DNA of 64,000 bases from Nocardioides speluncae (GTDB taxonomy: Bacteria; Actinomycetota; Actinomycetes; Propionibacteriales; Nocardioidaceae), in the NCBI RefSeq assembly GCF_003121585.1, contig NZ_QEOO01000007.1:1-64000 (forward strand). Reading direction: 5' to 3'. Each line of letters begins with the position of its first letter. The stretch's first letter is position 1. Under the pieces are notes generated by a model. It saw only the letters and a list, made by a program, of their open reading frames with translations, searched no databases and was not told the origin of the DNA. Below are positions 1 to 64,000 of the stretch, piece after piece. Both the position numbers and the translations under genes were made by a program.

Positions 1-287
1 CGCCACGCTCATGGGCAGCGATCAAAACAGTCCCACCAGCCACACCAGTCACGCCACGCCGACCATCACCCGATCACCTACGCTACGTGGCATTGGGCCT
101 CGGCCAGGCCGCGGCCGCGGAGCGCCCACACATCCCAGCACCGGCCCCGCCGTCCTCACCCACCGTCACCAAGCTCCCCAAGCGGAAGTCACAGATGTCT
201 CTGGTGAAGACCGACATGGACGCGCCTCAGGAATAGTGCACCGTTGCTGGCGACCTCCGGGTTGTTTGTGGTTTCTGGCCCTTTACA

Positions 288-382
288 GAATTACGTGGTT
301 ACCGTCGGCGTTTGGTCGTGGTACTTGGTGCGGTCGCCTTTCGGCTTACGGTTTGCTCGGGTCAACGGTCTGTGGTTGCGGT
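288..382 (+). repeat. Left inverted repeat flanking the HNH gene
   Basis: This stretch matches, in inverted orientation, bases 1711-1804 on the other side of the HNH gene. The outermost part (both arms read GA-R-TTACGTGGT-Y-ACCGTC) and the innermost part (GGTCAACG-S-TCTGTGGTTGCGG) are the best conserved; the middle is diverged and needs one or two gaps. The arrangement makes gene plus repeats a discrete unit of about 1.5 kb, like a mobile or formerly mobile element. I compared the arms by eye only. Confidence 0.75.
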
Positions 383-403
383 CACAAACCTTTGCCCTTT
401 CGT

Positions 404-419
404 TCGAGCATATGTACGA
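404..419. promoter_or_regulatory. Weak LexA-box-like palindrome before the HNH gene
   Basis: The sequence TCGAGC-ATAT-GTACGA is centred about 55 bp upstream of the chosen HNH start and differs from the actinobacterial SOS box TCGAAC-N4-GTTCGA at two positions. Members of the 13E12 family in mycobacteria are known SOS-box-associated genes, so LexA control is plausible, but the mismatches fall inside the conserved GAAC/GTTC core. Confidence 0.35.
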
Positions 420-467
420 TTGAGGCAGTCCAATTGATCGGTGCGCTTCGGGGGAGGTGCCGGAAGA

Positions 468-1706
468 ATGCTTACCAATGCGCCACATCCGGTGCTCGCC
501 TGCGCCGCTGCAATTGATGCCGCGCTGAAAGATCTCGATGGCGTCGAACCGGTGTTCATGTGCACCGCCGAGAAGGCCGCCTCATTGGTTGAGCTCGCGA
601 GGCTGGAGATCCAGCTGGCAGCGTGGCGGATGCGGGTCATGGCCACTGCGGACGACGTCGCCGAGGACTCCGGTGCCCGGGACGTGGCCGCCTGGCTGGC
701 CCACCACACCCAGTCCAGCCCGAAGGCTTGCCGGGCCGAGCTCCACCTCGCCACCGCGCTCGACACCCGCTGGACCAGGCTGGCGTCGGTGCTTTGCGCC
801 GGCGGGGTGAACCTGGCCCAGGCGCGGGTGATCGCCCGCGCCCTCGACGAACTCCCCGACGACCTCGACCCGGCGCTGCTGGTGCAGGCCGAGGAGCACC
901 TGGTCGAGGCGGCCAAGCACCACGCGCCGGACCAGCTACGAGTGCTCGGGCGACGGATCCTCGATGTGATCGCCCCCGAGGTCGGCGAAGCCGAAGAAGC
1001 CAAACAGCTGCAGCGTGAGGAAGAACGCGCTTGGGAGACCACCCGCCTCGCCTTGACCAGACGCGGCGACGGCACCACCCGCTTGAGTGGCGTCCTGCCC
1101 GATGCGGCAGCGGTGCGGTTGGCGACCTACCTGGACGCCTTCACCTCACCTCGTAGGCCGCTGGTTGAGGAGGTCGCGCAGCGACCGTCTCGAAACCAAG
1201 GCCAAGCCCGCGGCCACGCGTTCATCGCGCTGCTGGAACATCTCGACCCGGCCAAGCTCCCCGACCACGGTGGCGATGCGACTACCGTGATGGTGACCAT
1301 CGACTACGCCGCACTCACCAAGGACCTCGCGGCAGCGGGACTGGTCGGCACCGACGACAAGATCACCGCCGGCGAGGCACGCCGCCTCGCCTGCACCGCC
1401 CAGATCGTGCCGGTCGTGCTGGGCGGCAAGTCCGAGATCTTGGACTTAGGCCGTACCCGCCGACTCTTCTCAAGAGCCCAGCACAAGGCCATGCGGCTAC
1501 GAGACCGGCGGTGCCGCGGCGAGCATTGCACGATTCCGGCAACCTGGTGTGAGGCCCATCATCTAAAACCGTGGTTAAAGGGCGGAAAGACCGATCTCGC
1601 CGACGGCGTACTGCTATGCAGTCACCATCACCACCGAGCGCACGACCCACGCTATTCAACGGAAAGAATGCCAAACGGCGATATCCGATTCCACCGGAGA
1701 AACTAA
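468..1706 (+). CDS. DUF222 / HNH endonuclease (13E12-repeat family)
   Basis: A 412-residue protein with an N-terminal helical DUF222-like region (roughly residues 1-310) and a C-terminal HNH nuclease motif (EAHHLKPW ... DGVLLCSHHHHRAHD). The family corresponds to the multicopy REP13E12 proteins of mycobacteria; their physiological target is unknown. The ATG at 468 is preferred over the in-frame GTG at 441 because ggggagg at 451-457 is ten bases upstream of it. An in-frame copy of the dispersed palindromic repeat (1158-1201) adds the segment LVEEVAQRPSRNQG in a variable part of the protein. The gene is enclosed by inverted repeats (288-382 and 1711-1804) and faces ptsI. Confidence 0.85.
   Translation: MLTNAPHPVLACAAAIDAALKDLDGVEPVFMCTAEKAASLVELARLEIQLAAWRMRVMATADDVAEDSGARDVAAWLAHHTQSSPKACRAELHLATALDTRWTRLASVLCAGGVNLAQARVIARALDELPDDLDPALLVQAEEHLVEAAKHHAPDQLRVLGRRILDVIAPEVGEAEEAKQLQREEERAWETTRLALTRRGDGTTRLSGVLPDAAAVRLATYLDAFTSPRRPLVEEVAQRPSRNQGQARGHAFIALLEHLDPAKLPDHGGDATTVMVTIDYAALTKDLAAAGLVGTDDKITAGEARRLACTAQIVPVVLGGKSEILDLGRTRRLFSRAQHKAMRLRDRRCRGEHCTIPATWCEAHHLKPWLKGGKTDLADGVLLCSHHHHRAHDPRYSTERMPNGDIRFHRRN
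1158..1201 (+). repeat. Dispersed 44-bp palindromic repeat, copy A (in frame)
   Basis: The copy runs from CTGGTTGAGGAGGTCGCGCA through GCGACCGTCTCGAAACCAAG. The ends GGTTGAG and CTCGAAACC can pair, and the middle GTCGC/GCGAC pairs as well, giving an imperfect hairpin. It is a multiple-of-three insertion inside the HNH gene that keeps the frame open. The same sequence recurs at 37369, 42701, 45811 and more diverged at 59324 and 15009. Confidence 0.85.
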
Positions 1707-1710
1707 TGGG

Positions 1711-1804
1711 CCGCAACCACAGAGCGTTGACCACGGCGGCGCGCAAGACAAAGGCCGACATTGAGTAGTACCGCAACCAAGAGCTGACGGTGACCACGTA
1801 ACTC
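1711..1804 (-). repeat. Right inverted repeat flanking the HNH gene
   Basis: This is the inverted counterpart of 288-382. It starts five bases after the HNH stop codon and ends ten bases before the end of the convergent ptsI gene, so the element boundary sits tightly between two coding regions. Confidence 0.75.
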
Positions 1805-1813
1805 GGTAGTCAC

Positions 1814-3529
1814 CTATCGTGAGGAAGCCAGTGCCTGCTGGGCAGCACTGCGCGCCCCTGCCGGGTCGGCTGCGGAGAGCGCGGCGTCGGCGGCGCGGCG
1901 GCAGTCGTCGCTGGTCACAGTGGCGAGCTGGGCGCCGACGGCACGGACGGCGGCACCGGCCATGCTCAGGCTGGTGACGCCGAGGCCGACCAGCACCGTC
2001 GCCAGCAGCGGGTCGGCGGCTGCCTCGCCGCAGACCCCGACCGGCTTGTCGGCGGCCCGGCCCGCCTCCGCGGTGATCCGGATCAGCTCCAGTACGGCGG
2101 GCTGCCAGGCGTCGGTCAGGTGGGCGAGGTCGGTGGCCATCCGGTCGGCCGCCATCGTGTACTGGGTCAGGTCGTTGGTGCCGATCGAGACGAAGTCGAC
2201 GACCTCCAGGATCCGCGCGGCATGCAGCGCCGCGGCCGGGATCTCGATCATCACGCCGGGCTTCAGCCCACGCTTGCGGACCTCGGCGGCGAAGGTCGCG
2301 GCCTCGTCGACGGTGGCCACCATCGGCGCCATCACCCACGGCTCGGTGCCGGTGCCGCGCGCCGCCAGCGCGATCGCGTCGAGCTGACGGAGCAGCAGGT
2401 CCGGGTTGTGCAGTGACAGCCGCAGCCCGCGTACGCCGAGCGCGGGGTTCTCCTCGTCGGCCTGGGTCGCGTAGGCGATCGGCTTGTCCGACCCGGCGTC
2501 GAGGGTGCGCACCACGACTGGCCGCTCCGCGCCGAACGCGCCCAGCACCGCGGCGTACACCACGGCCTGCTCCTCGACCGACGGCTCGACAGTGGTGTTG
2601 AGGAAGCAGAGCTCGGTACGGAACAGCCCGGAGCCGTCGACCGGCCCGGCCGCCGCCGCTTCGGCCGACTCGCGGTCGCCGACGTTGGCCAGCACCTTGA
2701 TGCCGACGCCGTCGGCGGTCGCCGCCGGGCCGTTCCAGGCGTCGATCCGGGCCCGTACTTCGCGGTCGGCCGCGACCCGTGCGGCCGCATCGTCGGCGTC
2801 GGGGGAGACCTCGACGGTGCCGGCGGCGCCGTCGACGAGTACGTCGGTCCCGGCAGCGACGTCGAGCAGGTCGCGAACGCCGACCACGCACGGCAGGCCG
2901 AGCTGCCGGGCGATGATCGCGGTATGGCTGGTCGGGCCGCCCCTCTCGGTGACCAGGGCCAGGATCAGGCTGGGGTCCAGGCCGGCGGTGTCGGCCGGCG
3001 CCAGGTCCTCGGCGAGCAGCACTGACGGCACCTCAGGTGTGGGGATGCCGGGTTCGGGTACGCCGACGATCGTGGCAACCAGACGCTTCTCGACGTCGAG
3101 CAGGTCGGTGACCCGCTCGGCCATCAGCCCGCCGATCTGGGTGAACGCGCCGACGAACTGCTCGACGGCCGCTCGCACCGCCGGCAGCAGCGACGCGCCG
3201 CCCCGCACGTTGGTGGCGACCGCGCCGCGCAGGCCCTTGTCCCGGGCCAGGCCGGCGGTCGCGTGCAGCACCTCGGCCGCCGCGCCGGCCGCCGCGGCGG
3301 CCTTCTTCTCCAGACCGTCCGACACCGCGGCCGCTGCCTGGTTGAACGACGACAGTGCCTCCTCGGCGTCGTCCGGTCCGGTGTACGCCGCAATCGCGGC
3401 CGGGTCGACCGCCGTCGCGGCGAGGACCGCCGGCGCGAAGACGACGCCGGGTACGACCGGCGTCCCGTGCAGGGTCTTGCTGGCTCGCTCTGTGGCTGGC
3501 TTTGTGGCTGGGTTGGTGATCGGGGTCAC
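1814..3529 (-). CDS. ptsI: Phosphoenolpyruvate-protein phosphotransferase (Enzyme I)
   Basis: Enzyme I starts the phosphotransferase chain by taking phosphate from PEP onto a histidine and passing it to HPr; it is cytosolic. The 571-residue length is normal. The phosphorylated histidine is His202 in the motif GGPTSHTAIIARQ, the PEP-binding barrel follows (FRTELCFLN, GTNDLTQY), and the catalytic cysteine lies in PVGVCGEAA near the C-terminus. The start is a GTG at 3529. The gene is divergent from fruK across an 89-bp promoter region, and HPr is encoded two genes away, so both general PTS proteins are supplied by this locus. Confidence 0.97.
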   Translation of the reverse strand: MTPITNPATKPATERASKTLHGTPVVPGVVFAPAVLAATAVDPAAIAAYTGPDDAEEALSSFNQAAAAVSDGLEKKAAAAAGAAAEVLHATAGLARDKGLRGAVATNVRGGASLLPAVRAAVEQFVGAFTQIGGLMAERVTDLLDVEKRLVATIVGVPEPGIPTPEVPSVLLAEDLAPADTAGLDPSLILALVTERGGPTSHTAIIARQLGLPCVVGVRDLLDVAAGTDVLVDGAAGTVEVSPDADDAAARVAADREVRARIDAWNGPAATADGVGIKVLANVGDRESAEAAAAGPVDGSGLFRTELCFLNTTVEPSVEEQAVVYAAVLGAFGAERPVVVRTLDAGSDKPIAYATQADEENPALGVRGLRLSLHNPDLLLRQLDAIALAARGTGTEPWVMAPMVATVDEAATFAAEVRKRGLKPGVMIEIPAAALHAARILEVVDFVSIGTNDLTQYTMAADRMATDLAHLTDAWQPAVLELIRITAEAGRAADKPVGVCGEAAADPLLATVLVGLGVTSLSMAGAAVRAVGAQLATVTSDDCRRAADAALSAADPAGARSAAQQALASSR

Positions 3530-3618
3530 ACCTCACGGTAACCATCTAGACGCTTGACATGCAACATATTCGGGCGTAAAACAACATAAACACAGATCGA
3601 CTGCGAGGAAGGACGGCG
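3530..3618. promoter_or_regulatory. Divergent ptsI / fruK promoter region
   Basis: A sigma-70-like promoter reading towards fruK is visible: TTGACA at 3554-3559 and TAAAAC at 3577-3582 with 17-bp spacing. Two direct copies of CAACATA (3562-3568 and 3582-3588, 20 bp apart) overlap the promoter and could be operator half-sites for the DeoR regulator encoded at 8122. The operator role is inferred. Confidence 0.5.
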
Positions 3619-4551
3619 ATGATCCTGACCCTGACCGCGAACCCGAGCATCGACCGAGCGGTCCTGCTGAGCACGCCGCTGAAACGGCATGCGGTGCTTC
3701 GGTCCGAGGTCGAGCTCGAGCAGGCTGGCGGCAAGGGCGTGAACATCTCCCGTGCCGCGGTCGCGGCCGGCGTGCCGACCCTCGCCGTACTGCCCGCCGC
3801 CGCCGACTCCGACTTCGTCCACGAGCTGCAGGCGGCGGGCATCGCCTGTCACCCCGAGGAGCCGGCCGGCCCGGTTCGAGTCAACCTCACGATCACCGAG
3901 CCGGACGGCGCCACGACCAAGATCAACTCGCCCGGCGCGACCGTCGACGCGAGTGCGATGAAGCGCCTGTCCGACGCGGTCATCCAGCATGCGGCGGGGG
4001 CCGACTGGGTGGTGCTGGCCGGCTCGCTGCCTCCGGGCGCCGACGACGACTGGTACGCCGACCTCATGGTCGAGCTGCGCGGCAGCCGGGTCCGGGTCGC
4101 CGTGGATACCTCCGACGGGCCGCTGGTGGCGCTCGGTCGCCGACTGCCCGAGGCGACCCCTGCCCTGCTCAAGCCGAACGCCGAGGAGCTGGCCCAGCTC
4201 ACCGGCGCTCTCGTCCACGACGCCGACGAGGCCGCCGCGGCGGCGGGGATGCTGGTCGACCGGGGCGCGGGCGCGGTGCTCGCGACGCTCGGGTCCGGCG
4301 GCGCCGTACTCGTCGATGCCGAGTCCGCCTGGCTGGCCACTCCGCCGGAGACCCAGGTCGTGAGCACGGTCGGCGCCGGCGACTCCAGCCTGTTCGGCTA
4401 CCTGCTCGGCGACCTCCGAGGAGCGCCGCCCGACGAGCGGCTCCGCCTGGCCGTCGCCTACGGCACGGCCGCGGTCGGACTCCCCGGCACCACCATCCCG
4501 GCGCCGAACCAGATCCGTCCCGAGCGGGTCGACGTACGCCGGCTCGGCTGA
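3619..4551 (+). CDS. fruK: 1-phosphofructokinase (PfkB family)
   Basis: This 310-residue cytosolic sugar kinase should phosphorylate fructose 1-phosphate (or a related ketohexose phosphate) with ATP to give a bisphosphate for glycolysis. PfkB signatures are present: GGKGVN near residue 40 for sugar binding and TVGAGDS near residue 250, whose aspartate is the catalytic base. LacC/FruK-type features such as LTANPSIDR at the N-terminus separate it from ribokinases. It is followed after 37 bp by ptsH, an arrangement typical of PTS sugar operons. Tagatose 6-phosphate kinase activity is the main alternative. Confidence 0.9.
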   Translation: MILTLTANPSIDRAVLLSTPLKRHAVLRSEVELEQAGGKGVNISRAAVAAGVPTLAVLPAAADSDFVHELQAAGIACHPEEPAGPVRVNLTITEPDGATTKINSPGATVDASAMKRLSDAVIQHAAGADWVVLAGSLPPGADDDWYADLMVELRGSRVRVAVDTSDGPLVALGRRLPEATPALLKPNAEELAQLTGALVHDADEAAAAAGMLVDRGAGAVLATLGSGGAVLVDAESAWLATPPETQVVSTVGAGDSSLFGYLLGDLRGAPPDERLRLAVAYGTAAVGLPGTTIPAPNQIRPERVDVRRLG

Positions 4552-4588
4552 CCACGAAGCGCACCGACCCAACCACGAGGAGACCGCC

Positions 4589-4846
4589 ATGCACACCGTC
4601 ACCGCCACCGTCGGATCCGCTGTCGGGCTGCACGCCCGGCCGGCCGCGATCATCGCCGAGGCCGTCGGCGAGCTCGGCTCCGAGGTCCGGATCGGCCTGC
4701 CCGGCAAGGACCCCGTCGACGCCAGCTCCTCGCTGCTGATCATGACGCTCGGGGCAGGCAAGGGCGCCGAGGTAGAGGTGTCCGGCGAGGACCAGGCGGC
4801 GGTCGAGAAGATCGCCGGCCTGGTCACTCAGGACCTCGACGCCTGA
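4589..4846 (+). CDS. ptsH: Phosphocarrier protein HPr
   Basis: HPr relays phosphate from Enzyme I to the sugar-specific IIA proteins. The 85-residue protein carries the active His15 in GLHARPA, and a serine at position 46 in the VDASSSLL segment. In Firmicutes Ser46 is the target of HPr kinase, but that kinase is generally absent from actinobacteria, so regulatory phosphorylation should not be assumed. It probably shares a transcript with fruK; a separate promoter serves the following IIC gene. Confidence 0.96.
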   Translation: MHTVTATVGSAVGLHARPAAIIAEAVGELGSEVRIGLPGKDPVDASSSLLIMTLGAGKGAEVEVSGEDQAAVEKIAGLVTQDLDA

Positions 4847-4888
4847 CCGACGTGCAGATCTGTGAATCTCTGCATCTTTACCCGATTT

Positions 4889-4932
4889 ATCTGCAGATCG
4901 CTCTTGACGACAGATGAAACCAATCATATAAA
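4889..4932 (+). promoter_or_regulatory. Promoter and candidate operator of the mannitol-type PTS genes
   Basis: A near-consensus promoter is seen: TTGACG at 4904-4909 and TATAAA at 4927-4932 with 17-bp spacing. A palindrome ATCTGCAGAT (4889-4898) sits just upstream of the -35 element, with related GCAGAT/TGCATCT words at 4854-4876. These are reasonable binding sites for the DeoR-family regulator at the end of the cluster. The 150-bp gap separates this transcript from ptsH. Confidence 0.55.
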
Positions 4933-4996
4933 GGTATCCACAGGGTGTGAGCCAAGCCACACCGAGAGCCACGAAGCAGAAACGGAGTGACCGTCG

Positions 4997-6094
4997 ATGA
5001 CGATGCCGGACGCATTGGCGAACAAGAACGTCGAGGGCTCGGGAGTACGAGCCCGAGTTCAGCGCTTCGGGGGATATCTCGCGGGCATGATCATGCCCAA
5101 CATCGGAGCCTTCATTGCCTGGGGCCTGATCACCGCCCTCTTCATCCCCGACGGGTGGCTGCCCAACGAGGACCTGGCCGAGCTCGTCGGCCCGATGATC
5201 ATCTACCTGCTGCCGCTGCTGATCGGCTACACCGGTGGCCGGATGGTCCACGGCCAGCGCGGTGCCGTCGTCGGTGCCGTCGCCACCATGGGCGTGGTGG
5301 TCGGCAGCGACGTGCCGATGTTCCTCGGCGCGATGATCATCGGCCCACTCGCGGCGTACGTCATCAAGCTCGTGGACGACGCCATCCAGGGCAAGGTCGC
5401 CACCGGCTTCGAGATGCTGGTCGACAACTTCTCGGCCGGCATCGTCGGCGGTGCGATGGCGATCCTCGGCCGGCTCGCGATCGGACCGGTCGTGGACCGG
5501 CTTGTGGAGTGGGTGGAGAACGGCGTCGACTTCCTGGTCGACGAGAACTTGCTGCCGCTGGCGTCGATCTTCGTCGAGCCGGCCAAGGTGCTGTTCCTCA
5601 ACAACGCCGTCAACCACGGCGTACTCACCCCGCTCGGCACCATTGAGTCCCAGGAGGCCGGCCGGTCCATCCTGTTCATGGTCGAGTCGAACCCCGGTCC
5701 CGGCCTCGGCATCCTGCTGGCCTACATGTTCTTCGGGCCGCGTTCACTGCGGCCGACGGCGCCGGGCGCGATCATCATCCAGTTCCTCGGCGGCATCCAC
5801 GAGATCTACTTCCCGTACATCCTGATGAAGCCGAAGCTGATCCTCGCGCCGATCGCCGGCGGCGCGTCCGCACTCATGGTCGGGACGCTGCTGGACGCGG
5901 GCCTGGTGAGCGCGCCGGCGCCGGGAAGCATCTTCGCCTACTTCGCGGTGACCCCGAAGGGCGGCTACTTCGACATGCTGGCGGTGGTGGTGGTCGGAGC
6001 CGGGGTGAGCTTCGCCGTCGCTTCGGCACTGATGGGCTTCGGCCGCGGGGAGCGGGACGAGGAGCCAGCTCTTCCCGAAGCGGCCGCTGCCTGA
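4997..6094 (+). CDS. mtlA: PTS mannitol-type transporter, IIC component
   Basis: A 365-residue integral membrane protein forming the sugar-translocating IIC domain of the mannitol/fructose PTS superfamily. Family motifs visible are PNIGAFIAWG near residue 35, GYTGGRMVHGQRG near 80, GSDVPMF near 100 and GGIHEIYFPY near 265; the last is a hallmark of MtlA and contains the glutamate important for substrate binding. The C-terminus ends soon after the last membrane segment because IIB and IIA are encoded separately, unlike the fused E. coli MtlA. Substrate is most likely mannitol or another hexitol. Confidence 0.93.
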   Translation: MTMPDALANKNVEGSGVRARVQRFGGYLAGMIMPNIGAFIAWGLITALFIPDGWLPNEDLAELVGPMIIYLLPLLIGYTGGRMVHGQRGAVVGAVATMGVVVGSDVPMFLGAMIIGPLAAYVIKLVDDAIQGKVATGFEMLVDNFSAGIVGGAMAILGRLAIGPVVDRLVEWVENGVDFLVDENLLPLASIFVEPAKVLFLNNAVNHGVLTPLGTIESQEAGRSILFMVESNPGPGLGILLAYMFFGPRSLRPTAPGAIIIQFLGGIHEIYFPYILMKPKLILAPIAGGASALMVGTLLDAGLVSAPAPGSIFAYFAVTPKGGYFDMLAVVVVGAGVSFAVASALMGFGRGERDEEPALPEAAAA

Positions 6095-6151
6095 TCCGTC
6101 TGACGACAGCCTGATGACCCGACGCTCGAGCCAAGAGGAAGGAACCCACTG

Positions 6152-6460
6152 ATGCCATCGGTGAACGGAGCCGACGTACGCAAGGTGGTGATCGCGTGCG
6201 ACGCCGGGATGGGCAGCAGCGTGATGGTCGCCAGCACGCTGTCCAAGAAGCTGAAGAAGTACGACGTCGCAGTCGTGCACATGCCCGTGAACGAGATCCC
6301 GGCCGACACCCCGGTGGTGCTCTGCCACGCCGGGCTCGCCGACAGGGCGAGGAGCATCGCTCCGGGGGCGGTGATCGTGCCCTTCCAGATGTTCATGGGC
6401 GATCCTGCGTTCGCGAAGGTGGAGAACGCCATCAAGGGCGGTGGGGTCCTTGAGTCCTGA
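6152..6460 (+). CDS. PTS mannitol-type transporter, IIB component
   Basis: A 102-residue stand-alone IIB protein. Cys16 in VVIACDAGMGSSVM is the phosphorylated residue that passes phosphate to the incoming sugar on IIC. The last part (FMGDPAFAKVENAIKGG) resembles the end of the MtlA IIB domain. A clear ribosome binding site (aagaggaagg) precedes the ATG. The 3' end overlaps the IIA gene by 20 bases, indicating translational coupling. Confidence 0.92.
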   Translation: MPSVNGADVRKVVIACDAGMGSSVMVASTLSKKLKKYDVAVVHMPVNEIPADTPVVLCHAGLADRARSIAPGAVIVPFQMFMGDPAFAKVENAIKGGGVLES

Positions 6461-6908
6461 CACCCAGCAGGTGTTGGGCGCGGACGCCGTACGCCTCGGC
6501 CTGGCCGCGACCGACCGGCTCGACGCGTTGCGCCAGTGCGGGGCGGTGCTCGTCGAGGTCGGCGCGGCCACCGAGGCGTACGCCGAGGCGATCCTCGAGC
6601 GCGAGGAGTCGGTCTCGACGTACATGGGCGAAGGGGTGGCCATCCCGCACGGCACCGACGCCAGCCGGGAACACATCAAACGCGCGGCGCTCGCCGTACT
6701 CCAGTTCCCCGACGGGGTCGACTGGGGCGGCCACCAGGTCCAGCTCTGCATCGCGATCGCGTCGCGGAGCGACGAGCACATCAGCCTGCTTCAGTCGCTG
6801 GCGATGGTGCTCACCGACAAGCAGAGGGCAGCCAGGCTGCGCGAGACGAACGACATCGACGAGGTGCTCACACTGCTGGCACCCCAAGCTGAGGAGGACG
6901 ACGACTGA
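6441..6908 (+). CDS. mtlF: PTS mannitol/fructose-type IIA component
   Basis: This 155-residue cytosolic protein takes phosphate from HPr on His70 (motif GEGVAIPHGT) and gives it to IIB. Fold and motifs are those of the fructose/mannitol IIA family (PTS_EIIA_2). The GTG at 6441 lies inside the end of the IIB gene; a TTG at 6450 is an alternative start that leaves the domain intact. The stop codon overlaps the ATG of the next gene by one base, so the four genes 4997-7948 look like one transcription unit. Confidence 0.9.
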   Translation: MGSLSPDTQQVLGADAVRLGLAATDRLDALRQCGAVLVEVGAATEAYAEAILEREESVSTYMGEGVAIPHGTDASREHIKRAALAVLQFPDGVDWGGHQVQLCIAIASRSDEHISLLQSLAMVLTDKQRAARLRETNDIDEVLTLLAPQAEEDDD

Positions 6909-7948
6909 TGAAGGCGCTGCGTTTCTACGCACCGGAGGACGTACGCCTGGAGGAGGTCCCAGAGCCCAGTTGCGGGCCCGACGAGATCAAGCTTCGGGTC
7001 CGCAACTGTTCCACCTGCGGCACCGATGTGAAGATCTTCCACAACGGCCACCAGAACCTCAGCCCGCCGCGGACCATGGGCCACGAGATCGCCGGTGAGG
7101 TGGTCGAGGTCGGCGCGAACGTCGACGGCTGGACCGCCGGCGACCGGGCGCAGGTGATCGCGGCGGTGCCGTGCGGCGACTGCTACGAGTGCCGCAAGGG
7201 CTGGATGGCGGTCTGCCAGAACCAGACCTCGGTCGGCTACCAGTACGACGGCGGCTTCGCCGAGTACGTCGTCGTACCCCGCGAGGTGCTGAAGGTCGAC
7301 GGCCTGAACCGGATCCCCGACAACATCGGGTACGACGAGGCGTCGGTCGCCGAGCCGTTCGCCTGCGCGATCAACGCGCAGGAGCTGATCAGCGTCGGCG
7401 AGGGCGACACCGTGGTGGTGTTCGGCGCCGGCCCGATCGGCTGCATTCACATCAGGCTCGCGCGGGCCAGCGGCGCCGAGCGGATCTTCCTGATCGACGT
7501 CAACGCCGAGCGGCTCGCGATGTCGGCCGACGCGGTCAAGCCCGACGAGGTGATCGACGGCAGCCAGGTCGACGTGGTCGAGCGGGTCATGGAGCTCACC
7601 GACGGCCGCGGTGCCGACGTGGTGATCACCGCGACCGCCGCCAATGTCGCCCAGGAGCAGGCGATCCGGATGTCCGCACGGCGCGGGCGGATCTCGTTCT
7701 TCGGCGGGCTGCCGAAGACCAACCCGTTCATCTCCTGCGACTCCAACCTTGTCCACTACCGCGAGCTGATGATCATGGGCGCCAACGGGTCGGCCCCGTC
7801 CCACAACAAGCGCGCGCTGGAGCTGATCTCCACCGGACAGGTGCCGGTCAAGGACCTGATCACCGCACGGCTGCCGCTGGAGCGGGTTCTCGACGCGTTC
7901 GGGATCGTGCAACGCGGCGAGGCGATCAAGGTCACCGTCGAGCCGTGA
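6908..7948 (+). CDS. Zinc-dependent alcohol (polyol / polyol-phosphate) dehydrogenase
   Basis: A 346-residue medium-chain dehydrogenase of the sorbitol/threonine dehydrogenase type. It has the catalytic zinc cysteine region (NCSTCGTDVK), the GHE motif (MGHEIAGEV), the four structural-zinc cysteines (CGDCYECRKGWMAVC) and a Rossmann signature (VVVFGAGPIGC). Classical mannitol PTS loci use the unrelated long-chain MtlD to oxidise mannitol 1-phosphate; here a zinc enzyme occupies that slot, as GatD does for galactitol 1-phosphate. I infer that it oxidises the phosphorylated polyol delivered by the adjacent PTS. The stop codon touches the palindromic element at 7948. Confidence 0.88.
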   Translation: MKALRFYAPEDVRLEEVPEPSCGPDEIKLRVRNCSTCGTDVKIFHNGHQNLSPPRTMGHEIAGEVVEVGANVDGWTAGDRAQVIAAVPCGDCYECRKGWMAVCQNQTSVGYQYDGGFAEYVVVPREVLKVDGLNRIPDNIGYDEASVAEPFACAINAQELISVGEGDTVVVFGAGPIGCIHIRLARASGAERIFLIDVNAERLAMSADAVKPDEVIDGSQVDVVERVMELTDGRGADVVITATAANVAQEQAIRMSARRGRISFFGGLPKTNPFISCDSNLVHYRELMIMGANGSAPSHNKRALELISTGQVPVKDLITARLPLERVLDAFGIVQRGEAIKVTVEP

Positions 7949-8105
7949 TGGTCGACGCCGAGGGCTCACGCGCTGCGCGCCGCTCATCACGCACGCTGGC
8001 GGCGTTGCCGTCGCTCGACGGGCCGCCGGCCCGCCTTCGCTCCGGCGCCTTGCCAGCGCACGCGCTGAGCGACGCTCGCATGCGCGAGCCCTCGGCGTCG
8101 ACCAT
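7948..8105. repeat. Large intergenic palindromic element 1 (about 158 bp)
   Basis: The arms 7948-7967 and 8086-8105 are perfectly complementary over 20 bp (right arm GAGCCCTCGGCGTCGACCAT). Further complementary words are nested inside, for example CGCTGGC near 7994 with GCCAGCG near 8051. The central segment around 8000-8060 (GCGTTGCCGTCGCTCGACGG, then GCCGCCGGCCCGCC) closely resembles the core of the second element at 8910-9072, although the arms differ completely. It begins on the stop codon of the dehydrogenase gene and ends 16 bp before the DeoR start, so it could act as a terminator or attenuator. Confidence 0.85.
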
Positions 8106-8121
8106 CTAGGCCACCCCTAAC

Positions 8122-8898
8122 ATGGCCCTCATGTACGCCGTCGAGAGGCAGCAGGCCATCGCCGAACTGGTCGCCCAGCGAGGCAGGCTGTCGGTCAACG
8201 AGCTCGCCGAGGAGTACGGCGTGACCACCGAGACCGTCCGCCGGGACCTCGACGTACTCGAGCAGGCGGGCCTGCTCAAGCGGGTGCACGGCGGCGCCGT
8301 CCGGGCGCAGAGCGTGACCGCGCTCGAGCTCGCCCTGACCGAGCGGACGCGAGAGCACACCGGCGAGAAGGACCTGATCGCCAAGGCGGCGGTCGGGTTC
8401 CTGCCGCAGGCCAACGGCGCGATCATCCTCGACGCCGGCACCAGCACCGGCCGGCTGGCGGCGCTGCTGCCCGGCGACCGCCCGCTGACGGTGCTCACCA
8501 ACTCGGTGCCGATCGCGGCGCGGGTGGCCGGCTCGCAGACCATCGCGCTCAACCTGCTGCCCGGGCGGGTCCGACCGACCACCCAGGCGGCGGTCGGCGA
8601 GGAGATGGTCGCCGCATTGTCGGTGCTGCGTGCCGACGTCGCGTTCATGGGCACCAACGGCCTCTCGCTCGGCCACGGCCTCAGCACGCCGGACCCGAGC
8701 GAGGCGGCGGGGAAGAAGGCGATGATCGCCTCGGCCCACCGCGTCGTCGTACTCGCCGACTCCTCGAAGTTCGGGGTGGAGACGACGGTCCGGTTCGCCG
8801 CGCTGACCGACATCGACGTGGTGATCACCGACGCCGCGGCCCCCGAGGACCAGGTGGCGGCGCTCCGCGAGCTCGGCGTCGAGGTCGTTGTCGCCTGA
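8122..8898 (+). CDS. DeoR/GlpR-family transcriptional regulator of the PTS locus
   Basis: A 258-residue repressor with an N-terminal winged helix-turn-helix (RQQAIAELVAQRGRLSVNEL, TTETVRRDLDVLEQAGLLKR) and a C-terminal sugar-phosphate-sensing domain (DAGTSTGRLAALL, ADSSKFG). Such proteins usually repress phosphotransferase and sugar-phosphate genes and release DNA on binding a phosphorylated sugar intermediate. Position at the end of the PTS cluster makes the promoters at 3530-3618 and 4889-4932 likely targets. The ATG at 8131 is an equally good start; neither has a strong Shine-Dalgarno sequence. Confidence 0.92.
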   Translation: MALMYAVERQQAIAELVAQRGRLSVNELAEEYGVTTETVRRDLDVLEQAGLLKRVHGGAVRAQSVTALELALTERTREHTGEKDLIAKAAVGFLPQANGAIILDAGTSTGRLAALLPGDRPLTVLTNSVPIAARVAGSQTIALNLLPGRVRPTTQAAVGEEMVAALSVLRADVAFMGTNGLSLGHGLSTPDPSEAAGKKAMIASAHRVVVLADSSKFGVETTVRFAALTDIDVVITDAAAPEDQVAALRELGVEVVVA

Positions 8899-8909
8899 AC
8901 CACGCGCCC

Positions 8910-9072
8910 TAGTGGGTATCTCCGGAAGTTCGTCGGGGTCTGAGCGGCCAGGGCACGCACATCGCTGCGTTGTCGTCGGTCGACGGGCCACCGGCCCGCC
9001 TCCTTCCGACGCCTTGCGCTGCACGCACCCTGACCACTCATACCCACGAAGAACTTCCGGAGATACCCACTA
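8910..9072. repeat. Large intergenic palindromic element 2 (about 163 bp)
   Basis: The arms 8910-8931 and 9051-9072 are perfectly complementary over 22 bp (the right arm contains CTTCCGGAGATACCCACTA). The core near 8963-9020 reads GCGTTGTCGTCGGTCGACGG and GCCACCGGCCCGCC, almost identical to element 1. It lies between the convergent DeoR and phosphodiesterase genes and its right end supplies the TAG stop codon (9070-9072) of the latter, so it may serve as a bidirectional terminator. Confidence 0.85.
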
Positions 9073-10335
9073 GAGCCGGGACCTGCCCTCCCAGCCGGTC
9101 CGCGGCGCAGCGATGCCGAAGAACGCGCCGACCGTCGGGGCCACGTCGATCGTGCTGGCCCAGGCGGTCCGTACACCGTGGTCGACTCGCGGGTGCCCGC
9201 CAGAGAGGAAGAACGGGATCGGCCGGGTCGCGGGGTGGCCGTGGTTGCCAGGGATCGGGTTGTCCAGCAGGCCCGGGTCGCTGAACCGCCAGCCGGCCTT
9301 GCAGAAGACGACGACGTCGCCGCCGCGCGCGCCCAGCCGCAGCCATGAGGTGGCGGCGCGATCGTGTGCGGCGAGTACGCCGTCGTGGCTCATCGCCAGC
9401 CGGCGCATGGTGGCGATCGCCGCGGTCTTCTCGGAGGCGGAGCCAGTCCAGTAGACCAGGTCCGCACCGCCGTTGTCGGCGATCACATAGCGGCCAGCCA
9501 GCATCGGGTCCGCGTCGTAGAGCGGGGCCAGGCTGACCACCTTGTCGGGCGTGGACCAGTCCATCGAGTGGTCGGCGAGGACCACGATCAGCGAGTGCTG
9601 CCAGCGGCCGGTGGCCTTCAGCAGGTCCACGAACTTCTTGATCTCGTTGTCGACCCGGCCGAGCGCCGAGGTGCGGGCGGCGCGCAGTGTGGTCCCGGTG
9701 AGGTCCATGTGCCCCATCCGGTCGACCGAGCCGAGGTTGACGAACATGAAGTGCGGGTCGAACTGCTTCACCATCGCGGTCGCAGCGTCCATGGTGAACG
9801 CGTCCGGGGCGTGCCCGGAGATCGGCACGACCGGAAACGGCTCCCAGCGGTGGGTGGCGCGGGCGCTGAAGACGCCGTACAGGTACTCCTTCGACAGCAC
9901 CGTGCCGGTCGTCCGCCCGCTCCGGTTGACCTGCTCGATCAGCGTGGCGACCCTGACGTCGGAGGGCCGATCCATCTTCCGCACCGCGCGCAGACTGCGG
10001 TCGTAGATCTCGTTGGCGGGTACGCCGCTGCGGTCCGGCTTGACGCCGGTCATCATCATCACGTGATTCGGGAGCGTCTCGAATACCGGCAGCGACCTCG
10101 CCCGCGGGTACCACAGCCCGCGGTCGCGCAGCGCCTTGACGGTGGGCATCCGGCCGCCACCGATCTCGTCGGGCCGACAGCCGTCGATCACCAGCACGTA
10201 GGCTCGCCGCTTTGCCGCCGCCGCGGGTGCCGCGCCGGGCATCGACGAGAACATCAGCGCCGCGCCGCCGGCGCCGGCCACCTTCAGGACGGTACGGCGG
10301 TCCAGCCGGCGGCGTACCGCCTCGGTCTCGCTCAT
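9070..10335 (-). CDS. Tat-exported alkaline phosphatase-superfamily phosphodiesterase
   Basis: A 421-residue secreted enzyme of the nucleotide pyrophosphatase/phosphodiesterase type. The N-terminus has a twin-arginine motif (LDRRTVLKVAG) and a hydrophobic stretch. Metal-binding motifs of the alkaline phosphatase fold follow: VIDGCRPDE near residue 50, the nucleophile region ETLPNHVMMMTG with Thr/Asn, DPHFMFVNLGSVDRMGHM near 185, LADHSMDW near 235, and GNHGHP near 370. It should hydrolyse phosphodiester or phosphomonoester bonds outside the cell. The start overlaps the phoD stop by four bases, so the two are co-translated. The stop codon lies in palindromic element 2. Confidence 0.85.
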   Translation of the reverse strand: MSETEAVRRRLDRRTVLKVAGAGGAALMFSSMPGAAPAAAAKRRAYVLVIDGCRPDEIGGGRMPTVKALRDRGLWYPRARSLPVFETLPNHVMMMTGVKPDRSGVPANEIYDRSLRAVRKMDRPSDVRVATLIEQVNRSGRTTGTVLSKEYLYGVFSARATHRWEPFPVVPISGHAPDAFTMDAATAMVKQFDPHFMFVNLGSVDRMGHMDLTGTTLRAARTSALGRVDNEIKKFVDLLKATGRWQHSLIVVLADHSMDWSTPDKVVSLAPLYDADPMLAGRYVIADNGGADLVYWTGSASEKTAAIATMRRLAMSHDGVLAAHDRAATSWLRLGARGGDVVVFCKAGWRFSDPGLLDNPIPGNHGHPATRPIPFFLSGGHPRVDHGVRTAWASTIDVAPTVGAFFGIAAPRTGWEGRSRL

Positions 10336-12017
10336 CCCGCGCTCACCGGCCTCGAGACCGGGTGCACCTTCTGGGTGCCGGTGGCCGTGGCCCAGGACGC
10401 GGTCCAGGTCGCGCCCGCCGTCCGGCTGGTGCGGTCACCGACCACGTAGTAGTCCATCTGCGCGCGGCGCGCGGTGAGGTCGAGGATCGAGAAGCCGTGG
10501 TCGTCGAAGTTGAGGTACTTCACGTGCCGGTTGGCCGCGGTGAGGATGCCCTCGACCGCGAGGCTGGCGGTACGCCGCGGCGCACCGAGGATGTCCTTGA
10601 GGTTGTTCGACGTCACCGAGGTGGTCACGAACTCCACACCGACGGTCTGGGTGAGCGGGTAGAGCGCCTTGTCCGCCGGCAGCTCGGCCGCCCACGCGGA
10701 GTGGATGTCGCCGGTGACGAAGACGGTGTTCTCAACACCGTGGTCGCGCAGGTGCCTGAAGATCTGCCGGCGGTCGTGGGTGTAGCCGTCCCACTGGTCG
10801 ACGTTGTACGGCGCCCCGTCGGCGGGCAGCAGCCCGGTGACGTCGTTGACCGGGTCGATCAGGTCGGCCGGCAGCCCGCCGAGGGTGATCGGGGTGATCA
10901 TCACCGGGTTGCCGACCACCTTCCACAGCGCGCGGTGCTGGCTCAGCGACGTCTTCAGCCAGGCCAGCTGAACGTCACCGGCGATGGACCGGTCGGGATC
11001 GGACACCGAGCCGTCGACCAGCGGGTACGCCGCCTGCTTGCTGCGGTAGGTCCGCAGATCGAGCATGCTCAGCTCGGCGAGCTTGCCGAACCGCAGCCGG
11101 CGGAACAGCCGGGTGCCGTCGCCGGGCGCCGCCGTACCGTTCATCCGCACCGGCATCCACTCGTCGTACGCGCGGTGCGCCCGCGCCCGCCGGGCGCTCC
11201 AGACGCCCTCGGCCGGCTGGTGGTTCTCGGCGCCGCCACTCCACGCGTCGTTGGCGGACTCGTGGTCGTCCCAGGTCACGATGAACGGGTAGCGCGCGTG
11301 CAGGCTCTGCAGGTCGGCGTCCCGCTTGTACTGCGCGTGCCGGCGCCGGTAGTCGGCCAGCGAGATCATCTCGTGGGCCGGCACGTGGCGCCGTACGTCG
11401 ACGTTGCCCTGGCCGTAGCCGTACTCGCCGGGGCCGTACTCGTAGAGGTAGTCGCCGAGGTGCAGGATCGCGTGCAGGTCGTCGCGCTTGGCGAGGTGCC
11501 GGTAGGCGCTGAACCAGCCGGCCTGCAGGTTGGCGCAGGACACCACGCCGAACCTGACGTTGGCCGGGCTGGCGTCGGTCGCCGGTGCGGTGCGGGTCCG
11601 GCCGACCCGGCTGGAGACGCCGCGGTAGCGGAACCGGTAGTAGTACCAGCGCGCGGGCGCCAGCCCGGTCGCGTCGACCTTGATCGTGTGGTCGCGGCGC
11701 GGCCCGGTCTGCCAGCTCCCTTGGCTCACGACGTGCCGGAACGCCTGGTCAGTGGCGACCTGCCAGGTGCCGTGCGCGCCCGGCCCCTGGCCCGAGCCCG
11801 GCGTCGCGGCCGCGGTCGGGGTCAGCCGGGTCCACAGGACCACGGCGTGCGGGAGCGGGTCGCCCGAGGCGACGCCGTGCTTGAAGTAGCGGTTGGCCGC
11901 GGCCTCGGTCGGCGACTGGGCCGCACCGGTCAGCGCGAGCGCCCCCGCAGCGGCGCCGCCGGCGAGTACGGCGCGGCGCGGGAAGGTTCCATCGGTGAGG
12001 GCAGGGGAGTCGGTCAC
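10332..12017 (-). CDS. phoD: Alkaline phosphatase D (PhoD)
   Basis: A 561-residue Tat substrate (PRRAVLAGGAAAGALAL at residues 13-30) of the calcium/iron-dependent PhoD family, which releases phosphate from mono- and diesters in the cell envelope. Visible motifs include SGDPLPHAVVLWTRL, VSCAN, HLGDYLYEYG, TWDDHESANDAW and VTGDIHSAW, which hold the metal ligands. It begins with ATG at 12017. It is the first gene of a two-gene operon with the phosphodiesterase, and phosphate-starvation control is expected from the family, though I do not see a clear PHO box in the 88 bp upstream. Confidence 0.95.
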   Translation of the reverse strand: MTDSPALTDGTFPRRAVLAGGAAAGALALTGAAQSPTEAAANRYFKHGVASGDPLPHAVVLWTRLTPTAAATPGSGQGPGAHGTWQVATDQAFRHVVSQGSWQTGPRRDHTIKVDATGLAPARWYYYRFRYRGVSSRVGRTRTAPATDASPANVRFGVVSCANLQAGWFSAYRHLAKRDDLHAILHLGDYLYEYGPGEYGYGQGNVDVRRHVPAHEMISLADYRRRHAQYKRDADLQSLHARYPFIVTWDDHESANDAWSGGAENHQPAEGVWSARRARAHRAYDEWMPVRMNGTAAPGDGTRLFRRLRFGKLAELSMLDLRTYRSKQAAYPLVDGSVSDPDRSIAGDVQLAWLKTSLSQHRALWKVVGNPVMITPITLGGLPADLIDPVNDVTGLLPADGAPYNVDQWDGYTHDRRQIFRHLRDHGVENTVFVTGDIHSAWAAELPADKALYPLTQTVGVEFVTTSVTSNNLKDILGAPRRTASLAVEGILTAANRHVKYLNFDDHGFSILDLTARRAQMDYYVVGDRTSRTAGATWTASWATATGTQKVHPVSRPVSAG

Positions 12018-12050
12018 ACCCGGTCAACGGCCGGCGACTCAGATCGTGAC

Positions 12051-12079
12051 GACTCCCCAGCCGTTGTGCATGGGGAGTT
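12051..12079 (-). terminator. Hairpin after lexA
   Basis: GACTCCCCA (12051-12059) and TGGGGAGTT (12071-12079) pair across an 11-base loop. The hairpin lies between lexA and phoD, 26 bases beyond the lexA stop codon on the minus strand, and could separate the two transcripts. There is no U-tract. Confidence 0.5.
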
Positions 12080-12104
12080 CACACGTCGTTACCGCTGGTT
12101 GGGC

Positions 12105-12845
12105 CTACATCCTCCGAAGCACCGCGGTGACCTTGCCGAGGATGGTCGCGTTGGTGCCGTCGATCGGGTCGTAGGACTCGTTGTGGGGCAGCAGCCAGAC
12201 CTTGCCGTCCTTGCGCTGGAAGGTCTTGACGGTCGCCTCGCCCTCGATCATCGCGGCCACGATCTCGCCGTTCACCGCGGTCGGCTGCTGGCGGACCACG
12301 ACGTAGTCGCCGCTGCAGATCGCGGCGTCGATCATCGAGTCGCCGGAGACCTCCAGCAGGAACAGGGTGCCCTCGCCCACCAGCGTCTTCGGCAGCGGGA
12401 AGATGTCCTCCACGCGCTCCTCGGCCAGGATCGGGCCGCCGGCGGCGATCCGGCCGACCACCGGGACGTACGCCGCCTCCGGCCGTGCGTCGCCGACACC
12501 GGTCTCGTCGAACGACGGCTCGTCGGCCGCTGAGATCGAGCGCCGGGCCGCCATCACCTCGGGCAGGAACACCTCGATCGCGCGCGGGCGGTTGGGGTCG
12601 CGCTTGAGGAAGCCCTTCTCCTCCAGCGTCTTCAGCTGGTGGGCGACCGACGATGAGCTGGTCAGCCCGACCAGCTCGCCGATCTCGCGCATGCTCGGCG
12701 GGAACCCGCGGTGCTCGATGGAGTCACGGATGACGTTGAGGACGCGCTGCTGGCGCGGGGTCAGCCCGGTCGCGTCCGGTGGCCCGTCCGGCAGCTCGCT
12801 CACCTTGGCACGCTCGTCGTCGCCGCTGGACCTGGTCGATGCCAT
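12105..12845 (-). CDS. lexA: SOS repressor LexA
   Basis: LexA represses DNA-damage genes and cleaves itself when RecA filaments form. The 246-residue protein has the N-terminal winged helix ([31 protein letters not shown]), the Ala-Gly self-cleavage site ([14 protein letters not shown]), the catalytic serine ([12 protein letters not shown]) and lysine (GEATVKTF). The ATG at 12845 is chosen: upstream residues in the longer frame are cysteine-rich and unlike LexA. The 316-bp divergent region to the LysM gene holds three LexA boxes, so lexA is autoregulated. Confidence 0.97.
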
Positions 12846-12933
12846 CGAATGCTCCGTCTCGCCGATGTGAAGGGCCTGTGCTTGTGGCTGAAGTTTGTGA
12901 CAGTCACACGCTAGCCCTGTACACCGGTGTTCT

Positions 12934-12949
12934 TCAAACACCTGTTCGA
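12934..12949. promoter_or_regulatory. LexA box 1
   Basis: TCAAAC-ACCT-GTTCGA matches TCGAAC-N4-GTTCGA with one mismatch. It lies about 90 bp upstream of the lexA start. An overlapping second palindrome (TCGAAC at 12946) is weaker. Confidence 0.75.
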
Positions 12950-12994
12950 ACACGCGTGTCGCGGGCCCATCTTCCCCGGCACGCGCGCGACACC

Positions 12995-13010
12995 TCGAAC
13001 ATTTGTTCGC
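12995..13010. promoter_or_regulatory. LexA box 2
   Basis: TCGAAC-ATTT-GTTCGC matches the consensus with a single difference at the last base and retains the complete GAAC-N4-GTTC core. It lies midway between lexA and the LysM gene and is the best box in the window. Confidence 0.88.
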
Positions 13011-13062
13011 TCGGGACTTGATTCGGTTCGAACAGATGATCTAACGTCGTACATGTGTTCGA

Positions 13063-13078
13063 TCGAACGTCTGCTCGA
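13063..13078. promoter_or_regulatory. LexA box 3
   Basis: TCGAAC-GTCT-GCTCGA has one core mismatch (GCTC instead of GTTC). It lies about 85 bp before the LysM gene start. Confidence 0.65.
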
Positions 13079-13161
13079 TCGGCTCGACCGGCAGAACTGT
13101 CGGTGGTGGCCGGTAGACATTCGATCAGCGCAAGAGGCGCCACCTTCCCCGAGGAGTCCCG

Positions 13162-13512
13162 ATGAGCACGATCACCGCCAGCCCGAGTGTGTACGCCGCC
13201 AAGTCTCGCCCCGCTCCGCGCGGCGGCCAGGTGCGGCTGACGCGACGTGGCCGGTTGGTCGTGTTCGCCTTCGCGCTTGCGGTCGTGCTCGCGTTGGCGG
13301 TGCTCTGGGGGCAGCCGACCATCGCGACCGAGCGGCCGCAGGAGACGCGGACCGTAACTGTGGCTCCGGGCGAGACCCTCTGGGGCATCGCCGCGGAGGT
13401 GGCCGAGCCGGGCGAGACCCGGTCGATGGTGGAGCAGATCCGCCGCCTCAACGATCTCGACTCGGCGATGGTGCTCGCCGGTCAGCGACTCAGGGTGCCG
13501 GTCACCGACTGA
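13162..13512 (+). CDS. SOS-associated LysM membrane protein (candidate division inhibitor)
   Basis: A 116-residue protein with a basic N-terminus, one membrane segment (about residues 33-50, VVFAFALAVVLALAVLW) and a C-terminal LysM peptidoglycan-binding domain (TVTVAPGETLWGIAAEVA ... VLAGQRLRVPV). Genes in this position, divergent from lexA, encode SOS-induced cell-division suppressors: YneA in Bacillus, Rv2719c/ChiZ in Mycobacterium and DivS in Corynebacterium. By synteny and LexA boxes I infer the same job here; no catalytic hydrolase domain is present. A Shine-Dalgarno sequence (gaggag) precedes the ATG. Confidence 0.85.
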   Translation: MSTITASPSVYAAKSRPAPRGGQVRLTRRGRLVVFAFALAVVLALAVLWGQPTIATERPQETRTVTVAPGETLWGIAAEVAEPGETRSMVEQIRRLNDLDSAMVLAGQRLRVPVTD

Positions 13513-13586
13513 GGCTGTATCCAAAGTTCTGGCACAAGACTCCCGCAGGCCGCCTCGACCCCGGCCGGCGGGCTGTTGGGGAAGCG

Positions 13587-13617
13587 AAGGGCGGGCCGCC
13601 TCAGGCGGCCCGCCCTT
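13587..13617. terminator. Strong hairpin terminator
   Basis: AAGGGCGGGCCGCCT and AGGCGGCCCGCCCTT pair perfectly around a one-base centre. It lies between the convergent LysM and 124-residue membrane protein genes and can serve both. Confidence 0.85.
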
Positions 13618-13636
13618 CCGTATGTGCTTGGCTGCG

Positions 13637-14011
13637 TCAGCTGGCGCGGCGGCGACCGCCCTGTGGCGGGACCGCGGGGAGGTTGGCGGTGGTGTCGCCG
13701 CTGAAGTCGGTGGTGTAGTCCGGCGCGGGTCGCTCGATCAGTCCCAGCGCCCGCAGGAGCCGGGCGATCAGCATCAGGCCGGTGAACAGGCAGGCCACGG
13801 CGCCCAGCGAAGCGGTGCCGAGGTAGATCCAGGAGGCGTCGTCGCCGCCGCGCGCGGTGCTGCCGAACTCGATCGCGGCCCAGACCAGGTATCCCCAGGC
13901 GGCCACGCAGAGCACGACCGCAGTGGCGAGTACGAAGGTGGCCGGGCGCAGCTTCGGCTTCTGCTTGGCGGCGCGCCGAGCCCCCGCTCGCTTGCCAGCC
14001 CCGTGTGCCAC
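13637..14011 (-). CDS. Small membrane protein of unknown function
   Basis: A 124-residue protein with a lysine/arginine-rich start, two predicted membrane segments (about residues 24-46, FVLATAVVLCVAAWGYLVWA, and 62-85, YLGTASLGAVACLFTGLMLI) and a proline-rich hydrophilic tail. I do not recognise a named family. The start is GTG at 14011. It faces the LysM gene and is divergent from nrdR across a long regulatory gap; neither neighbour reveals its role. Confidence 0.75.
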   Translation of the reverse strand: MAHGAGKRAGARRAAKQKPKLRPATFVLATAVVLCVAAWGYLVWAAIEFGSTARGGDDASWIYLGTASLGAVACLFTGLMLIARLLRALGLIERPAPDYTTDFSGDTTANLPAVPPQGGRRRAS

Positions 14012-14081
14012 CGGGCCATTGTGACCGACAGCGTCAACCTGGGTGAACAGTGGCTGTCAGAGCGGGCCTGTCGGCGGCGGC

Positions 14082-14125
14082 GTCGAGCCGATGTCGAGCC
14101 GATGTCGAGCCGATGTCGAGCCGAT
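14082..14125. repeat. Four tandem 11-bp repeats
   Basis: The unit GTCGAGCCGAT is repeated four times without change, followed by a partial copy (GCCGACG). It is intergenic, about 70 bp after the start of the membrane protein gene on the other strand. Perfect identity suggests a young, slippage-prone array. Confidence 0.85.
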
Positions 14126-14276
14126 GCCGACGTGCCCGCGACATGCCGGCGACACGCCCGGTGCCGGACCGCTTTGTCGGCCCTGACCTGGGCATTTGCG
14201 GGCCGCTCCCGGCAAGTTGGAGATTCCTTGTTTCCACTAGTTGCGTACCGTCGCGCCTCGGCGTACGGTTACCACT

Positions 14277-14316
14277 ACATCTAGTAGTTACACCGTTGTA
14301 GTTATCCACATCTAGT
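14277..14316. promoter_or_regulatory. Two candidate NrdR boxes
   Basis: The word ACATCTAGT occurs at 14277-14285 and again at 14308-14316, a distance of 31 bp or three helical turns; the first is part of the palindrome ACTACATCTAGTAGT. NrdR boxes typically come as two such sites about 31 bp apart. Related CTAGTTG words flank the pair. The site lies about 235 bp upstream of nrdR, suggesting that nrdR and nrdJ are repressed by NrdR. Confidence 0.7.
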
Positions 14317-14550
14317 TCCACAGATGTCGGCTAGTTGCACACAGGAAGCCGCTGGTTGTCCCCAGGTGATCCACAACCAACCCGTTTCAAGCAGCCCCGC
14401 GAGGGGTGTGGCGGAGCCTTGCTTCCGGCCGCTCCTTACCCGGCTCTGACGGGCACAAATTGTCGGTGCCTGGTGTTGAACTAGAGACGTGACAGACACC
14501 GCTGGCCGGGCGCGACGAGCCCGGCGGACGACGAAGGAGGAGTGGCCCGG

Positions 14551-15144
14551 ATGCACTGTCCCTACTGCCGCAACTCCGACACCCGCGTCCTCGACAGCCG
14601 GGTCGCCGAGGACGGCGGCCAGATCCGCCGGCGGCGTACCTGCCAGGCGTGCGGCAAGCGGTTCAGCACCGTCGAGCAGATGCAGCTGACGGTGCTCAAG
14701 CGGTCCGGCGCGACCGAGCCGTTCACCCGCGAGAAGGCGATCGCCGGGGTGCGGAAGGCGTGCAAGGGCCGGCCGGTGACCGAGGATGAGCTCGCCTGCC
14801 TCGGCCAGAAGGTCGAGGATGCGCTGCGCAGCGTGGGCTGGGCGGAGGTGCCCACTCACGAGGTGGGGCTGGCGATCCTCGGACCGCTGCGAGAACTCGA
14901 CGAGGTGGCCTACCTCCGCTTCGCGAGCGTCTACCGGGCTTTCGAGTCCGCCGATGACTTCGAGGCCGAGATCGCCGTTCTCCGAGCCGAGCGAGGAGAA
15001 GGAAGTCCGGTGGTTGAGGCGCCCGACGCGTCAGCGGCGGGCCTCGAAACCCTCCGCGCGGAGCGTGATGCGGTCCCCCTCTCCCTGGTCGATGGAGCAA
15101 GCCAGGGATCCGCGCGTGACCCGGAGCGGGTCGCGAGCGGATAA
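14551..15144 (+). CDS. nrdR: Transcriptional repressor NrdR with an unusual C-terminal tail
   Basis: NrdR senses ATP/dATP through an ATP-cone and represses ribonucleotide reductase genes. The zinc ribbon (CPYC ... CQACGKRF) and the ATP-cone ([21 protein letters not shown] ... [11 protein letters not shown]) are complete by about residue 135. The ATG at 14551 is chosen because aaggagg is ten bases before it. At 197 residues the protein is some 40 longer than usual: the tail begins at a variant of the dispersed palindromic repeat (15009-15051) and looks like repeat-derived sequence read in frame. It is followed after 128 bp by nrdJ. Confidence 0.93.
15009..15051 (+). repeat. Dispersed palindromic repeat, variant copy F (in nrdR tail)
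   Basis: The ends GGTGGTTGAGG and CCTCGAAACC match the other copies, but the centre (CGCCCGACGCGTCAGCGGCGGG) is different and itself partly self-complementary. It begins just after the conserved ATP-cone of NrdR and is translated in frame as part of a C-terminal extension. A second hairpin (ATCCGCGCGTGACCC with GGGTCGCGAGCGGAT, 15108-15142) follows within the tail. Confidence 0.65.
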
Positions 15145-15153
15145 CACAGACCG

Positions 15154-15185
15154 CCCGGCACGCCGTGGGGAAGCGGCGTGCCGGG
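15154..15185 (+). terminator. Hairpin between nrdR and nrdJ
   Basis: CCCGGCACGCCG and CGGCGTGCCGGG form a perfect 12-bp stem with an 8-base loop, nine bases after the nrdR stop codon. Without a U-tract it may be an attenuator or RNA-stability element that sets nrdJ level relative to nrdR. Confidence 0.65.
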
Positions 15186-15272
15186 TGCTCCACCCCACAG
15201 CAGAGGCAACACCAGTAGTACGCAGGGTCGACGAAGAGCAGTTCACAGCGGGACCACTACGGAGGAGAGTCC

Positions 15273-18122
15273 ATGACCGAAACGGTGAGCGGAAGCACGG
15301 GCGCTCGCGCGACGGGCACCAAGGGTGGCCTGAAGATCAAGCGGATCTTCAGCACCAAGGGCGTGCACCCGTACGACGAGATCACCTGGGAGCGTCGCGA
15401 CGTCGTACAGACCAACTGGAAGACCGGCGAGACGGTCTTCGAGCAGCGGGGCGCCGAGTTCCCCGACTTCTGGAGCGTCAACGCCTCCACGATCGTCACG
15501 ACCAAGTACTTCCGCGGCGCCGTCGGCACCGACGTCCGTGAGTGGAGCCTCAAGCAGCTCATCGACCGAGTGGTGAAGACCTACCGCGCCTCCGGTGAAG
15601 AGAACGGCTACTTCGCGACCGCGGTCGACGCCGAGACGTTCGAGCACGAGCTCACCTGGCTGCTGGTCCACCAGTACTTCTCGTTCAACTCTCCGGTCTG
15701 GTTCAACGTCGGCACCCAGTCGCCGCAGCAGGTCTCCGCGTGCTTCATCCTCAGCGTCGACGACTCGATGGACTCGATCCTCAACTGGTACAAGGAAGAG
15801 GGCTTCATCTTCAAGGGCGGCTCCGGCGCCGGCCTCAACCTGTCGCGGATCCGCTCGTCCAAGGAGCTGCTGTCCAGCGGCGGTACGGCGAGCGGCCCAG
15901 TCTCCTTCATGCGCGGCGCGGATGCCTCTGCCGGCACCATCAAGTCCGGCGGCGCGACCCGCCGGGCGGCGAAGATGGTCGTGCTCGACGTCGACCACCC
16001 CGACATCGAGGAGTTCGTGCAGACCAAGGCGCGCGAGGAGGACAAGATCCGCGCGCTGCGCGACGCCGGCTTCGACATGGACCTCGGCGGCCACGACATC
16101 ACCTCGGTCCAGTACCAGAACGCCAACAACTCGGTCCGGGTGACCGACGAGTTCATGCGCGCGGTCGAGGACGGCACCGAGTTCGGCCTCCGCGGCCGCA
16201 AGACCGGTGAGGTGATCGAGACCGTCGACGCCCGCGAGCTGTTCAAGAAGATCAGCAAGGCCGCGTGGGAGTGCGCCGACCCGGGCCTCCAGTACGACGA
16301 CACCATCAACGACTGGCACACCAACCCGGAGACGGGCCGGATCACCGCGTCCAACCCGTGCTCGGAGTACATGTCGCTGGACAACTCCTCGTGCAACCTG
16401 GCCTCGCTGAACCTGCTGAAGTTCCTCAAGGACGACGACACCTTCGACGCCCAGCGGTTCGCCCAGGCGGTCGAGCTGATCATCACCGCGATGGACATCT
16501 CGATCTGCTTCGCCGACTTCCCGACCGAGGCGATCGGCCAGACCACCCGCGACTACCGCCAGCTCGGCATCGGCTACGCCAACCTCGGTGCGCTGCTGAT
16601 GGCGATGGGCCTGGGCTACGACTCCGACGGTGGCCGCTCGATGGCCGCCGCGATCACCTCGCTGATGACCGGTACGTCGTACAAGCGGTCGGCGGAGCTG
16701 GCCGGCATCGTCGGCCCGTACACCGGCTACGCCCGCAACGTCGAGGCCCACAAGCGGGTGATGCGCAAGCACCAGGCCGCCAACGACGCGACCCGCACGA
16801 TGCACGTGGCCGACGCGAGGGTGCACAAGCTGGCCACGGCCGCGTGGGACGCGGTGATCAAGACCGGTGAGCGCAACGGCTTCCGCAACGCCCAGGCCTC
16901 GGTGCTCGCGCCGACCGGGACCATCGGCTTCATGATGGACTGCGACACCACCGGCATCGAGCCCGACTTCTCGCTGGTCAAGTTCAAGAAGCTGGTCGGC
17001 GGCGGCTCGATGCAGATCGTCAACCAGACCATCCCGCGGGCGCTGAAGAAGCTGGGCTACCAGCCGGAGCAGACCGAGGCGATCGTCGCCTACATTGCCG
17101 AGCACGGCCACGTGATCGACGCGCCCGGGCTGAAGACCGAGCACTACGAGGTGTTCGACACCGCGATGGGCGCCCGGGCGCTGAAGCCGATGGGTCACGT
17201 GCGGATGATGGCCGCGGCGCAGCCGTTCCTGTCCGGCGCGATCTCGAAGACCGTGAACCTGCCGGAGTCGGCCACGGTCGAGGAGATCGAGGACATCTAC
17301 ATCCAGTCCTGGAAGCTCGGCCTCAAGGCGACCGCGGTCTACCGCGACAACTGCAAGGTCGGCCAGCCGATGTCGTCCGGCAAGGGCGAGAACAAGGGCA
17401 CCGACAGCAACGTCTCGACCGAGGTCGCGGAGCCGGTGATCGAGAAGGTCATCGAGTACCGGCCGACCCGCAAGCGGCTGCCCAAGACCCGCAGCTCGCA
17501 GACCACCTCGTTCACGGTCGGCGGTGCCGAGGGCTACATGATCTCCGGCGCCCACGACGACGGGTCGCTCGGCGAGATCTTCCTCAAGCTCGGCAAGCAG
17601 GGCTCGACGCTCGCCGGTGTGATGGACGCGTTCTCGATCGCGGTGTCGGTCGGCCTGCAGTACGGCGTACCGCTGGAGACCTACGTCTCGAAGTTCACCA
17701 ACCTGCGGTTCGACCCGGCCGGCATGACCGACGACCCGGACGTGCGGATGGCGCAGTCGATCATGGACTACATCTTCCGCCGGCTGGCGCTGGACTACCT
17801 CTCCTTCGAGGACCGCTCCGCCCTCGGCATCTACTCCGCCGAGGAGCGGCAGCGCCACCTCGAGACCGGCTCCTACGAGCCGATCGAGGTCAGCGAGCCG
17901 GAGTCCCTGAAGTCCAGCGAGCCCGTCGAGGTGGTCATCGAGACCACGGAGGTCGTTGCCAAGCCGGCCCCGGCCGAGGCGCACACCTCGGCCGAGCTGC
18001 TGGAGAAGATCACCGGCACCGCCGTCGACAGCCCGCTCTGTTTCACCTGCGGCACCAAGATGCGCCCCGCCGGCTCCTGCTACGTCTGCGAAGGCTGCGG
18101 CAGCACCTCCGGCTGCAGCTGA
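15273..18122 (+). CDS. nrdJ: Vitamin B12-dependent (class II) ribonucleotide reductase
   Basis: The 949-residue enzyme reduces ribonucleotides to deoxyribonucleotides using adenosylcobalamin to generate the thiyl radical, so it works with or without oxygen. Reductase-core motifs are visible: VSACFILSVDDSMDSI, NPCSEYMSLDNSSCNLASLN with conserved cysteines, and APTGTIGFMMDCDTTGIEP. The C-terminus ends with a zinc-ribbon-like cysteine cluster (CFTCGTKMRP ... CYVCEGCG), typical of the long NrdJ type. A good Shine-Dalgarno sequence (ggaggaga) precedes the ATG. It is controlled with nrdR, probably through the boxes at 14277-14316. Confidence 0.97.
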   Translation: MTETVSGSTGARATGTKGGLKIKRIFSTKGVHPYDEITWERRDVVQTNWKTGETVFEQRGAEFPDFWSVNASTIVTTKYFRGAVGTDVREWSLKQLIDRVVKTYRASGEENGYFATAVDAETFEHELTWLLVHQYFSFNSPVWFNVGTQSPQQVSACFILSVDDSMDSILNWYKEEGFIFKGGSGAGLNLSRIRSSKELLSSGGTASGPVSFMRGADASAGTIKSGGATRRAAKMVVLDVDHPDIEEFVQTKAREEDKIRALRDAGFDMDLGGHDITSVQYQNANNSVRVTDEFMRAVEDGTEFGLRGRKTGEVIETVDARELFKKISKAAWECADPGLQYDDTINDWHTNPETGRITASNPCSEYMSLDNSSCNLASLNLLKFLKDDDTFDAQRFAQAVELIITAMDISICFADFPTEAIGQTTRDYRQLGIGYANLGALLMAMGLGYDSDGGRSMAAAITSLMTGTSYKRSAELAGIVGPYTGYARNVEAHKRVMRKHQAANDATRTMHVADARVHKLATAAWDAVIKTGERNGFRNAQASVLAPTGTIGFMMDCDTTGIEPDFSLVKFKKLVGGGSMQIVNQTIPRALKKLGYQPEQTEAIVAYIAEHGHVIDAPGLKTEHYEVFDTAMGARALKPMGHVRMMAAAQPFLSGAISKTVNLPESATVEEIEDIYIQSWKLGLKATAVYRDNCKVGQPMSSGKGENKGTDSNVSTEVAEPVIEKVIEYRPTRKRLPKTRSSQTTSFTVGGAEGYMISGAHDDGSLGEIFLKLGKQGSTLAGVMDAFSIAVSVGLQYGVPLETYVSKFTNLRFDPAGMTDDPDVRMAQSIMDYIFRRLALDYLSFEDRSALGIYSAEERQRHLETGSYEPIEVSEPESLKSSEPVEVVIETTEVVAKPAPAEAHTSAELLEKITGTAVDSPLCFTCGTKMRPAGSCYVCEGCGSTSGCS

Positions 18123-18142
18123 CCCAACATTCCTGTAGGAAG

Positions 18143-18175
18143 CGAGCCCCCGACGCCTCAGGCGTTGGGGGCTCG
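18143..18175. terminator. Bidirectional hairpin terminator after nrdJ
   Basis: CGAGCCCCCGACGCC and GGCGTTGGGGGCTCG pair over 15 positions with one G-T pair and a three-base loop, between the convergent nrdJ and HNH genes, followed by TTCAC. Confidence 0.85.
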
Positions 18176-18182
18176 TTCACCT

Positions 18183-19085
18183 CTAACCCGCTGTCAGGAA
18201 TTCGGAGTATCTGCGTTCTAGCCGGTGGAGGTCGGGGCGTGACGCCCGGGAGCGAGGGATCACCAGGAGTCGGCGGTCGTGCATCTCCTGCAAACCGTGC
18301 CGGAGCATGGGACCGTCAACGGTGTCGAGGATGTCTTGCCTGATGTGCAGGGTGAGATCGGGCCGAACACCGAGAATGCCGGCGTCGTAGGCCGCGTGGT
18401 GGATCTTGCACATCGCCATGCCGTTCGGTACCACTGGCTCGCCGCCAGGCTTGCCGTCTTCGATGATGTGCGCGGCGTCGACGAGCCGCTCCTGCTGGAG
18501 CTCGCAGATCGCACACGACCCGTCGTACGCCAGCATCACCTGACTCCGGAAGACGCGCTGATGGAGGCGGGCCTTGGTCACCCGCTCCACGTAGCGCCGT
18601 GTGTCCTCTGCCATCGCCGCGCCCGGCTCCACGAATCGCTGCATCTCGTCCAATGCCAACGCGAACCGGTGCTGGCGGGCCTCCTCGCCGAGGATAAAGA
18701 CGGGATAGATCGGTTGGTAGAGGCCCTCGCGGACGCCAACGAACCACATCAACGGCAGGCGCAGTCGCATGGCAACTCGAAGCGCACGGTTCTCAGCGTG
18801 GTCGGGATCCTGGCCTCGGTACATGTAGCGCTGCAAACCGTCCGGACCGATGGCGTCTTGGTACGGCGGCACCTTGTTCGGTGGCGTGTACGTCGTGCGA
18901 ATCGCGAGCGCCGCGTCCATCCCGGCAGGCTTGCGGATCCCGCGCTGGCGGTCCATGAGCGCGATCCGGCGGCCGTTGTACTCGAACCCGCTGAGCTGGT
19001 CGTAGGTGACCTCGTCGGCATCTCGGGCGTCGAGCCAGCCCATCGCGGCGAGGCGGATGCGTCGACTCTCGTCCGGATCGTCCAC
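18183..19085 (-). CDS. HNH endonuclease
   Basis: A 300-residue protein whose C-terminal half carries an HNH nuclease module: CAICELQQERLVDAAHI, then VPNGMAMCKIHHAAYD, giving the metal-binding His-Asn-His and paired cysteines. The N-terminal half (MGWLDARDADEVTYDQLSGF, MYRGQDPDHAENRALRVAMR) resembles DNA- or modified-base-recognition domains found in putative HNH restriction enzymes, but I cannot name it. GTG at 19085 (protein start VDDPDESRR) is preferred; the longer frame upstream has shadow-like composition. No methyltransferase is adjacent, so a modification-dependent role is possible but unproven. Confidence 0.75.
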   Translation of the reverse strand: MDDPDESRRIRLAAMGWLDARDADEVTYDQLSGFEYNGRRIALMDRQRGIRKPAGMDAALAIRTTYTPPNKVPPYQDAIGPDGLQRYMYRGQDPDHAENRALRVAMRLRLPLMWFVGVREGLYQPIYPVFILGEEARQHRFALALDEMQRFVEPGAAMAEDTRRYVERVTKARLHQRVFRSQVMLAYDGSCAICELQQERLVDAAHIIEDGKPGGEPVVPNGMAMCKIHHAAYDAGILGVRPDLTLHIRQDILDTVDGPMLRHGLQEMHDRRLLVIPRSRASRPDLHRLERRYSEFLTAG

Positions 19086-19118
19086 ATCACTGGTTCTACC
19101 AGCTTCGCCCGACCAGAG

Positions 19119-19198
19119 GGGCCGTACTGACCTGCACATCGACGTGACACGCCGCGGACTGCGGCGCGACGCGCCGGACGTGCAGGTCCGGGCGGCCC
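19119..19198. repeat. Long imperfect hairpin between HNH and DUF5709 genes
   Basis: GGGCCGTACTGACCTGCAC (19119-19137) pairs imperfectly with GTGCAGGTCCGGGCGGCCC (19180-19198): ACCTGCAC/GTGCAGGT and GGGCCG/CGGCCC match and a short internal bulge separates them. It ends in CCCTTTCG and probably serves as the terminator of the DUF5709 gene on the minus strand. Confidence 0.6.
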
Positions 19199-19227
19199 TT
19201 TCGTGGGCGGCTGAGCCCTCAAGCCTG

Positions 19228-19620
19228 TCAGACCGTGTCCGCCTCGTACGGGTCGTCGATCGTGTGCATCGCGGCCTCCTCGGCGCTTGCGCCGCCGCCG
19301 TCGATGCCGACATCGTCGCCAGTCATCGAGTCGCTGTCGCCGTCCTCACCGAGGCGTCCGGTCCGCTCGTGGCCGACCTCGCCGCCGACCGGGCCGTCGA
19401 GGATGTCGGCGTCCCGCTCCTCCTCGACCTCGGCCCAGACCTCGGGCTCCTCCTGGAGGAGCCGCTCGTCGATCGTCTCGCCTTCCTCCTCCTCGGCTGC
19501 CGTCACGCCCTTCGCGGTCGAGCCGCGCAGCTTCTCCGGCGGCGAGAATCCCTCGTCGAGCACGTCGTCGACGCCGCGGTCATCGAGGGTGTCGGCTGGT
19601 TGCAGCTGGTCTTCGCTCAT
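19228..19620 (-). CDS. DUF5709-type acidic protein
   Basis: A 130-residue, strongly acidic, probably largely disordered protein with the actinobacterial DUF5709 pattern: LQPADTLDDRGVDDVLDEGFSPPEK near the N-terminus, ETIDERLLQEEPEVW in the middle and a C-terminal DDVGIDGGGASAEEAAMH segment. Function is unknown in the family. It lies 46 bp downstream of another hypothetical gene on the same strand. Confidence 0.82.
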   Translation of the reverse strand: MSEDQLQPADTLDDRGVDDVLDEGFSPPEKLRGSTAKGVTAAEEEEGETIDERLLQEEPEVWAEVEEERDADILDGPVGGEVGHERTGRLGEDGDSDSMTGDDVGIDGGGASAEEAAMHTIDDPYEADTV

Positions 19621-19666
19621 GTGTGCGCGGTACCCGCCCCGGGTTCCGCCATGCGAGTCCGTGCGG

Positions 19667-20170
19667 TCAGCGCTGGCGGCGCCGGGTGGCGAGGTCGATG
19701 ACGTTGTCGGGGAGCGGGGCGGACGTGCGGCTCGACGACGAGACGGCAGCCGGGGGCAGGTCGACGGGGTAGGCGGCCGGGTCGGCCTGGAGGGTACGGC
19801 GGGTGACGCGGTTGTTGGTCACCTTGATCGCGAACAGGTCCTTGGCCTCGGCGTCGTAGTAGGCGACGGTGCCGTCGAGCCGGTGGTCGAAGGTGAAGCC
19901 GAGCAGCGGGCTGCCCGCCGACGCTCGGGCGCCGGGCTTGAGGAAGTAGCCGATCAGGTGCCGCAGCCAGTCGGTGATCTCGTCGAGCCCGTCGGTGTCG
20001 TCGGCGATGAGGCAGCAGCCGTCGACGCACGGGACCCAGCACCCGAGCGGGCTGGGCTGCCCGGGCGTGCTCCGGAGCCCGGCGGCGACCGCCGCGACGT
20101 ACTCGATCTCGGTCTCGTTGAGCGGCGGGTCGACGCAGATGTGCCCGATCGCCTCGGTGGCGTTGTCCAT
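19667..20170 (-). CDS. Conserved hypothetical protein
   Basis: A 167-residue protein resembling actinobacterial hypothetical proteins with the pattern IGHICVDPPLNETEIEYVAA ... LIADDTDGLDEITDWLRHLI ... FTFDHRLDGTVAYYDAEAKDLFAIKVT. The ATG at 20170 is preferred over the longer frame from 20215. No catalytic motif is visible; the central part contains a pair of cysteines (VDGCC). Its neighbours are the DUF5709 gene downstream and the alarmone synthetase fusion upstream on the same strand, but the gaps do not argue strongly for one operon. Confidence 0.7.
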   Translation of the reverse strand: MDNATEAIGHICVDPPLNETEIEYVAAVAAGLRSTPGQPSPLGCWVPCVDGCCLIADDTDGLDEITDWLRHLIGYFLKPGARASAGSPLLGFTFDHRLDGTVAYYDAEAKDLFAIKVTNNRVTRRTLQADPAAYPVDLPPAAVSSSSRTSAPLPDNVIDLATRRRQR

Positions 20171-20266
20171 GAGGTCCCCTGAGTCCCTGATGCCGAAACT
20201 GGGATAAAGCCTCACAGGGTGCGTTTGCGTGCGCTAGGCCCTATTTGCGGCCTGTGGATATCTCGA

Positions 20267-22048
20267 CTACTCGACGGACGAGAGCTTGGCGAGCCGCGCG
20301 GTGAGCAGGGGGAGCCGGTGGCCGTTGCCGTGCAGGGCGAGGTACTGCTCGCCGAAGACCGCCAGCAGCGCGTCGTCGAGTCGGCGTACGGCGCGGGTCG
20401 GCTGCCGGTAGCCCATTCGGGCATGGATCGCGGCGGTGTCGACGGAGCCGAGGAGGTCGGCGAGCTCGTCGAGCGAGGTGATGCCGAGCTCCAGCAGCAG
20501 CCCCGAGATCCATGCGTAGTGGTCGGTGCGGGACCAGCCGGCGTCGGCGTACCGGCCCGCCAGGAACGTCGCCAGGTCCGGTGCGCTGATCCGTGGGTCG
20601 GCCGCGTCCGTGGGTAGCTGCTGCTCGGTCATCGACGCCTGGATCCGCTCGCGGATCGCGGAGAACTCCCGGTCGGCGAGCTCGAGCAGCCCGGCCGCGA
20701 GCGTGAACCGCCGGTCGAGGTCGCGCGCGTGCTCCTCGGGGATCGAGCCCTTGTAGCGGATGTCGTGCTCGAACTCGGCCCAGGCGTGCTGCAGCACCGT
20801 GCGCACCTGCACCGACGCGGCATACCCGTCGAGCGCTGTGTACGCCGCGGGTGCCTGGCGGTCTTGGTCGAAGGAGACGAGCAGGTGCCGGCTGGCGTAC
20901 CCGAACCGGCCCTCGTCGGCGGTCTCCTGGCCGAGGTCGCGGTCGTGAAGTACGACGAGCTGGTCGCCCAGCAGGTCCGCGACCGCGGCCACGTCGCTCT
21001 GCAGGTAGAGGATCACCCGGACGCCGACCGCGTCGGTGATCTCGGTCAGCGGGTCGGCGTACAGCGGCCGGCCGTCGGCCCGGCGCCGGCCCGCCTTCCC
21101 GGCGAACGAGGCGACGCTCTTGGCCCGTCCGGTGACACTCAGGTAGTTGATGCCGGCGTCGTCGAGCAGCCCGGTCACCATCGCGATGAAGCCGTCGGTG
21201 ACCTCGACCAGGTCCGGCTGCTTCGCGGCGTACTCCCGGACCGCGCTGGCGACCGGGTCGCTCTGTCGCGCGGCCTCGGTCGGCTCCGGTGCCCGCTCGC
21301 GGGCCGCGGGGGCGTGATCGGCGGGCAGCGTCGGGGTGACGATGTAGCCCTCCGCAAGGTCGCCGTACGTCGTGGTCAGCTCCGGCCGGCGGGCGGCGTA
21401 CATCGCGACGTAGGCACAGACCACCGCATCGACCTGGTCCTCGGCCCGGCGCAGGTCAGCCTTCCGAGCGGCGTCCTCGACCTGTTCGGCGAGCTCGCGC
21501 CAGGCCTCGCTCTCGCCGAGGTGGATCGCCGGGCTGGCATCGGTCAGGCCCTCGAGCAGTCGCATCAGCCGCAGCAGCTCCGCCTTGAGCTGGGGGAGCG
21601 GCCGGCCGGGCTTCTGCTTGTACTTCAAGGTCCGGCCGAGCCGGAACAGCGAGACCGTCGCCGGGTGCGGGTAGACCTCGATCGCCCGGCGCTTGACGGT
21701 CGATGCCGGGTCGATGTCGAGGTCGAGCGCCGCCGCCAGCACGGCGCCGCGCGGGGTGCCGCTGAACTCCGGCTTGGCAGTGTTCGACGGATGGGCGCCG
21801 GCGTCGTACTTGGCGAAGTCGCGGTTCAGGGCGCGCTCTGCCGGCCGGTTGCCGGACGGGTTGGTGACGATCAGCGGGGCGTCGATCGCGACCAGGCACC
21901 GGCCGGCCGTGTACGGCGCGAGCGCAGTCGTGATCGACTCGTCGGTCGTGGCTGCCGACAGGTGGACCAGCTGGCCCTTGCCGGTCAGCACGGCAAGGCC
22001 GGTGGGTCGCTTGCTGCCCCAGGCTAGGTCGATGCCGACGAAGTGCAC
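20267..22048 (-). CDS. DUF429 (RNase H-like) - RelA/SpoT synthetase fusion protein
   Basis: A 593-residue two-domain protein. Residues about 1-240 form a DUF429 domain, a predicted RNase H-like nuclease, with acidic positions Asp7 (GIDLAW), Asp56 (AIDAPL), Glu124 (EVYPH) and Asp207 (EDQVDAVV). After a linker (about 240-265), residues about 270-450 match the (p)ppGpp synthetase domain: TEITDAVGVRV near 336-345, GYASRH at 383-388 and VQVRTVLQHAWAEFEHDIRYK at 413-433. No HD hydrolase domain is present. GTG 22048 is chosen because the longer frame overlaps the upstream gene; GTG 22054 is also possible. A similar pairing, RNase HII plus synthetase, is known in mycobacterial RelZ. Roles here are inferred. 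Confidence 0.85.
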   Translation of the reverse strand: MHFVGIDLAWGSKRPTGLAVLTGKGQLVHLSAATTDESITTALAPYTAGRCLVAIDAPLIVTNPSGNRPAERALNRDFAKYDAGAHPSNTAKPEFSGTPRGAVLAAALDLDIDPASTVKRRAIEVYPHPATVSLFRLGRTLKYKQKPGRPLPQLKAELLRLMRLLEGLTDASPAIHLGESEAWRELAEQVEDAARKADLRRAEDQVDAVVCAYVAMYAARRPELTTTYGDLAEGYIVTPTLPADHAPAARERAPEPTEAARQSDPVASAVREYAAKQPDLVEVTDGFIAMVTGLLDDAGINYLSVTGRAKSVASFAGKAGRRRADGRPLYADPLTEITDAVGVRVILYLQSDVAAVADLLGDQLVVLHDRDLGQETADEGRFGYASRHLLVSFDQDRQAPAAYTALDGYAASVQVRTVLQHAWAEFEHDIRYKGSIPEEHARDLDRRFTLAAGLLELADREFSAIRERIQASMTEQQLPTDAADPRISAPDLATFLAGRYADAGWSRTDHYAWISGLLLELGITSLDELADLLGSVDTAAIHARMGYRQPTRAVRRLDDALLAVFGEQYLALHGNGHRLPLLTARLAKLSSVE

Positions 22049-22106
22049 GCCCACAGCCTGCCTTGTGCCGAGCCTGCGCGGCAGAGGCTCGCTGGCGCCA
22101 TCGCGC

Positions 22107-22346
22107 TCAGCGTGCGCCCAGGACCTCGAGGACCTGATCGATCTTGCCGTCCATGGTCTCCAACCGTCCGTCGACGGCGTCGAATCGTGCGTCGAGGGCA
22201 TCGAATCGGATGTCGTGCTTGTCGACGCGCTTGGTCAGGGCGAGGACCTTGGCGTCGAGGCTCAGCAGTAGGTCGTAGATGGCCTTCACATCGTCGTCCA
22301 ACTGCCGCACCTTACGGGTGAGTTCTCGTGGCGTCATCGTGTCCAT
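22107..22346 (-). CDS. Small coiled-coil protein
   Basis: A 79-residue protein that is almost entirely heptad repeats (VRQLDDDVKAIYDLLLSLDA ... RFDALDARFDAVDGRLETMD), predicting a long coiled coil. It ends 58 bp upstream of the DUF429-synthetase gene on the same strand and may be its operon partner, for example as a regulator or oligomerisation partner, but that is only from position. The ATG at 22338 is an alternative start. Confidence 0.7.
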   Translation of the reverse strand: MDTMTPRELTRKVRQLDDDVKAIYDLLLSLDAKVLALTKRVDKHDIRFDALDARFDAVDGRLETMDGKIDQVLEVLGAR

Positions 22347-22471
22347 GCCGCGACGCTAGGTCCGGCCATCGTAGGGCACCAGCACCACTTCCGTACCTGT
22401 GGAAAAGAACGGCGCTGCGATCTTGTGGACGGTAAGTGGGCCGGAGGATCGTGGGGTGCGGAGGTGGTGAG

Positions 22472-22654
22472 ATGCAGGCCAAGGTAGGCGACAAGCTCGT
22501 TGTCGAGAGCGCCAAGGTCGACGCGCCCCGGCGCGAGGGCGAGGTGCTGGAGGTGCGCGGCGCGGACGGGCGGCCGCCGTACGTCGTGAAGTGGTCCGAC
22601 GGCCACGAAGGGCTGACGTTCCCGGGCCCGGACGCGCACATCGTCTCGTCGTAG
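22472..22654 (+). CDS. DUF1918 domain protein
   Basis: A 60-residue protein typical of the actinobacterial DUF1918 family: MQAKVGDKLVVESAKVD at the N-terminus and VLEVRGADGRPPYVVKWSDG in the centre, an SH3-like beta barrel. Function is unknown; members are often stress-associated. The ATG at 22472 is preceded by ggaggtggtgag and is preferred over the longer frame. It is convergent with the secreted hydrolase gene, four bases away. Confidence 0.85.
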   Translation: MQAKVGDKLVVESAKVDAPRREGEVLEVRGADGRPPYVVKWSDGHEGLTFPGPDAHIVSS

Positions 22655-22658
22655 GGCG

Positions 22659-24209
22659 CTAGTTCCCCACGACCGGCAGGTGCACGACCGTGTCATCGAT
22701 CGTGATCACGCCGGGCAGCCGGCTGCCGGACGCGACGAACGTGTCGTGGACCGGCGTGACCAGCAGGTAGAGCGACTGGCCGGCGGGTACGTCGATCGCG
22801 ACCGCCGGCAGCGCTACCCGCCGGGCGGCGCCGACGACCGGCGTCGGTTCGCTGACCGGCAGCACGTTGGCCTGGACCAGCTGCGCGTCCAGCGGGCTGG
22901 TGCCGACGGCCAGGCCGTAGAAGGCGCGGCTGTCGAGCCCGACCGCGGTCACGTTGCCGGTGAGGTAGGGCCTGCCGGCGATCCGGATCGGCCCCTTCGC
23001 GACCAGCGTGTTCAGCGGTACGCCGGCCGTGGTCGGGGAGACCACCTGGCCCACGCGGTACGCCGCGTCCGCGGCCGCCGACCGGACCGTCGTACACGCG
23101 TTGGCCGGCGTCGACAGGTGGACCTTGCCGTAACCGTGCAGTCCGGTCGACCGGCCGCGGAGCTTCTCGTCGAAGAAGCGCAGCGCGAGGGCGGTGAAGT
23201 CGCCGCCGCCGAGCCGCTTCGTGCACGGGTCGCCGGCGGGATGGGTGCGGGGCGGGAAGATCGGCGGCAGCACGTGCCCGCCGTTGAAGCCGACGAAGAT
23301 GCTCTGTCGGCGCGCCTTGGCAGTGAGCGCGCCGGACCAGTTCTTCAGGCCCTGCTCCAACGGGAACAGGGTGTCGGTGGAGCCCTGGTGGAACAGCACC
23401 GGGATGTCTAGCAGGCGGCCCTGGCTTGCGTGCCAGCGCGGTCCGTTCTTCTCCATGAAGGCGGTCACGTCGAGGGTGCCGGGGATGGAGCCGTCGGGCC
23501 AGCGGTTGGTGGCCAAGCCCTCGGCGACCGAGGCCAGCACCTTCGGCTGCAGTGCGTCACTGGTCAGGGAGACCGCGGTCAGCGCGGCGACCCACTCCGA
23601 GCGGGCGACGCCATCCGGAGCCAGGGTGTCGTTGAGGTCCCACCAGGTGATCTCGGGGGCGAGCGCGTCGAAGACCGGCTTGCCGCGCGACATCAGGTGG
23701 CGGAACGCGCCGAGGAACTGGTGGCCGCCGCCGTAGCTGCCACCGATCGCGCCGAGCCGTGGGTCGCCGGGACCGTCCTGCCGGACCCAGGTCAGCTTGC
23801 TGATCAGGCGGACCAGCTTGAGGAGGTCGTGGCCTTCGATGTGCGGGTTCTGCAGGTGCGCCTTACCGCCGCTCTCACCCCAGGCGCGCTGGTCGAAGGA
23901 GAGCACGCCGTACCCGCGGTCGAGGTAGCGGCGGAACGCGGCCGCGTCGCGAGTGCGCTGGCCGCCCCAGCCGTGGCCTTCGAGGATCATCGGGACCTGG
24001 TGCGTGGCGGTTGCGCTCGCCGGCCGGAACAGCGAGTAGCAGATCTGGACCGGCGCGGTCGTGCCCGGCTCGGGGCGGCTGGTGACGCAGCCGTGCCGAA
24101 CCGTGTGGCCTGCGGCCGCAGGTGCTGGCTGGGCGGTTGTCGGAGCGGGTACGGCGAGCAGCGTGGCGGCGAGTGCGGCAGCGGCGGTCAGTGCGAGGCG
24201 GTGGTTCAT
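22659..24209 (-). CDS. Secreted alpha/beta hydrolase (CocE/NonD-like)
   Basis: A 516-residue exported protein: a signal peptide (MNHRLALTAAAALAATLLA) is followed by an alpha/beta hydrolase fold with the nucleophile elbow GGSYGGG, an oxyanion-side motif EGHGWGGQ, a distal acid region (GSTDTLFPLEQ) and a catalytic histidine candidate (NGGHVLPP). A C-terminal beta-rich domain from about residue 370 (IRIAGRPYLTGNVTA) resembles the jelly-roll domain of X-prolyl dipeptidyl peptidase/CocE enzymes. Substrate is unknown; an ester or peptide outside the cell is likely. ATG 24209 follows gaggga. It is divergent from the RHH-RAMA gene across a region with a perfect inverted repeat. Confidence 0.83.
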   Translation of the reverse strand: MNHRLALTAAAALAATLLAVPAPTTAQPAPAAAGHTVRHGCVTSRPEPGTTAPVQICYSLFRPASATATHQVPMILEGHGWGGQRTRDAAAFRRYLDRGYGVLSFDQRAWGESGGKAHLQNPHIEGHDLLKLVRLISKLTWVRQDGPGDPRLGAIGGSYGGGHQFLGAFRHLMSRGKPVFDALAPEITWWDLNDTLAPDGVARSEWVAALTAVSLTSDALQPKVLASVAEGLATNRWPDGSIPGTLDVTAFMEKNGPRWHASQGRLLDIPVLFHQGSTDTLFPLEQGLKNWSGALTAKARRQSIFVGFNGGHVLPPIFPPRTHPAGDPCTKRLGGGDFTALALRFFDEKLRGRSTGLHGYGKVHLSTPANACTTVRSAAADAAYRVGQVVSPTTAGVPLNTLVAKGPIRIAGRPYLTGNVTAVGLDSRAFYGLAVGTSPLDAQLVQANVLPVSEPTPVVGAARRVALPAVAIDVPAGQSLYLLVTPVHDTFVASGSRLPGVITIDDTVVHLPVVGN

Positions 24210-24284
24210 GGCAGTCCCTCGGTGTGTGGTGGTGCCGGGACAACGCGGCACGGCGCGACCGCGTCACGCTGTACTTGCCATTTA

Positions 24285-24330
24285 ATCTGTCTGTCTGTCA
24301 CACTGTGCGTGTAGCGATCCACAGACAGAT
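24285..24330. promoter_or_regulatory. Candidate operator between hydrolase and RHH-RAMA genes
   Basis: ATCTGTCTGT (24285-24294) and ACAGACAGAT (24321-24330) form a perfect 10-bp inverted repeat with 26 bp between the arms, plus an extra CTGTC unit next to the left arm. It lies in the 158-bp divergent gap, and a TTGACG-like -35 word is next to the right arm. The ribbon-helix-helix part of the neighbouring protein makes autoregulation plausible. Confidence 0.55.
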
Positions 24331-24367
24331 CGCTTGACGAAAGGACAGAACAACGAAAGGCATCACT

Positions 24368-24931
24368 ATGTGTCCCACGATCCGAGTCGACGACGAGGTC
24401 TACGCGCTGTTGCAGGCGCGGGCCGAGGCATTTGTCGACACTCCGAACACCGTGCTCCGCCGGATCCTCGAACTCGAGCCCGCGCCGCGCACGACCGCCA
24501 ACCGCCCACGACGCGGTGAGGGCGAAGGGGCGAGCCGGCGGCTCGCTCGAATGATCCACGACGGCCTCCTCGAGCAGGATGAGCAGCTGGTCTGGGATCG
24601 TCGCAACAGCGGCACCCAGCACACCGCGCGCATCGGCGAGGACGGCCGCCTCCACCTCGACGACGGGTACGTCGCCGACAGCCCGTCCGCGGCTGCGAAG
24701 TACCTGGCCGGCTACGAGGTCAACGGCTGGCGCGTCTGGAAGCGCGCGAGCGACGGCAGCTCCCTGCGTGAGCTCTGGGGCGAGCGCGACGGCGAGTCCC
24801 GCCGCGGTCCCCGGCGGAACGGCCCGCGCCGGCACGGCCGTCGCGGCGAGGGCCCGCGCGGTGAGTTCCGCAGCGAAGGCCGCGGGCGCCCGCGTCGTAC
24901 GCCGTCCGAAGACGCCGAATCCGACGACTGA
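24368..24931 (+). CDS. RHH (SeqA-like) N-terminus plus RAMA domain protein
   Basis: A 187-residue protein with three parts. Residues 3-37 (PTIRVDDEVYALLQARAE ... TPNTVLRRIL) resemble a ribbon-helix-helix/SeqA N-terminal dimerisation and DNA-binding segment. Residues about 65-140 (LLEQDEQLVWDRRNSG ... YEVNGWRVWKR) match the RAMA domain, associated with restriction enzymes and adenine methylases and suspected of reading modified DNA. The tail is rich in Arg/Gly and should bind nucleic acid non-specifically. No methylase is adjacent, but an orphan adenine-type methyltransferase lies at 52633. Function is inferred from domains only. Confidence 0.75.
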   Translation: MCPTIRVDDEVYALLQARAEAFVDTPNTVLRRILELEPAPRTTANRPRRGEGEGASRRLARMIHDGLLEQDEQLVWDRRNSGTQHTARIGEDGRLHLDDGYVADSPSAAAKYLAGYEVNGWRVWKRASDGSSLRELWGERDGESRRGPRRNGPRRHGRRGEGPRGEFRSEGRGRPRRTPSEDAESDD

Positions 24932-24948
24932 GTCGCTCCCTAAGCATC

Positions 24949-24981
24949 AAGGAGGCCGCGGTCCGGAAGGGCCGCGGCCTT
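24949..24981. terminator. Hairpin terminator after RHH-RAMA gene
   Basis: GGCCGCGG (24954-24961) pairs with CCGCGGCC (24972-24979) around a nine-base loop, extended by AA/TT pairs. It begins 17 bases after the stop codon. Confidence 0.8.
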
Positions 24982-25000
24982 CGCTATCTAGGTTTCCCTT

Positions 25001-27112
25001 GTGCCGCCCGCCAGAACGATGTTGGTTGATTACATGGCGGAGAAGGGACGGAAAGCCACCGCTCATGACCTGGACGTGTCCGACAGCAGCCGGATACGCA
25101 ACATCGTCCTGGTCGGCCCCAGCCAGTCGGGCAAGACGTCGCTGGTCGAGGCGCTGCTGGCGGCGTCCGGAGCGATCGGCCGGGCGGGCTCGGTCGTCGA
25201 CGGCACGACCGTGTGTGACTCCGACAAGGACGAGGCGGCCCACGGCCGGTCGATCTCGCTCGCGGTCGCCCCTGTGGCGTACCGCGGGATCAAGGTCAAC
25301 CTGATCGACACCCCGGGGTACGCCGACTTCGTGGGCGAGGTGCGCGCCGGGCTTCGGGCCGCGGACTCCGCGCTGTTCGTGATGGGGGCCAACGAGACCG
25401 TCGATGACGCGACCAGCCAGCTGTGGCGCGAATGCGGCGAGGTCGGCATGCCGCGGGCGGTGGCGGTTACCAAGCTCGACCACGCCCGGGCCGACTTCGG
25501 CGGCGTGCTGGCGGCGGCGCGAGCGGCGTTCGGCGACAGGGTGCTGGCGGTGTCGGTACCGCTCGCGGGCGGCGCCGAGCTCGAGTCGCTGCTCACCGTG
25601 GCAAGCGACGACGAGCGGCGGGCCGAGTTGGTCGAGGGCATCATCGAGGAGTCCGAGGACGAGACGCTGATGGACCGGTACGTCGCCGGCGAGAAGATCG
25701 ACGAGGACCTGCTGGTCGTCGACCTCGAGAAGGCGGTGGCCCGGGCGACGTTCTTCCCAGTGCTGCCGGTGTGCGCCGCAACCGGCGTGGGCTGCGGGGA
25801 GCTGCTCGACCTGTTCGAGCGCGGGTTCCCGGCTCCCTCGGAGCACCCGCCACCGGAGGTGTTCACCCCGGCCGGCGCGGCCTCCGGCCACGCGACGTGC
25901 GAAGCCGGTGGCGACCTGGTCGCCGAGGTCGTCAAGACCACCAGCGACCCGTACGTCGGTCGAGTGAGCGTGGTGCGGGTGTTCTCCGGAACGCTGGTCC
26001 CCGACTCGACGGTCCATGTATCCGGGCACTTCGCGTCGTTCTTCGGCGACGACGCCGGCCATGCCGACCACGACGAGGACGAGCGGATCGGCACCCTCGG
26101 CTATCCGTTCGGCGCACATCAGGTCCCCGCCGGGCGAGTGCTCGCCGGCGATATCGGCGCGGTCGGCCGGCTGTCGCGCGCCGAGACCGGCGACACCCTC
26201 TCGACGGCCGATGCGCCGCGAGTGATGAAGCCCTGGAACGTGCCCGAGCCGCTGCTGCCGGTGGCGATCGAGGCGGCGACCAAGTCCGACGAGGACCGGC
26301 TACCGCAGGCGCTGGCCCGGCTCGCCGCCGAGGACCCCAGCCTCCGCGTTGACAACAACGCCGAGACCAAGCAGCTGGTGCTGTGGGTGATGGGCGAGGC
26401 GCACGCCGACGTGGCGCTCGGTCGGCTGAGCGGCCGGTTCGGCGTGACGGTCGAGCAGCGCGAGCTCGTCGTACCCCTGCGCGAGACGTTCGGGCAGCGC
26501 TGCACCGGCCACGGGCGGCACGTCAAGCAGTCCGGCGGGCATGGTCAGTACGCCATCTGCGACATCATCGTGGAACCGCTGCCGGAGGGCGGCGGGTTCG
26601 AGTTCGTCGACCAGGTCGTGGGCGGCGCCGTACCCCGGCAGTTCATCCCGAGCGTCGAGAAGGGCGTGCGCACGCAGATGGAGCGCGGCGTGCGCAACGG
26701 ATACCCCGTGGTCGATCTCCGGGTGACGCTGGTCGGCGGCAAGGCGCACAGCGTCGACTCCTCGGACATGGCGTTCCAGAACGCCGGCGCGCTCGCGCTG
26801 CGTGAGGCGGCGGCCGACGGTGCGGTCACGATGTTGGAGCCGTACGACGAGGTGGCCGTGCTGGTCGGCGACGACCTGGTCGGCACCGTCATGAGCGACC
26901 TGTCGGCGCGCCACGGCCGCCTGCTCGGCACCGACAAGCTCGGGGCCGACCGGACCGTCGTACGTGCGCTGGTGCCGCAGACCGAGCTAGGCCGGTACGC
27001 CATCGACCTGCGCTCGGCGACCCATGGGTCCGGCACCTTCACCCGGACCTTCGCCCACTACGAGCCCATGAGCGAGGAGCTCGCGCGTCAGGTCACGGCG
27101 CGGCGCTTCTAA
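25001..27112 (+). CDS. Elongation factor G-like protein EF-G2
   Basis: A 703-residue GTPase of the second actinobacterial EF-G group (FusA2-like), not the main translocase. G-motifs are present: P-loop GPSQSGKTSL, switch II DTPGYADF and TKLD for guanine; switch I is atypical (DEAAHGRSISLAVAPV). EF-G domains II-V follow, with the domain IV region GQRCTGHGRHVKQSGGHGQY. A TATCTA word at 24985-24990 ten bases before GTG 25001 suggests a leaderless transcript starting there; ATG 25034 (MAEKG) is the other plausible start and neither has a Shine-Dalgarno sequence. Its role in translation is not established. Confidence 0.92.
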   Translation: MPPARTMLVDYMAEKGRKATAHDLDVSDSSRIRNIVLVGPSQSGKTSLVEALLAASGAIGRAGSVVDGTTVCDSDKDEAAHGRSISLAVAPVAYRGIKVNLIDTPGYADFVGEVRAGLRAADSALFVMGANETVDDATSQLWRECGEVGMPRAVAVTKLDHARADFGGVLAAARAAFGDRVLAVSVPLAGGAELESLLTVASDDERRAELVEGIIEESEDETLMDRYVAGEKIDEDLLVVDLEKAVARATFFPVLPVCAATGVGCGELLDLFERGFPAPSEHPPPEVFTPAGAASGHATCEAGGDLVAEVVKTTSDPYVGRVSVVRVFSGTLVPDSTVHVSGHFASFFGDDAGHADHDEDERIGTLGYPFGAHQVPAGRVLAGDIGAVGRLSRAETGDTLSTADAPRVMKPWNVPEPLLPVAIEAATKSDEDRLPQALARLAAEDPSLRVDNNAETKQLVLWVMGEAHADVALGRLSGRFGVTVEQRELVVPLRETFGQRCTGHGRHVKQSGGHGQYAICDIIVEPLPEGGGFEFVDQVVGGAVPRQFIPSVEKGVRTQMERGVRNGYPVVDLRVTLVGGKAHSVDSSDMAFQNAGALALREAAADGAVTMLEPYDEVAVLVGDDLVGTVMSDLSARHGRLLGTDKLGADRTVVRALVPQTELGRYAIDLRSATHGSGTFTRTFAHYEPMSEELARQVTARRF

Positions 27113-27186
27113 ATAGGTTGACGTGGTTTGCCGGCATGAGTGATCCTGGCCGACTTTGTTCATGACAAGTCGAAGGGATATCGAAA

Positions 27187-27783
27187 TTGGCAAGACCTGA
27201 CGTACTGATCTCGGTGGACATCGAGGCCGACGGCCCGATCCCAGGCGACTACTCGATGCTCAGCTTCGGGCTGGCGGTCGCCGGCGTGTACGACGGGAGC
27301 GAGTTCCGGGCGACCGACCCGGATGAGGAGACGTTCTACGCCGAGCTACGGCCGATCGGCGACCGGTTCGACCCGAAGGCGCTGGCTGTGAGCGGCCTGG
27401 ACCGCGACGTACTCCTCCGCGACGGCCGGGACCCGGCCGAGGCGATGACCGAGGCTGCGGCCTGGGTCAGGGGCGTGGGTAGCGAGCTGGACGCGATGCC
27501 GGTCTTCGTCGCCTACCCGCTGAGCTTCGACTGGATGTGGATGTACTGGTACTTCATCCGGTACGCCGCGACCGGCTCGCCGTTCGGCCACTCCCGCTGC
27601 CTGGACATGAAGACGATGTACTCCGTGAAGTCCGGCGCCGTGCTGTCGCGGTCGACCAAGCGGTACATGCCCAAGCACCTGCTGTCCAAGCGCCCGCATA
27701 CCCACAACGCCCTCGACGACGCCGTCGAGCAGGCCGAGCTCTGCCAGCAGCTGATGACGTGGCGGGGCCGAAGGGAGAGCTGA
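27187..27783 (+). CDS. DEDD-family 3'-5' exonuclease
   Basis: A 198-residue protein with the DnaQ/RNase T-like exonuclease fold. The first motif SVDIEADG (residues 9-16) gives the Asp-Glu pair, VFVAYPLSFDWMW supplies the second-motif aspartate, and THNALDDAVEQAE near the C-terminus supplies the histidine and last aspartate of the DEDDh type. It should trim DNA or RNA 3' ends using two metal ions. The start appears to be TTG at 27187, with gaaggg upstream. Stand-alone, with no obvious operon partner. Confidence 0.85.
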   Translation: MARPDVLISVDIEADGPIPGDYSMLSFGLAVAGVYDGSEFRATDPDEETFYAELRPIGDRFDPKALAVSGLDRDVLLRDGRDPAEAMTEAAAWVRGVGSELDAMPVFVAYPLSFDWMWMYWYFIRYAATGSPFGHSRCLDMKTMYSVKSGAVLSRSTKRYMPKHLLSKRPHTHNALDDAVEQAELCQQLMTWRGRRES

Positions 27784-27877
27784 GGTCCGTGCCTGTGGAT
27801 GGCTGCTGCGCGCTGTCGGCGTACTCCGTTAGTGTCGGATCTGTCCAGGATTGACGAGGATTTCGGGGTGAGCTGCC

Positions 27878-28408
27878 GTGGCCGAGGTTGCGAAGGTCGT
27901 AGACGCGTTGAAGGAAGGCGCGTCGGGTTTGGATGCGGCCACTGGCGCGGTCCAGCGCGCGCGTCATCATGCTCGGCAGGTTGAGCAGCGGCTCGGCAAG
28001 ACCGGCCTGACGCGGATGGCGCGGGGGATCGGCGACGTCGTCCAAAGCCTGGGCAAGATCGGCCAGGCGCTCGTCGCCGAACAGAAGACGCTCGGCGAGG
28101 CCGCGGCGCGGGTGGCGACGGTGCCGAAGGACCCGACGGGTGACGATGTCGTGTCCGACCTCGAGCCGGCCGGGAAGCAGATCGGTGACATCCCCGGGCG
28201 CCTGCAAGGCGTCTCCAATCAGGTCGACGGGCTGCAGTCCGCGGTCGCGACGGTCCTGAAGGGCTCCCAGCCCGGTCCGTTGCTGGCGCTGCTGGAAGAC
28301 ATCAAGAAGCCGCTGCCAGGCGTGATCGGCGCGGTCAGCGCCGCCGTCCAGCGCAACGACGAGGTCATCGGCGAGGCCCGGGGGGCCGGCGACGGGGGAA
28401 AAGCGTAG
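27878..28408 (+). CDS. Helical protein, first gene of the FtsK-like cluster (DUF6244-like)
   Basis: A 176-residue protein made mostly of amphipathic helices (VVDALKEGASGLDAATGAVQ, QLVAEQKTLGEAAARVATV-type segments), resembling actinobacterial DUF6244 proteins in layout, including the PGPLLALLEDIKKPLPGVIG segment. No signal peptide or membrane span. GTG 27878 follows gggtgagc. Its length and helical nature recall secreted or scaffold partners of FtsK/SpoIIIE ATPases, and such an ATPase is encoded 1.2 kb downstream; a direct link is inferred only. A short hairpin (GGCGGG/CCCGCC) follows the stop codon. Confidence 0.7.
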   Translation: MAEVAKVVDALKEGASGLDAATGAVQRARHHARQVEQRLGKTGLTRMARGIGDVVQSLGKIGQALVAEQKTLGEAAARVATVPKDPTGDDVVSDLEPAGKQIGDIPGRLQGVSNQVDGLQSAVATVLKGSQPGPLLALLEDIKKPLPGVIGAVSAAVQRNDEVIGEARGAGDGGKA

Positions 28409-28446
28409 GCGGGTCCAGCCCGCCTGGCTCGGCTGCCTCGAACGGC

Positions 28447-29196
28447 GTGGTGAACAAGCCGGACGTGCCCTGGCAGGAGACCGCCGCGCTGCTGCCTGCC
28501 GATGACAGCGGTCGTCGGCTCACTCCGACTGACGCCAACTTCGTTGGCCTGACCGCGCAGCAAGCGAGGTGGTGGAAGATGCGAGAGGCGCCTCTCGGCA
28601 TGACGCCGGAGGACTACGACCAGTTCAAGGCCGGCCTGTATGCCGCACTCGAGGAGGACGGAGTCTCACCTGACCAGGTCGACATCCGTCTCCAGGGATC
28701 GGCCGCTTACTTCTTCTCAGGCAGACACAAGCACCTGTGGACCGAAGAGGACGTCGCGAACCTGCCGGACGAGGTCGCCACCAAGGAGAGGATCGACAAG
28801 AGCAGGGCGCTGAAGGGACTGATGGATTGGTTCGGTGGTAGTTCCGATCGACCGCTACGCAGGCCGTTCGACTCCCACCACAAGCTGGGGCTTGACCGTG
28901 ATCCCAGCGACTACGACGTTCAGATCTCCTCCGACGTGATGGTTCAGAAGTGCCAGAAGAAGTGGATATTCGGAGACATCTCGGGACCCTTTGAGAGCCA
29001 GCAGTTTGGATTCGTGAACAAGCGGGCCTTTCGCAAGGCGTTCCCGGCCCTGAAGAGGTGGGCTAGACGCGAGGGCAGGCGCCTCGGACGTCCGGTAGCG
29101 CCAGCACTGTTCAGATCTTCGGGGCCGCCCGACAACTCGCCCCAGATCTCGTCACACTTCAAGTCGACTGATTGGGTAATCGAGAGGAACAACTGA
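28447..29196 (+). CDS. Nucleotidyltransferase-like protein of unknown function
   Basis: A 249-residue protein with features of a polymerase-beta-type nucleotidyltransferase: LQGSAAYFFSG near residue 85 gives the Gly-Ser motif and DPSDYDVQIS near residue 158 gives an Asp-x-Asp-like acidic motif, though the spacing between them is long. The C-terminal SSHFKSTDWVI appears to be a conserved end. I recognise the pattern from actinobacterial hypothetical proteins but know no function. Base composition is visibly lower in GC than in flanking genes, hinting at transfer. It starts at GTG 28447 or 28450 and is two bases from the next gene. Confidence 0.6.
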   Translation: MVNKPDVPWQETAALLPADDSGRRLTPTDANFVGLTAQQARWWKMREAPLGMTPEDYDQFKAGLYAALEEDGVSPDQVDIRLQGSAAYFFSGRHKHLWTEEDVANLPDEVATKERIDKSRALKGLMDWFGGSSDRPLRRPFDSHHKLGLDRDPSDYDVQISSDVMVQKCQKKWIFGDISGPFESQQFGFVNKRAFRKAFPALKRWARREGRRLGRPVAPALFRSSGPPDNSPQISSHFKSTDWVIERNN

Positions 29197-29198
29197 GA

Positions 29199-29522
29199 AT
29201 GGCATCGTCCACGGCCTTTACGGTGAGTATCCAAGAGCCACTGACCCAAAGCAGTCTCGATCGGCTTCGGGAGGCTCTGGGGCTCGAGCCGGAAGGACGC
29301 CTTACCGATGACTGGGACGCTGAGTTCGGATACAAGGACCTCAAGGGTGATGGCGCCGACGCGACCGAGGTGACCTTGTGTCGTGCAGACGGTCGGCCCT
29401 GGTTCCTCGACGTCACCTATCCGGACGGGAACCCGCCGTCGGACGCTGAACTGGCGCAATGGCGCACCGAGCTCATCGAGGGGATCAGGGCGGCGGGGCT
29501 GACACCAGTTCCTTCCGAGTGA
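29199..29522 (+). CDS. Small acidic partner of the nucleotidyltransferase-like gene
   Basis: A 107-residue acidic protein (LTDDWDAEFGYKDLKGDGAD, DVTYPDGNPPSDAELAQW), begun two bases after the preceding stop codon with gagagg upstream. No family is recognised. Size, acidity, tight coupling and shared low GC make it a possible immunity protein or antitoxin for the nucleotidyltransferase-like protein; this is inference from context alone. Confidence 0.55.
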   Translation: MASSTAFTVSIQEPLTQSSLDRLREALGLEPEGRLTDDWDAEFGYKDLKGDGADATEVTLCRADGRPWFLDVTYPDGNPPSDAELAQWRTELIEGIRAAGLTPVPSE

Positions 29523-29574
29523 TCGGCTCTGTGCCATATTCGGTGCGGCTGGATCCTGGTAGCGAGGGGTGGAC

Positions 29575-32310
29575 GTGGCGGAACGCATGAGTGTGGCCGC
29601 TCTGGAGGCGCGGCTGCGGGGACTCGCGGCCGCGGTCGACAGGCTCGGCGCCGACGCCCGCGATCTCGCCGAGGAACAGCACCAAGAGGCCCTCGACGCG
29701 CAGCGCCAGGTCGAGGGCGGTCGGATGGCCAAGGCGCCTAACGCGGACGTCGCAGCCGCTGCAGCGGCCAGCCGGATCGCGCCGGACGCCGTACGCCTGG
29801 CGGCCCAGCTGGCGCCGGGACTCGCGGGTGAGCCACCGGCCGCGCCCGGCTGGAGGTCCCGCGAGTACGTCGGCGCCGGTGTGGGACCGTACGTCCGGCT
29901 CGGCGACCTGGAGCAAGGGACGGGATCGGTACCGGTCATTGCACCCCTGCTGGGCACCAACGGCTGGCAGGTGCTCGCCGACACGCCGTCGTCGGGCCAC
30001 CGCCTGGTCCAGTCACTGGCCCTGCGGCTGGTCGCGACCGCGCCGCCGTTCCGGCTGCGCGTCGACTCCTTCGACCCGCGCCTGACAGGTGCGATGGGGC
30101 TGCTCCGGCAGATCACGTCGAAGTACCCGCAGATCGTGCCGAGGTCGGTCAACACCGTCGACCAGTTCCGCGACGTGCTCTCGAGCCTGGTCGAGCTCTC
30201 CTCGGAGCGGGCGGGGCGGATGACGCAGCTCGGCTATCGGCGGTTCGAGCAGCTGCTCGACAGCGGCGCGGCGGTCAAGGACCCGTACCGGATCGTGGCG
30301 CTGTTCGACTATCCCTCCGGCATCGACGAGGCCAGCCAGCGCGACCTGCTCCGGCTCGCGGCGACCGCAGCGGATCGCGGCATCGTCTTCCTGGTCCACG
30401 CCGACCAGAAGATCGCGCCGGCATCGGGAGTGCGGCCCGAGCAACTCGTGGATCACCTGGCGCGGGTCGAGGTCACGGGCGAGCGCGCCACCTTCAGTCA
30501 CTTCCCCGGCATCTCGGTCCGGCTCGACCCTCCGTTCGACGCCACGACGACGTCCGACATCGTCAGCATCGTCACCGACCTCGCCGACGGCGCCGTACTC
30601 CCCACCATCGACTTCGCCAGCACGCTGCCGGACGACTCGGAGTGGTGGCAGCCCGCGCGCGACGAGCTGAGCACGATCATCGGGTACGACGACCGGACAC
30701 CGGCCAGGCTCCGGCTGCGCACCGGCAACCCCGCCCTCCCGCACATCCTGATCGGCGGTGCCGCCGGCCAGGGCAAGTCCAACCTGCTGCTGGTGATGAT
30801 CCACGGGCTGGCGGTGCGTTACTCCCCGCGCGACCTGGAGATGTACCTCCTGGACTTCAAGCACGGCGTCGAGTTCGCCGGGCTGGGTCCCGCCCACGGC
30901 CGCGCCCACTGGCTGCCGCACGTGAAGGTGCTCGGCGTCCACAGTGACCGGGCATTCGGCCTCGCCGTTCTCCGGCACCTCAACACCGAGCTCGGCCGGC
31001 GCAGCACCTTCTTCAAGGAGCGCGGCAACGTCACGGACCTGGCTCAGCTCGCCAACGATCCGGATCGCCCGCCGCGGATCCTGGTCGTCCTCGACGAGTT
31101 CCAGGTGCTCATGGAGGAGGACGACGACATCGCCGACGAGGCCGTGCGGCTGATCGAGAAGCTGATGCGGCAGGGCCGTGCGTACGGCGTGCACCTGGTC
31201 CTGGCGACGCAGACGATCGAGGGCATGAGTGGCATCGCCTACCGCCGGGACTCGATCTTCGGTCAGGTGCCGTACCGGATCGCGCTCAAGAGCACCCAGT
31301 CCGACTCGCAGTCGGTGCTCCGTTCCGGCAACACAGCGGCCGCCGACCTGCAGTTCCGCGGTGAGGCGATCCTCAACGCGAACTTCGGGTCGCCGGAGGA
31401 CAACCAGCGGGTGCTGGTGAGCTTCGCGCCGCCGGACACCCTGGCCGAGCTCCGGAACAAGCTGCATGCCCGGGCGCGGGCGGCCGGGCCGGTCGTCCCG
31501 CCGAGGGTGTTCCACGTCGGCGAGTCGGCGGACCTCGGCGACACCCTCACGAGCCAGCCACCAGCGGCTGGAGCCGTGGTGGAGGCCTGGGCCGGACTGC
31601 CGATCGCGGTCGACGAGACGCCGCGTGCGGTGCAGGTCAGAGAGGACCCGGGTTCTGGCGTGATCGTGCTCGGCGACGGTGCGATGGACGCGATCGGGGT
31701 GCTGTCCGGCATGGCGATCTCGGCTGCCGCCCAGCAGTCGCGGCGGCCGCGGTTCGTCGTACTCGACGGCACCGCCGCCGACCGCTCGACCGGCGAGGGC
31801 AAGGCCGCACTCGTGCAGAGCCTGATCGGCATCGGCTGCGACGTGGAGCTGGTCGACCAGCCCGAGAAGATCCTGGCCAAGATCCATGAGCTCCGGCAGG
31901 TCGTCGACGGCGGCGCCGGCATCGAGCTGACCTACGTGCTGGGCATCGGCATGCATCTGGTGCCGCGGATGAAGGCCGACATCGAGTTCGCGCCCCGCGC
32001 GTCCGAGTCGCTGGCCGAGGTGATGAGCGACGGGCCGTCGGTCGGCATCGTGACCTTCGCCTGGTGGAACCGGCTGCACGTCGTCGACGACCACCTGGGC
32101 TGGGAGCGGTCGAACGTCTCGGCTTACGCCTTCCTCCGGCATCCCGTCGACGGCGTCCGCACCGTCTGCGGTCCGCTCGTGAGCTGGGCCTCGGAGTCGA
32201 ACCGCGCGTTGCTCTGGGACGGGATCTCGCCGGAGCCGGTGGTCGTGGTGCCGTTCGCGCCGCTGGTGCAGGGAGATGTCGACCGAGTGGTGGCGGCGGT
32301 GGGCCGGTGA
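29575..32310 (+). CDS. Cytosolic FtsK/SpoIIIE-type ATPase
   Basis: A 911-residue ATPase. It opens with a coiled-coil region (MSVAALEARLRGLAAAVDRL, LAEEQHQEALDAQRQVEGG), continues with a nucleotide-fold region of uncertain activity, and has a full FtsK/SpoIIIE motor near residues 370-640: Walker A GGAAGQGKSN with Lys401 and Walker B LVVLDEFQVLM with Asp507-Glu508, then LATQTIEGM. A second, apparently degenerate ATPase-like region follows (VIVLGDGAMDAIGVLSG). There is no membrane segment, unlike FtsK and EccC; the next gene supplies one. GTG 29575 is preferred because gagggg is six bases upstream. It may pump DNA or protein; the substrate is unknown. Confidence 0.85.
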   Translation: MAERMSVAALEARLRGLAAAVDRLGADARDLAEEQHQEALDAQRQVEGGRMAKAPNADVAAAAAASRIAPDAVRLAAQLAPGLAGEPPAAPGWRSREYVGAGVGPYVRLGDLEQGTGSVPVIAPLLGTNGWQVLADTPSSGHRLVQSLALRLVATAPPFRLRVDSFDPRLTGAMGLLRQITSKYPQIVPRSVNTVDQFRDVLSSLVELSSERAGRMTQLGYRRFEQLLDSGAAVKDPYRIVALFDYPSGIDEASQRDLLRLAATAADRGIVFLVHADQKIAPASGVRPEQLVDHLARVEVTGERATFSHFPGISVRLDPPFDATTTSDIVSIVTDLADGAVLPTIDFASTLPDDSEWWQPARDELSTIIGYDDRTPARLRLRTGNPALPHILIGGAAGQGKSNLLLVMIHGLAVRYSPRDLEMYLLDFKHGVEFAGLGPAHGRAHWLPHVKVLGVHSDRAFGLAVLRHLNTELGRRSTFFKERGNVTDLAQLANDPDRPPRILVVLDEFQVLMEEDDDIADEAVRLIEKLMRQGRAYGVHLVLATQTIEGMSGIAYRRDSIFGQVPYRIALKSTQSDSQSVLRSGNTAAADLQFRGEAILNANFGSPEDNQRVLVSFAPPDTLAELRNKLHARARAAGPVVPPRVFHVGESADLGDTLTSQPPAAGAVVEAWAGLPIAVDETPRAVQVREDPGSGVIVLGDGAMDAIGVLSGMAISAAAQQSRRPRFVVLDGTAADRSTGEGKAALVQSLIGIGCDVELVDQPEKILAKIHELRQVVDGGAGIELTYVLGIGMHLVPRMKADIEFAPRASESLAEVMSDGPSVGIVTFAWWNRLHVVDDHLGWERSNVSAYAFLRHPVDGVRTVCGPLVSWASESNRALLWDGISPEPVVVVPFAPLVQGDVDRVVAAVGR

Positions 32311-33008
32311 CTGCCTGGCAGGAGTACGCCGCGGCGCTGGGCGAGGTCGCGAAGGCGCGCGCGGGTGCGCGTCAGGAGCAGGACCAGATGGCCGGCCGGC
32401 TGATCAAGGACCGCGAGGCGGCGGCGGCTCAGGTGAAGGCGACCGAGGAGCGACGCCAACACATCGACCGGCAGGCGGCGGGACTCACGGAGCATGCGGG
32501 GCGGACGCTGGCCGATGCGGGCGTGCGTGCCGAGGGGCGGCGTACCGAGGTCGAGGTGACCACGCCGACGAGCCTCGAGGACGCCAAGAAGCAGATGGAC
32601 GGCCTGGCGGCGCAGCTCACGCAGACCGCCGACCAGCTGCAGCAGGCGCGGGCGCAGGCGTCGATGACGCGGACCCGGTGGCAGCAGGTGGCGGCGTACG
32701 TCGGACTCCCGCTGCTCGCGGGGGCATGGGGGTGGTGGGTGGGCCGGGAGCCGACCGAGGCGGCGGCGACGTTCGTGCTGGTCGCGTTTGCGATGTGGAC
32801 GGTGCGGAAGGCGACGACGGGGAAGGCCCGGCCGTTCGCGGTGGGGGTGGCGGCGTTCGTGGCAACCGCGCTGTGCATCTTCGCGGTCGACGCGTTCGTG
32901 CCGACCGGGACCATGGTCTACTTCGCGGTCCTGTTCGTGCTGATCGCCTGGCGCTTCCTGACGCTGCAGGTTCGCGGCGGCCGGACGAGCCCGGATCTCA
33001 AGAAGTAG
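32307..33008 (+). CDS. Coiled-coil membrane protein, partner of the FtsK-like ATPase
   Basis: A 233-residue protein overlapping the ATPase gene by four bases (GTGA), so translation is coupled. Residues about 5-125 are coiled coil (ALGEVAKARAGARQEQDQMA ... QMDGLAAQLTQTADQLQQAR) and residues about 130-222 hold three to four membrane segments (VAAYVGLPLLAGAWGWWVG, TFVLVAFAMWTV, VAAFVATALCIFAVDAF, MVYFAVLFVLIAW). It probably anchors the soluble ATPase at the membrane. No known family is recognised. Confidence 0.75.
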   Translation: MTAWQEYAAALGEVAKARAGARQEQDQMAGRLIKDREAAAAQVKATEERRQHIDRQAAGLTEHAGRTLADAGVRAEGRRTEVEVTTPTSLEDAKKQMDGLAAQLTQTADQLQQARAQASMTRTRWQQVAAYVGLPLLAGAWGWWVGREPTEAAATFVLVAFAMWTVRKATTGKARPFAVGVAAFVATALCIFAVDAFVPTGTMVYFAVLFVLIAWRFLTLQVRGGRTSPDLKK

Positions 33009-33111
33009 CGGCAGACAACCAACCGACTCATCGCGGGGCGAGTCATAGCAAGGTAAAGCGGGCCTGTCAGTCTCGCTACGCCATCTCTTCCACCCACGAG
33101 GAGCCCTTGCA

Positions 33112-34686
33112 GTGAATCACCCACGCCGTACCTCCCTTGCCATTGCCGCCGCAGCGCTCGCGACCGCGGGCCTCGTCGTACCCGGCTTCAGTCCGGCCCC
33201 AGACCGAGCCTCCGCAGCCGAGGACGGGCTGACCAAGCAGCTGGACGCCCTGCTCGCCGACCCGCGGTACGACGGGTCCCAGGTGGGCCTGGTGGTGCGG
33301 GACGCAAACACCGGCGACGTTCTCTACGACCGCAACAGCAAGAACCGGCTGCTGCCGGCGTCCAACATGAAGCTGCTGACCTCGGCGGCCGCGATGGAGC
33401 AGCTGGGTGCGGACTTCCGCTTCCACACCGACGCGCTGGCCACGGCGCCGGTCCAGGACGGCGTGATCGGCGGCGACCTCTACCTCAAGGGCTTCGGCGA
33501 CCCGACGACGCTGGCGGCCGACTACGGCAAGTTGGCCACCGACCTGAAGACGGCGGGAGTACGGCGGGTCACCGGCGACCTGGTCGCCGACGACAGCTAC
33601 TTCGACTCGGTGCGGCTGGGCGACAGCTGGGCGTGGGACGACGAGCAGGAGCTGTACGCCGCGCAGGTCTCCGCACTGACCGCCGCGCCGAACACCGACT
33701 ACGACAGCGGCACCGTGATGGTGCAGACCAAGCCCGGCGCCGCCGTGGGGGAGGCGGCCACGCTCACCGTCGTACCCAAGACCAGCGTGGTGCGTCTGGT
33801 CGGCACCGTCGCCACCGGCGCGCCCGGCTCGGCGAGCACGCTGCGCATCGAGCGGGAGCACGGCACCAACCGGATCCTGGTCAGCGGCTCGGTTCCGGCC
33901 GGCGGCGCGACCAGCACGTCCTGGGAGACCGTCTGGGAGCCGACCAGGTACGCCGCCGACCTGTTCAAGCGCGCCCTGAAGGAGGCCGGCATCCGGCTCG
34001 GCGGCCGGGTCACCACCGGCGTCACCCCGGCCGACGCCCAGCGGCTGGCGCGCGACGAGTCGATGCCGCTCGGCGAGCTGATGACGCCGTTCCTGAAGCT
34101 GTCCAACAACCTGCACGCCGAGACGCTGACCAAGACCCTCGGCAAGGAGAAGGCGGGCGCCGGGACCTGGCCGGCCGGGCTCGGCGTGATCGCGGCGCAC
34201 GCGAAGAGCGCAGGCGCGGACACCGCGACCATCCGGCTGTCCGACGGCTCCGGGCTGACCCGCAAGAACAACCTCACCGCCGACGCCGTCTCCGACGTGC
34301 TGGTGGCCGCCGCCAAGGAGCCGTGGTTCGAGCAGTGGTACAACGCGCTTCCGATCGCGGGCAACCCGAACCGGTTCGTCGGCGGCACCCTGCGCGCCCG
34401 GATGCTCAACACCCCGGCGGCCAACAACGTGCACGCCAAGACCGGCTCGCTTACCGGCGTCACCGCGCTGTCGGGCTACGTCACCGACGCCGACGGCCGG
34501 GAGCTGGTGTTCTCGATGATCTCGAACAACTACCTCACCACCCCGCGCCCGGTCGAGGACGCCGTGGCGGTCACGCTGGCGTCGTACACCCAGGACGGGA
34601 CACCGGAGGCGGTCACGCCGAAGCGCAGCCGCAGCGGCGACGAGGGCGGCGCCGACGTCGAGTGCTCGTGGGTCAAGGCCTGCTGA
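33112..34686 (+). CDS. dacB: D-alanyl-D-alanine carboxypeptidase/endopeptidase (PBP4 type)
   Basis: A 524-residue exported penicillin-binding protein that trims peptidoglycan peptides. A signal peptide is present (TSLAIAAAALATAGLVVPG). The three active-site motifs are seen: SxxK in LPASNMKLLTS near residue 83, SxN in LSNNLHAET near 330 and KTG in HAKTGSLTG near 444. The large insert between SxxK and SxN (LYLKGFGDPT, GDLVADDSYF) is typical of DacB/PBP4. GTG 33112 is preceded by gaggag. Its 3' end overlaps the convergent glycosyltransferase gene by 14 bases. Confidence 0.95.
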   Translation: MNHPRRTSLAIAAAALATAGLVVPGFSPAPDRASAAEDGLTKQLDALLADPRYDGSQVGLVVRDANTGDVLYDRNSKNRLLPASNMKLLTSAAAMEQLGADFRFHTDALATAPVQDGVIGGDLYLKGFGDPTTLAADYGKLATDLKTAGVRRVTGDLVADDSYFDSVRLGDSWAWDDEQELYAAQVSALTAAPNTDYDSGTVMVQTKPGAAVGEAATLTVVPKTSVVRLVGTVATGAPGSASTLRIEREHGTNRILVSGSVPAGGATSTSWETVWEPTRYAADLFKRALKEAGIRLGGRVTTGVTPADAQRLARDESMPLGELMTPFLKLSNNLHAETLTKTLGKEKAGAGTWPAGLGVIAAHAKSAGADTATIRLSDGSGLTRKNNLTADAVSDVLVAAAKEPWFEQWYNALPIAGNPNRFVGGTLRARMLNTPAANNVHAKTGSLTGVTALSGYVTDADGRELVFSMISNNYLTTPRPVEDAVAVTLASYTQDGTPEAVTPKRSRSGDEGGADVECSWVKAC

Positions 34687-35770
34687 CGGGACGGGCGTAG
34701 GAGGTGAGCGCCTCGACGAAGCCCGGGGCGTGCACCGACCAGTCGAGATGGCGGCGGGCATACGCGTGGCCGGCGGCACCCATGGCGTGCCGCTGGTCGG
34801 TGTGCTGCCACAGGGTGCGCACGGCCGAGGCGGCGGCGTACGACGAGCCGAAGCCGACGACCAGCCCGCCGCCGGACTCCGCCACAAGATGCCGCGCCAG
34901 CGGCAGGGGAGTCGTGATCACGGGGACGCCTTGGGCGAGGTACTCGATCACCTTGGTCGGCCGGGAGTGCCGGTAGTTCGGCTCGTCGTGCAGCAGTGAC
35001 AGCCCGGCGAGCGAGCCCGTGACCCGCTCCATGGCGGAGGCGAGCGGCAGGAAGCCGTGCCAGGTCACCACGCCCTCGTGGTCGGCAGCGCGCAGCAGTT
35101 CGGTGGACGACTCGTCGGCGTGCCCGATCAGCTCGACTCGCAGGCCGCTGCCGGCCAGCCGCCGGCCGAGGTCGATCATCTCGACCACGCCGCGGGCTCG
35201 GGTGAGGTGGCCGACGTACACCACGCGTGGGTGGTCCGGCGGCGGCACGGTCGCGGGCACCAGCGCGGTGTTGGGTACGACGGGGTGCGCGTGCCGGAAC
35301 CGGAACCGGTAGGCGTCCTCGGCCAGCAGCAGCCCGGCCCGCCCCTCGGCGGCCCGCTCGACCGACCGGACCGCCGCGTTCGCCGGCCGTGCCAGCAGCG
35401 ACGGCAGCCACGGCTTCATCGACACGGCGGCCGCGGTGTCCTCGTGGACGTCCCACACCACCGGCGTACCCGCGGCCGCGCCGGCGACCAGCAGCAGCTC
35501 CGGGTCGTGCAGGAGTACGACGTCGTGGTCGGCCGCCTGGGCCGCGATCAGCCCGCGGGCCGCCCGGAGCGCGGCGGTCCGCCGCCGTCCGGACGCGCGC
35601 GGTAGGTCCACGGTCGTCAGACCGCCGCCGCGCACGGGCGTCACGCCGTACGCCGTGCACGGCGCCGCGTAGGTGACCGTCCACCCGGCCGCCAGCAGCG
35701 CGGCGATCTGGCGGTGCCGGATCCGGGCGTCGTCCGGGTGGTGGACGACGGTGACGACGAGCGCCCGCAT
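34673..35770 (-). CDS. Glycosyltransferase, GT4 type
   Basis: A 365-residue retaining glycosyltransferase with two Rossmann halves: the N-terminal acceptor domain (VVTVVHHPDDARIRHRQIAA, VVWDVHED) and the C-terminal nucleotide-sugar domain (VVYVGHLTRARGVVEMI, HSRPTKVIEYLAQGVPVI). It is the last gene of the minus-strand glycan operon that runs 40431 to 34673, seven bases after the ABC ATPase. ATG 35770 is preferred to GTG 35776 because AGGTG lies upstream of it. Sugar and acceptor are unknown. Confidence 0.87.
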   Translation of the reverse strand: MRALVVTVVHHPDDARIRHRQIAALLAAGWTVTYAAPCTAYGVTPVRGGGLTTVDLPRASGRRRTAALRAARGLIAAQAADHDVVLLHDPELLLVAGAAAGTPVVWDVHEDTAAAVSMKPWLPSLLARPANAAVRSVERAAEGRAGLLLAEDAYRFRFRHAHPVVPNTALVPATVPPPDHPRVVYVGHLTRARGVVEMIDLGRRLAGSGLRVELIGHADESSTELLRAADHEGVVTWHGFLPLASAMERVTGSLAGLSLLHDEPNYRHSRPTKVIEYLAQGVPVITTPLPLARHLVAESGGGLVVGFGSSYAAASAVRTLWQHTDQRHAMGAAGHAYARRHLDWSVHAPGFVEALTSYARPVSRP

Positions 35771-35776
35771 CGACAC

Positions 35777-36535
35777 CTACGCCTGCGACTCGAGGTAGGA
35801 GTCGACGACCTCGTCGACCGGCCCGTCCTGCAGCAGCCGGCCGTGGTCCATCCACAGCGCGCGGTCGCAGGAGCGGCGGATGGTCGACATCGAGTGGCTG
35901 ACCAGCAGCACGGTGCCGGCGTGCTCGCGGATCTCGTCGATCCGCTGCTGGCTGCGCTTCTTGAACGCCGCGTCGCCGGTGGCCAGCGCCTCGTCGATCA
36001 TCAGGATGTCGGGCCGGGCGGCCGTCGAGATCGCGAACCGCAGCCGCGCCGACATGCCCGACGAGTAGGCCTTCATCGGCAGGTCGGCGAACTCGCCGAT
36101 GCCCGCGAACTCGATGATCTCGTCGCGCTGCTCGTCGACCTGCGCCGGCGTCAGCCCAAGGGCGAGCGCGCCGAGCGTCACGTTGCGCTCGCCGCTGAGG
36201 TTCTTCATCAGCGCGCCGCTGACGCCGAGGAGCGAGGCGGTGCCGGAGGTGTAGACGGCGCCGCCGGCCGTGGGTACGGCGCCCGCGATCGCGCGCAGCA
36301 GCGTGGACTTGCCGGAGCCGTTGTGGCCGATCAGCCCGATCGACTCGCCGTGCTCGGCGGTGAAGCTGACCCCGCGGACGGCGTGCACGGAGTCGACCGC
36401 GCCGACGTGCTGGGCCAGCCGGGAGCGCCGGGTCGGCGGCCCGGAGTCGGCGGTACGGCGACGACCGCCGTACGTGCGGTACTTGACGTGGACGTCATCC
36501 ACGATCAGCGAGAGTCCGGCGTCAGCGTCAGACAC
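35777..36535 (-). CDS. Polysaccharide ABC exporter, ATPase subunit (Wzt-like)
   Basis: A 252-residue ATPase that should drive export of a lipid-linked polysaccharide or teichoic acid-like polymer with the permease upstream. Walker A is GHNGSGKSTL, the signature motif is KAYSSGMSARL and Walker B is PDILMIDEAL; the family-specific INGAGKST region and TRALDIHVKY-like start fit the ABC-2 glycan exporter group. The C-terminal sugar-binding domain of O-antigen Wzt proteins is absent. GTG 36535 overlaps the end of the permease gene by eight bases. Confidence 0.9.
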   Translation of the reverse strand: MSDADAGLSLIVDDVHVKYRTYGGRRRTADSGPPTRRSRLAQHVGAVDSVHAVRGVSFTAEHGESIGLIGHNGSGKSTLLRAIAGAVPTAGGAVYTSGTASLLGVSGALMKNLSGERNVTLGALALGLTPAQVDEQRDEIIEFAGIGEFADLPMKAYSSGMSARLRFAISTAARPDILMIDEALATGDAAFKKRSQQRIDEIREHAGTVLLVSHSMSTIRRSCDRALWMDHGRLLQDGPVDEVVDSYLESQA

Positions 36536-37436
36536 GGCCGTACTTCTCCTCTCCGTGCCAGAAGTAGAGGAACCCGCCGACCAGCGTGACCACCGCGAAG
36601 CCGGCGCCCCACGCCCAGATGTCGAGTCCGACCGACTGTCCCTCGAGCAGCGACGCGCGGCCGAGCTCCAGGTAGATCGCCATCGGGTTGTGGGTGAGGA
36701 TGTCGCCGAGCAGGCCGCCACCCGCATAGTGGTCGATCGAGAAGAAGACACCGGAGACGTACATCAGCGCCCGGATGACGAACGGGATCAGGTTGCCGAC
36801 GTCGCGGATCTCCGCGACCGCCCGCGCCACGATGAACGCGACGCCGAGGCTGAACAGCAGCTGCAGCCCGACCGCGACCAGCAACAGCAGCCACTGGACG
36901 CGGACCGGCTCGCCGGTGACCAGCACCAACGCGGCCAGCACCACCAGCTCCGGCAGCAGCGCGACGAACTCCGCGACCACCACCGCGATCGGCAGCAGCG
37001 CCCGCGGGAACTGCAGCGAGGAGATCAGCGAGCTGTTGCCGGTGATCGCCTTCGCGCCGGCCGAGATCGAGGACGCGGTGAACCGGAACAGGAACACCCC
37101 GATCACCAGGAAGCCGGCGAAGTTCTCGACGCCGCGGTCGGTCTTCAGCAGTACGCCGAACACGAACAGGTAGACCCCTGCCCACAGCAGCGGCGTCAGT
37201 ACCGCCCACAGCTGGCCGAGGAAGCTGTCCTGGTTGCGCGCGTAGGCGCGCGAGCTGCCGAGCTTCAGCGCGAAGTGGCGGCGCTGCCACAGGTCCTTGA
37301 GGTACGCCGAGAGCCGGGGCCGCCCGCCGATCCTGGTCAGGCCGTGCTGAGCGGCAAGCGCGGCCGCTCCTTGGTTTCGAGACGGTTGCTGCGCAACCTC
37401 CTCAACCAGCGGAGCACTCGGCGAAGGGGCGCTCAT
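36528..37436 (-). CDS. Polysaccharide ABC exporter, permease subunit (Wzm-like)
   Basis: A 302-residue ABC-2 type permease with six predicted membrane segments (LWAVLTPLLWAGVYLFVFGV, NFAGFLVIGVFLFRFTA, LLPIAVVVAEFVALLPELVV and others) and the amphipathic N-terminal helix region RNQDSFLGQLWAVLTP typical of Wzm/TagG. ATG 37436 overlaps the dehydrogenase stop codon (ATGA). The first 20 or so residues (PLVEEVAQQPSRNQG) are encoded by a copy of the dispersed palindromic repeat and are not part of the family. Confidence 0.9.
   Translation of the reverse strand: MSAPSPSAPLVEEVAQQPSRNQGAAALAAQHGLTRIGGRPRLSAYLKDLWQRRHFALKLGSSRAYARNQDSFLGQLWAVLTPLLWAGVYLFVFGVLLKTDRGVENFAGFLVIGVFLFRFTASSISAGAKAITGNSSLISSLQFPRALLPIAVVVAEFVALLPELVVLAALVLVTGEPVRVQWLLLLVAVGLQLLFSLGVAFIVARAVAEIRDVGNLIPFVIRALMYVSGVFFSIDHYAGGGLLGDILTHNPMAIYLELGRASLLEGQSVGLDIWAWGAGFAVVTLVGGFLYFWHGEEKYGRV
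37369..37412 (-). repeat. Dispersed 44-bp palindromic repeat, copy B (in frame)
   Basis: Read on the minus strand it gives CTGGTTGAGGAGGTTGCGCA then GCAACCGTCTCGAAACCAAG, the cleanest copy in the window. It encodes residues of the cytosolic N-terminus of the exporter permease and is read in the same frame as copy A (peptide LVEEVAQQPSRNQG versus LVEEVAQRPSRNQG). Confidence 0.9.
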
Positions 37437-38701
37437 AAGCGACTGGCCTCCGCGCCGGTGGTCACGCCGCGAGTGTCCAGGAACAGCGAGGCGTCGGCGG
37501 CGAGCGCGTCGGCGTCGTACTCCTTGTGGTTCTGGACCAGGATCACCAGGTCCGCGTCGGCGATGCCGGCGGCCAGGTCGTCGACCCGCGTCACCGGGAC
37601 GCCGGCGTGCCACTCCGGGACCCGCGGGTCGTGGTAGCTGACGGTGGCGCCGAGCAGCGAGAGCTGGCGGGCCAGGGGCACCGCAGGCGACTCACGCTGG
37701 TCGGCGATGTCGGGCTTGTACGTCACGCCGAGCAACAGTACGTCGGCCCGTGAAGTCGCCTTGCCGGCCTGATTGAGGAGGTTCTGCGCCCGGTGCGCGA
37801 CGTACGCCGGCATCGTGGCGTTGATCTCCTCGGCCAGCTCCACGAACCGGAACGGGTAGCCGAGCTTGGCGCGCACGTTGTGGGACAGGTAGTTCGGGTC
37901 GATCGGGATGCAGTGGCCGCCGACGCCGGGACCCGGGTAGAACGCCTGGAAGCCGAACGGCTTGGTGCTGGCGCACCGGATGACGTCCCACAGGTCGATG
38001 TCGAGCTCGTGGCAGAACCGCGCCATCTCGTTGACCAGCGCGATGTTGATGTGCCGGTAGGTGTTCTCCAGCAGCTTCGCGGTCTCGGCCTCGGCCGGTC
38101 CGGCCGCCTCGACGACGGTGTTGACGAACTTGCCGTAGAACGCGCTCGCCCGCGCGGTGCAGGCCGGGGTCAGGCCGCCGACGACCTTCGGGGTGTTCTT
38201 GAGGCCGTACTCCGCGTTGCCGGGGTCGATCCGCTCCGGGCTGAACGCGAGGTGGAAGTCCTTGCCGGCGGTGAGGCCGGAGACCGACTCCAGGATCGGC
38301 CTGACAACCTCGTCGGTGGTGCCGGGGTACGTCGTGGACTCCAGGATCGCGAGCTGGTCGTCGTGCAGGTGCCGGGCCACTGCCGACATCGCCTTGCGGA
38401 CCGCGCCCAGGTCCGGACCACCGCCCGCGCCGAGTGGCGTCGGCACGCACACGACTGCGACCGCGGCCCGAGCCAGCACGCTCTCGTCGGTGGTCGCGAC
38501 GAAGCCGGCGTCGACCATCGCCTGGATGTCGGCGTCGCTGAGGTCGTCCACGTGGGAGTGGCCGGCGTTCAGGCCGTCGACGGCCCGGGTGCTGACGTCG
38601 AGGCCGACCACGCGCAGCCCCGCGAGGGTGGCCTCGTGGGCGAGCGGCAGGCCGACGTACCCGAGGCCGAGGACGACGAGGTCGATGTCTTGGTTCGTCA
38701 T
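37433..38701 (-). CDS. UDP-N-acetylhexosamine 6-dehydrogenase (WecC/WbpA type)
   Basis: A 422-residue nucleotide-sugar dehydrogenase that oxidises C6 of a UDP-HexNAc to the uronate using NAD. Visible motifs are the Rossmann VLGLGYVGLPLA, ESTTYPGTTDEV, SPERIDPGN, and the catalytic cysteine in GVGGHCIPIDP. With the UDP-GlcNAc 2-epimerase at 40516, a route to UDP-ManNAc uronate is likely; UDP-GlcNAc 6-dehydrogenase (WbpA) is the alternative. It overlaps the preceding and following genes by four bases. Confidence 0.9.
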   Translation of the reverse strand: MTNQDIDLVVLGLGYVGLPLAHEATLAGLRVVGLDVSTRAVDGLNAGHSHVDDLSDADIQAMVDAGFVATTDESVLARAAVAVVCVPTPLGAGGGPDLGAVRKAMSAVARHLHDDQLAILESTTYPGTTDEVVRPILESVSGLTAGKDFHLAFSPERIDPGNAEYGLKNTPKVVGGLTPACTARASAFYGKFVNTVVEAAGPAEAETAKLLENTYRHINIALVNEMARFCHELDIDLWDVIRCASTKPFGFQAFYPGPGVGGHCIPIDPNYLSHNVRAKLGYPFRFVELAEEINATMPAYVAHRAQNLLNQAGKATSRADVLLLGVTYKPDIADQRESPAVPLARQLSLLGATVSYHDPRVPEWHAGVPVTRVDDLAAGIADADLVILVQNHKEYDADALAADASLFLDTRGVTTGAEASRL

Positions 38702-40431
38702 GCGGGTTCTCCCACTTCAGGTTGTGTTGCGAGTGCTGCGTAGAGGTCGGAATAGGTGCTGGCCGCGCGGGACCAGGTGCGGTTGGCGGCCACCCAGTCG
38801 CGGGCGGCGGCGCCGAGGCTGTGGCGTACGTCGGGTTGGTCGGCGAGGTCGGTGAGGGCCTCGGCGAGCGCGGCGTCGTCGTCCGGCGGCACCAGGCGGC
38901 CTGTCTCGTCGGTGACGATCTCCCGCAGCGGCGGCAGGTCGGACGCGATCACCGGCCGGCCGAGCGCCATCGCCTCCAGCGGCTTCAGCGGCTGGACCAG
39001 GCGGGTCACCGGCAGGTCGTGCCGCGGCAGGCAGAACACGTCGATCTCGCCGTACCGCCCGGCCACCTCGCTCGGCGCCACCCGGCCGGTGAAGGTGACC
39101 TGCATCCCCGCAGCTTGCTGCTCGAGGGACGCCCGCGCCGGGCCGTCGCCGACGATCAACAGCCGGACGTCGTGGGTCTTCGCGACCGCGCGGATCAGCA
39201 CGTCGACGCCCTCGTAGTCGTTGAGGGTGCCGACGAAACCGGCGGTGAGCGGCCCGTTTCCGCGCAGTTGCGGGCTCATGGCCCCTGCGAGCAGCGAGTC
39301 GGGTACGCCGTTCGGGACGACCGTGATCTTGGCCGGGTCGATCCCGCGGGCCACGATGGCGTCGGCCATCGTCCGGCTGAGCGTGACCACCGCGTCGGCC
39401 TGCTGCATGCACCAGGTCTCGGCCTGCTGGGCGAGCAGGTAGGTCTCGCTCGTGAGTCCGTCGGCGCTGCGCCGGGTCTCCTCGAGAAAGCCGCGCACCT
39501 CGTAGACGACCGGGATGCCCGTGCGCTCCCGCACCGCCAGCGCGACCTGACCGTTGAGGTGGTTGGTGTGGGCGTGCAGGACGTCCGGGCTTAGCCGTTC
39601 GACGAGGCGGGTCGTCCGCTCGATGTCCTTGGCCAGAGCCTTGTCGGCGCGAGCCGGCACGGTGGCGAGGAGGCGGTGGTACTCGACTCCGTCGATCGTC
39701 TCGGTGGCCCTGGCTCGCAGGTGGCCCTTGGTGACGGGGAAGCCGAGTCGGGTTGCTACGTGGACGTCGAGGCCTTGTTCCTTCTGGGCCTTGGCTATGC
39801 CGTGAGTTCTGAGGGTGTAGCCGGCGACGGTCTCTGGGAGGGCGTTGGTTGTTAGGTGGAGGACGGTGGGTCGCGGGTGTGCCGGTGTCGGGGGCTCCGC
39901 GCCCTCGCCGGGCGCTGGGGCGGCGCGTCGGCCGGGCGGCGTTGCCTTTGGTTGCGCGCTCCTCCGGCCGCCGCGGCCAAGCCCCTTGACGCTGCCCGGC
40001 GAGGGCGCGGAGCCCCCGGCGCCGGCACGTCCGGCTTCTGTTGCTGGCGTGAGGAGGGCGAGGTCTGCTTTTAGGTGGCGGTGGAGGGGGGTGCCGGGGG
40101 TGGCGTGCATGAGGGCTTCGGTGAGCTCGCCGTGGCGGGAGGCGGCCAGGGCGGCTAGGCGGTGGGTGGGGGTGGGGAGGTTGTGGGCGCCGAGGAGGAG
40201 GGCGGCTTCGATGACGGGGTTGGTGGGGGGTGCTTGCTCTAGGTGGGTGAGGGCTTCGTCGCGGCGGCCGGACGCGGCGAGTGCGAGGGCCGTGATCGGC
40301 CAGTTGGCGGGGAGGCGGGTGGCGGCGCGGCGTACTGCAGATGGGAGGGCGCGGAGGGCGATCAGGGTCACGTGCTGACGGCCGCGGCCGAGGTGGCGGC
40401 GGGCGACGGAGGTGGCGATGAGGACGTGCAT
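38698..40431 (-). CDS. Glycosyltransferase, GT4 type, with N-terminal extension
   Basis: A 577-residue protein. The C-terminal 385 residues are a complete GT4 enzyme (TLRTHGIAKAQKEQG, VLHAHTNHLNGQVAL, ITVVPNGV, AGFVGTLNDYEGVDVLI, LKPLEAMALGRPVIAS). The N-terminal 130 residues are helical and resemble the equivalent part of the transferase at 47240. Between them lies a low-complexity, proline/glycine/arginine-rich segment (about residues 135-190) encoded by a large palindromic element (39879-40028). First gene of the minus-strand operon; ATG 40431. Confidence 0.85.
   Translation of the reverse strand: MHVLIATSVARRHLGRGRQHVTLIALRALPSAVRRAATRLPANWPITALALAASGRRDEALTHLEQAPPTNPVIEAALLLGAHNLPTPTHRLAALAASRHGELTEALMHATPGTPLHRHLKADLALLTPATEAGRAGAGGSAPSPGSVKGLGRGGRRSAQPKATPPGRRAAPAPGEGAEPPTPAHPRPTVLHLTTNALPETVAGYTLRTHGIAKAQKEQGLDVHVATRLGFPVTKGHLRARATETIDGVEYHRLLATVPARADKALAKDIERTTRLVERLSPDVLHAHTNHLNGQVALAVRERTGIPVVYEVRGFLEETRRSADGLTSETYLLAQQAETWCMQQADAVVTLSRTMADAIVARGIDPAKITVVPNGVPDSLLAGAMSPQLRGNGPLTAGFVGTLNDYEGVDVLIRAVAKTHDVRLLIVGDGPARASLEQQAAGMQVTFTGRVAPSEVAGRYGEIDVFCLPRHDLPVTRLVQPLKPLEAMALGRPVIASDLPPLREIVTDETGRLVPPDDDAALAEALTDLADQPDVRHSLGAAARDWVAANRTWSRAASTYSDLYAALATQPEVGEPA
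39879..40028. repeat. Large palindromic element 3 inside a glycosyltransferase gene
   Basis: Bases 39890-39913 and 39994-40017 are perfectly complementary over 24 bp (right arm begins GCCCGGCGAGGGCGCGGAGC), and a further outer pair GTGCCGG/CCGGCAC extends the stem. The roughly 80-bp interior contains GGCGGCGTTGCC and a GGCCGCCGCGGCC palindrome. The size and shape match elements 1 and 2 although the core differs. The whole unit is translated in frame as a linker. Confidence 0.8.
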
Positions 40432-40515
40432 CGACAGCTCCTTCCTGGCTCCGTTTCAATGTTTCTCCAGTAATCTACTAGAGTTACGTTGAAACGACGA
40501 AAGGGTGCTCTCGAG
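40432..40515. promoter_or_regulatory. Divergent promoter region of the glycan locus
   Basis: This 84-bp AT-richer gap feeds both the minus-strand operon (glycosyltransferase, dehydrogenase, exporter) and the plus-strand operon (epimerase onward). It contains an inverted repeat CGTTTCAA (40452-40459) / TTGAAACG (40489-40496) and an inner one GTAATC-N6-GAGTTAC-like around 40470-40487. One regulator could control both directions. AAAGGG before 40516 is the epimerase Shine-Dalgarno sequence. Confidence 0.55.
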
Positions 40516-41607
40516 ATGCCGACCAGTACGGCGACAGCTGCAGGCGTGCTTCACGTGACCGGTGCGCGGCCGAACTTCCCCAAGGCGGCGCCGGTGATCG
40601 CGGCGCTGGCCGACCGTGGGGTGCCGCAGACCCTGGTGCACACCGGGCAGCACTACGACGAGCGGATGTCGGACGTGTTCTTCCGCCAGCTCGGCCTGCC
40701 CGAGCCGGACGTGAACCTCGGCGTCGGTTCCGGGACACACGCCCAGCAGACCGGGTCGATCATGACCGCGCTGGAGTCGCTGTTCCTGGAGGCGCCACCC
40801 GCGCTGGTCGTCGTGTACGGCGACGTCAACTCCACGCTCGCCGCCGCGCTGGTGGCCGCCAAGCTGCACATCTCGGTCGCGCACGTCGAGGCCGGGCTGC
40901 GCTCGTTCGACCCGACGATGCCGGAGGAGGTCAACCGGCTGGTGACCGACCGGCTCTCCGACGTACTGCTGTGCACCAGCGCGGATGCGGTCGCCCACCT
41001 CGGCAACGAGGGCGTCCACGCCGACAAGATCCACCTGGTCGGCAACCCGATGATCGACACCCTGCTGGCCAACCTGGACCGCTTCGACGTCGCCGCCGCG
41101 CGCGAGCAGCACGACCTCGAGGGTGCCTACGCCGTGGCCACCCTGCACCGTCCCGCCAACGTTGACTCCGCCGCCGACGCACAGGCGCTGGTCAAGACAC
41201 TGCACTCGGTCGCCGACCAGCTCGAGGTCGTCCTCCCGCTGCACCCGCGCGGCCGCGCCGGCCTCGAGGCCGCGGGCCTGCTCGAGCACGGCGGGATCTC
41301 GGTCGTCGAGCCGCTCGGGTACGTCGAGTTCCTCGGCCTGGTTCGCGGCGCGACCGCCGTGGTCACCGACTCGGGTGGCGTCCAGGAGGAGACCACGGTG
41401 CTCGGCGTACCGTGCCTGACCCTGCGCCCCAACACCGAGCGCCCGGTCACCATCACCCACGGCACCAACCGGCTGGTCACCCGCGAGGACCTGGCGTACG
41501 CCGTCGGCGAGGTACTGGCCGCCCCCGATGTCGAGCACAAGGTGCCGCCGCTGTGGGATGGGCAGGCCGGCCCCCGGATCGCGGACGTCCTGGTCGGGGT
41601 GCTCTGA
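40516..41607 (+). CDS. wecB: UDP-N-acetylglucosamine 2-epimerase (non-hydrolysing)
   Basis: A 363-residue cytosolic enzyme that interconverts UDP-GlcNAc and UDP-ManNAc. Family signatures are GARPNFPKAAPVI at the N-terminus, VHTGQHYDERMSDVFF, HVEAGLRSFD, PEEVNRLVTD, TLHRPANVD and DSGGVQEE with the catalytic acids and UDP-binding residues. ATG 40516 has aaaggg ten bases upstream. Together with the dehydrogenase at 37433 it provides activated ManNAc(A) for the surface polymer. Confidence 0.96.
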   Translation: MPTSTATAAGVLHVTGARPNFPKAAPVIAALADRGVPQTLVHTGQHYDERMSDVFFRQLGLPEPDVNLGVGSGTHAQQTGSIMTALESLFLEAPPALVVVYGDVNSTLAAALVAAKLHISVAHVEAGLRSFDPTMPEEVNRLVTDRLSDVLLCTSADAVAHLGNEGVHADKIHLVGNPMIDTLLANLDRFDVAAAREQHDLEGAYAVATLHRPANVDSAADAQALVKTLHSVADQLEVVLPLHPRGRAGLEAAGLLEHGGISVVEPLGYVEFLGLVRGATAVVTDSGGVQEETTVLGVPCLTLRPNTERPVTITHGTNRLVTREDLAYAVGEVLAAPDVEHKVPPLWDGQAGPRIADVLVGVL

Positions 41608-41609
41608 CG

Positions 41610-43436
41610 GTGGCTCAGCTCTCCCCACGTGTTCGGGCCGCTCTGCGCGCCCGGGCCCGGCGACTGCGATCGCGATTGCGAGCGCCTGTGCCGCAACGCG
41701 TCTTGATCCCGTCGTATACGCCTCCGGAGCTGCCGCCGCGGCGGGCGCTGACGGCGGCGGTGATCCTGGATCCGTTCTCGGCGCTGGCGTTCCGGTCCGA
41801 GTGGGACCAGGTGGCGATCACGCCCGAGAACTGGCGGCAGGTGCTGCCGGAGCGCTCGCCGGACCTGCTGTTCGTGGAGTCGGCGTGGCAGGGCAACGAC
41901 GGTGCGTGGCGGCTGCACATGACCCGCGACGACCAGCCGAGCGACGAGCTGCGCGCGCTGGTCACGTGGTGCCGGCAGCAGGGCATTCCGACGATCTTCT
42001 GGAACAAGGAGGACCCGCCCAACTACGACCGGTTCCTGGAGACCGCGCGGCTGTTCGACCAGGTGTTCACCGTCGACGCCGACAAGATCCCGGACTACCT
42101 GCGTGACCTCGGCCACGACAGGATCGACCTGCTGCCGTTCGCCGCGCAGCCGGCCATCCACAACCCGGTACGCCGTGGTCGCGGTCGCGTCTATGACGTC
42201 GCCTTCGCGGGCACCTGGTTCGCGGAGAAGCACCCGGACCGGCGCCGGCAGATGGAGTACCTGCTCGCCCCGGCGACCGAGTTCGGGCTGCACATCTGGT
42301 CGCGGATGCAGAAGGACGACAAGCGCTACCGGTTCCCGCGCCGCTTCCGCCGCCACATCGTCGGCTCGCTGCCCTACGAGCGGATGCTTGCGGCGTACAC
42401 GTCGTACAAGGTGTTCCTCAACGTCAACTCGGTCACCGAGTCCAAGACGATGTGCAGCCGGCGGCTGTTCGAGCTGTCCGCCGCGCAGACCGCGATCGTG
42501 ACCGCGCCGGCGGCCAGCGTCGAGCCGTTCTTCGGGTCCGACGTCGAGGTCGCCCATGACGAGGACGAGGCGCGCACCGCGCTCGGCGTACTCCTCAAGC
42601 ACGACGAGTACCGCGACCGGCTCGCGCTGCGCGCCCACCGCCGGGTGTACGACGAGCACCTCTACGGCCACCGCGTCGACACGGTGCTGCGGTCGGTGGA
42701 CCTTGGTTTCGAGACGGTTGCTAGCGCAACCTCCTCAACCAGCGGTCCGGGCGTCAGCGTGATCGTGCCGACGATCCGGCCGGGGCAGCTCGACCACGTG
42801 CTGGCCACGATCGGCAAGCAGGCCTACCGCGACGTACAGCTGGTGCTGGTGCTGCACGGGTTCGCGCCGCCGGCCGACCTCGACGCGCGAGCGGCTGAGG
42901 CCGGCGTCGCCGACCTCGTCGTCCGGCGTGCGGACGCCGACCTCACGCTCGGCGCCTGCCTCAACCTCGGCGTCCAGGCGGCCGACGGGCAGCTGGTGGC
43001 GAAGGTCGACGACGACAACTTCTACGGCCGCCACTACCTGACCGACCTGGTCCGGGCGCTGGACTACTCCGGCGCCGACGTGGCCGGCAAGTGGGCGCAC
43101 CTGGTCCACCTGGAGAGCAGCGGCGCCAACCTGCTGCGGTTCGCCGAGCACGAGCACCGGTTCACCGACCTCGTGCAGGGCGGCACCCTCCTGCTCGGCC
43201 GCGACCTGGCGGCCGAGCTCCGGTTCTCCGACCTGCCCAGGCGGGTCGACACGACCTTCCTGGAGAAGGTCCGCAGGCGCGGCGGGACGGTCTACAGCGC
43301 CGACCGCTTCAACTTCGTGTCCGTACGCCGGGCCGACCCCGCGCTGCACACCTGGCCGATCACCGAGAAGGAGCTGCTGCGCCGCTCGTCGCGGCTGCTC
43401 TTCTACGGCGACCCGATCCCGCATGCGGAGGCATGA
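41610..43436 (+). CDS. Two-domain glycosyltransferase (CgeB-like plus GT2)
   Basis: A 608-residue fusion. Residues about 40-360 resemble the CgeB/YkvP spore-maturation glycosyltransferase-like family (PDLLFVESAWQGNDGAW, IPTIFWNKEDPPNYDRF, YDVAFAGTWFAEKHPDRR, SRRLFELSAAQTAIVT). Residues about 385-608 are a GT2-type domain (VSVIVPTIRPGQLDHVLATI, VAKVDDDNFYGRHYL with the DDD metal site). The linker FETVASATSSTSG is encoded by copy C of the dispersed repeat. The GT2 part is paralogous to that in the gene at 45545. GTG start two bases after wecB; it overlaps the acyltransferase gene by four bases. Confidence 0.83.
   Translation: MAQLSPRVRAALRARARRLRSRLRAPVPQRVLIPSYTPPELPPRRALTAAVILDPFSALAFRSEWDQVAITPENWRQVLPERSPDLLFVESAWQGNDGAWRLHMTRDDQPSDELRALVTWCRQQGIPTIFWNKEDPPNYDRFLETARLFDQVFTVDADKIPDYLRDLGHDRIDLLPFAAQPAIHNPVRRGRGRVYDVAFAGTWFAEKHPDRRRQMEYLLAPATEFGLHIWSRMQKDDKRYRFPRRFRRHIVGSLPYERMLAAYTSYKVFLNVNSVTESKTMCSRRLFELSAAQTAIVTAPAASVEPFFGSDVEVAHDEDEARTALGVLLKHDEYRDRLALRAHRRVYDEHLYGHRVDTVLRSVDLGFETVASATSSTSGPGVSVIVPTIRPGQLDHVLATIGKQAYRDVQLVLVLHGFAPPADLDARAAEAGVADLVVRRADADLTLGACLNLGVQAADGQLVAKVDDDNFYGRHYLTDLVRALDYSGADVAGKWAHLVHLESSGANLLRFAEHEHRFTDLVQGGTLLLGRDLAAELRFSDLPRRVDTTFLEKVRRRGGTVYSADRFNFVSVRRADPALHTWPITEKELLRRSSRLLFYGDPIPHAEA
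42701..42745 (-). repeat. Dispersed palindromic repeat, copy C (domain linker)
   Basis: The plus strand reads CCTTGGTTTCGAGACGGTTG then CTAGCGCAACCTCCTCAACC; compared with copy B there is one inserted base in the loop, giving 45 bp, a multiple of three. It is translated from the opposite strand to copies A and B and forms the linker between two glycosyltransferase domains. Confidence 0.88.
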
Positions 43437-45544
43437 TGACGTTGCTGGCCGACCCCGCCGTCGACAAGACCGACACCGATGCGCCCAAGAAGACGGACAA
43501 GAAGGAGGCGCGCGGCAACTCCCGGATCCGTAAGGACATCGAGGGGCTGCGCGCGGTCGCGACATTCCTGGTGCTGCCGTACCACGCGGGGCTGATGCTG
43601 TTCCCGGGCGGCTTCGTCGGGGTCGACGTGTTCTTCGTGATCTCCGGGTTCGTGATCACCGGGCAGCTGCTCAAGGAGGTCGAGCGGTCCGGCCGGGTCT
43701 CGCTGATGCGCTTCTACGCGCGGCGCGCCAAGCGGCTGCTGCCGGCGTCGTCGGTGGTGCTCGCCGCGACCGCGCTGATGACCTGGCTGTGGGTGCCGAA
43801 GATCCGCTGGGAGACGACCGGCGGCGACATCGTGGCCTCCGCGCTCTACTTCGTGAACTGGCGGCTGGCCGACCGCAGCGTCGACTACCTCGCCGAGGAC
43901 GTGACGCCGAGCGCGGTGCAGCACTACTGGTCGCTGGCGGTCGAGGAGCAGTACTACTTCATCTGGCCGATCCTGCTGCTGCTCGCGGTGCTGGCGGCGG
44001 CCAAGCTCGGCGTGAGCCGCAAGAGTGCGCTGCTCGGCGGCCTGGCGCTGGTCGCGGTGCCGTCGTTCCTCTACGCGATCTACGCCGCGAAGGCCACGCC
44101 GGAGCCGGCGTACTTCGCCACCACCACCCGGATGTGGGAGTTCACGATCGGGGCCTTCGTCGCGATCCTCGCCGTACACCTGGACAAGATGCCGCGCGGT
44201 CTCGCGATCGCGCTGGCCTGGGGCGGGCTGGCGATGATCGTGGTCTCCGGCCGGATTTATCACGCCGAGATGACCTGGCCCGGCGCGTACGCCGCGCTGC
44301 CGACGATCGGCACCGGCCTGGTGATCGCGGCCGGTGTGGCCGCCGGCAGAGCGGGTCCGGTGTCGATCCTGGGCAACCGGTTCATGCTGTTCATCGGCTA
44401 CCTGACCTACTCGCTGTACCTGTGGCACTGGCCGCCGCTGATCGTGGCCCGTGAGCAATTCGGCGGCATTTCGGTGCTGACCGGGCTCGGGATCGTCGTG
44501 TTCACGATTGTGCCGGCGTGGCTGACCTTCAAGCTGGTCGAGAACCCGATCCGCAACCACTCGCTGCTCTCGCGCAGCCCCAAGGTCGCGCTCAGCCTGG
44601 GCGTGAACTTCACCCTCGCGGGCGTGGTCGCGGGCTTGGCCCTCGTCGTCGCCCTGTCGCAGGCGGTCTCGCCGAGCTTGGCGCCCGGCTCGGTCCCGGG
44701 CGCGGCCGCGCTGTCGGACAGCCCGACCCGCGACGCCGCCGGCCAGCCGGTCGACAGCGTCAAGGGCGGGATCACGCCCGACGCGCTGCAGGCGCCCAAG
44801 GATGTGCCCGGCCTGTACGCCGAGGGCTGCCAGGTCGAGGTCGAGAGCTCCGAGCCGGTGACCTGCACCTACGGGCCGGCCGATGCCGAGGAGCAGATCG
44901 CCATCGTCGGCGACTCCAAGGCGGCGCAGTGGGTGCCGGCGCTGGAGGTGCTGGCGAAGAAGAACGGCTGGGGGGTGACGACGTACACCAAGTCGGCGTG
45001 CCAGTTCGCCAAGATCACCACCTCGCTGGACGGCGAGCCGTACGACACCTGCCGCGACTGGGCCGACAACGTGATCGCGGAGCTGAAGGAGAACAAGCCG
45101 GACCTGGTGATCACCGCCGGCCAACGCGACAGCGGGTTCGACGAGTCCGGCGAGCTCAGCGAGGACGCGATGCAGGCGGCCATGGTCGACACCTGGACCG
45201 AGCTGCGCGACGCCGGCATGAAGGTCGCCGTACTCGCCGACACGCCGCAGACCGGGATGGACGTCTACGCCTGCGTCTCCGAGCACCCCGACGAGCTGAC
45301 CGAGTGCACCTACGAGCGGGAATGGGGCGTCGCGCGCAGCGGTGCGGAAGTGCAGGCCGCGGCGGCCAAGGAGGCGAAGGTGCCGTTCCTGGACCTCACC
45401 GACTGGATCTGCCCGACCGCGGAGTGCGCGCCGGTGATCGGCAACGTGCTGGTCTACCGGCAGGGCTCGCACATCACCAAGACCTACATTGAGACCCTCG
45501 CACCGCGCCTCGAAGAGGCGCTCACCGAGGCCCGGGTGATCTGA
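43433..45544 (+). CDS. Membrane acyltransferase with C-terminal SGNH domain (OafA/YrhL type)
   Basis: A 703-residue protein that should O-acylate (usually acetylate) a surface polysaccharide. Residues about 25-390 form an acyltransferase-3 membrane domain with about ten segments (LRAVATFLVLPYHAG with the catalytic histidine, GGFVGVDVFFVISGFVI, HYWSLAVEEQYYFIWP). After membrane segment 11 an extracellular SGNH-like domain follows (IVGDSKAAQWVPALEVL ... VLVYRQGSHITKTYIETLAP). This is the two-domain OafA arrangement. ATG 43433 overlaps the previous stop. Confidence 0.93.
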   Translation: MMTLLADPAVDKTDTDAPKKTDKKEARGNSRIRKDIEGLRAVATFLVLPYHAGLMLFPGGFVGVDVFFVISGFVITGQLLKEVERSGRVSLMRFYARRAKRLLPASSVVLAATALMTWLWVPKIRWETTGGDIVASALYFVNWRLADRSVDYLAEDVTPSAVQHYWSLAVEEQYYFIWPILLLLAVLAAAKLGVSRKSALLGGLALVAVPSFLYAIYAAKATPEPAYFATTTRMWEFTIGAFVAILAVHLDKMPRGLAIALAWGGLAMIVVSGRIYHAEMTWPGAYAALPTIGTGLVIAAGVAAGRAGPVSILGNRFMLFIGYLTYSLYLWHWPPLIVAREQFGGISVLTGLGIVVFTIVPAWLTFKLVENPIRNHSLLSRSPKVALSLGVNFTLAGVVAGLALVVALSQAVSPSLAPGSVPGAAALSDSPTRDAAGQPVDSVKGGITPDALQAPKDVPGLYAEGCQVEVESSEPVTCTYGPADAEEQIAIVGDSKAAQWVPALEVLAKKNGWGVTTYTKSACQFAKITTSLDGEPYDTCRDWADNVIAELKENKPDLVITAGQRDSGFDESGELSEDAMQAAMVDTWTELRDAGMKVAVLADTPQTGMDVYACVSEHPDELTECTYEREWGVARSGAEVQAAAAKEAKVPFLDLTDWICPTAECAPVIGNVLVYRQGSHITKTYIETLAPRLEEALTEARVI

Positions 45545-47236
45545 GTGGGTACAACCTCCTGGCGGCGCGAGCTTGCGTCATACGGACGGCGCGCTATCGG
45601 TCGCGGCTCGTATGACGCAGCCGGGTCGCAGCCGGGCTGGGCCGTCCCGCCGGTCCGGACCCCGGCTCGGCCCGAGGTGCGCGCGGTGCTGCTGGCCAGC
45701 GACCGGCTGACCACCGGTCTCTCGGCCGAGTGGACCCAGGTCGGCGTCCCGGGTGGGCAGGCACCCGTGGACGCCGACCTGGTGCTGGTCGAGGTCGTCG
45801 ACGGCAGCGCGCGAGACGGTTGCGACGCAATCTCGTCAACCAGCGGCGACCCGATTCCGGTCGTCGTGTGGGCCACGAGTGGCGGTCCCGCTGCCGAGGT
45901 CGAGGCGCTGGCGAAGGAGGCGGCCGTGGTGTTCGTGGCCGATCCCGGCCACCTCGAGGCCTGGCAGAAGATCGCGCCCGGCGCTCAGCTGCTGGCTCCC
46001 GCGGCCTCCGGCCGGGTCCGGCCCACCGACGACCGGGCCGGCGCGACCGTGGTGGTCGACGGCCCGATCGCGCCGACGGTGGCCGGTCAGGTGGCGACGG
46101 TGCTGGCCCGCGCCGTCCGCCCGCTGGAGGAGGAGCTGTTCGTACGCCGCGTGGACAGCAGCGCCTCGCTGCCCAAGCTGCTCTCCTGGCGCGCGGTCGG
46201 CGACGGCACGTACGCCGAGGCCGCGGCTGGGGTCGCCGAGGCGGCGGTCGTGGTCGACGGGCCGCGGCGGGCCCTGAAAGCGACCTGGACCGTCCTCGAC
46301 GCCGCCGCCGCGCGGACGCCGGTCGTCTCGCTGGCCGGCCTCCCGCAGCCGGAAGGCCTCAGCGTCCCGACACCCGGTGACGACACCGGCCTGCGCAGCG
46401 AGATCGTGGCCCGGCTGCGCCAGCCCGAGCTGCGCGACCGCGAGGGGCTCCGGCTGCTGCGTGCGGTACGCCGCCAGCACACCTACGCCCACCGCGCCGA
46501 CGAGATCCTGACCGCCATCGGCCGGCCGCCGACGCCGGTCGGCCGCAGCGTGTCGGCCGTCGTACCGACCAACCGGCTGCACGAGATCGACAACGTGCTG
46601 GCCAACGTCGGCCGCCAGGCGCACCGCGACCTGGAGCTGGTGTTGGTGCTGCACGGCGTGGGCGTCGACCACGGCGAGCTGCGCGACCGCGCGGCTGCCG
46701 CCGGCGTACCCGACCTGACGGTGATCGAGGCCGACGAGACCGAGACGCTGGGCGCCTGCATGAACCTCGGCGTGGACGCCGCGGGCGGCGACTACGTCGC
46801 GAAGATGGACGACGACAACCACTACGGCACCCACTACCTCACCGACCTGCTGGACGCCTTCGATACCAGCGGCGCCGGCATCGTCGGCAAGTGGGCCCAC
46901 TACGTCTGGCTGCGCTCGACCGGCGCCGTCGTCCTCAGATACCCGGACGCCGAGCACGCCTACCAGCGCCGGATCCAGGGCGGCTCGATGCTGTTCACCC
47001 GCGACGTGGTGCGGTCGCTGCGCTTCAGCGACATCCCGCGCGCGGTCGACAGCGACATCCTCGACCGCGCGATCGCCGAGGGCATCAAGATCTGGTCGGC
47101 CGACCGGTTCAACTACGTCTCCATCCGCGGCACCGACGCCGCCGCCCACACCTGGACGGTCGCCGACGCGACCTTCCTCACCGCCTCGGGACGCCTGGAG
47201 TTCTACGGCGACCCCCGGACCCATGTGGAGGTCTGA
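45545..47236 (+). CDS. Glycosyltransferase, GT2 type
   Basis: A 563-residue protein whose C-terminal half is a GT2 domain (VSAVVPTNRLHEIDNVLANV, LGACMNLGVDAAGGDYVAKM with DDDNHYG), close to the C-terminal domain of the gene at 41610. The N-terminal half is poorly conserved and lacks motifs I recognise. Its first 30 residues contain an 11-bp inverted repeat, and residues about 90-100 (RDGCDAISSTSG) are a degenerate copy of the dispersed repeat. The GTG start immediately follows the acyltransferase stop codon. Confidence 0.82.
   Translation: MGTTSWRRELASYGRRAIGRGSYDAAGSQPGWAVPPVRTPARPEVRAVLLASDRLTTGLSAEWTQVGVPGGQAPVDADLVLVEVVDGSARDGCDAISSTSGDPIPVVVWATSGGPAAEVEALAKEAAVVFVADPGHLEAWQKIAPGAQLLAPAASGRVRPTDDRAGATVVVDGPIAPTVAGQVATVLARAVRPLEEELFVRRVDSSASLPKLLSWRAVGDGTYAEAAAGVAEAAVVVDGPRRALKATWTVLDAAAARTPVVSLAGLPQPEGLSVPTPGDDTGLRSEIVARLRQPELRDREGLRLLRAVRRQHTYAHRADEILTAIGRPPTPVGRSVSAVVPTNRLHEIDNVLANVGRQAHRDLELVLVLHGVGVDHGELRDRAAAAGVPDLTVIEADETETLGACMNLGVDAAGGDYVAKMDDDNHYGTHYLTDLLDAFDTSGAGIVGKWAHYVWLRSTGAVVLRYPDAEHAYQRRIQGGSMLFTRDVVRSLRFSDIPRAVDSDILDRAIAEGIKIWSADRFNYVSIRGTDAAAHTWTVADATFLTASGRLEFYGDPRTHVEV
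45574..45619. repeat. Hairpin-forming inverted repeat at the start of a glycosyltransferase gene
   Basis: TGCGTCATACG (45574-45584) and CGTATGACGCA (45609-45619) are perfectly complementary over 11 bp with a 24-base loop, beginning 29 bases after the GTG start codon. It may be a translational control hairpin or a remnant of another repeat family. Confidence 0.75.
45811..45846 (-). repeat. Dispersed palindromic repeat, copy D (partial, in frame)
   Basis: The sequence GCGAGACGGTTGCGACGCAA followed by TCTCGTCAACCAGCGG matches copies B and C with several substitutions and lacks the CCTTGGTTTC end. It is read in the glycosyltransferase frame. Confidence 0.7.
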
Positions 47237-47239
47237 GCC

Positions 47240-49414
47240 ATGTCTTTGAAGACCAAGGTGAAACGGCGGGTACGCCGCGGCGGGGCCGCCGTGTCCGTGC
47301 TGCTGCCCACCGACCAGGGGCCGGAGTCGTTCCAGCGGCTGGTCGGGCGGGCCCGGGTCGCCGAGGCCCGCCGGCTGCTGCGCGGCCTGAAGGACTACGA
47401 GGGCGCGGAGCGGACCGTCGCGCCGCTGCTCGAGGAGACCGCCGTCTCCGGCGTGGTCACCAGCCGCGCGTGGGCGCTGCTCGCCGAGACCCGGCAGAAG
47501 CGGGGCGACAAGCACGGCGCGCTGACCGCGGCCCGGACAGCGGTCGCCGCGAGGCCGGTGGCGTTCGAGGCCAGGGTGGTGCACCACCGGCTGGCCGAGG
47601 GCGAGGAGCAGGCCGAGGCGCTGGCCGCGCTGATCGGCGAGCGGCCGCGCAACCGGCGCGAGCTCGACGAGGCGTTCGTCGCGCTGCGCAGCGGCGACCG
47701 GCCGAGCGTGGAGCGGTACCGCGCGAGCCTGGAGGCCTGGGGCCTGCACGGGTACGACGAGCGGCTGGCCGAGGCGTGGAACGAGATCGATCTGGTCGCC
47801 ACCTCGGTCGGTGAGCTGTCCGACGCGGTGGAGGACGCCGCGGCGTACCTGCGCTGGCCGGTGCCGGTCGTCGCCCGGGCGCTGGACCGGCGCCGCGAGT
47901 GGGACCGGCTGGCGATCTTCGCCGAGAGCCACCCGCTGCCCGACGACGCCCCGCTGGTGCACGCGAAGGCGGCCGGGCTGGAGCTGCGCAAGGCCGCGAC
48001 CCGCGCGCTGACCGCGGGCTACACCGGCGCCGCCGCGACGCTCGCCTCACACGCCCTGACCCACCGGCCGGACGACTCCTTCGCCCAGGAGACCTGGGCC
48101 AACGCGTCCGACCAGCTGGCCGTGGTCCGTGATGGCTGGGCGACGGCCGAGCGGTCGGGGCAGCGCCGCTACGAGCCGCGCGAGGACGCCGTACTGTCGG
48201 TGCTCGCGCAGTCGCTGCCGCACCGCTCGGGCGGCTACGCGACCCGCTCCCACGGCGTCGCGACCGGTCTGGCCGGCCTCGGCTGGGACGTCACCGGCGT
48301 GACCCGGCCCGGCTTCCCCTACGACCGTTGGTCGGCCGCCGACACCCGAGTGGTGGAGCCGGCCGACAGTGTCGACGGGATCACCTACCACCGGCTGCTG
48401 ACCTCGGCCCGCGCCTACCCGCAGTACCCGCTGCGCGGCTACGTCGACGGCTTCGCCAAGGGGCTGGCCAAGCACGCCCGCGAGCACCGCGCGGCGCTGA
48501 TCCACGCGTCGTCGTTCCACGTCAACGGGCTGGCCGCGCAGGCCGCCGCCGCGCAGCTCGGAGTGCCGTTCGTCTACGAGATGCGCGGGCTCGAGGAGCT
48601 GATGAAGGTCTCGCGTGACCCGGGCTTCGAGCACTCCGACCGGTACAAGTTCCTGGAGCACCTCGAGACCACGATCTGCCAGGCCGCCGACCGGGTCTTC
48701 GTGATCACCGCCGCGCTCGGCCGGCTGATGGAGTCGCGCGGGGTGCCCGCCGAGAAGATCGTGGTGCTGCCGAACGGCGTACACGCCTCGCAGTTCGAAC
48801 CTCGGCCGCGCGACACCTCGCTGGAGGCGGCGCTCGGCGTGGCCGGCAAGACAGTGATCGGGTACGCCGGGTCGCTGGTCGACTACGAGGGCCTGGACCT
48901 GCTGCTCGACGCGGTGGCGACGCTCAAGGAGCGCCGTTCCGACTTCCACCTCGTGGTCGTCGGCGACGGCCACTTCGAGTCGACCCTGCACCGGCAGGCC
49001 GAGTGGCTCGACCTGGGCGACGTGGTCACCTTCACCGGCCGGGTGCCGCACGCCGAGGTGGCCAGCTACCTGTCGCTGTTCGACATCGCGCCGTTCCCGC
49101 GGCAGCCGCTGCCGGTATGCGAGGCGATCTCGCCGATCAAGCCGTTCGAGTCGATGGCGATGGGCAAGGCCGTGGTGACCTCATCGGTCGCCGCGCTGAC
49201 CGAGATCGTGGCCGACGGCGAGACCGGGCTGGTGTTCGACAAGGACTGCTCGACCGACCTGGCCCGCGTGCTGGAGCGCTACCTCGACGACCCCGCGCTG
49301 CGGGTCAAGCACGGCGAGGCCGCGCGGGCGTGGGTGCGCGCCGAGCGGGACTGGTCCTCGATCGTGAAGATCGTCGACGCGACATACCGGGGGCTGCTCG
49401 ACGGACCCCAGTAG
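47240..49414 (+). CDS. Glycosyltransferase, GT4 type, with long helical N-terminus
   Basis: A 724-residue protein. The first 320 residues are alpha-helical and repeat-like (RVAEARRLLRGLKDYEGAER, SRAWALLAETRQKRGDKHGA), perhaps TPR-related. The rest is a GT4 enzyme (HRSGGYATRSHGVATGLAGL, LIHASSFHVNGLAAQ, VFVITAALGRLMESRGV, VVLPNGVHASQFEPR, GYAGSLVDYEGLDLLLDAV, PIKPFESMAMGKAVVTS). Its C-terminal enzyme is paralogous to that at 38698. It starts three bases after the previous stop codon and closes the plus-strand glycan operon. Confidence 0.86.
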   Translation: MSLKTKVKRRVRRGGAAVSVLLPTDQGPESFQRLVGRARVAEARRLLRGLKDYEGAERTVAPLLEETAVSGVVTSRAWALLAETRQKRGDKHGALTAARTAVAARPVAFEARVVHHRLAEGEEQAEALAALIGERPRNRRELDEAFVALRSGDRPSVERYRASLEAWGLHGYDERLAEAWNEIDLVATSVGELSDAVEDAAAYLRWPVPVVARALDRRREWDRLAIFAESHPLPDDAPLVHAKAAGLELRKAATRALTAGYTGAAATLASHALTHRPDDSFAQETWANASDQLAVVRDGWATAERSGQRRYEPREDAVLSVLAQSLPHRSGGYATRSHGVATGLAGLGWDVTGVTRPGFPYDRWSAADTRVVEPADSVDGITYHRLLTSARAYPQYPLRGYVDGFAKGLAKHAREHRAALIHASSFHVNGLAAQAAAAQLGVPFVYEMRGLEELMKVSRDPGFEHSDRYKFLEHLETTICQAADRVFVITAALGRLMESRGVPAEKIVVLPNGVHASQFEPRPRDTSLEAALGVAGKTVIGYAGSLVDYEGLDLLLDAVATLKERRSDFHLVVVGDGHFESTLHRQAEWLDLGDVVTFTGRVPHAEVASYLSLFDIAPFPRQPLPVCEAISPIKPFESMAMGKAVVTSSVAALTEIVADGETGLVFDKDCSTDLARVLERYLDDPALRVKHGEAARAWVRAERDWSSIVKIVDATYRGLLDGPQ

Positions 49415-49462
49415 TTGGCTGAACCAGGGACGGCGCCCGCGCGGGCCGCAAAGATCGGGCCC

Positions 49463-50710
49463 ATGCGACGCATCATCTTGGGCATTGTGTCCGCGCTCGT
49501 CCTCTCGGTCCTGCCGGCTTCGTCGGCGGCAGCCGACAGCACCGTGGTCGTCCACGGCGTGGCCTTCCCCGGCGACGCGGTCGGAATCGCCGCAGTGGAC
49601 TGTTCGTCCAGCTTCACACCGCTCAATTTCTTCCCGCAGCTGGGGATCGACCGCGGCCCCGACACGCCGCCGAAGGGGACCCGCAGCATGCGGTTCTCGC
49701 TCCCCGACGGGCCGTCCGCCTCGGGCATCTACGCCGATGCCTCGAGCATGTCGGCGACCACCGTGGTGGGTGTGAGCCTGTACGGCACCGCGGCGATGAC
49801 CGGCGCGGCGTACGCCGTCTACCAGGCGCCCGCCGACAACGGCACCAACCTGTACTGGCAGGGCCGCGCCGAGCTCTCCCAGCCGCCGGGTGGGTGGCGG
49901 AGCGTCGACGTCGGCGGCGCGACGTACAGCTGGGGGAAGTACAACACCACGACCGGCCAGCTGGTGCAGGGCGGCGGCAGTGCCACGGTGGCGGCCTTCA
50001 CGGCGGCCAACGGCAACGGTGACGGGTACTTCATCATCGGGTTCGGCTGCAACACGCAGACGTTCAACCTCGACGCGTTCCGGGTCGGCAGCCCGGGCTC
50101 GGTCACGACGTACGACCTCGAGGCCCAGAAGACCAAGCTCGCGATCTCAGCGGCATCGACAACCACGGCCGGTACGGCGGTCACCGTGAACGGCCGCTTG
50201 CAGGCCATCCCGACCAACGACATGGCGGGGCAGCGGGTCCGGCTGGAGGCGAAGGCCCACGGCAGCAGCACCTACAAGTTCGTCGGCGAAGACCTCTCGG
50301 ACGACAGCGGCCGGGTCAGCCTCAAGGTGAAGCCGACCAAGCAGACCTCCTACCGCTGGCGGTTCGTCGAGATCGACAGCTCGCTGGGCAGCCTGTCCGC
50401 GCCCGATGTGGTGCGAGTCAAGACAGCGGTGAGCGCGACCGTCGCGGACCGGACGCTGCGGCTCGGCCAGCGGCTGGTGGTCGCCGGCAAGACCACGCCG
50501 GCCAAGCCGGGCTTCCGCGCGACGCTGTGGCGTGCCGCTCCAGGCGGGCCGGTGAAGGTGGGGTCCGCGCTGATCTCGGCGAGTGGGTCGTACCGGATCG
50601 CGGCGACGGTGCGGAAGACCGGCAAGTGGACCGTCTGGGTGACCGTCCCGGCTGCCACCGGCAACCTCGCGGGCACCTCACCGAAGCGGACGCTCACCGT
50701 CTCGCGCTGA
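49463..50710 (+). CDS. Secreted protein with C-terminal Ig-like region, function unknown
   Basis: A 415-residue exported protein with a signal peptide (MRRIILGIVSALVLSVLPAS, cleavage near SSAAA). The first 200 mature residues are unassigned and contain aromatic/Gly-rich beta segments. The C-terminal half has two Ig-like/bacterial beta-sandwich repeats (LAISAASTTTAGTAVTVNGR and VSATVADRTLRLGQRLVVAG), each a pattern of cell-surface adhesive or structural domains. ATG 49463 is preferred because it begins the signal peptide. Confidence 0.72.
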   Translation: MRRIILGIVSALVLSVLPASSAAADSTVVVHGVAFPGDAVGIAAVDCSSSFTPLNFFPQLGIDRGPDTPPKGTRSMRFSLPDGPSASGIYADASSMSATTVVGVSLYGTAAMTGAAYAVYQAPADNGTNLYWQGRAELSQPPGGWRSVDVGGATYSWGKYNTTTGQLVQGGGSATVAAFTAANGNGDGYFIIGFGCNTQTFNLDAFRVGSPGSVTTYDLEAQKTKLAISAASTTTAGTAVTVNGRLQAIPTNDMAGQRVRLEAKAHGSSTYKFVGEDLSDDSGRVSLKVKPTKQTSYRWRFVEIDSSLGSLSAPDVVRVKTAVSATVADRTLRLGQRLVVAGKTTPAKPGFRATLWRAAPGGPVKVGSALISASGSYRIAATVRKTGKWTVWVTVPAATGNLAGTSPKRTLTVSR

Positions 50711-50719
50711 GGTGGTGTC

Positions 50720-51184
50720 TTAGGCGTCGTAGTCGCGGTCGGTCGGGTGTGGCTGGCGGGTGATCCGGCGCCGTACGAACGAGGCGCCGGGTAGTGCGCC
50801 GACCTGCTCGATGGTGGTGTTGACCAGGCCGAGCGCCGGTGAGGTGGCGTCGACCATGACCTGCACATGGTCGAGCTGGTTGGCCATCTTGGCGGCGAGG
50901 TCGACCAGGTCGTCGGTCTTGCCGAGGGCGTCGCGGATCTCGTCGACGATGCCGCTCTCCAGTGCCTCGGTGGCCGCCTGGAGCAGCGGCCGGGTGGCCT
51001 GCAGGGTCAGGATCGTCTCGTCGATCAGGGTCTCCAGCTTGCCGGCGATCCGGCCGGAGAGGTCCAGGCCGTAGCTGACCCGGGCGTAGCCGTCGGTGGC
51101 GACCACGGTCACCGCCGCTGCTGCCAGCTCCACCAGGCTTGCCCCTGGGCTGATCGGGTCCGGGCGGGTCTTGTCCTCGTCCAT
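50720..51184 (-). CDS. Conserved hypothetical protein
   Basis: A 154-residue helical protein (LVELAAAAVTVVATDGYARV, GIVDEIRDALGKTDDLVDLA) with no recognised family. The amphipathic helices around residues 55-120 suggest a coiled-coil or apolipoprotein-like structure. ATG 51184 is preferred; the longer frame has shadow composition. It is divergent from another small gene across 57 bp. Confidence 0.6.
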   Translation of the reverse strand: MDEDKTRPDPISPGASLVELAAAAVTVVATDGYARVSYGLDLSGRIAGKLETLIDETILTLQATRPLLQAATEALESGIVDEIRDALGKTDDLVDLAAKMANQLDHVQVMVDATSPALGLVNTTIEQVGALPGASFVRRRITRQPHPTDRDYDA

Positions 51185-51241
51185 GGTGTGCCTCTCGTTC
51201 GGCTCTCTTCCATTACAACAGTGATTTGGTTGGATGGGCCT

Positions 51242-51634
51242 ATGAAGGTTGGGCCAGTCGTCAGGACCGCTGCACAGGCCGCCAAGATCGCCGTCAAGTA
51301 CGGCCCGCAGGCCAAGATCGCCTGGGACAACGGCGGCAAGCAGGCCGCCGCCCGGGCCACCAAGCGGGCCAAGACCCTCAACGCCCGGCGCCGTGCCTTC
51401 GCCCACGCGGCCGGTGTGGTCGAGGGGACGGTGCTGAAGATCGCGCCGTCCGGCTCCACGGTGTACGTCGTGTTCACCGGCGAGCGCCCGATCGCGGCGT
51501 ACCCGCCACAGGACCTGCCGTTCTCGGCGCTGCTGGAGCACGCCGACCTGTCCCGCCGGATGCCGGCGGTGCCCGCCGAGCCGTCGACGACTTCATTGAA
51601 GAAGCTGCCCCGGCCCGTACGCCGCAAGAAGTAG
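51242..51634 (+). CDS. Small basic hypothetical protein
   Basis: A 130-residue, lysine/arginine-rich protein (GKQAAARATKRAKTLNARRR, KKLPRPVRRKK at the end) with a central beta-rich segment (VYVVFTGERPIAAYPPQDLP). No family recognised. It is divergent from the gene at 51184 and convergent with the SGNH hydrolase, five bases away. Confidence 0.6.
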   Translation: MKVGPVVRTAAQAAKIAVKYGPQAKIAWDNGGKQAAARATKRAKTLNARRRAFAHAAGVVEGTVLKIAPSGSTVYVVFTGERPIAAYPPQDLPFSALLEHADLSRRMPAVPAEPSTTSLKKLPRPVRRKK

Positions 51635-51639
51635 GCCGG

Positions 51640-52509
51640 CTACCCCGCGCGATCCAGGGTGGTCAGCACCGCGTCGGCCAGTCCGGCCTCGCCGCGCGCG
51701 TTCGGGTGGAACGGCGAGGCCGGCGAGGTCGGGACCAGGCCCTCGATCCACTTCGTCCAGGGTGCCGCGCACAGGTCCTTGCCGATTCTCGGCGTGTAGG
51801 TGTCGACGTATGTCGCACCGGCGGCGGCCGCGCGGTCGCTCAGCATGGCGTTGAGCCGCTTGACGGTGTCGCGCAGGTAGCCGATGTCGGGGTCGGTGAT
51901 GGGGACCGCGGGCCAGCAGCCGCGACCGCTGTTCGGGACGATCGACGGGTAGCCGACCACCAGGATCTCAGCGGCCGGTGCCTTGTCTGCGACGGCCGAC
52001 AGGACCCGGTCGATCTTCGGCGCGGTGGCCGCGATCCGGTCGGCGAACACGTCCTTTCCGGCGCTCGCGAACTTGTCGCGGCACGGCGAGCCGATCGGGA
52101 ACAGGCTCACGCAACCGGTGAACGCGTCACTGATCGCGATGTCGTTGGCGCCGAGCCCGATCGTGACCAGGCGGGTGGCGGCGGTGGCCGCGTCGAGCTG
52201 CGGCGGTGCCACGCCGAGGCTGCCGTCGGTGGTCTGGGGTGCGAAGACGTGGTCGGTCTTGGCGCTGCTGCAGCCGACGTCGCGGAGGGTCAGCGGGGCC
52301 AGCTTTGGTGCGAGGACGTGCGGGTAGTTGCCGGTGGAGCGCAGGCAGCCGAACGGCTGCCCGGTGGGGAGGCCGGTGAATGCGCCGGCGACGTACGAGT
52401 CGCCGATCGCGACGTAGTTCGCGGTGTCGGTGTCGGCTGCGGCCGCCGGAGCGAGTGGCGAGAGTACGGCGCAGCCGAGGACCGCTGTGGCGAGGAGAAT
52501 GAGTCGCAT
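51640..52509 (-). CDS. Secreted SGNH/GDSL hydrolase
   Basis: A 289-residue exported esterase/lipase-like enzyme. A signal peptide (MRLILLATAVLGCAVLSPLA) precedes the SGNH blocks: block I AIGDSYVAG with the nucleophilic serine, block III GLGANDI, and block V SPFHPNARGE with the catalytic Asp/His. Six cysteines suggest disulphides. ATG 52509 has caggaggcgg upstream. Similar enzymes deacylate lipids or glycans; the substrate here is unknown. Confidence 0.88.
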   Translation of the reverse strand: MRLILLATAVLGCAVLSPLAPAAAADTDTANYVAIGDSYVAGAFTGLPTGQPFGCLRSTGNYPHVLAPKLAPLTLRDVGCSSAKTDHVFAPQTTDGSLGVAPPQLDAATAATRLVTIGLGANDIAISDAFTGCVSLFPIGSPCRDKFASAGKDVFADRIAATAPKIDRVLSAVADKAPAAEILVVGYPSIVPNSGRGCWPAVPITDPDIGYLRDTVKRLNAMLSDRAAAAGATYVDTYTPRIGKDLCAAPWTKWIEGLVPTSPASPFHPNARGEAGLADAVLTTLDRAG

Positions 52510-52632
52510 CGGCCGCCTCCTGAGAGACCTGAGCATTCCTGAGTGTTACCCAGGAATATGAGTCAAATTCACACAGTCGGCTAGGCGCGTGTGTGGACGG
52601 GTGCCGGACGCGCTGCGCCGTACGGTGGTGCC

Positions 52633-53859
52633 GTGAGGCTGGAGCTGGACGAGGGGGCGTCGATCGACCCCGAGCGCGCGGTCAACACGCTGGTCGAGGG
52701 CGACAACCTCGACGTGCTCCCGCTGCTGCCGACTGTGCTCGACCGCGGCGTGGACGTCATCTACATCGACCCGCCGTACAACACCGGCAACGACTTCGCC
52801 TACGTCGACGACTTCCGGGCGGCCGGCGGCAGGCGCCGTACTCGCCACGACGGCTGGCGGGAGATGATGCGGCCGCGGCTGGTGGCGGCGCGCGAGCTGA
52901 TGTCAGAGCGCGGCGCGATCTTCTGCTCGATCGACGACAACGAGGTCGCGACGCTGCGGCTGCTGCTGGACGAGGTGTTCGGCGAGGCCAACTTCGTCGC
53001 CCAGATTGTGGTCAACCTGAACCCGAAGGGCCGCCAGCTCGGGAGTTTCTTCGCGACCAGCCACGAGTACTTGCTGGTCTACGCGCGCGAGCTGCGGGCG
53101 TGTGCACTGGACGCGACCAGCTCGGACATCGTGCACGAGAGCGACTTCCCGCTGGTCGACCCCGACGGCCGTCGCTACCGGCACCTGCCGCTGCGCAACA
53201 CCAACAAGAAGTTCAACCCGCTCACCGCGCCGACCCTGCATTTCGCGATCTGGGGCAACCCGGAGACCGGCGAGGTCAGGACTCTTGCGTTTGAAGGTGC
53301 GGAGGAGGTCAAGCCGGTGTTCGGCGACGGCACGCCGGCGGTGTGGCGGTGGTCGGCGCCGCTGATCGACGCGCGGCCGGATGACCTTGTGTGCCGGGTG
53401 GTGCGCGGCCGGACCGGCGAGCGGGTCGACGTGTTCCAGAAGGACTGGCTGCACGCCGGGCGCCGCAAGAAGCTGAAGACGATCTGGCTGGCCGAGGAGG
53501 TCGGCTCCACCGACACCGCCGTCGCCGAGCTGAAGCAGCTGGTGGGCAAGGTCTTCGAGTCGCCCAAGCCGACCGGGCTGGTGCGCCGGATCCTCGGCAC
53601 GATGCCGGCCGACAGCGTGGTCCTCGACTTCTTCGCCGGCTCGGGTACAACGGGGCACGCGGTCGCCCTGGTGAACGCGGTCGATGACGGCGTACGCACC
53701 TGTGTCTCGGTGAACTCCGCCGAGCCAACCCGCACCGGCTCCGACGCTCAGCTCGCCGGCCTGGCGACGGTCTCGGCGATCACCGAGGCCCGCCTGGCCG
53801 CGGTCGCACGGACCGTCGGCGGCGGCCTGCGGGTGCTCCGACTGTCGACGGTCGAGTAG
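52633..53859 (+). CDS. Orphan DNA methyltransferase (adenine type, beta class)
   Basis: A 408-residue enzyme that should methylate the exocyclic amine of adenine (or cytosine). The catalytic motif DPPYNTGND comes before the AdoMet-binding motif DFFAGSGTT, the order of beta-class and type III Mod enzymes. The central part (HDGWREMMRPRLVAARELMS, IFCSIDDNE) matches this group. Start is GTG 52633. There is no restriction enzyme or recognition subunit beside it, so it may act as an orphan methylase; an RHH-RAMA protein that could read such marks is at 24368. Confidence 0.87.
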   Translation: MRLELDEGASIDPERAVNTLVEGDNLDVLPLLPTVLDRGVDVIYIDPPYNTGNDFAYVDDFRAAGGRRRTRHDGWREMMRPRLVAARELMSERGAIFCSIDDNEVATLRLLLDEVFGEANFVAQIVVNLNPKGRQLGSFFATSHEYLLVYARELRACALDATSSDIVHESDFPLVDPDGRRYRHLPLRNTNKKFNPLTAPTLHFAIWGNPETGEVRTLAFEGAEEVKPVFGDGTPAVWRWSAPLIDARPDDLVCRVVRGRTGERVDVFQKDWLHAGRRKKLKTIWLAEEVGSTDTAVAELKQLVGKVFESPKPTGLVRRILGTMPADSVVLDFFAGSGTTGHAVALVNAVDDGVRTCVSVNSAEPTRTGSDAQLAGLATVSAITEARLAAVARTVGGGLRVLRLSTVE

Positions 53860-53868
53860 CCGTCGTAC

Positions 53869-55272
53869 TCAGACTCCGGCGGCCTTCTCCAGCGCGTCGA
53901 GCTCGCCGTCGAGGTAGGTGAGCAGCCGCTGCAGGTGCGGGACGGTACGGCGGCAGCCGGTGAGGCCGAAGCAGAGGTCGTCGGCGTACGAGACGCAGGT
54001 GATGTTGAGCGCGACGCCGTGGGTGGGGATCGACAGCGGGTACATGCCGTCGAGGCGGGCGCCGTTGAAGTACTGCGTGTTCTTCGGCCCGGGCACGTTG
54101 GAGATGATCAGGTTGAACGGCGGGCGTAGCGAGCCGCGGGCGCCGAGGATCGGCAGCAGGATCGCCGGTGACATGCCGATCGCGCTCATCGCGACGATCT
54201 GGGTCGGCGTCATCGTGGCCAGCGCCTCCTTGCCGGAGCGCATCGAGTCGCTGATCGAGGTGAGCCGGGCGGCCGGGTCCTCGAGGTGGGTGCCGAGCTG
54301 GGCGATCACCATGCCGACCGCGTTGCCGCCGTCGGCCGACGGCAGGTGCGACTCCTTGGCCTTCAGGCCGATCGGCACCATTGCGACCAGCGGCTCGTCC
54401 GGCAGCTCGTTGAGCTCGAGCAGGTAGCGCCGGATGGCGCCGCCGGACATCGCGAGCACGACGTCGTTCAGGGTGGTGTCGCTGGCCCTGCCGATGGCCT
54501 TGAGTCGCTCGATCGGCCAGTCCTGGGCGGCGAATCGGCGGGCGCCGGTGATGTTCTGGTTGAGGATCGTGCGCGGCGGGTTGAAGGCGATCGGCGCGGC
54601 CTCGTTGCGGGCGGCGCGCCGTACCGTCTTGATGAAGGCGCCGGGCATGCCGGCGGCCTCGGCGCTGATACCGATCGCGGTCCGCAGGGCGTTGGTGGTG
54701 ACCTCGACCAGGTTGCGGTCGGCGCTCTCGTCGGCTGGCTTGGCGCGCTTGGGCCGGGCCGCCCACGGCGGCAGCATGTCGCGCTCGTCGGGGTCGTCGG
54801 AGAGCACCCTCTGCAGCAGCCGCATCGCGGAGACGCCGTCGACCAGCGCGTGGTGCATCTTGGTGTAGATCGCCACCCGGCCGTCGCGCAGCCCCTCGAT
54901 GACGTGTGCCTCCCAGAGCGGCCTCTCGTGGGCCAGGCGGGTGCCGTGCAGGCGGGAGCAGAGGTCGAGCAGCTCGCGGATCCGGCCCGGCTTGGGCAGC
55001 GCGCTGTGCCGCAGGTGGTGCTCGATGTCGAACTGCTCGTCGGGGACCCAGGTGTACTGGCCGGCGGTGGCGAGGGAGCGGTGCGGGCGCCGGAGGAACA
55101 GCGGCGCCAGGTCGGTGCTGTCGGAGCGCATCTGCTCGTACAGGTCGCGAGCGTAGGTCCGGCCGGCGTCCTCCGGTTTCCGGTAGAGCTGGAGCGATCC
55201 GACGTGCATCGGCATGGTGCGGCTCTCCGCGAGCAGGAAGCCGGTGGCGGTCGGGTCAATCGGGAGGGCCAT
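53869..55272 (-). CDS. Wax ester synthase / diacylglycerol acyltransferase (WS/DGAT)
   Basis: A 467-residue enzyme that makes triacylglycerol or wax esters from acyl-CoA for carbon storage. The active-site HHxxxDG motif is in MHHALVDGVSAMRL near residue 145, and the N-terminal PLWEAHVIEGL and the C-terminal NLIISNVPGP segment match the family. ATG 55272 is chosen on the MALPID start. It is convergent with the methyltransferase gene (9 bp apart). Confidence 0.92.
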   Translation of the reverse strand: MALPIDPTATGFLLAESRTMPMHVGSLQLYRKPEDAGRTYARDLYEQMRSDSTDLAPLFLRRPHRSLATAGQYTWVPDEQFDIEHHLRHSALPKPGRIRELLDLCSRLHGTRLAHERPLWEAHVIEGLRDGRVAIYTKMHHALVDGVSAMRLLQRVLSDDPDERDMLPPWAARPKRAKPADESADRNLVEVTTNALRTAIGISAEAAGMPGAFIKTVRRAARNEAAPIAFNPPRTILNQNITGARRFAAQDWPIERLKAIGRASDTTLNDVVLAMSGGAIRRYLLELNELPDEPLVAMVPIGLKAKESHLPSADGGNAVGMVIAQLGTHLEDPAARLTSISDSMRSGKEALATMTPTQIVAMSAIGMSPAILLPILGARGSLRPPFNLIISNVPGPKNTQYFNGARLDGMYPLSIPTHGVALNITCVSYADDLCFGLTGCRRTVPHLQRLLTYLDGELDALEKAAGV

Positions 55273-55488
55273 GTGTGCTCCTTGAACGCGTCGACCGTGG
55301 GCGGGTCGGTACCGACCATACTCACGCACTCGGGTCGAACGGCCCACCAGTCGTCCACAGTTTTGCCACCCCCCGATCTCTCCACAGGTACGACGTCGCC
55401 CACCACCGTCCGTCGGCGTTCCTCCCTAACGTCTCTCGTATGCCGGGAACGGCCCGGCGCTTCCATCCAGAGATCACGGGGGACACCC

Positions 55489-55833
55489 ATGAAGAGGTAC
55501 CTGTCAGCAGTCGCAGCAGCCGTCGCGGCGTTCACGCTCGGCGGTCTGGGGACGGCGTTCGCGCTGCCGTCGTCGGCCGACGAGCCGTGGACGCCGCCGG
55601 CCGACACCATCGTCAAGGTCACCGGCGACAAGGCCAACGGCTTCACCATCCACTACTACGACGGCAGCCAGATCTCGCCGCCGACCGACTCCGAGGCGTT
55701 CGCCGAGTGTCTGGAGTACGACCGGTACGTCGACCGCGTGCGCTGCAACACCGAGGTCCGGACGTGGTACCGCGACCTCGGCCAAATGAAGCGCGCCATC
55801 AACTGGGCCCGCTACGACGAGCGCCACGCCTGA
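55489..55833 (+). CDS. Small secreted protein of unknown function
   Basis: A 114-residue protein with a signal peptide (MKRYLSAVAAAVAAFTLGG, likely cleavage after AFA) and a mature domain with a cysteine pair (ECLEYDRYVDRVRCN) that may form a disulphide. No family is recognised. The ATG is preceded by gggga. Its 216-bp upstream gap has no other gene and separates it from the divergent WS/DGAT gene. Confidence 0.65.
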   Translation: MKRYLSAVAAAVAAFTLGGLGTAFALPSSADEPWTPPADTIVKVTGDKANGFTIHYYDGSQISPPTDSEAFAECLEYDRYVDRVRCNTEVRTWYRDLGQMKRAINWARYDERHA

Positions 55834-55912
55834 TCCGCTCGCCACGATCGAGCCAGAGCCCATCGGGTGGGCTCTGGCGCGGTCAAACCTCCTGGCGCGC
55901 CACGCGCATCAG

Positions 55913-55930
55913 AGTATGATCTCAGTATGA
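55913..55930 (+). promoter_or_regulatory. Promoter over the toxin-antitoxin start
   Basis: AGTATGA is directly repeated at 55913-55919 and 55924-55930. TATGAT (55915-55920) is a good -10 element seven bases before the antitoxin ATG, predicting a leaderless transcript. The direct repeats could also be antitoxin-binding half-sites overlapping the promoter. Confidence 0.6.
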
Positions 55931-56151
55931 GCAAGAAGGTGAGGAAGACCTTGACGCTCGATCCCGATGTGGTCGAGGAGTTCGGTGACGACCCGAGCGC
56001 CTTGTCGGCCACGGTGAATTCGATCCTCCGCGTCGAGTTGGAGCGGCGGCAGCGGCGCAGAGCGCTCGTCGCGTTCGTGGACGAGTTGGATGCCAAGTTC
56101 GGACCGCCTGACCCGGAGCTGGTGGAGCACTTCCGCCGGCTGTTGACATGA
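55927..56151 (+). CDS. CcdA-like antitoxin
   Basis: A 74-residue protein with an N-terminal ribbon-helix-helix DNA-binding segment (KKVRKTLTLDPDVVEEFGDD) and an acidic C-terminal region (LVAFVDELDAKFGPPDPELV) suited to wrapping a toxin. It would repress its own promoter and neutralise the PIN toxin encoded by the next gene, which it overlaps by four bases (ATGA). ATG 55927 is used with a leaderless promoter. Confidence 0.82.
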   Translation: MSKKVRKTLTLDPDVVEEFGDDPSALSATVNSILRVELERRQRRRALVAFVDELDAKFGPPDPELVEHFRRLLT

Positions 56152-56561
56152 TCGCGCTTGTTCTCGACTCCGAGGCATTCTCGTCGCTCGCGCGGTCGCG
56201 GTCTGGCAGTCGGTCCGCCGATGTCCATGCCGCGCTGCGCGCAGCCATCCACGCCGGCAGCGACGTCTTAGTACCGGCCGCTGTGCTCGCCGAGCAGTAC
56301 CGCGGCGGTCGGCACGACCAGGTCGTTGACTCCTGTCTGAGTGAGCACTCCGGGATCGAAGTCGTTGACACCACGCGGCAGCTCGCCCGCCGGATCGGAA
56401 ATCTCCTTGCCAGGGCCGGCCGTGGCTCGCGAGACCACGTGGATGCAACCGTTGTCGCGGTGGCGGTCGCTGCGGGCGGCGCGGTCATCATGACTGGCGA
56501 CAGTGACGACATCGGTGTGCTCGCCGCGGGCCTGGTGGGCATCACCATCTACGCCATCTGA
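56148..56561 (+). CDS. vapC: PIN-domain toxin (VapC family)
   Basis: A 137-residue predicted ribonuclease toxin. The acidic PIN residues are visible: Asp7 (LVLDSEAF), Glu49 (LAEQY), Asp96/Asp99 (RDHVDATVVA) and Asp118 (TGDSDDI). It is translationally coupled to the CcdA-like antitoxin, a family more often paired with CcdB but also found with PIN toxins in actinobacteria. A short hairpin (AGCCTG/CAGGCT, 56566-56584) follows. Confidence 0.87.
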   Translation: MIALVLDSEAFSSLARSRSGSRSADVHAALRAAIHAGSDVLVPAAVLAEQYRGGRHDQVVDSCLSEHSGIEVVDTTRQLARRIGNLLARAGRGSRDHVDATVVAVAVAAGGAVIMTGDSDDIGVLAAGLVGITIYAI

Positions 56562-56601
56562 CCGGAGCCTGCGAAGTACAGGCTCTGGCAGGATCGGGGG
56601 C

Positions 56602-57723
56602 ATGGTGCAGGTGCGGCACGAGGTCGGTCCGAGGTGGGTGCTGCACGTCGACCTGGACCAGTTCATCGCCGCGGTCGAGGTGCTGCGGCGACCCGAGCTC
56701 GAGGGCTTGCCGGTGGTGGTGGGAGGGCGGGGGGATCCCACCGAGCGGGGTGTGGTGTCTACGGCGTCGTACGCCGCGCGTGAGTATGGCGTGGGCTCGG
56801 GGATGCCGCTGCGGGTGGCGCTGCGCAAGATCCCCGACGCGATCTTCCTGCCGGTCGACGGGCCGGCGTACGACGCGGCGTCCGCGGAGGTGATGGCAAC
56901 GCTGCGCTCGCTCACCTGGGGCGGGGTGCCGGTGCTGCTGGAGGTGCTCGGCTGGGACGAGGCGTTCCTCGGCCCGGGCGCGGACCACGGCGAGCTCGGC
57001 GACGCGGCCGAGTTCGCGGAGGTGGTGCGGGCCGAGGTGCTGGAGGCGACCCGGCTGCACTGCTCGGTCGGCATCGGCGACAACAAGCTGCGCGCCAAGA
57101 TCGCCACCGAGTTCGGCAAGCCGCGTGGCAGCTACCAGCTGACCAAAGACAACTGGACCGAGGTGATGGGCGAGCGGCCGACGAACGCGCTGTGGGGGAT
57201 CGGCAACAAGACCGCCAAGAAGTTGACCGCGCTCGGCATCGACACGGTCACCCAGCTCGGCCGTGCCGACGTCGACATCCTGGCGGCCGAGCTCGGACCG
57301 ACGATCGGCCCGTGGCTGGGCCGGCTCGGCCGCGGTGTCGCCAGCGCCACGGTCGACCCGACGCCGTGGGTGCCCCGCGCCCACGGCCGCGAGCAGACCT
57401 TCCAGGAGGACCTGACCGACTGGGCCGACGTGGAGCAGGCGGTGCGCGACCTGACCACGCGCGTCCGCGAGGACATCCTGCGCGAAGGCCGGCCGGCGGT
57501 CCGGGTCGGGATCAAGGTGCGGTTCAAGCCGTTCTTCACCGTCACCCGCAGCCTCACCCTGCCCGGCGAGTCCACCGACGAGCAGGAGCTCGCCGACGCG
57601 GCCGTGTCTCTGCTCGACCGCGTCGAGAAGGACCGCCCGGTGTGCCTGCTCGGCGTACGACTGGAAATGGCGGAGGTGGGAGGGGGAGGGGGCCCCAGAG
57701 CGGCCAGCACCACCACCGGCTGA
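56602..57723 (+). CDS. dinB: Y-family DNA polymerase IV (DinB2-like)
   Basis: A 373-residue lesion-bypass polymerase. The catalytic acids are Asp17 (VDLDQFIAAVE) and the Asp119-Glu120 pair in GWDEAFLG, followed by the helix-hairpin-helix thumb (LWGIGNKTAKKLTALGI) and the little finger (RAHGREQTFQEDL). The position corresponding to the aromatic steric gate is isoleucine (Ile22), which fits the DinB2 group that tolerates ribonucleotides. The motif is GWDEAF instead of the usual SxDEA. ATG 56602 is the chosen start. No LexA box is visible in the short gap upstream. Confidence 0.9.
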   Translation: MVQVRHEVGPRWVLHVDLDQFIAAVEVLRRPELEGLPVVVGGRGDPTERGVVSTASYAAREYGVGSGMPLRVALRKIPDAIFLPVDGPAYDAASAEVMATLRSLTWGGVPVLLEVLGWDEAFLGPGADHGELGDAAEFAEVVRAEVLEATRLHCSVGIGDNKLRAKIATEFGKPRGSYQLTKDNWTEVMGERPTNALWGIGNKTAKKLTALGIDTVTQLGRADVDILAAELGPTIGPWLGRLGRGVASATVDPTPWVPRAHGREQTFQEDLTDWADVEQAVRDLTTRVREDILREGRPAVRVGIKVRFKPFFTVTRSLTLPGESTDEQELADAAVSLLDRVEKDRPVCLLGVRLEMAEVGGGGGPRAASTTTG

Positions 57724-57746
57724 CTGTTGGCCCGCATACTGGCCGA

Positions 57747-58118
57747 GTGCCGCTCTCTCTGCATCACGTGGTCATCGATGCCCACGACCTGCCCAGGCTG
57801 GCCCGCTTCTGGTCGGCCGTGCTCGACTGGCCGATTCTGTCCGAGCGGGAGCGAGAGATCGTGATCGGCCCGGACGAGACCTCGCCGGTCGGGATCTGCT
57901 TCATGCCGTCGCCGGACCAGAAGAGGACCAAGAACCGGATCCACCTCGACCTCACGACGGGCGCACATGACCGCGAGGAGGAGATTCAACGGATCCTCGG
58001 GCTCGGTGCGACCCGAGTCGATATCGGGCAGACCGGTGAGGAGTCGTGGCTGGTCCTTGCTGACCCCGAGGGCAACGAGTTCTGCGTCGTCCGGCCCAAG
58101 CAGACGCTGATCAGCTGA
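57747..58118 (+). CDS. VOC-superfamily (glyoxalase-like) protein
   Basis: A 123-residue protein with the vicinal oxygen chelate fold: LHHVVIDAHDLPRLARFWSA, then NRIHLDLTT and LVLADPEGNEFCVV. Such proteins are enzymes or resistance factors binding a metal; no substrate can be assigned. GTG 57747 follows dinB by 23 bp. Its end overlaps the convergent YbdK-type ligase by eight bases. Confidence 0.85.
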   Translation: MPLSLHHVVIDAHDLPRLARFWSAVLDWPILSEREREIVIGPDETSPVGICFMPSPDQKRTKNRIHLDLTTGAHDREEEIQRILGLGATRVDIGQTGEESWLVLADPEGNEFCVVRPKQTLIS

Positions 58119-59241
58119 GGTCGGCCCGCAGCTCCCGGACGACGGAGTCGACGACGGCGACCAGGTCGCCGCCTGTGGCGGCGGCAACGGCGCGCTGGCG
58201 CTGGTACGACGCACCGTCGCGGGGGATGTCGGCGACGGCGCGGAGCTCGTCCTCGCAGTTGAGCTTGCGGGCGATGGGGGTGAGCCGTTCGAGGAGGTCG
58301 TCGAGGTCCTCGGTGACCAGCCGCTCCCGAGACGAAGCGTCCAGGATGATCACGGCGTCGAGGCCGTAGCGGGCGGCCCGCCACTTGTTCTCCTGGACGT
58401 GCCACGGCGGCATCGTGGGCAGCGGCTCGCCAGAAGCCAGCCGGTTGTCGAGGTCCACGACGAGGCAGTGCATCAGCGCGACGAGCGGGGCCAGCTCGCG
58501 GAGGGTGGAGACGCCGTCGCAGACCCGGTTCTCCAGGGTGCCGAGGTGCGGCGCGGGGCGGACATCCCAGCGGATCTCCGACAGCTCGTCGATGACGCCG
58601 GTGGTCAGCTGGTCGTTCACGAACGACTCGAACTCCGACCACATCTCGAACTGGAACGGCAGCCCGGCGGTCGGCAGCTGCTGGAACATCAGCGCCCGGT
58701 TGGACGCGTAGCCGGTGTCGGTCCCTGCCCACACCGGCGAGGACGCCGACAGCGCCTGCAGGTGCGGGTAGTGGTTCAGCAGCGACGACAGGATCGGCAT
58801 CACCCGGTCCCGCTCCGGCAGCCCGACGTGGACGTGCACCCCCCAGATCAGCATCTGCCGGCCCCACCACTGGGTGCGGTTGATCAGCTCCTCGTAGCGA
58901 TGGCCGGGGGTCAGCTGCTGCTCCGACCACGCGGCGAACGGGTGGGCGCCGGCGCCGTACAGGTCGACCCCGAGCTCGTCAGCAGCCGGTACGACGACCG
59001 ACAGGCTCTCGCGGAGATCGTCCATCGCCGACCCGACGTCGTCACAGACGCCGGTCACCACCTCGACGGTGTTGCGGAGCAGCTCCTTGTGCACCTTCGC
59101 CGGCTCCTCCAGCTGCGGATGGCAGGCGGCGAACAGCTCGGCGGCGGAGTTGACGAGATCCCGAGTTTGCTTGTCCACGAGCGCGAACTCCCACTCCACG
59201 CCCAGGGTCGGTCGCGGCGAGCTCCGGAACTCGATCTCCAT
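58111..59241 (-). CDS. Carboxylate-amine ligase (YbdK / glutamate-cysteine ligase 2 family)
   Basis: A 376-residue ATP-dependent ligase of the GCS2/YbdK family. Recognisable parts are the N-terminal LGVEWEFALVD, the Gly/His-rich GVHVHVGLPERD and the RPAPHLGTLENRVCDG segment, which hold the ATP and metal sites. In actinobacteria relatives make gamma-glutamylcysteine or act on other carboxylates; mycothiol-producing organisms use MshC for thiol synthesis, so the substrate is uncertain. Its first 200 bases are also covered by the 3' end of the M1 peptidase gene in another frame on the same strand. Confidence 0.88.
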   Translation of the reverse strand: MEIEFRSSPRPTLGVEWEFALVDKQTRDLVNSAAELFAACHPQLEEPAKVHKELLRNTVEVVTGVCDDVGSAMDDLRESLSVVVPAADELGVDLYGAGAHPFAAWSEQQLTPGHRYEELINRTQWWGRQMLIWGVHVHVGLPERDRVMPILSSLLNHYPHLQALSASSPVWAGTDTGYASNRALMFQQLPTAGLPFQFEMWSEFESFVNDQLTTGVIDELSEIRWDVRPAPHLGTLENRVCDGVSTLRELAPLVALMHCLVVDLDNRLASGEPLPTMPPWHVQENKWRAARYGLDAVIILDASSRERLVTEDLDDLLERLTPIARKLNCEDELRAVADIPRDGASYQRQRAVAAATGGDLVAVVDSVVRELRADLS

Positions 59242-60784
59242 CGCACGATCGTGACAGCCGGAGCCCGGCTACGGCGACCGTCTTGTCCCTCCCGTGGACG
59301 ATCTGGACAAACCGACCGGATTGTGGTCTCGACGAGGGTTGTCGCGCAACCTGCTCGACCCGGGTCGGGCTAATAGCCGGTCGCCGCTCGGGAGCGAACA
59401 GCCAGTCCTCGAACAGCCCGTCGAGCTGCTTGCCCGACACCTGCTCCGCGAGCCTGATGAACTGCGCGGTGGTCGCGGTGCCGTACTTGTGATCCCGCAG
59501 CCAGCGCTTCGCCAGCCGCTGGAAGGCCGAACTGCCGATCCGCTCCCGCAGCACCTGGAGCGTCATCGCGCCGCGGTCATAGATGGCGGAGTGGAAGAGG
59601 TTCTCGGGCCGGTCGGGGTTGCCGGGCGGCACCGTCCAGAAGTCGTCGCCAGCCGGATGCGCGGCATAGGTACGGCGGAACGCCCGGTGCGGCGACGGCC
59701 CGCCCTGCCGGTGCGCCCATAGCCACTCGGAGTAGACCGCCCAGCCCTCGTTGAGCCAGATGTGGTTCCAGTCCCGCGGTCCGACGGAGTTGCCGAACCA
59801 CTGGTGCGCCAGCTCGTGCACGGTGGTCGACGGGTCGGCCCCGCCGGGCATCACCGGCCGGGTCTGGGTCTCCAGGGCATATCCGGAGCTCACGTTGTCG
59901 ATGACCAGCCCGGACGAGCCGAACGGGTACGGCCCGTAGACGCTCTCCAGCCACGCGAGCATCCGCGGCAGCCGCCGGAGCGCCGTCTTCGTCGCGGGCG
60001 TGACCAGCTTGGGGTCGGTGAAGCTGATGAACGGCGTGCCGTCGGCGCCGCGCCGGCGGTCCACGTCGTACTGGCCGATCCCGACCATCGACAACGCCGG
60101 CGACATCGGCCGGCCCATCCGCCAGTGCCACGTGGTCCGGCCGTTGCTGGTACGCCGCGACACCAGGTTGCCGTTGCCGGCCACCTCGAGCCCGGACCGG
60201 ACGTTGACGCGCACGTCGAACCGCGCCTTGTCGCGCGTGGTGTCGTTGTTGGGGAACCAGGTCAGCGCGCCGACCGGCTGGTTAAGCGCCACCGCGCCGT
60301 CGCCGGTCCGGAACCAGCCTTCGGAGCTGCCGTCGGGGTCCTGCATGGTGCGCGGCCGGCCGGAGTACCCGATCTTGACCCGGAACGTCGCGCCCTTCCG
60401 CACCACCCGTGGCAGGTCGATCCGCAGCTTGTGCCCGGCCTGCTGCGTGGCCGCCACGCGGCCGTCGACGCGGACCGCGCCGACCTTGAGGTTCCGGGCG
60501 AGGTCGAGGGAGAGGCCGGTCAAGCCATGCTTGGCCTTCGCGGTGACCGTCGTGGTGGCCACGATCCGCTTGGTCGCAGCGGCCCACCGGATCCGCATGT
60601 CGTAGTGGCTGACGTCGTACCCGCCGTTGCCGTACGCCGGGTACACCGTGTCGCCCGCGGTCTCCGCGCCCGGGCGAGGCCCGCCGCTCGACGCACCCAT
60701 CACCGACGTCGGCGCGGCCACCGCCGTCGCCACGACCATCGCCACCGCGGCGGCCCAGGTCCGCCGGTTCCTCCGAGAAGTCAT
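59042..60784 (-). CDS. Secreted M1-family metallopeptidase with a read-through tail
   Basis: A 580-residue exported aminopeptidase-type enzyme. Twin arginine/signal peptide (MTSRRNRRTWAAAVAMVVAT) is followed by the M1 domain: GGADPSTTVHELAHQW gives the zinc-binding HExxH (residues 323-327), and LNEGWAVYSEW the third ligand. The M1 domain ends near residue 480 (LFEDWLFAP). After that come residues read from a degenerate dispersed repeat (VEQVARQPSS, copy E) and then about 65 residues of low-complexity sequence read out of frame across the start of the YbdK gene. The natural stop codon has apparently been lost. Confidence 0.85.
   Translation of the reverse strand: MTSRRNRRTWAAAVAMVVATAVAAPTSVMGASSGGPRPGAETAGDTVYPAYGNGGYDVSHYDMRIRWAAATKRIVATTTVTAKAKHGLTGLSLDLARNLKVGAVRVDGRVAATQQAGHKLRIDLPRVVRKGATFRVKIGYSGRPRTMQDPDGSSEGWFRTGDGAVALNQPVGALTWFPNNDTTRDKARFDVRVNVRSGLEVAGNGNLVSRRTSNGRTTWHWRMGRPMSPALSMVGIGQYDVDRRRGADGTPFISFTDPKLVTPATKTALRRLPRMLAWLESVYGPYPFGSSGLVIDNVSSGYALETQTRPVMPGGADPSTTVHELAHQWFGNSVGPRDWNHIWLNEGWAVYSEWLWAHRQGGPSPHRAFRRTYAAHPAGDDFWTVPPGNPDRPENLFHSAIYDRGAMTLQVLRERIGSSAFQRLAKRWLRDHKYGTATTAQFIRLAEQVSGKQLDGLFEDWLFAPERRPAISPTRVEQVARQPSSRPQSGRFVQIVHGRDKTVAVAGLRLSRSCDGDRVPELAATDPGRGVGVRARGQANSGSRQLRRRAVRRLPSAAGGAGEGAQGAAPQHRRGGDRRL
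59324..59364 (-). repeat. Dispersed palindromic repeat, copy E (degenerate)
   Basis: Plus strand TGGTCTCGACGAGGGTTGTC then GCGCAACCTGCTCGACCCGG keeps the GGTTGCGCAACC core and the TCGA ends but has many differences. It is read in frame in the tail of the M1 peptidase as VEQVARQPSS. Confidence 0.65.
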
Positions 60785-61335
60785 CGCCACTCTCGCGACC
60801 CTACTTGGGCGATCCAGGCGGCCGCGGTGCCGTCGTACGGCGCGGTCCGAGCGAGTACGGCGGCGTGCACGACCTCGCAGCTGACCAGGGCGCCGGCGAT
60901 CACGTCGGCCGGGTAGCCGAACTCCACCTGGTGCTCGGCGAACTCGTCCTCGTCGTCGATCCGGGTGCTGCCGTCGAGGTCGCCGATCACGTCCAGGTCG
61001 AGGTCGACGGCGCGCAGGGTGCTGCGGTCCCACTCGGGCGGGCTGGTGATGTCGACGTACACCTCGACCGCGCCGCCGTCGTCGTGGAACCACGCCAGCC
61101 AGCCCCGGTCCCCCGCGTCGACAGCGGGCACCAGCCCGACCTGGTCGGTCGGCGCGACGTACTCCGCGCCGGGCCGCGTCATCAGCGTCCCGGCCGGGAT
61201 GCCGAGCCACTCGCCGTGGTGGTCGGTGCCGAGCCATCGGGCGTCGTACTCCCAATGCGGGCGGCCGCCCCACTTCGACATCACGACCCGGACCTGCTCG
61301 CCGATCTCCCTGCCACCAACCCTGCCAACAACCAT
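60781..61335 (-). CDS. DUF402 domain protein
   Basis: A 184-residue protein of the DUF402 family, related to FomD/nucleoside phosphohydrolases. Characteristic segments are SKWGGRPHWEYDARWLG, YVDITSPPEWD and DLDLDVIGDLDG with conserved aspartates that would bind metal in related Ntdp-type enzymes. It overlaps the M1 peptidase gene by four bases and lies downstream of an SDR gene by 24 bp. ATG 61335 is tentative. Confidence 0.82.
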   Translation of the reverse strand: MVVGRVGGREIGEQVRVVMSKWGGRPHWEYDARWLGTDHHGEWLGIPAGTLMTRPGAEYVAPTDQVGLVPAVDAGDRGWLAWFHDDGGAVEVYVDITSPPEWDRSTLRAVDLDLDVIGDLDGSTRIDDEDEFAEHQVEFGYPADVIAGALVSCEVVHAAVLARTAPYDGTAAAWIAQVGSREWR

Positions 61336-61359
61336 GCCGGCCAGTCTGCCAACAGCGCC

Positions 61360-62196
61360 CTACTTCTTGGGCTTCGGCACGACCCGCTTCGAGGCGGCCG
61401 CGAAGACGTCCTGGTAGCGGGCGCCGGTGAACTTGGCGAACTGGTGGATCAGGTGCGCGTCGATGCCGACCAGCACCCGCGGCTTGCCGCCCAGCATGCC
61501 CTTCACGATGATCTCGGCGGCGTCCTCGGGCGACATCCGGGCGAGCCGCTTCTCGAACAGGTCGTCCAGAGCGTTGGCGTCGATGTCGGCGGTCTTGCGG
61601 CCGTTGCGCGAGATGCCGGTCTTGATGCCGCCGGGGTGCACGCAGGTGACGCCGACGGGCCGCTTGTTGACCAGCATCTCTTCGCGCAGCGCCTCGGTGA
61701 AGCCGCGGACGGCGTACTTGGTCGCGTTGTACGCCGACTGGCCGGGCATCGAGACCAGCCCGAACAGCGAGGAGATGTTGACCAGGTGCCCGTCGCCGGA
61801 GGCGATGAGGTGCGGGAGGAACTCCTTGGTGCCGTTGACCACGCCGGTGAAGTTGACCCCGACGATCCAGTCGAAGTCCTCGTAGGACATGTTCTCGAAG
61901 TCGCCGGTCGCGGTGACGCCGGCGTTGTTGACCAGCACGTTGACCCGGCCGAACTGGCCCGCGACCGCCCCGGCCCAGTCGGCCATCTGCTCGCGCGAGG
62001 ACACGTCGACCACGTCGCTGCGGACCTCGGTGACGCCGGCTGCCTTCAGCAGGTCGACGGTCTCGGCGAGCCCGTCGCCGTTCCAGTCGGAGATGGCCAG
62101 CAGCGCACCGCGCTCGGCCGCGTTGAGGGCCAGCGCCCGGCCGATGCCGGAGCCGGCGCCGGTGATGGCGACTACCTTGCCGTCGAGCGTCTTCAT
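61360..62196 (-). CDS. Short-chain dehydrogenase/reductase
   Basis: A 278-residue classical SDR: cofactor site ITGAGSGIGRALA, NNAG near residue 90, and active-site NISS and YNATKYAV with the catalytic Ser, Tyr and Lys. The C-terminal extension to residue 278 (DAHLIHQFAKFTGARYQDVF) is of the kind found in SDRs associated with flavin monooxygenases. It overlaps the upstream monooxygenase gene by four bases, so both probably act on the same ketone/alcohol pathway. Confidence 0.92.
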   Translation of the reverse strand: MKTLDGKVVAITGAGSGIGRALALNAAERGALLAISDWNGDGLAETVDLLKAAGVTEVRSDVVDVSSREQMADWAGAVAGQFGRVNVLVNNAGVTATGDFENMSYEDFDWIVGVNFTGVVNGTKEFLPHLIASGDGHLVNISSLFGLVSMPGQSAYNATKYAVRGFTEALREEMLVNKRPVGVTCVHPGGIKTGISRNGRKTADIDANALDDLFEKRLARMSPEDAAEIIVKGMLGGKPRVLVGIDAHLIHQFAKFTGARYQDVFAAASKRVVPKPKK

Positions 62197-63719
62197 GCGA
62201 ATGCGTCCTCTCGGGTGCGGGCCGGAGCCACGGTGTACGCCGTCTTGTCGAACCTACTGAGCAGGCGCCGGAAGGTGAAGGTCGCCCGCGGCCAGAGCGT
62301 GGTGTTGCGGCCGTGCTCGTCGAGGTACCAGCTGGCGCAGCCCCCCGAGCTCCACACGCTGGGTTCCATCCGGCGCTGCAGGTCGTCGTTCCACGCCTGC
62401 TGCACCTCCGCCCGCGGCTCCACGGTCGCCAGGCCGTCGGTCTGCATGGTCCCCAGCGCGTCGCGGATGTAGGCCAGCTGCGACTCGATCATGAACACCA
62501 TCGAGGAGTGGCCGAGGCCGGTGTTGGGCCCGACGATCTGGAACAGGTTGGGGAAGCCGTGCACGGTGCAGCCCTTGTAGGCGCCCTGCCCGTTCTCCGA
62601 CCACACATCGGCGAGCTTCCGGCCGTCGCGGCCGCGGATCCGCTCGGCGATCGGCGGGTCGGTGACGTGGAAGCCGGTGGCCACGACGAGTACGTCGATC
62701 GGCCGCTCCACGCCGTCGGCGGTGACGATCGCGTCGCCGGTGATCTTGGCGATTCCGTCGGTGACCAGCGAGACGTTGTCGCTCGCGAGCGCCGGGTAGT
62801 AGGTATTGGAGATCAGGATCCGCTTGCAGCCGATCGCGTAGTCGGGCGTGACCCGCGCGCGCAGCTCGGGGTCGGCGATGCCCCGCCGGATGTTGGACAG
62901 GCCCAGCAGCCTGGCCGGCAGCGCGAGCTCCGGGCGCCGGGTGAACGCCGGGACGTACGCCTCGCGGCCCCAGTAGATCGCGGTCCGGTAGAGCTTCTGG
63001 ATCGCCGGGACGCGCTTGAACAGCGCCTTCTCGACGCCGGTGTAGGCGCGGTCGTGGCGCGGGATCACCCACGGCGCGGTGCGCTGGTAGACGTCGAGGT
63101 GGCCGACCACCTTCTGGATCTCCGGGACGATCTGGATCGACGATGCGCCGGTGCCGATCACGGCCACCCGCTTGCCGGTCAGGTCGGTGTCGTGGTCCCA
63201 CCGGGCGGAGTGGAAGACCTCGCCCTGGAAGGTGTCGATGCCGTCGATGTCGGGCAGCCGCGGCTCGCAGAGCGCGCCGGCCGCGGAGATCAGGACGTCG
63301 GTGGTGATCGTGTGCCGCTCGCCGGCCCGGGACACCTCGACCTGCCAGACCTGCCCGGCCTCGTCCCAGGCGGCCTCCTCGACCGCGGTGTCGAACGCGA
63401 ACCGGTCGAGTACGCCGGCCTCGCGCGCCACGCCCTGCAGGTACGCCTGGATCTCCGGCTGCGGCGAGAAGGACTTCGACCACGACGGGTTCGGCGCGAA
63501 CGAGTACGAGTAGAGCTGGCTCGGGACGTCGCACGCCGCGCCGGGGTAGGTGTTGTCGCGCCAGGTGCCGCCGACGTCGCCGCCCTTCTCGATCACGAGG
63601 AAGTCGCGCTCGCCGTCCTCGTCGAGCTTGATGGCCATGCCGAGGCCGCCGAAGCCGGCGCCGATCACAAGCTGGCGGACCCGGTCGGGGAGGACTCGAG
63701 GGTCGCTGTCGTGGTTCAT
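62193..63719 (-). CDS. Flavin-dependent monooxygenase (Baeyer-Villiger type)
   Basis: A 508-residue FAD/NADPH enzyme that should insert oxygen next to a ketone or oxidise another soft substrate. Two Rossmann motifs (VIGAGFGGLGMAIKL at the N-terminus and VAVIGTGASSIQIVPEIQ centrally) flank the BVMO-like stretch DVPSQLYSYSFAPNPSWSKS; a full canonical FxGxxxHxxxWP fingerprint is replaced by FQGEVFHSARWDHD. This argues for a BVMO-like monooxygenase. The divergent TetR gene is the likely regulator. Confidence 0.88.
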   Translation of the reverse strand: MNHDSDPRVLPDRVRQLVIGAGFGGLGMAIKLDEDGERDFLVIEKGGDVGGTWRDNTYPGAACDVPSQLYSYSFAPNPSWSKSFSPQPEIQAYLQGVAREAGVLDRFAFDTAVEEAAWDEAGQVWQVEVSRAGERHTITTDVLISAAGALCEPRLPDIDGIDTFQGEVFHSARWDHDTDLTGKRVAVIGTGASSIQIVPEIQKVVGHLDVYQRTAPWVIPRHDRAYTGVEKALFKRVPAIQKLYRTAIYWGREAYVPAFTRRPELALPARLLGLSNIRRGIADPELRARVTPDYAIGCKRILISNTYYPALASDNVSLVTDGIAKITGDAIVTADGVERPIDVLVVATGFHVTDPPIAERIRGRDGRKLADVWSENGQGAYKGCTVHGFPNLFQIVGPNTGLGHSSMVFMIESQLAYIRDALGTMQTDGLATVEPRAEVQQAWNDDLQRRMEPSVWSSGGCASWYLDEHGRNTTLWPRATFTFRRLLSRFDKTAYTVAPARTREDAFA

Positions 63720-63737
63720 GCCAACAACGGTAGGTGG

Positions 63738-63784
63738 GCTATTGAACAGGCGTCAATAGCCTGAGACAACTTATTGAAAGTTGT
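63738..63784. promoter_or_regulatory. Two candidate TetR operators
   Basis: GCTATTGA (63738-63745) / TCAATAGC (63753-63760) and ACAACTT (63766-63772) / AAGTTGT (63778-63784) are perfect inverted repeats in the 84-bp divergent region. They are well placed to let the TetR protein repress both itself and the monooxygenase operon. Confidence 0.6.
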
Positions 63785-63803
63785 TCAGTAGTAGCATGGT
63801 CCG

Positions 63804-64000
63804 GTGACCACTCCGCGGATCCGCCTCAGTCCTGACACCCGACGCGAGCAGCTGCTCGATCTCGGGGTCAAGCTGCTGGCCACCCGTCCGCTGGAGAAGC
63901 TCTCGATCGACCTGCTCGCGGAGGCGGCCGGGATCTCGCGCGGGCTGCTGTACCACTACTTCGGCAACAAGCAGGACTTCCACGAAGCGGTGGTACGCCG
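63804..64000 (+). CDS. TetR-family regulator, 3' end outside the window
   Basis: About 65 residues are visible, enough for the DNA-binding domain: a first helix (TRREQLLDLGVKLLATRP), then LSIDLLAEAAGISRGLLYHYFGNKQDFHEAVV, a canonical TetR helix-turn-helix. The GTG start at 63804 is ahead of the conserved part. It is divergent from the monooxygenase/SDR operon. The ligand-binding part is missing because the window ends. Confidence 0.88.
   Translation, partial: MTTPRIRLSPDTRREQLLDLGVKLLATRPLEKLSIDLLAEAAGISRGLLYHYFGNKQDFHEAVVR

Follow-up and report, generated by a model that had tools for sequence, protein, structure and literature searches.

The window analysed here (64,000 nucleotides of the Nocardioides speluncae contig NZ_QEOO01000007.1) encodes a protein of 593 amino acids that is very probably an orthologue of RelZ (MS_RHII-RSD, MSMEG_5849), belonging to the fused, DUF429-bearing branch of the actRel proteins and carrying a non-canonical synthetase site. 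The position held by the catalytic Glu in other alarmone synthetases is occupied by Ser in this protein and by Ser, Gln or Ala in nearly the whole RelZ clade, with the rest of the pocket frozen. It is rather probable that this natural substitution marks either a Glu-free, Mg-independent synthesis of pGpp or a nucleotide sensor gating a RuvC-like nuclease of RNA-DNA hybrids. The features of the gene and the evidence on which each is placed are as follows.

20267..22048, minus strand: relZ-type gene, DUF429-RelA/SpoT synthetase fusion of 593 amino acids (open frame, Pfam, aligned starts of the relatives)
21389..22036, minus strand: DUF429 domain, residues 5-220 (PF04250, AlphaFold2 model, RuvC structural matches, conservation)
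21257..21319, minus strand: variable linker of low model confidence, approximately residues 244-264 with limits set by eye (pLDDT, spacing)
20633..21241, minus strand: small alarmone synthetase (SYNTH) fold, residues 270-472 (PF04607, phmmer matches to RelQ/YjbM, VIA)
20813..20815, minus strand: codon of Ser412, aligned with the catalytic Glu (E139 of RelQ, E174 of RelP, E323 of RelSeq) (alignments)
20279..20587, minus strand: helical C-terminal region conserved across the clade, residues 488-590 (model helices, invariant columns of alignment A1)

The gene consists of one uninterrupted frame of 593 codons that begins with GTG at 22048 and ends with a stop codon at 20267-20269. Relatives were collected by a scan of genome contigs, in which 477 of the 585 pattern-matching stretches encode a relative, placing the frame far beyond chance. 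An ATG or GTG lies exactly opposite residue 1 of the query in 77 of the best 80 of these 477 relatives (the exceptions being L084, L098 and L100), and the start at 22048 is therefore very probably right; a longer frame of 644 amino acids starting at 22201 was dropped on the same grounds. The 77 relatives and the window protein constitute alignment A1, from which the three exceptions were omitted for their start codons, while a second alignment, A2, comprises 53 of the 80 and the window protein. L001, L002, L133, L134, L135, L137 and L140 were set aside as repeats, L140 by assumption.

Pfam places a DUF429 domain at residues 5-220 (E-value 7.6e-27) followed by a RelA_SpoT domain at residues 307-434 (3.4e-13), both above the curated cut-offs, and recognises no further family at E <= 1 in the protein and hence no HD hydrolase. 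The preliminary description, which had proposed an RNase H-like DUF429 domain joined to a RelA/SpoT synthetase without a hydrolase, is thus borne out in its account of the architecture. The AlphaFold2 model of the whole protein, computed from 78 aligned sequences, has a pLDDT of 88.6 and a pTM of 0.50, indicating that the parts are mostly well modelled and their mutual placement is not. The pLDDT falls below 50 at residues 252-261 within the linker, and the gap between the two domain profiles varies from 28 to 72 residues among 227 fused ORFs (duplicates included). By sequence, the solved structures closest to the protein belong to small alarmone synthetases of RelQ and RelP type, the best of which cover residues 304/305-472; the DUF429 half has no counterpart among solved chains, even in a search with a family profile, and residues 473-593 have no Pfam match at E <= 1. 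Sequence and structure comparisons agree in assigning the SYNTH part to the fold of the RelP/RelQ-type small synthetases, with VIA Z-scores of 15.9 to 2be3 and 15.2 to RelQ (5ded).

The preliminary description had aptly likened the protein to mycobacterial RelZ and had then taken it for an independent fusion employing a different nuclease from the RNase HII of RelZ. The latter two proposals do not stand, since the nuclease domain of RelZ is itself DUF429. Atkinson et al. (2011, PMC3153485) describe actRel proteins with an N-terminal DUF429 in M. smegmatis, M. gilvum and M. vanbaalenii; the RNase HII activity of MSMEG5849 is attributed to its Duf429 domain (PMC4429107); and the RNase HII domain of MSMEG_5849 is stated to have been called domain of unknown function 429 until 2012 (PMC4300193). 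The window protein is 63% identical from end to end to the fused protein of Mycolicibacterium vanbaalenii (L066), in which Pfam identifies the same two families, and end-to-end identities are 61-70% to the 77 fused relatives of A1 and 62-66% to its named mycobacterial fused members, M. smegmatis itself being outside A1. In the trees of both halves, the window protein and the mycobacterial fused proteins group together, apart from more distant DUF429 domains and synthetases. An independent fusion unrelated to RelZ, for which no support was found and which depends on taking the RNase HII domain of RelZ as another family, is therefore hardly credible. The pairing of DUF429 with RelA/SpoT in Actinobacteria was noted by Majorek et al. 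(2014, PMC3985635), and Ruwe et al. (2017, PMC5566576) mention the DUF429-synthetase fusion in Mycobacterium and Marmoricola; the fusion is thus already known, and the present protein adds a member of the Nocardioides family to RelZ/actRel. Like RelZ of Mycobacterium smegmatis, it is an actinobacterial protein with DUF429 preceding the synthetase and no hydrolase, and it differs from RelZ in coming from outside the mycobacteria.

A survey of the phylogenetic range of the fusion, as had been suggested at the outset, found it in several actinobacterial genera beyond the mycobacteria. The best 80 of the 477 relatives are all fused and come from Nocardioides, Mycolicibacterium/Mycobacterium, Kineosporia, Georgenia, Ornithinimicrobium, Cellulomonas and others. 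Within the family of the window organism, 257 of 294 genomes match at E <= 0.001, some over the full length and some in the synthetase half only; approximately 40 of these (counted by eye, mostly one genus) match weakly, above 1e-20. At the level of the class, 112 of 394 genomes match and 28 carry the full-length fusion (read from the listing), and in the phylum 16 of 396 genomes match at E <= 1e-40, three of them over the full length and all three from the class of the window organism. In the mycobacterial genus, 255 of 297 genomes match; 89 near-full-length fusions were counted by eye among the matches listed, and nearly all of the other matches listed are DUF429 alone, ending near residue 245 or slightly past it. 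Stops inside these DUF429-only matches are probably due to alignments overrunning the true end near residue 245, and the matches are therefore not called pseudogenes. Conversely, 20 matches to the synthetase half were fetched from the family; DUF429 is absent from the open frame of 19, while the twentieth (L114) is fused through a longer linker.

Genomes with DUF429 only (many mycobacteria) or the synthetase only (some of the family of the window organism) therefore exist, though RelZ is reported to need both halves in one chain, its isolated domains being inactive (PMC7591505). In the DUF429 tree (65 of 146 rows), the mycobacterial proteins consisting of DUF429 alone are interspersed with fused ones. 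In three mycobacterial loci (L053, L083 and L097), the fused relZ gene is accompanied by a frame encoding DUF429 alone; in the tree, these frames lie with other DUF429-only proteins and with a single fused one (L155). A first SYNTH tree used 81 of 161 rows; in a later one, a quick tree of 46 of 232 rows with groups chosen post hoc, a single clade was rejected for the fused members (p 6e-6) and likewise for the synthetase-only members (p 4e-5). These patterns are most simply explained by an ancestor that was already fused and by several subsequent losses of one or the other half, with gene transfer as a possible alternative.

The DUF429 half is predicted to be a nuclease of the RuvC/RNase H type. 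Modelled alone (residues 1-243, positions 21320-22048), it has a pLDDT of 93.7 and a pTM of 0.93, and the best VIA matches are RuvC resolvases followed by the RNase H-fold protein TEFM, with a Z-score of 10.1 and an rmsd of 3.1 A over 140 residues to RuvC of D. radiodurans. Seven acidic residues (D7, D56, E71, E124, E203, D204 and D207) are conserved. Foldseek gave no match to the model at E <= 0.001, GspL and sugar kinases being among its top rows, and the nuclease reading accordingly draws on the VIA matches, the conserved acids and the published reports. Majorek et al. (2014, PMC3985635) assign DUF429 to clade D of the RNase H-like superfamily together with RuvC; the predicted fold is shared with the nucleases of this clade, whereas identity to them is low and RelZ is reported to act in the manner of RNase H and not to resolve junctions (PMC7591505). 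The label RNase HII is misleading as to family, since residues 1-243 match only DUF429 in Pfam at E <= 1, leaving the RNase HII profile (PF01351) unmatched, and the RNase HII match of this genome is a separate gene (C25:33346-33885). RNase HII chains are absent from the VIA rows shown, which are led by RuvC and TEFM, although this excludes nothing. In the genome, whose assembly is 96.71% complete, DUF429 is matched nowhere else, and RelA_SpoT in just one further protein, a long one of the Rel type. Residues 1-246 also match PDC-S44, a PADLOC candidate defence family, at 2.2e-84; this family is mentioned in one paper (PMC13366656).

The synthetase motifs, which the preliminary description had regarded as kept, are retained only in part: GYASRH and VQVRTVLQHAWAEFEHD are present, while VQVRT is preceded by Ser412 in the window protein, where the RelQ and Rel proteins examined have Glu. 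The motif reads ASVQVRT, so that Ser412 adjoins the invariant QxRT with no alignment gap between, at the position where Glu opens the motif ExQIRT in canonical synthetases. We take the corresponding RelQ residues to be D72 and E139, matched to the alignment by offset. Of the Asp and Glu pair typical of RelP and RelQ, the window protein has the Asp (Asp339) and lacks the Glu. In RelP, E174 and D107 complete the Mg2+ sphere (PMC7983052); in RelSeq, Glu323 is proposed to bind Mg2+ and to take the proton of the 3'-OH, and the D264G and E323Q variants show no detectable synthetase activity (PMC13299517).

The replacement extends over the clade. For these counts, ORFs of at least 80 amino acids in the fetched loci that match the SYNTH profile at E <= 1e-5 were placed in one profile alignment, identical SYNTH stretches being counted once; domains scoring above 300 bits without DUF429 were classed as SYNTH-only members of the RelZ clade and lower-scoring ones as other synthetases, and mycobacterial origin was assigned from record titles or membership of the mycobacterial family. 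Among 218 distinct RelZ-clade domains, position 412 is Ser in 144, Gln in 64, Ala in nine and Glu in one. All 101 fused mycobacterial members have Ser; the 90 fused members from elsewhere have Gln (63), Ser (17), Ala (9) or Glu (1), and the 27 SYNTH-only members have Ser (26) or Gln (1). The change to Gln is also the one that abolishes synthesis in RelSeq (E323Q). By comparison, Glu was found in all 14 other small synthetases, these being the ones lying in the fetched loci and not a systematic sample, and in all eight Rel-type proteins (L001, L161-L166 and L303) found with a motif that did not demand Glu. The only RelZ-clade member found with Glu (L305/L158, genome G044) has its SYNTH half near the root of the SYNTH trees and its DUF429 half beside a Nocardioides protein; judged from these placements, its Glu may be ancestral or regained.

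Around this position, 35 positions within residues 300-450 are invariant across the 218 domains, among them R308, K310, S314, K318, D339, R344, D369, D371, Y384, H388, Q414, R416, E427, H428 and K433, which speaks against decay of the synthetase domain. The 101 mycobacterial fused members suggest that MSMEG_5849 itself carries Ser. A fused RelZ with Ser is encoded in the two genomes (G975 at 99% and G723 at 98%) that best match a query with 1uun, which we take to be MspA of M. smegmatis, and no 100% identical match to the query is present among the matches listed from 396 genomes. No discussion of the Glu loss in the RelZ clade was found in the literature searched, the primary RelZ papers (PMC3416543, PMC6941529) being beyond its reach; the nearest remark is that of Ruwe et al. 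(2017, PMC5566576), who mention that RelS and Rel of C. glutamicum depart slightly from ExQIRT without saying at which residue. RelS of Corynebacterium glutamicum, set against the window protein by description only, is likewise an actRel, converts GMP to pGpp (PMC5566576) and, unlike the window protein, lacks DUF429. Two SYNTH-only proteins of the mycobacterial family (L193 and L194) retain the Glu and branch well away from the RelZ clade; an identity with RelS is not implied. RelQ/YjbM and RelP share the SYNTH fold with the window protein (VIA Z-score approximately 15) but possess the catalytic Glu where it has Ser412, and the RelQ and RelP chains matched are without DUF429.

Reported activities of RelZ comprise the cleavage of RNA-DNA hybrids and R-loops and, as a hexamer, the synthesis of pGpp, ppGpp and pppGpp with a substrate preference of GMP over GDP over GTP; inhibition of its pGpp synthesis by single-stranded RNA and pppGpp is also reported (PMC7591505). 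By analogy, the N-terminal DUF429 domain of the window protein would cut the RNA in RNA-DNA hybrids or R-loops, the C-terminal SYNTH fold would bind ATP and GMP, GDP or GTP to make pGpp or ppGpp, and removal of the hybrids could thereby be coupled to an alarmone signal. The near-total absence of the Glu bears on how RelZ, a small alarmone synthetase reported to prefer GMP, makes its product. We consider it most likely that synthesis is slow or Mg-independent and that another group stands in for the Glu, or that the transfer is substrate-assisted. The pyrophosphokinase activity of MS_RHII-RSD is described as Mg2+-independent (PMC5566576), which would fit the loss of a Mg-binding Glu, and the near-total loss in the clade may explain this property. 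D369 is a candidate for the replacing group since it is invariant in the RelZ clade and not in other synthetases, and E425, which is Gln in one of 211 sequences, is likewise a candidate.

The main competing reading holds that the synthetase half is a pseudoenzyme or a weak enzyme that would mainly sense guanine nucleotides, ATP or RNA and so control the DUF429 nuclease. It agrees with the absence of the Glu in 217 of 218 domains while R308, K310, K318, D339, R344, Y384 and H388 remain invariant, with the inactivity of RelSeq E323Q, and with the reported inhibition of RelZ by single-stranded RNA and pppGpp. Against this, synthesis of pGpp and (p)ppGpp by RelZ has been published (PMC7591505), which argues either that the Glu is dispensable or that the assay results arose in some other way; the clade never varies at Asp339, the counterpart of the second Mg-binding acid, although a pure sensor would have no obvious need of it; and the SYNTH-only members point to some role of the SYNTH domain on its own. 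On account of the published activity, an altered but real alarmone synthesis is considered the probable function and a mainly sensory one is viewed as doubtful, a small share of the probability being left to other roles.

A role in defence, with an anti-phage or toxic (toxSAS-like) synthetase and DUF429 as the effector nuclease, could be argued from the PDC-S44 match given above and from a match of the synthetase part to PDC-S33 at 2.2e-8; the neighbours in the window do include an HNH protein and a RAMA-domain protein. However, the gene is widespread on chromosomes, as evident from the 257 family genomes described above, no relative was confirmed in the viral contigs searched, and no clear partner gene recurs across genera by what is a crude method, so that we regard defence as very improbable. 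A viral origin was dropped in view of the search of viral contigs, and no phage or plasmid record had a place covering 80% of the protein.

The search for partner genes clustered the ORFs in the flanks of 80 loci and the window, with no gene caller, and gave, apart from relZ itself, no broadly shared conserved partner; one huge mixed cluster, to which all 81 sources contribute and whose 845 ORFs are mostly shadow frames, could hide a real one. Two small clusters extend from the mycobacteria to a few Nocardioides/Propionibacteriales loci, and the others include some confined to mycobacteria together with one Actinomycetota MAG and some found only in Nocardioides. To the left of relZ in the window, nrdR and a B12-dependent ribonucleotide reductase lie on the plus strand; nearer to it, the HNH protein, a DUF5709 protein and an S15-type hydrolase are encoded on the minus strand. 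A protein encoded at 24368-24931 on the plus strand combines a SeqA-N-like start (3.7e-5) with a RAMA/DUF4357 region (1e-17), a pairing that is, to our knowledge and as an impression, uncommon. Just upstream of relZ and on the same (minus) strand, a frame of 79 amino acids at 22107-22346 contains heptad-like repeats (RFDALDARFDAVDGRLETMDGKIDQVLEVL) and looks like a small coiled-coil protein.
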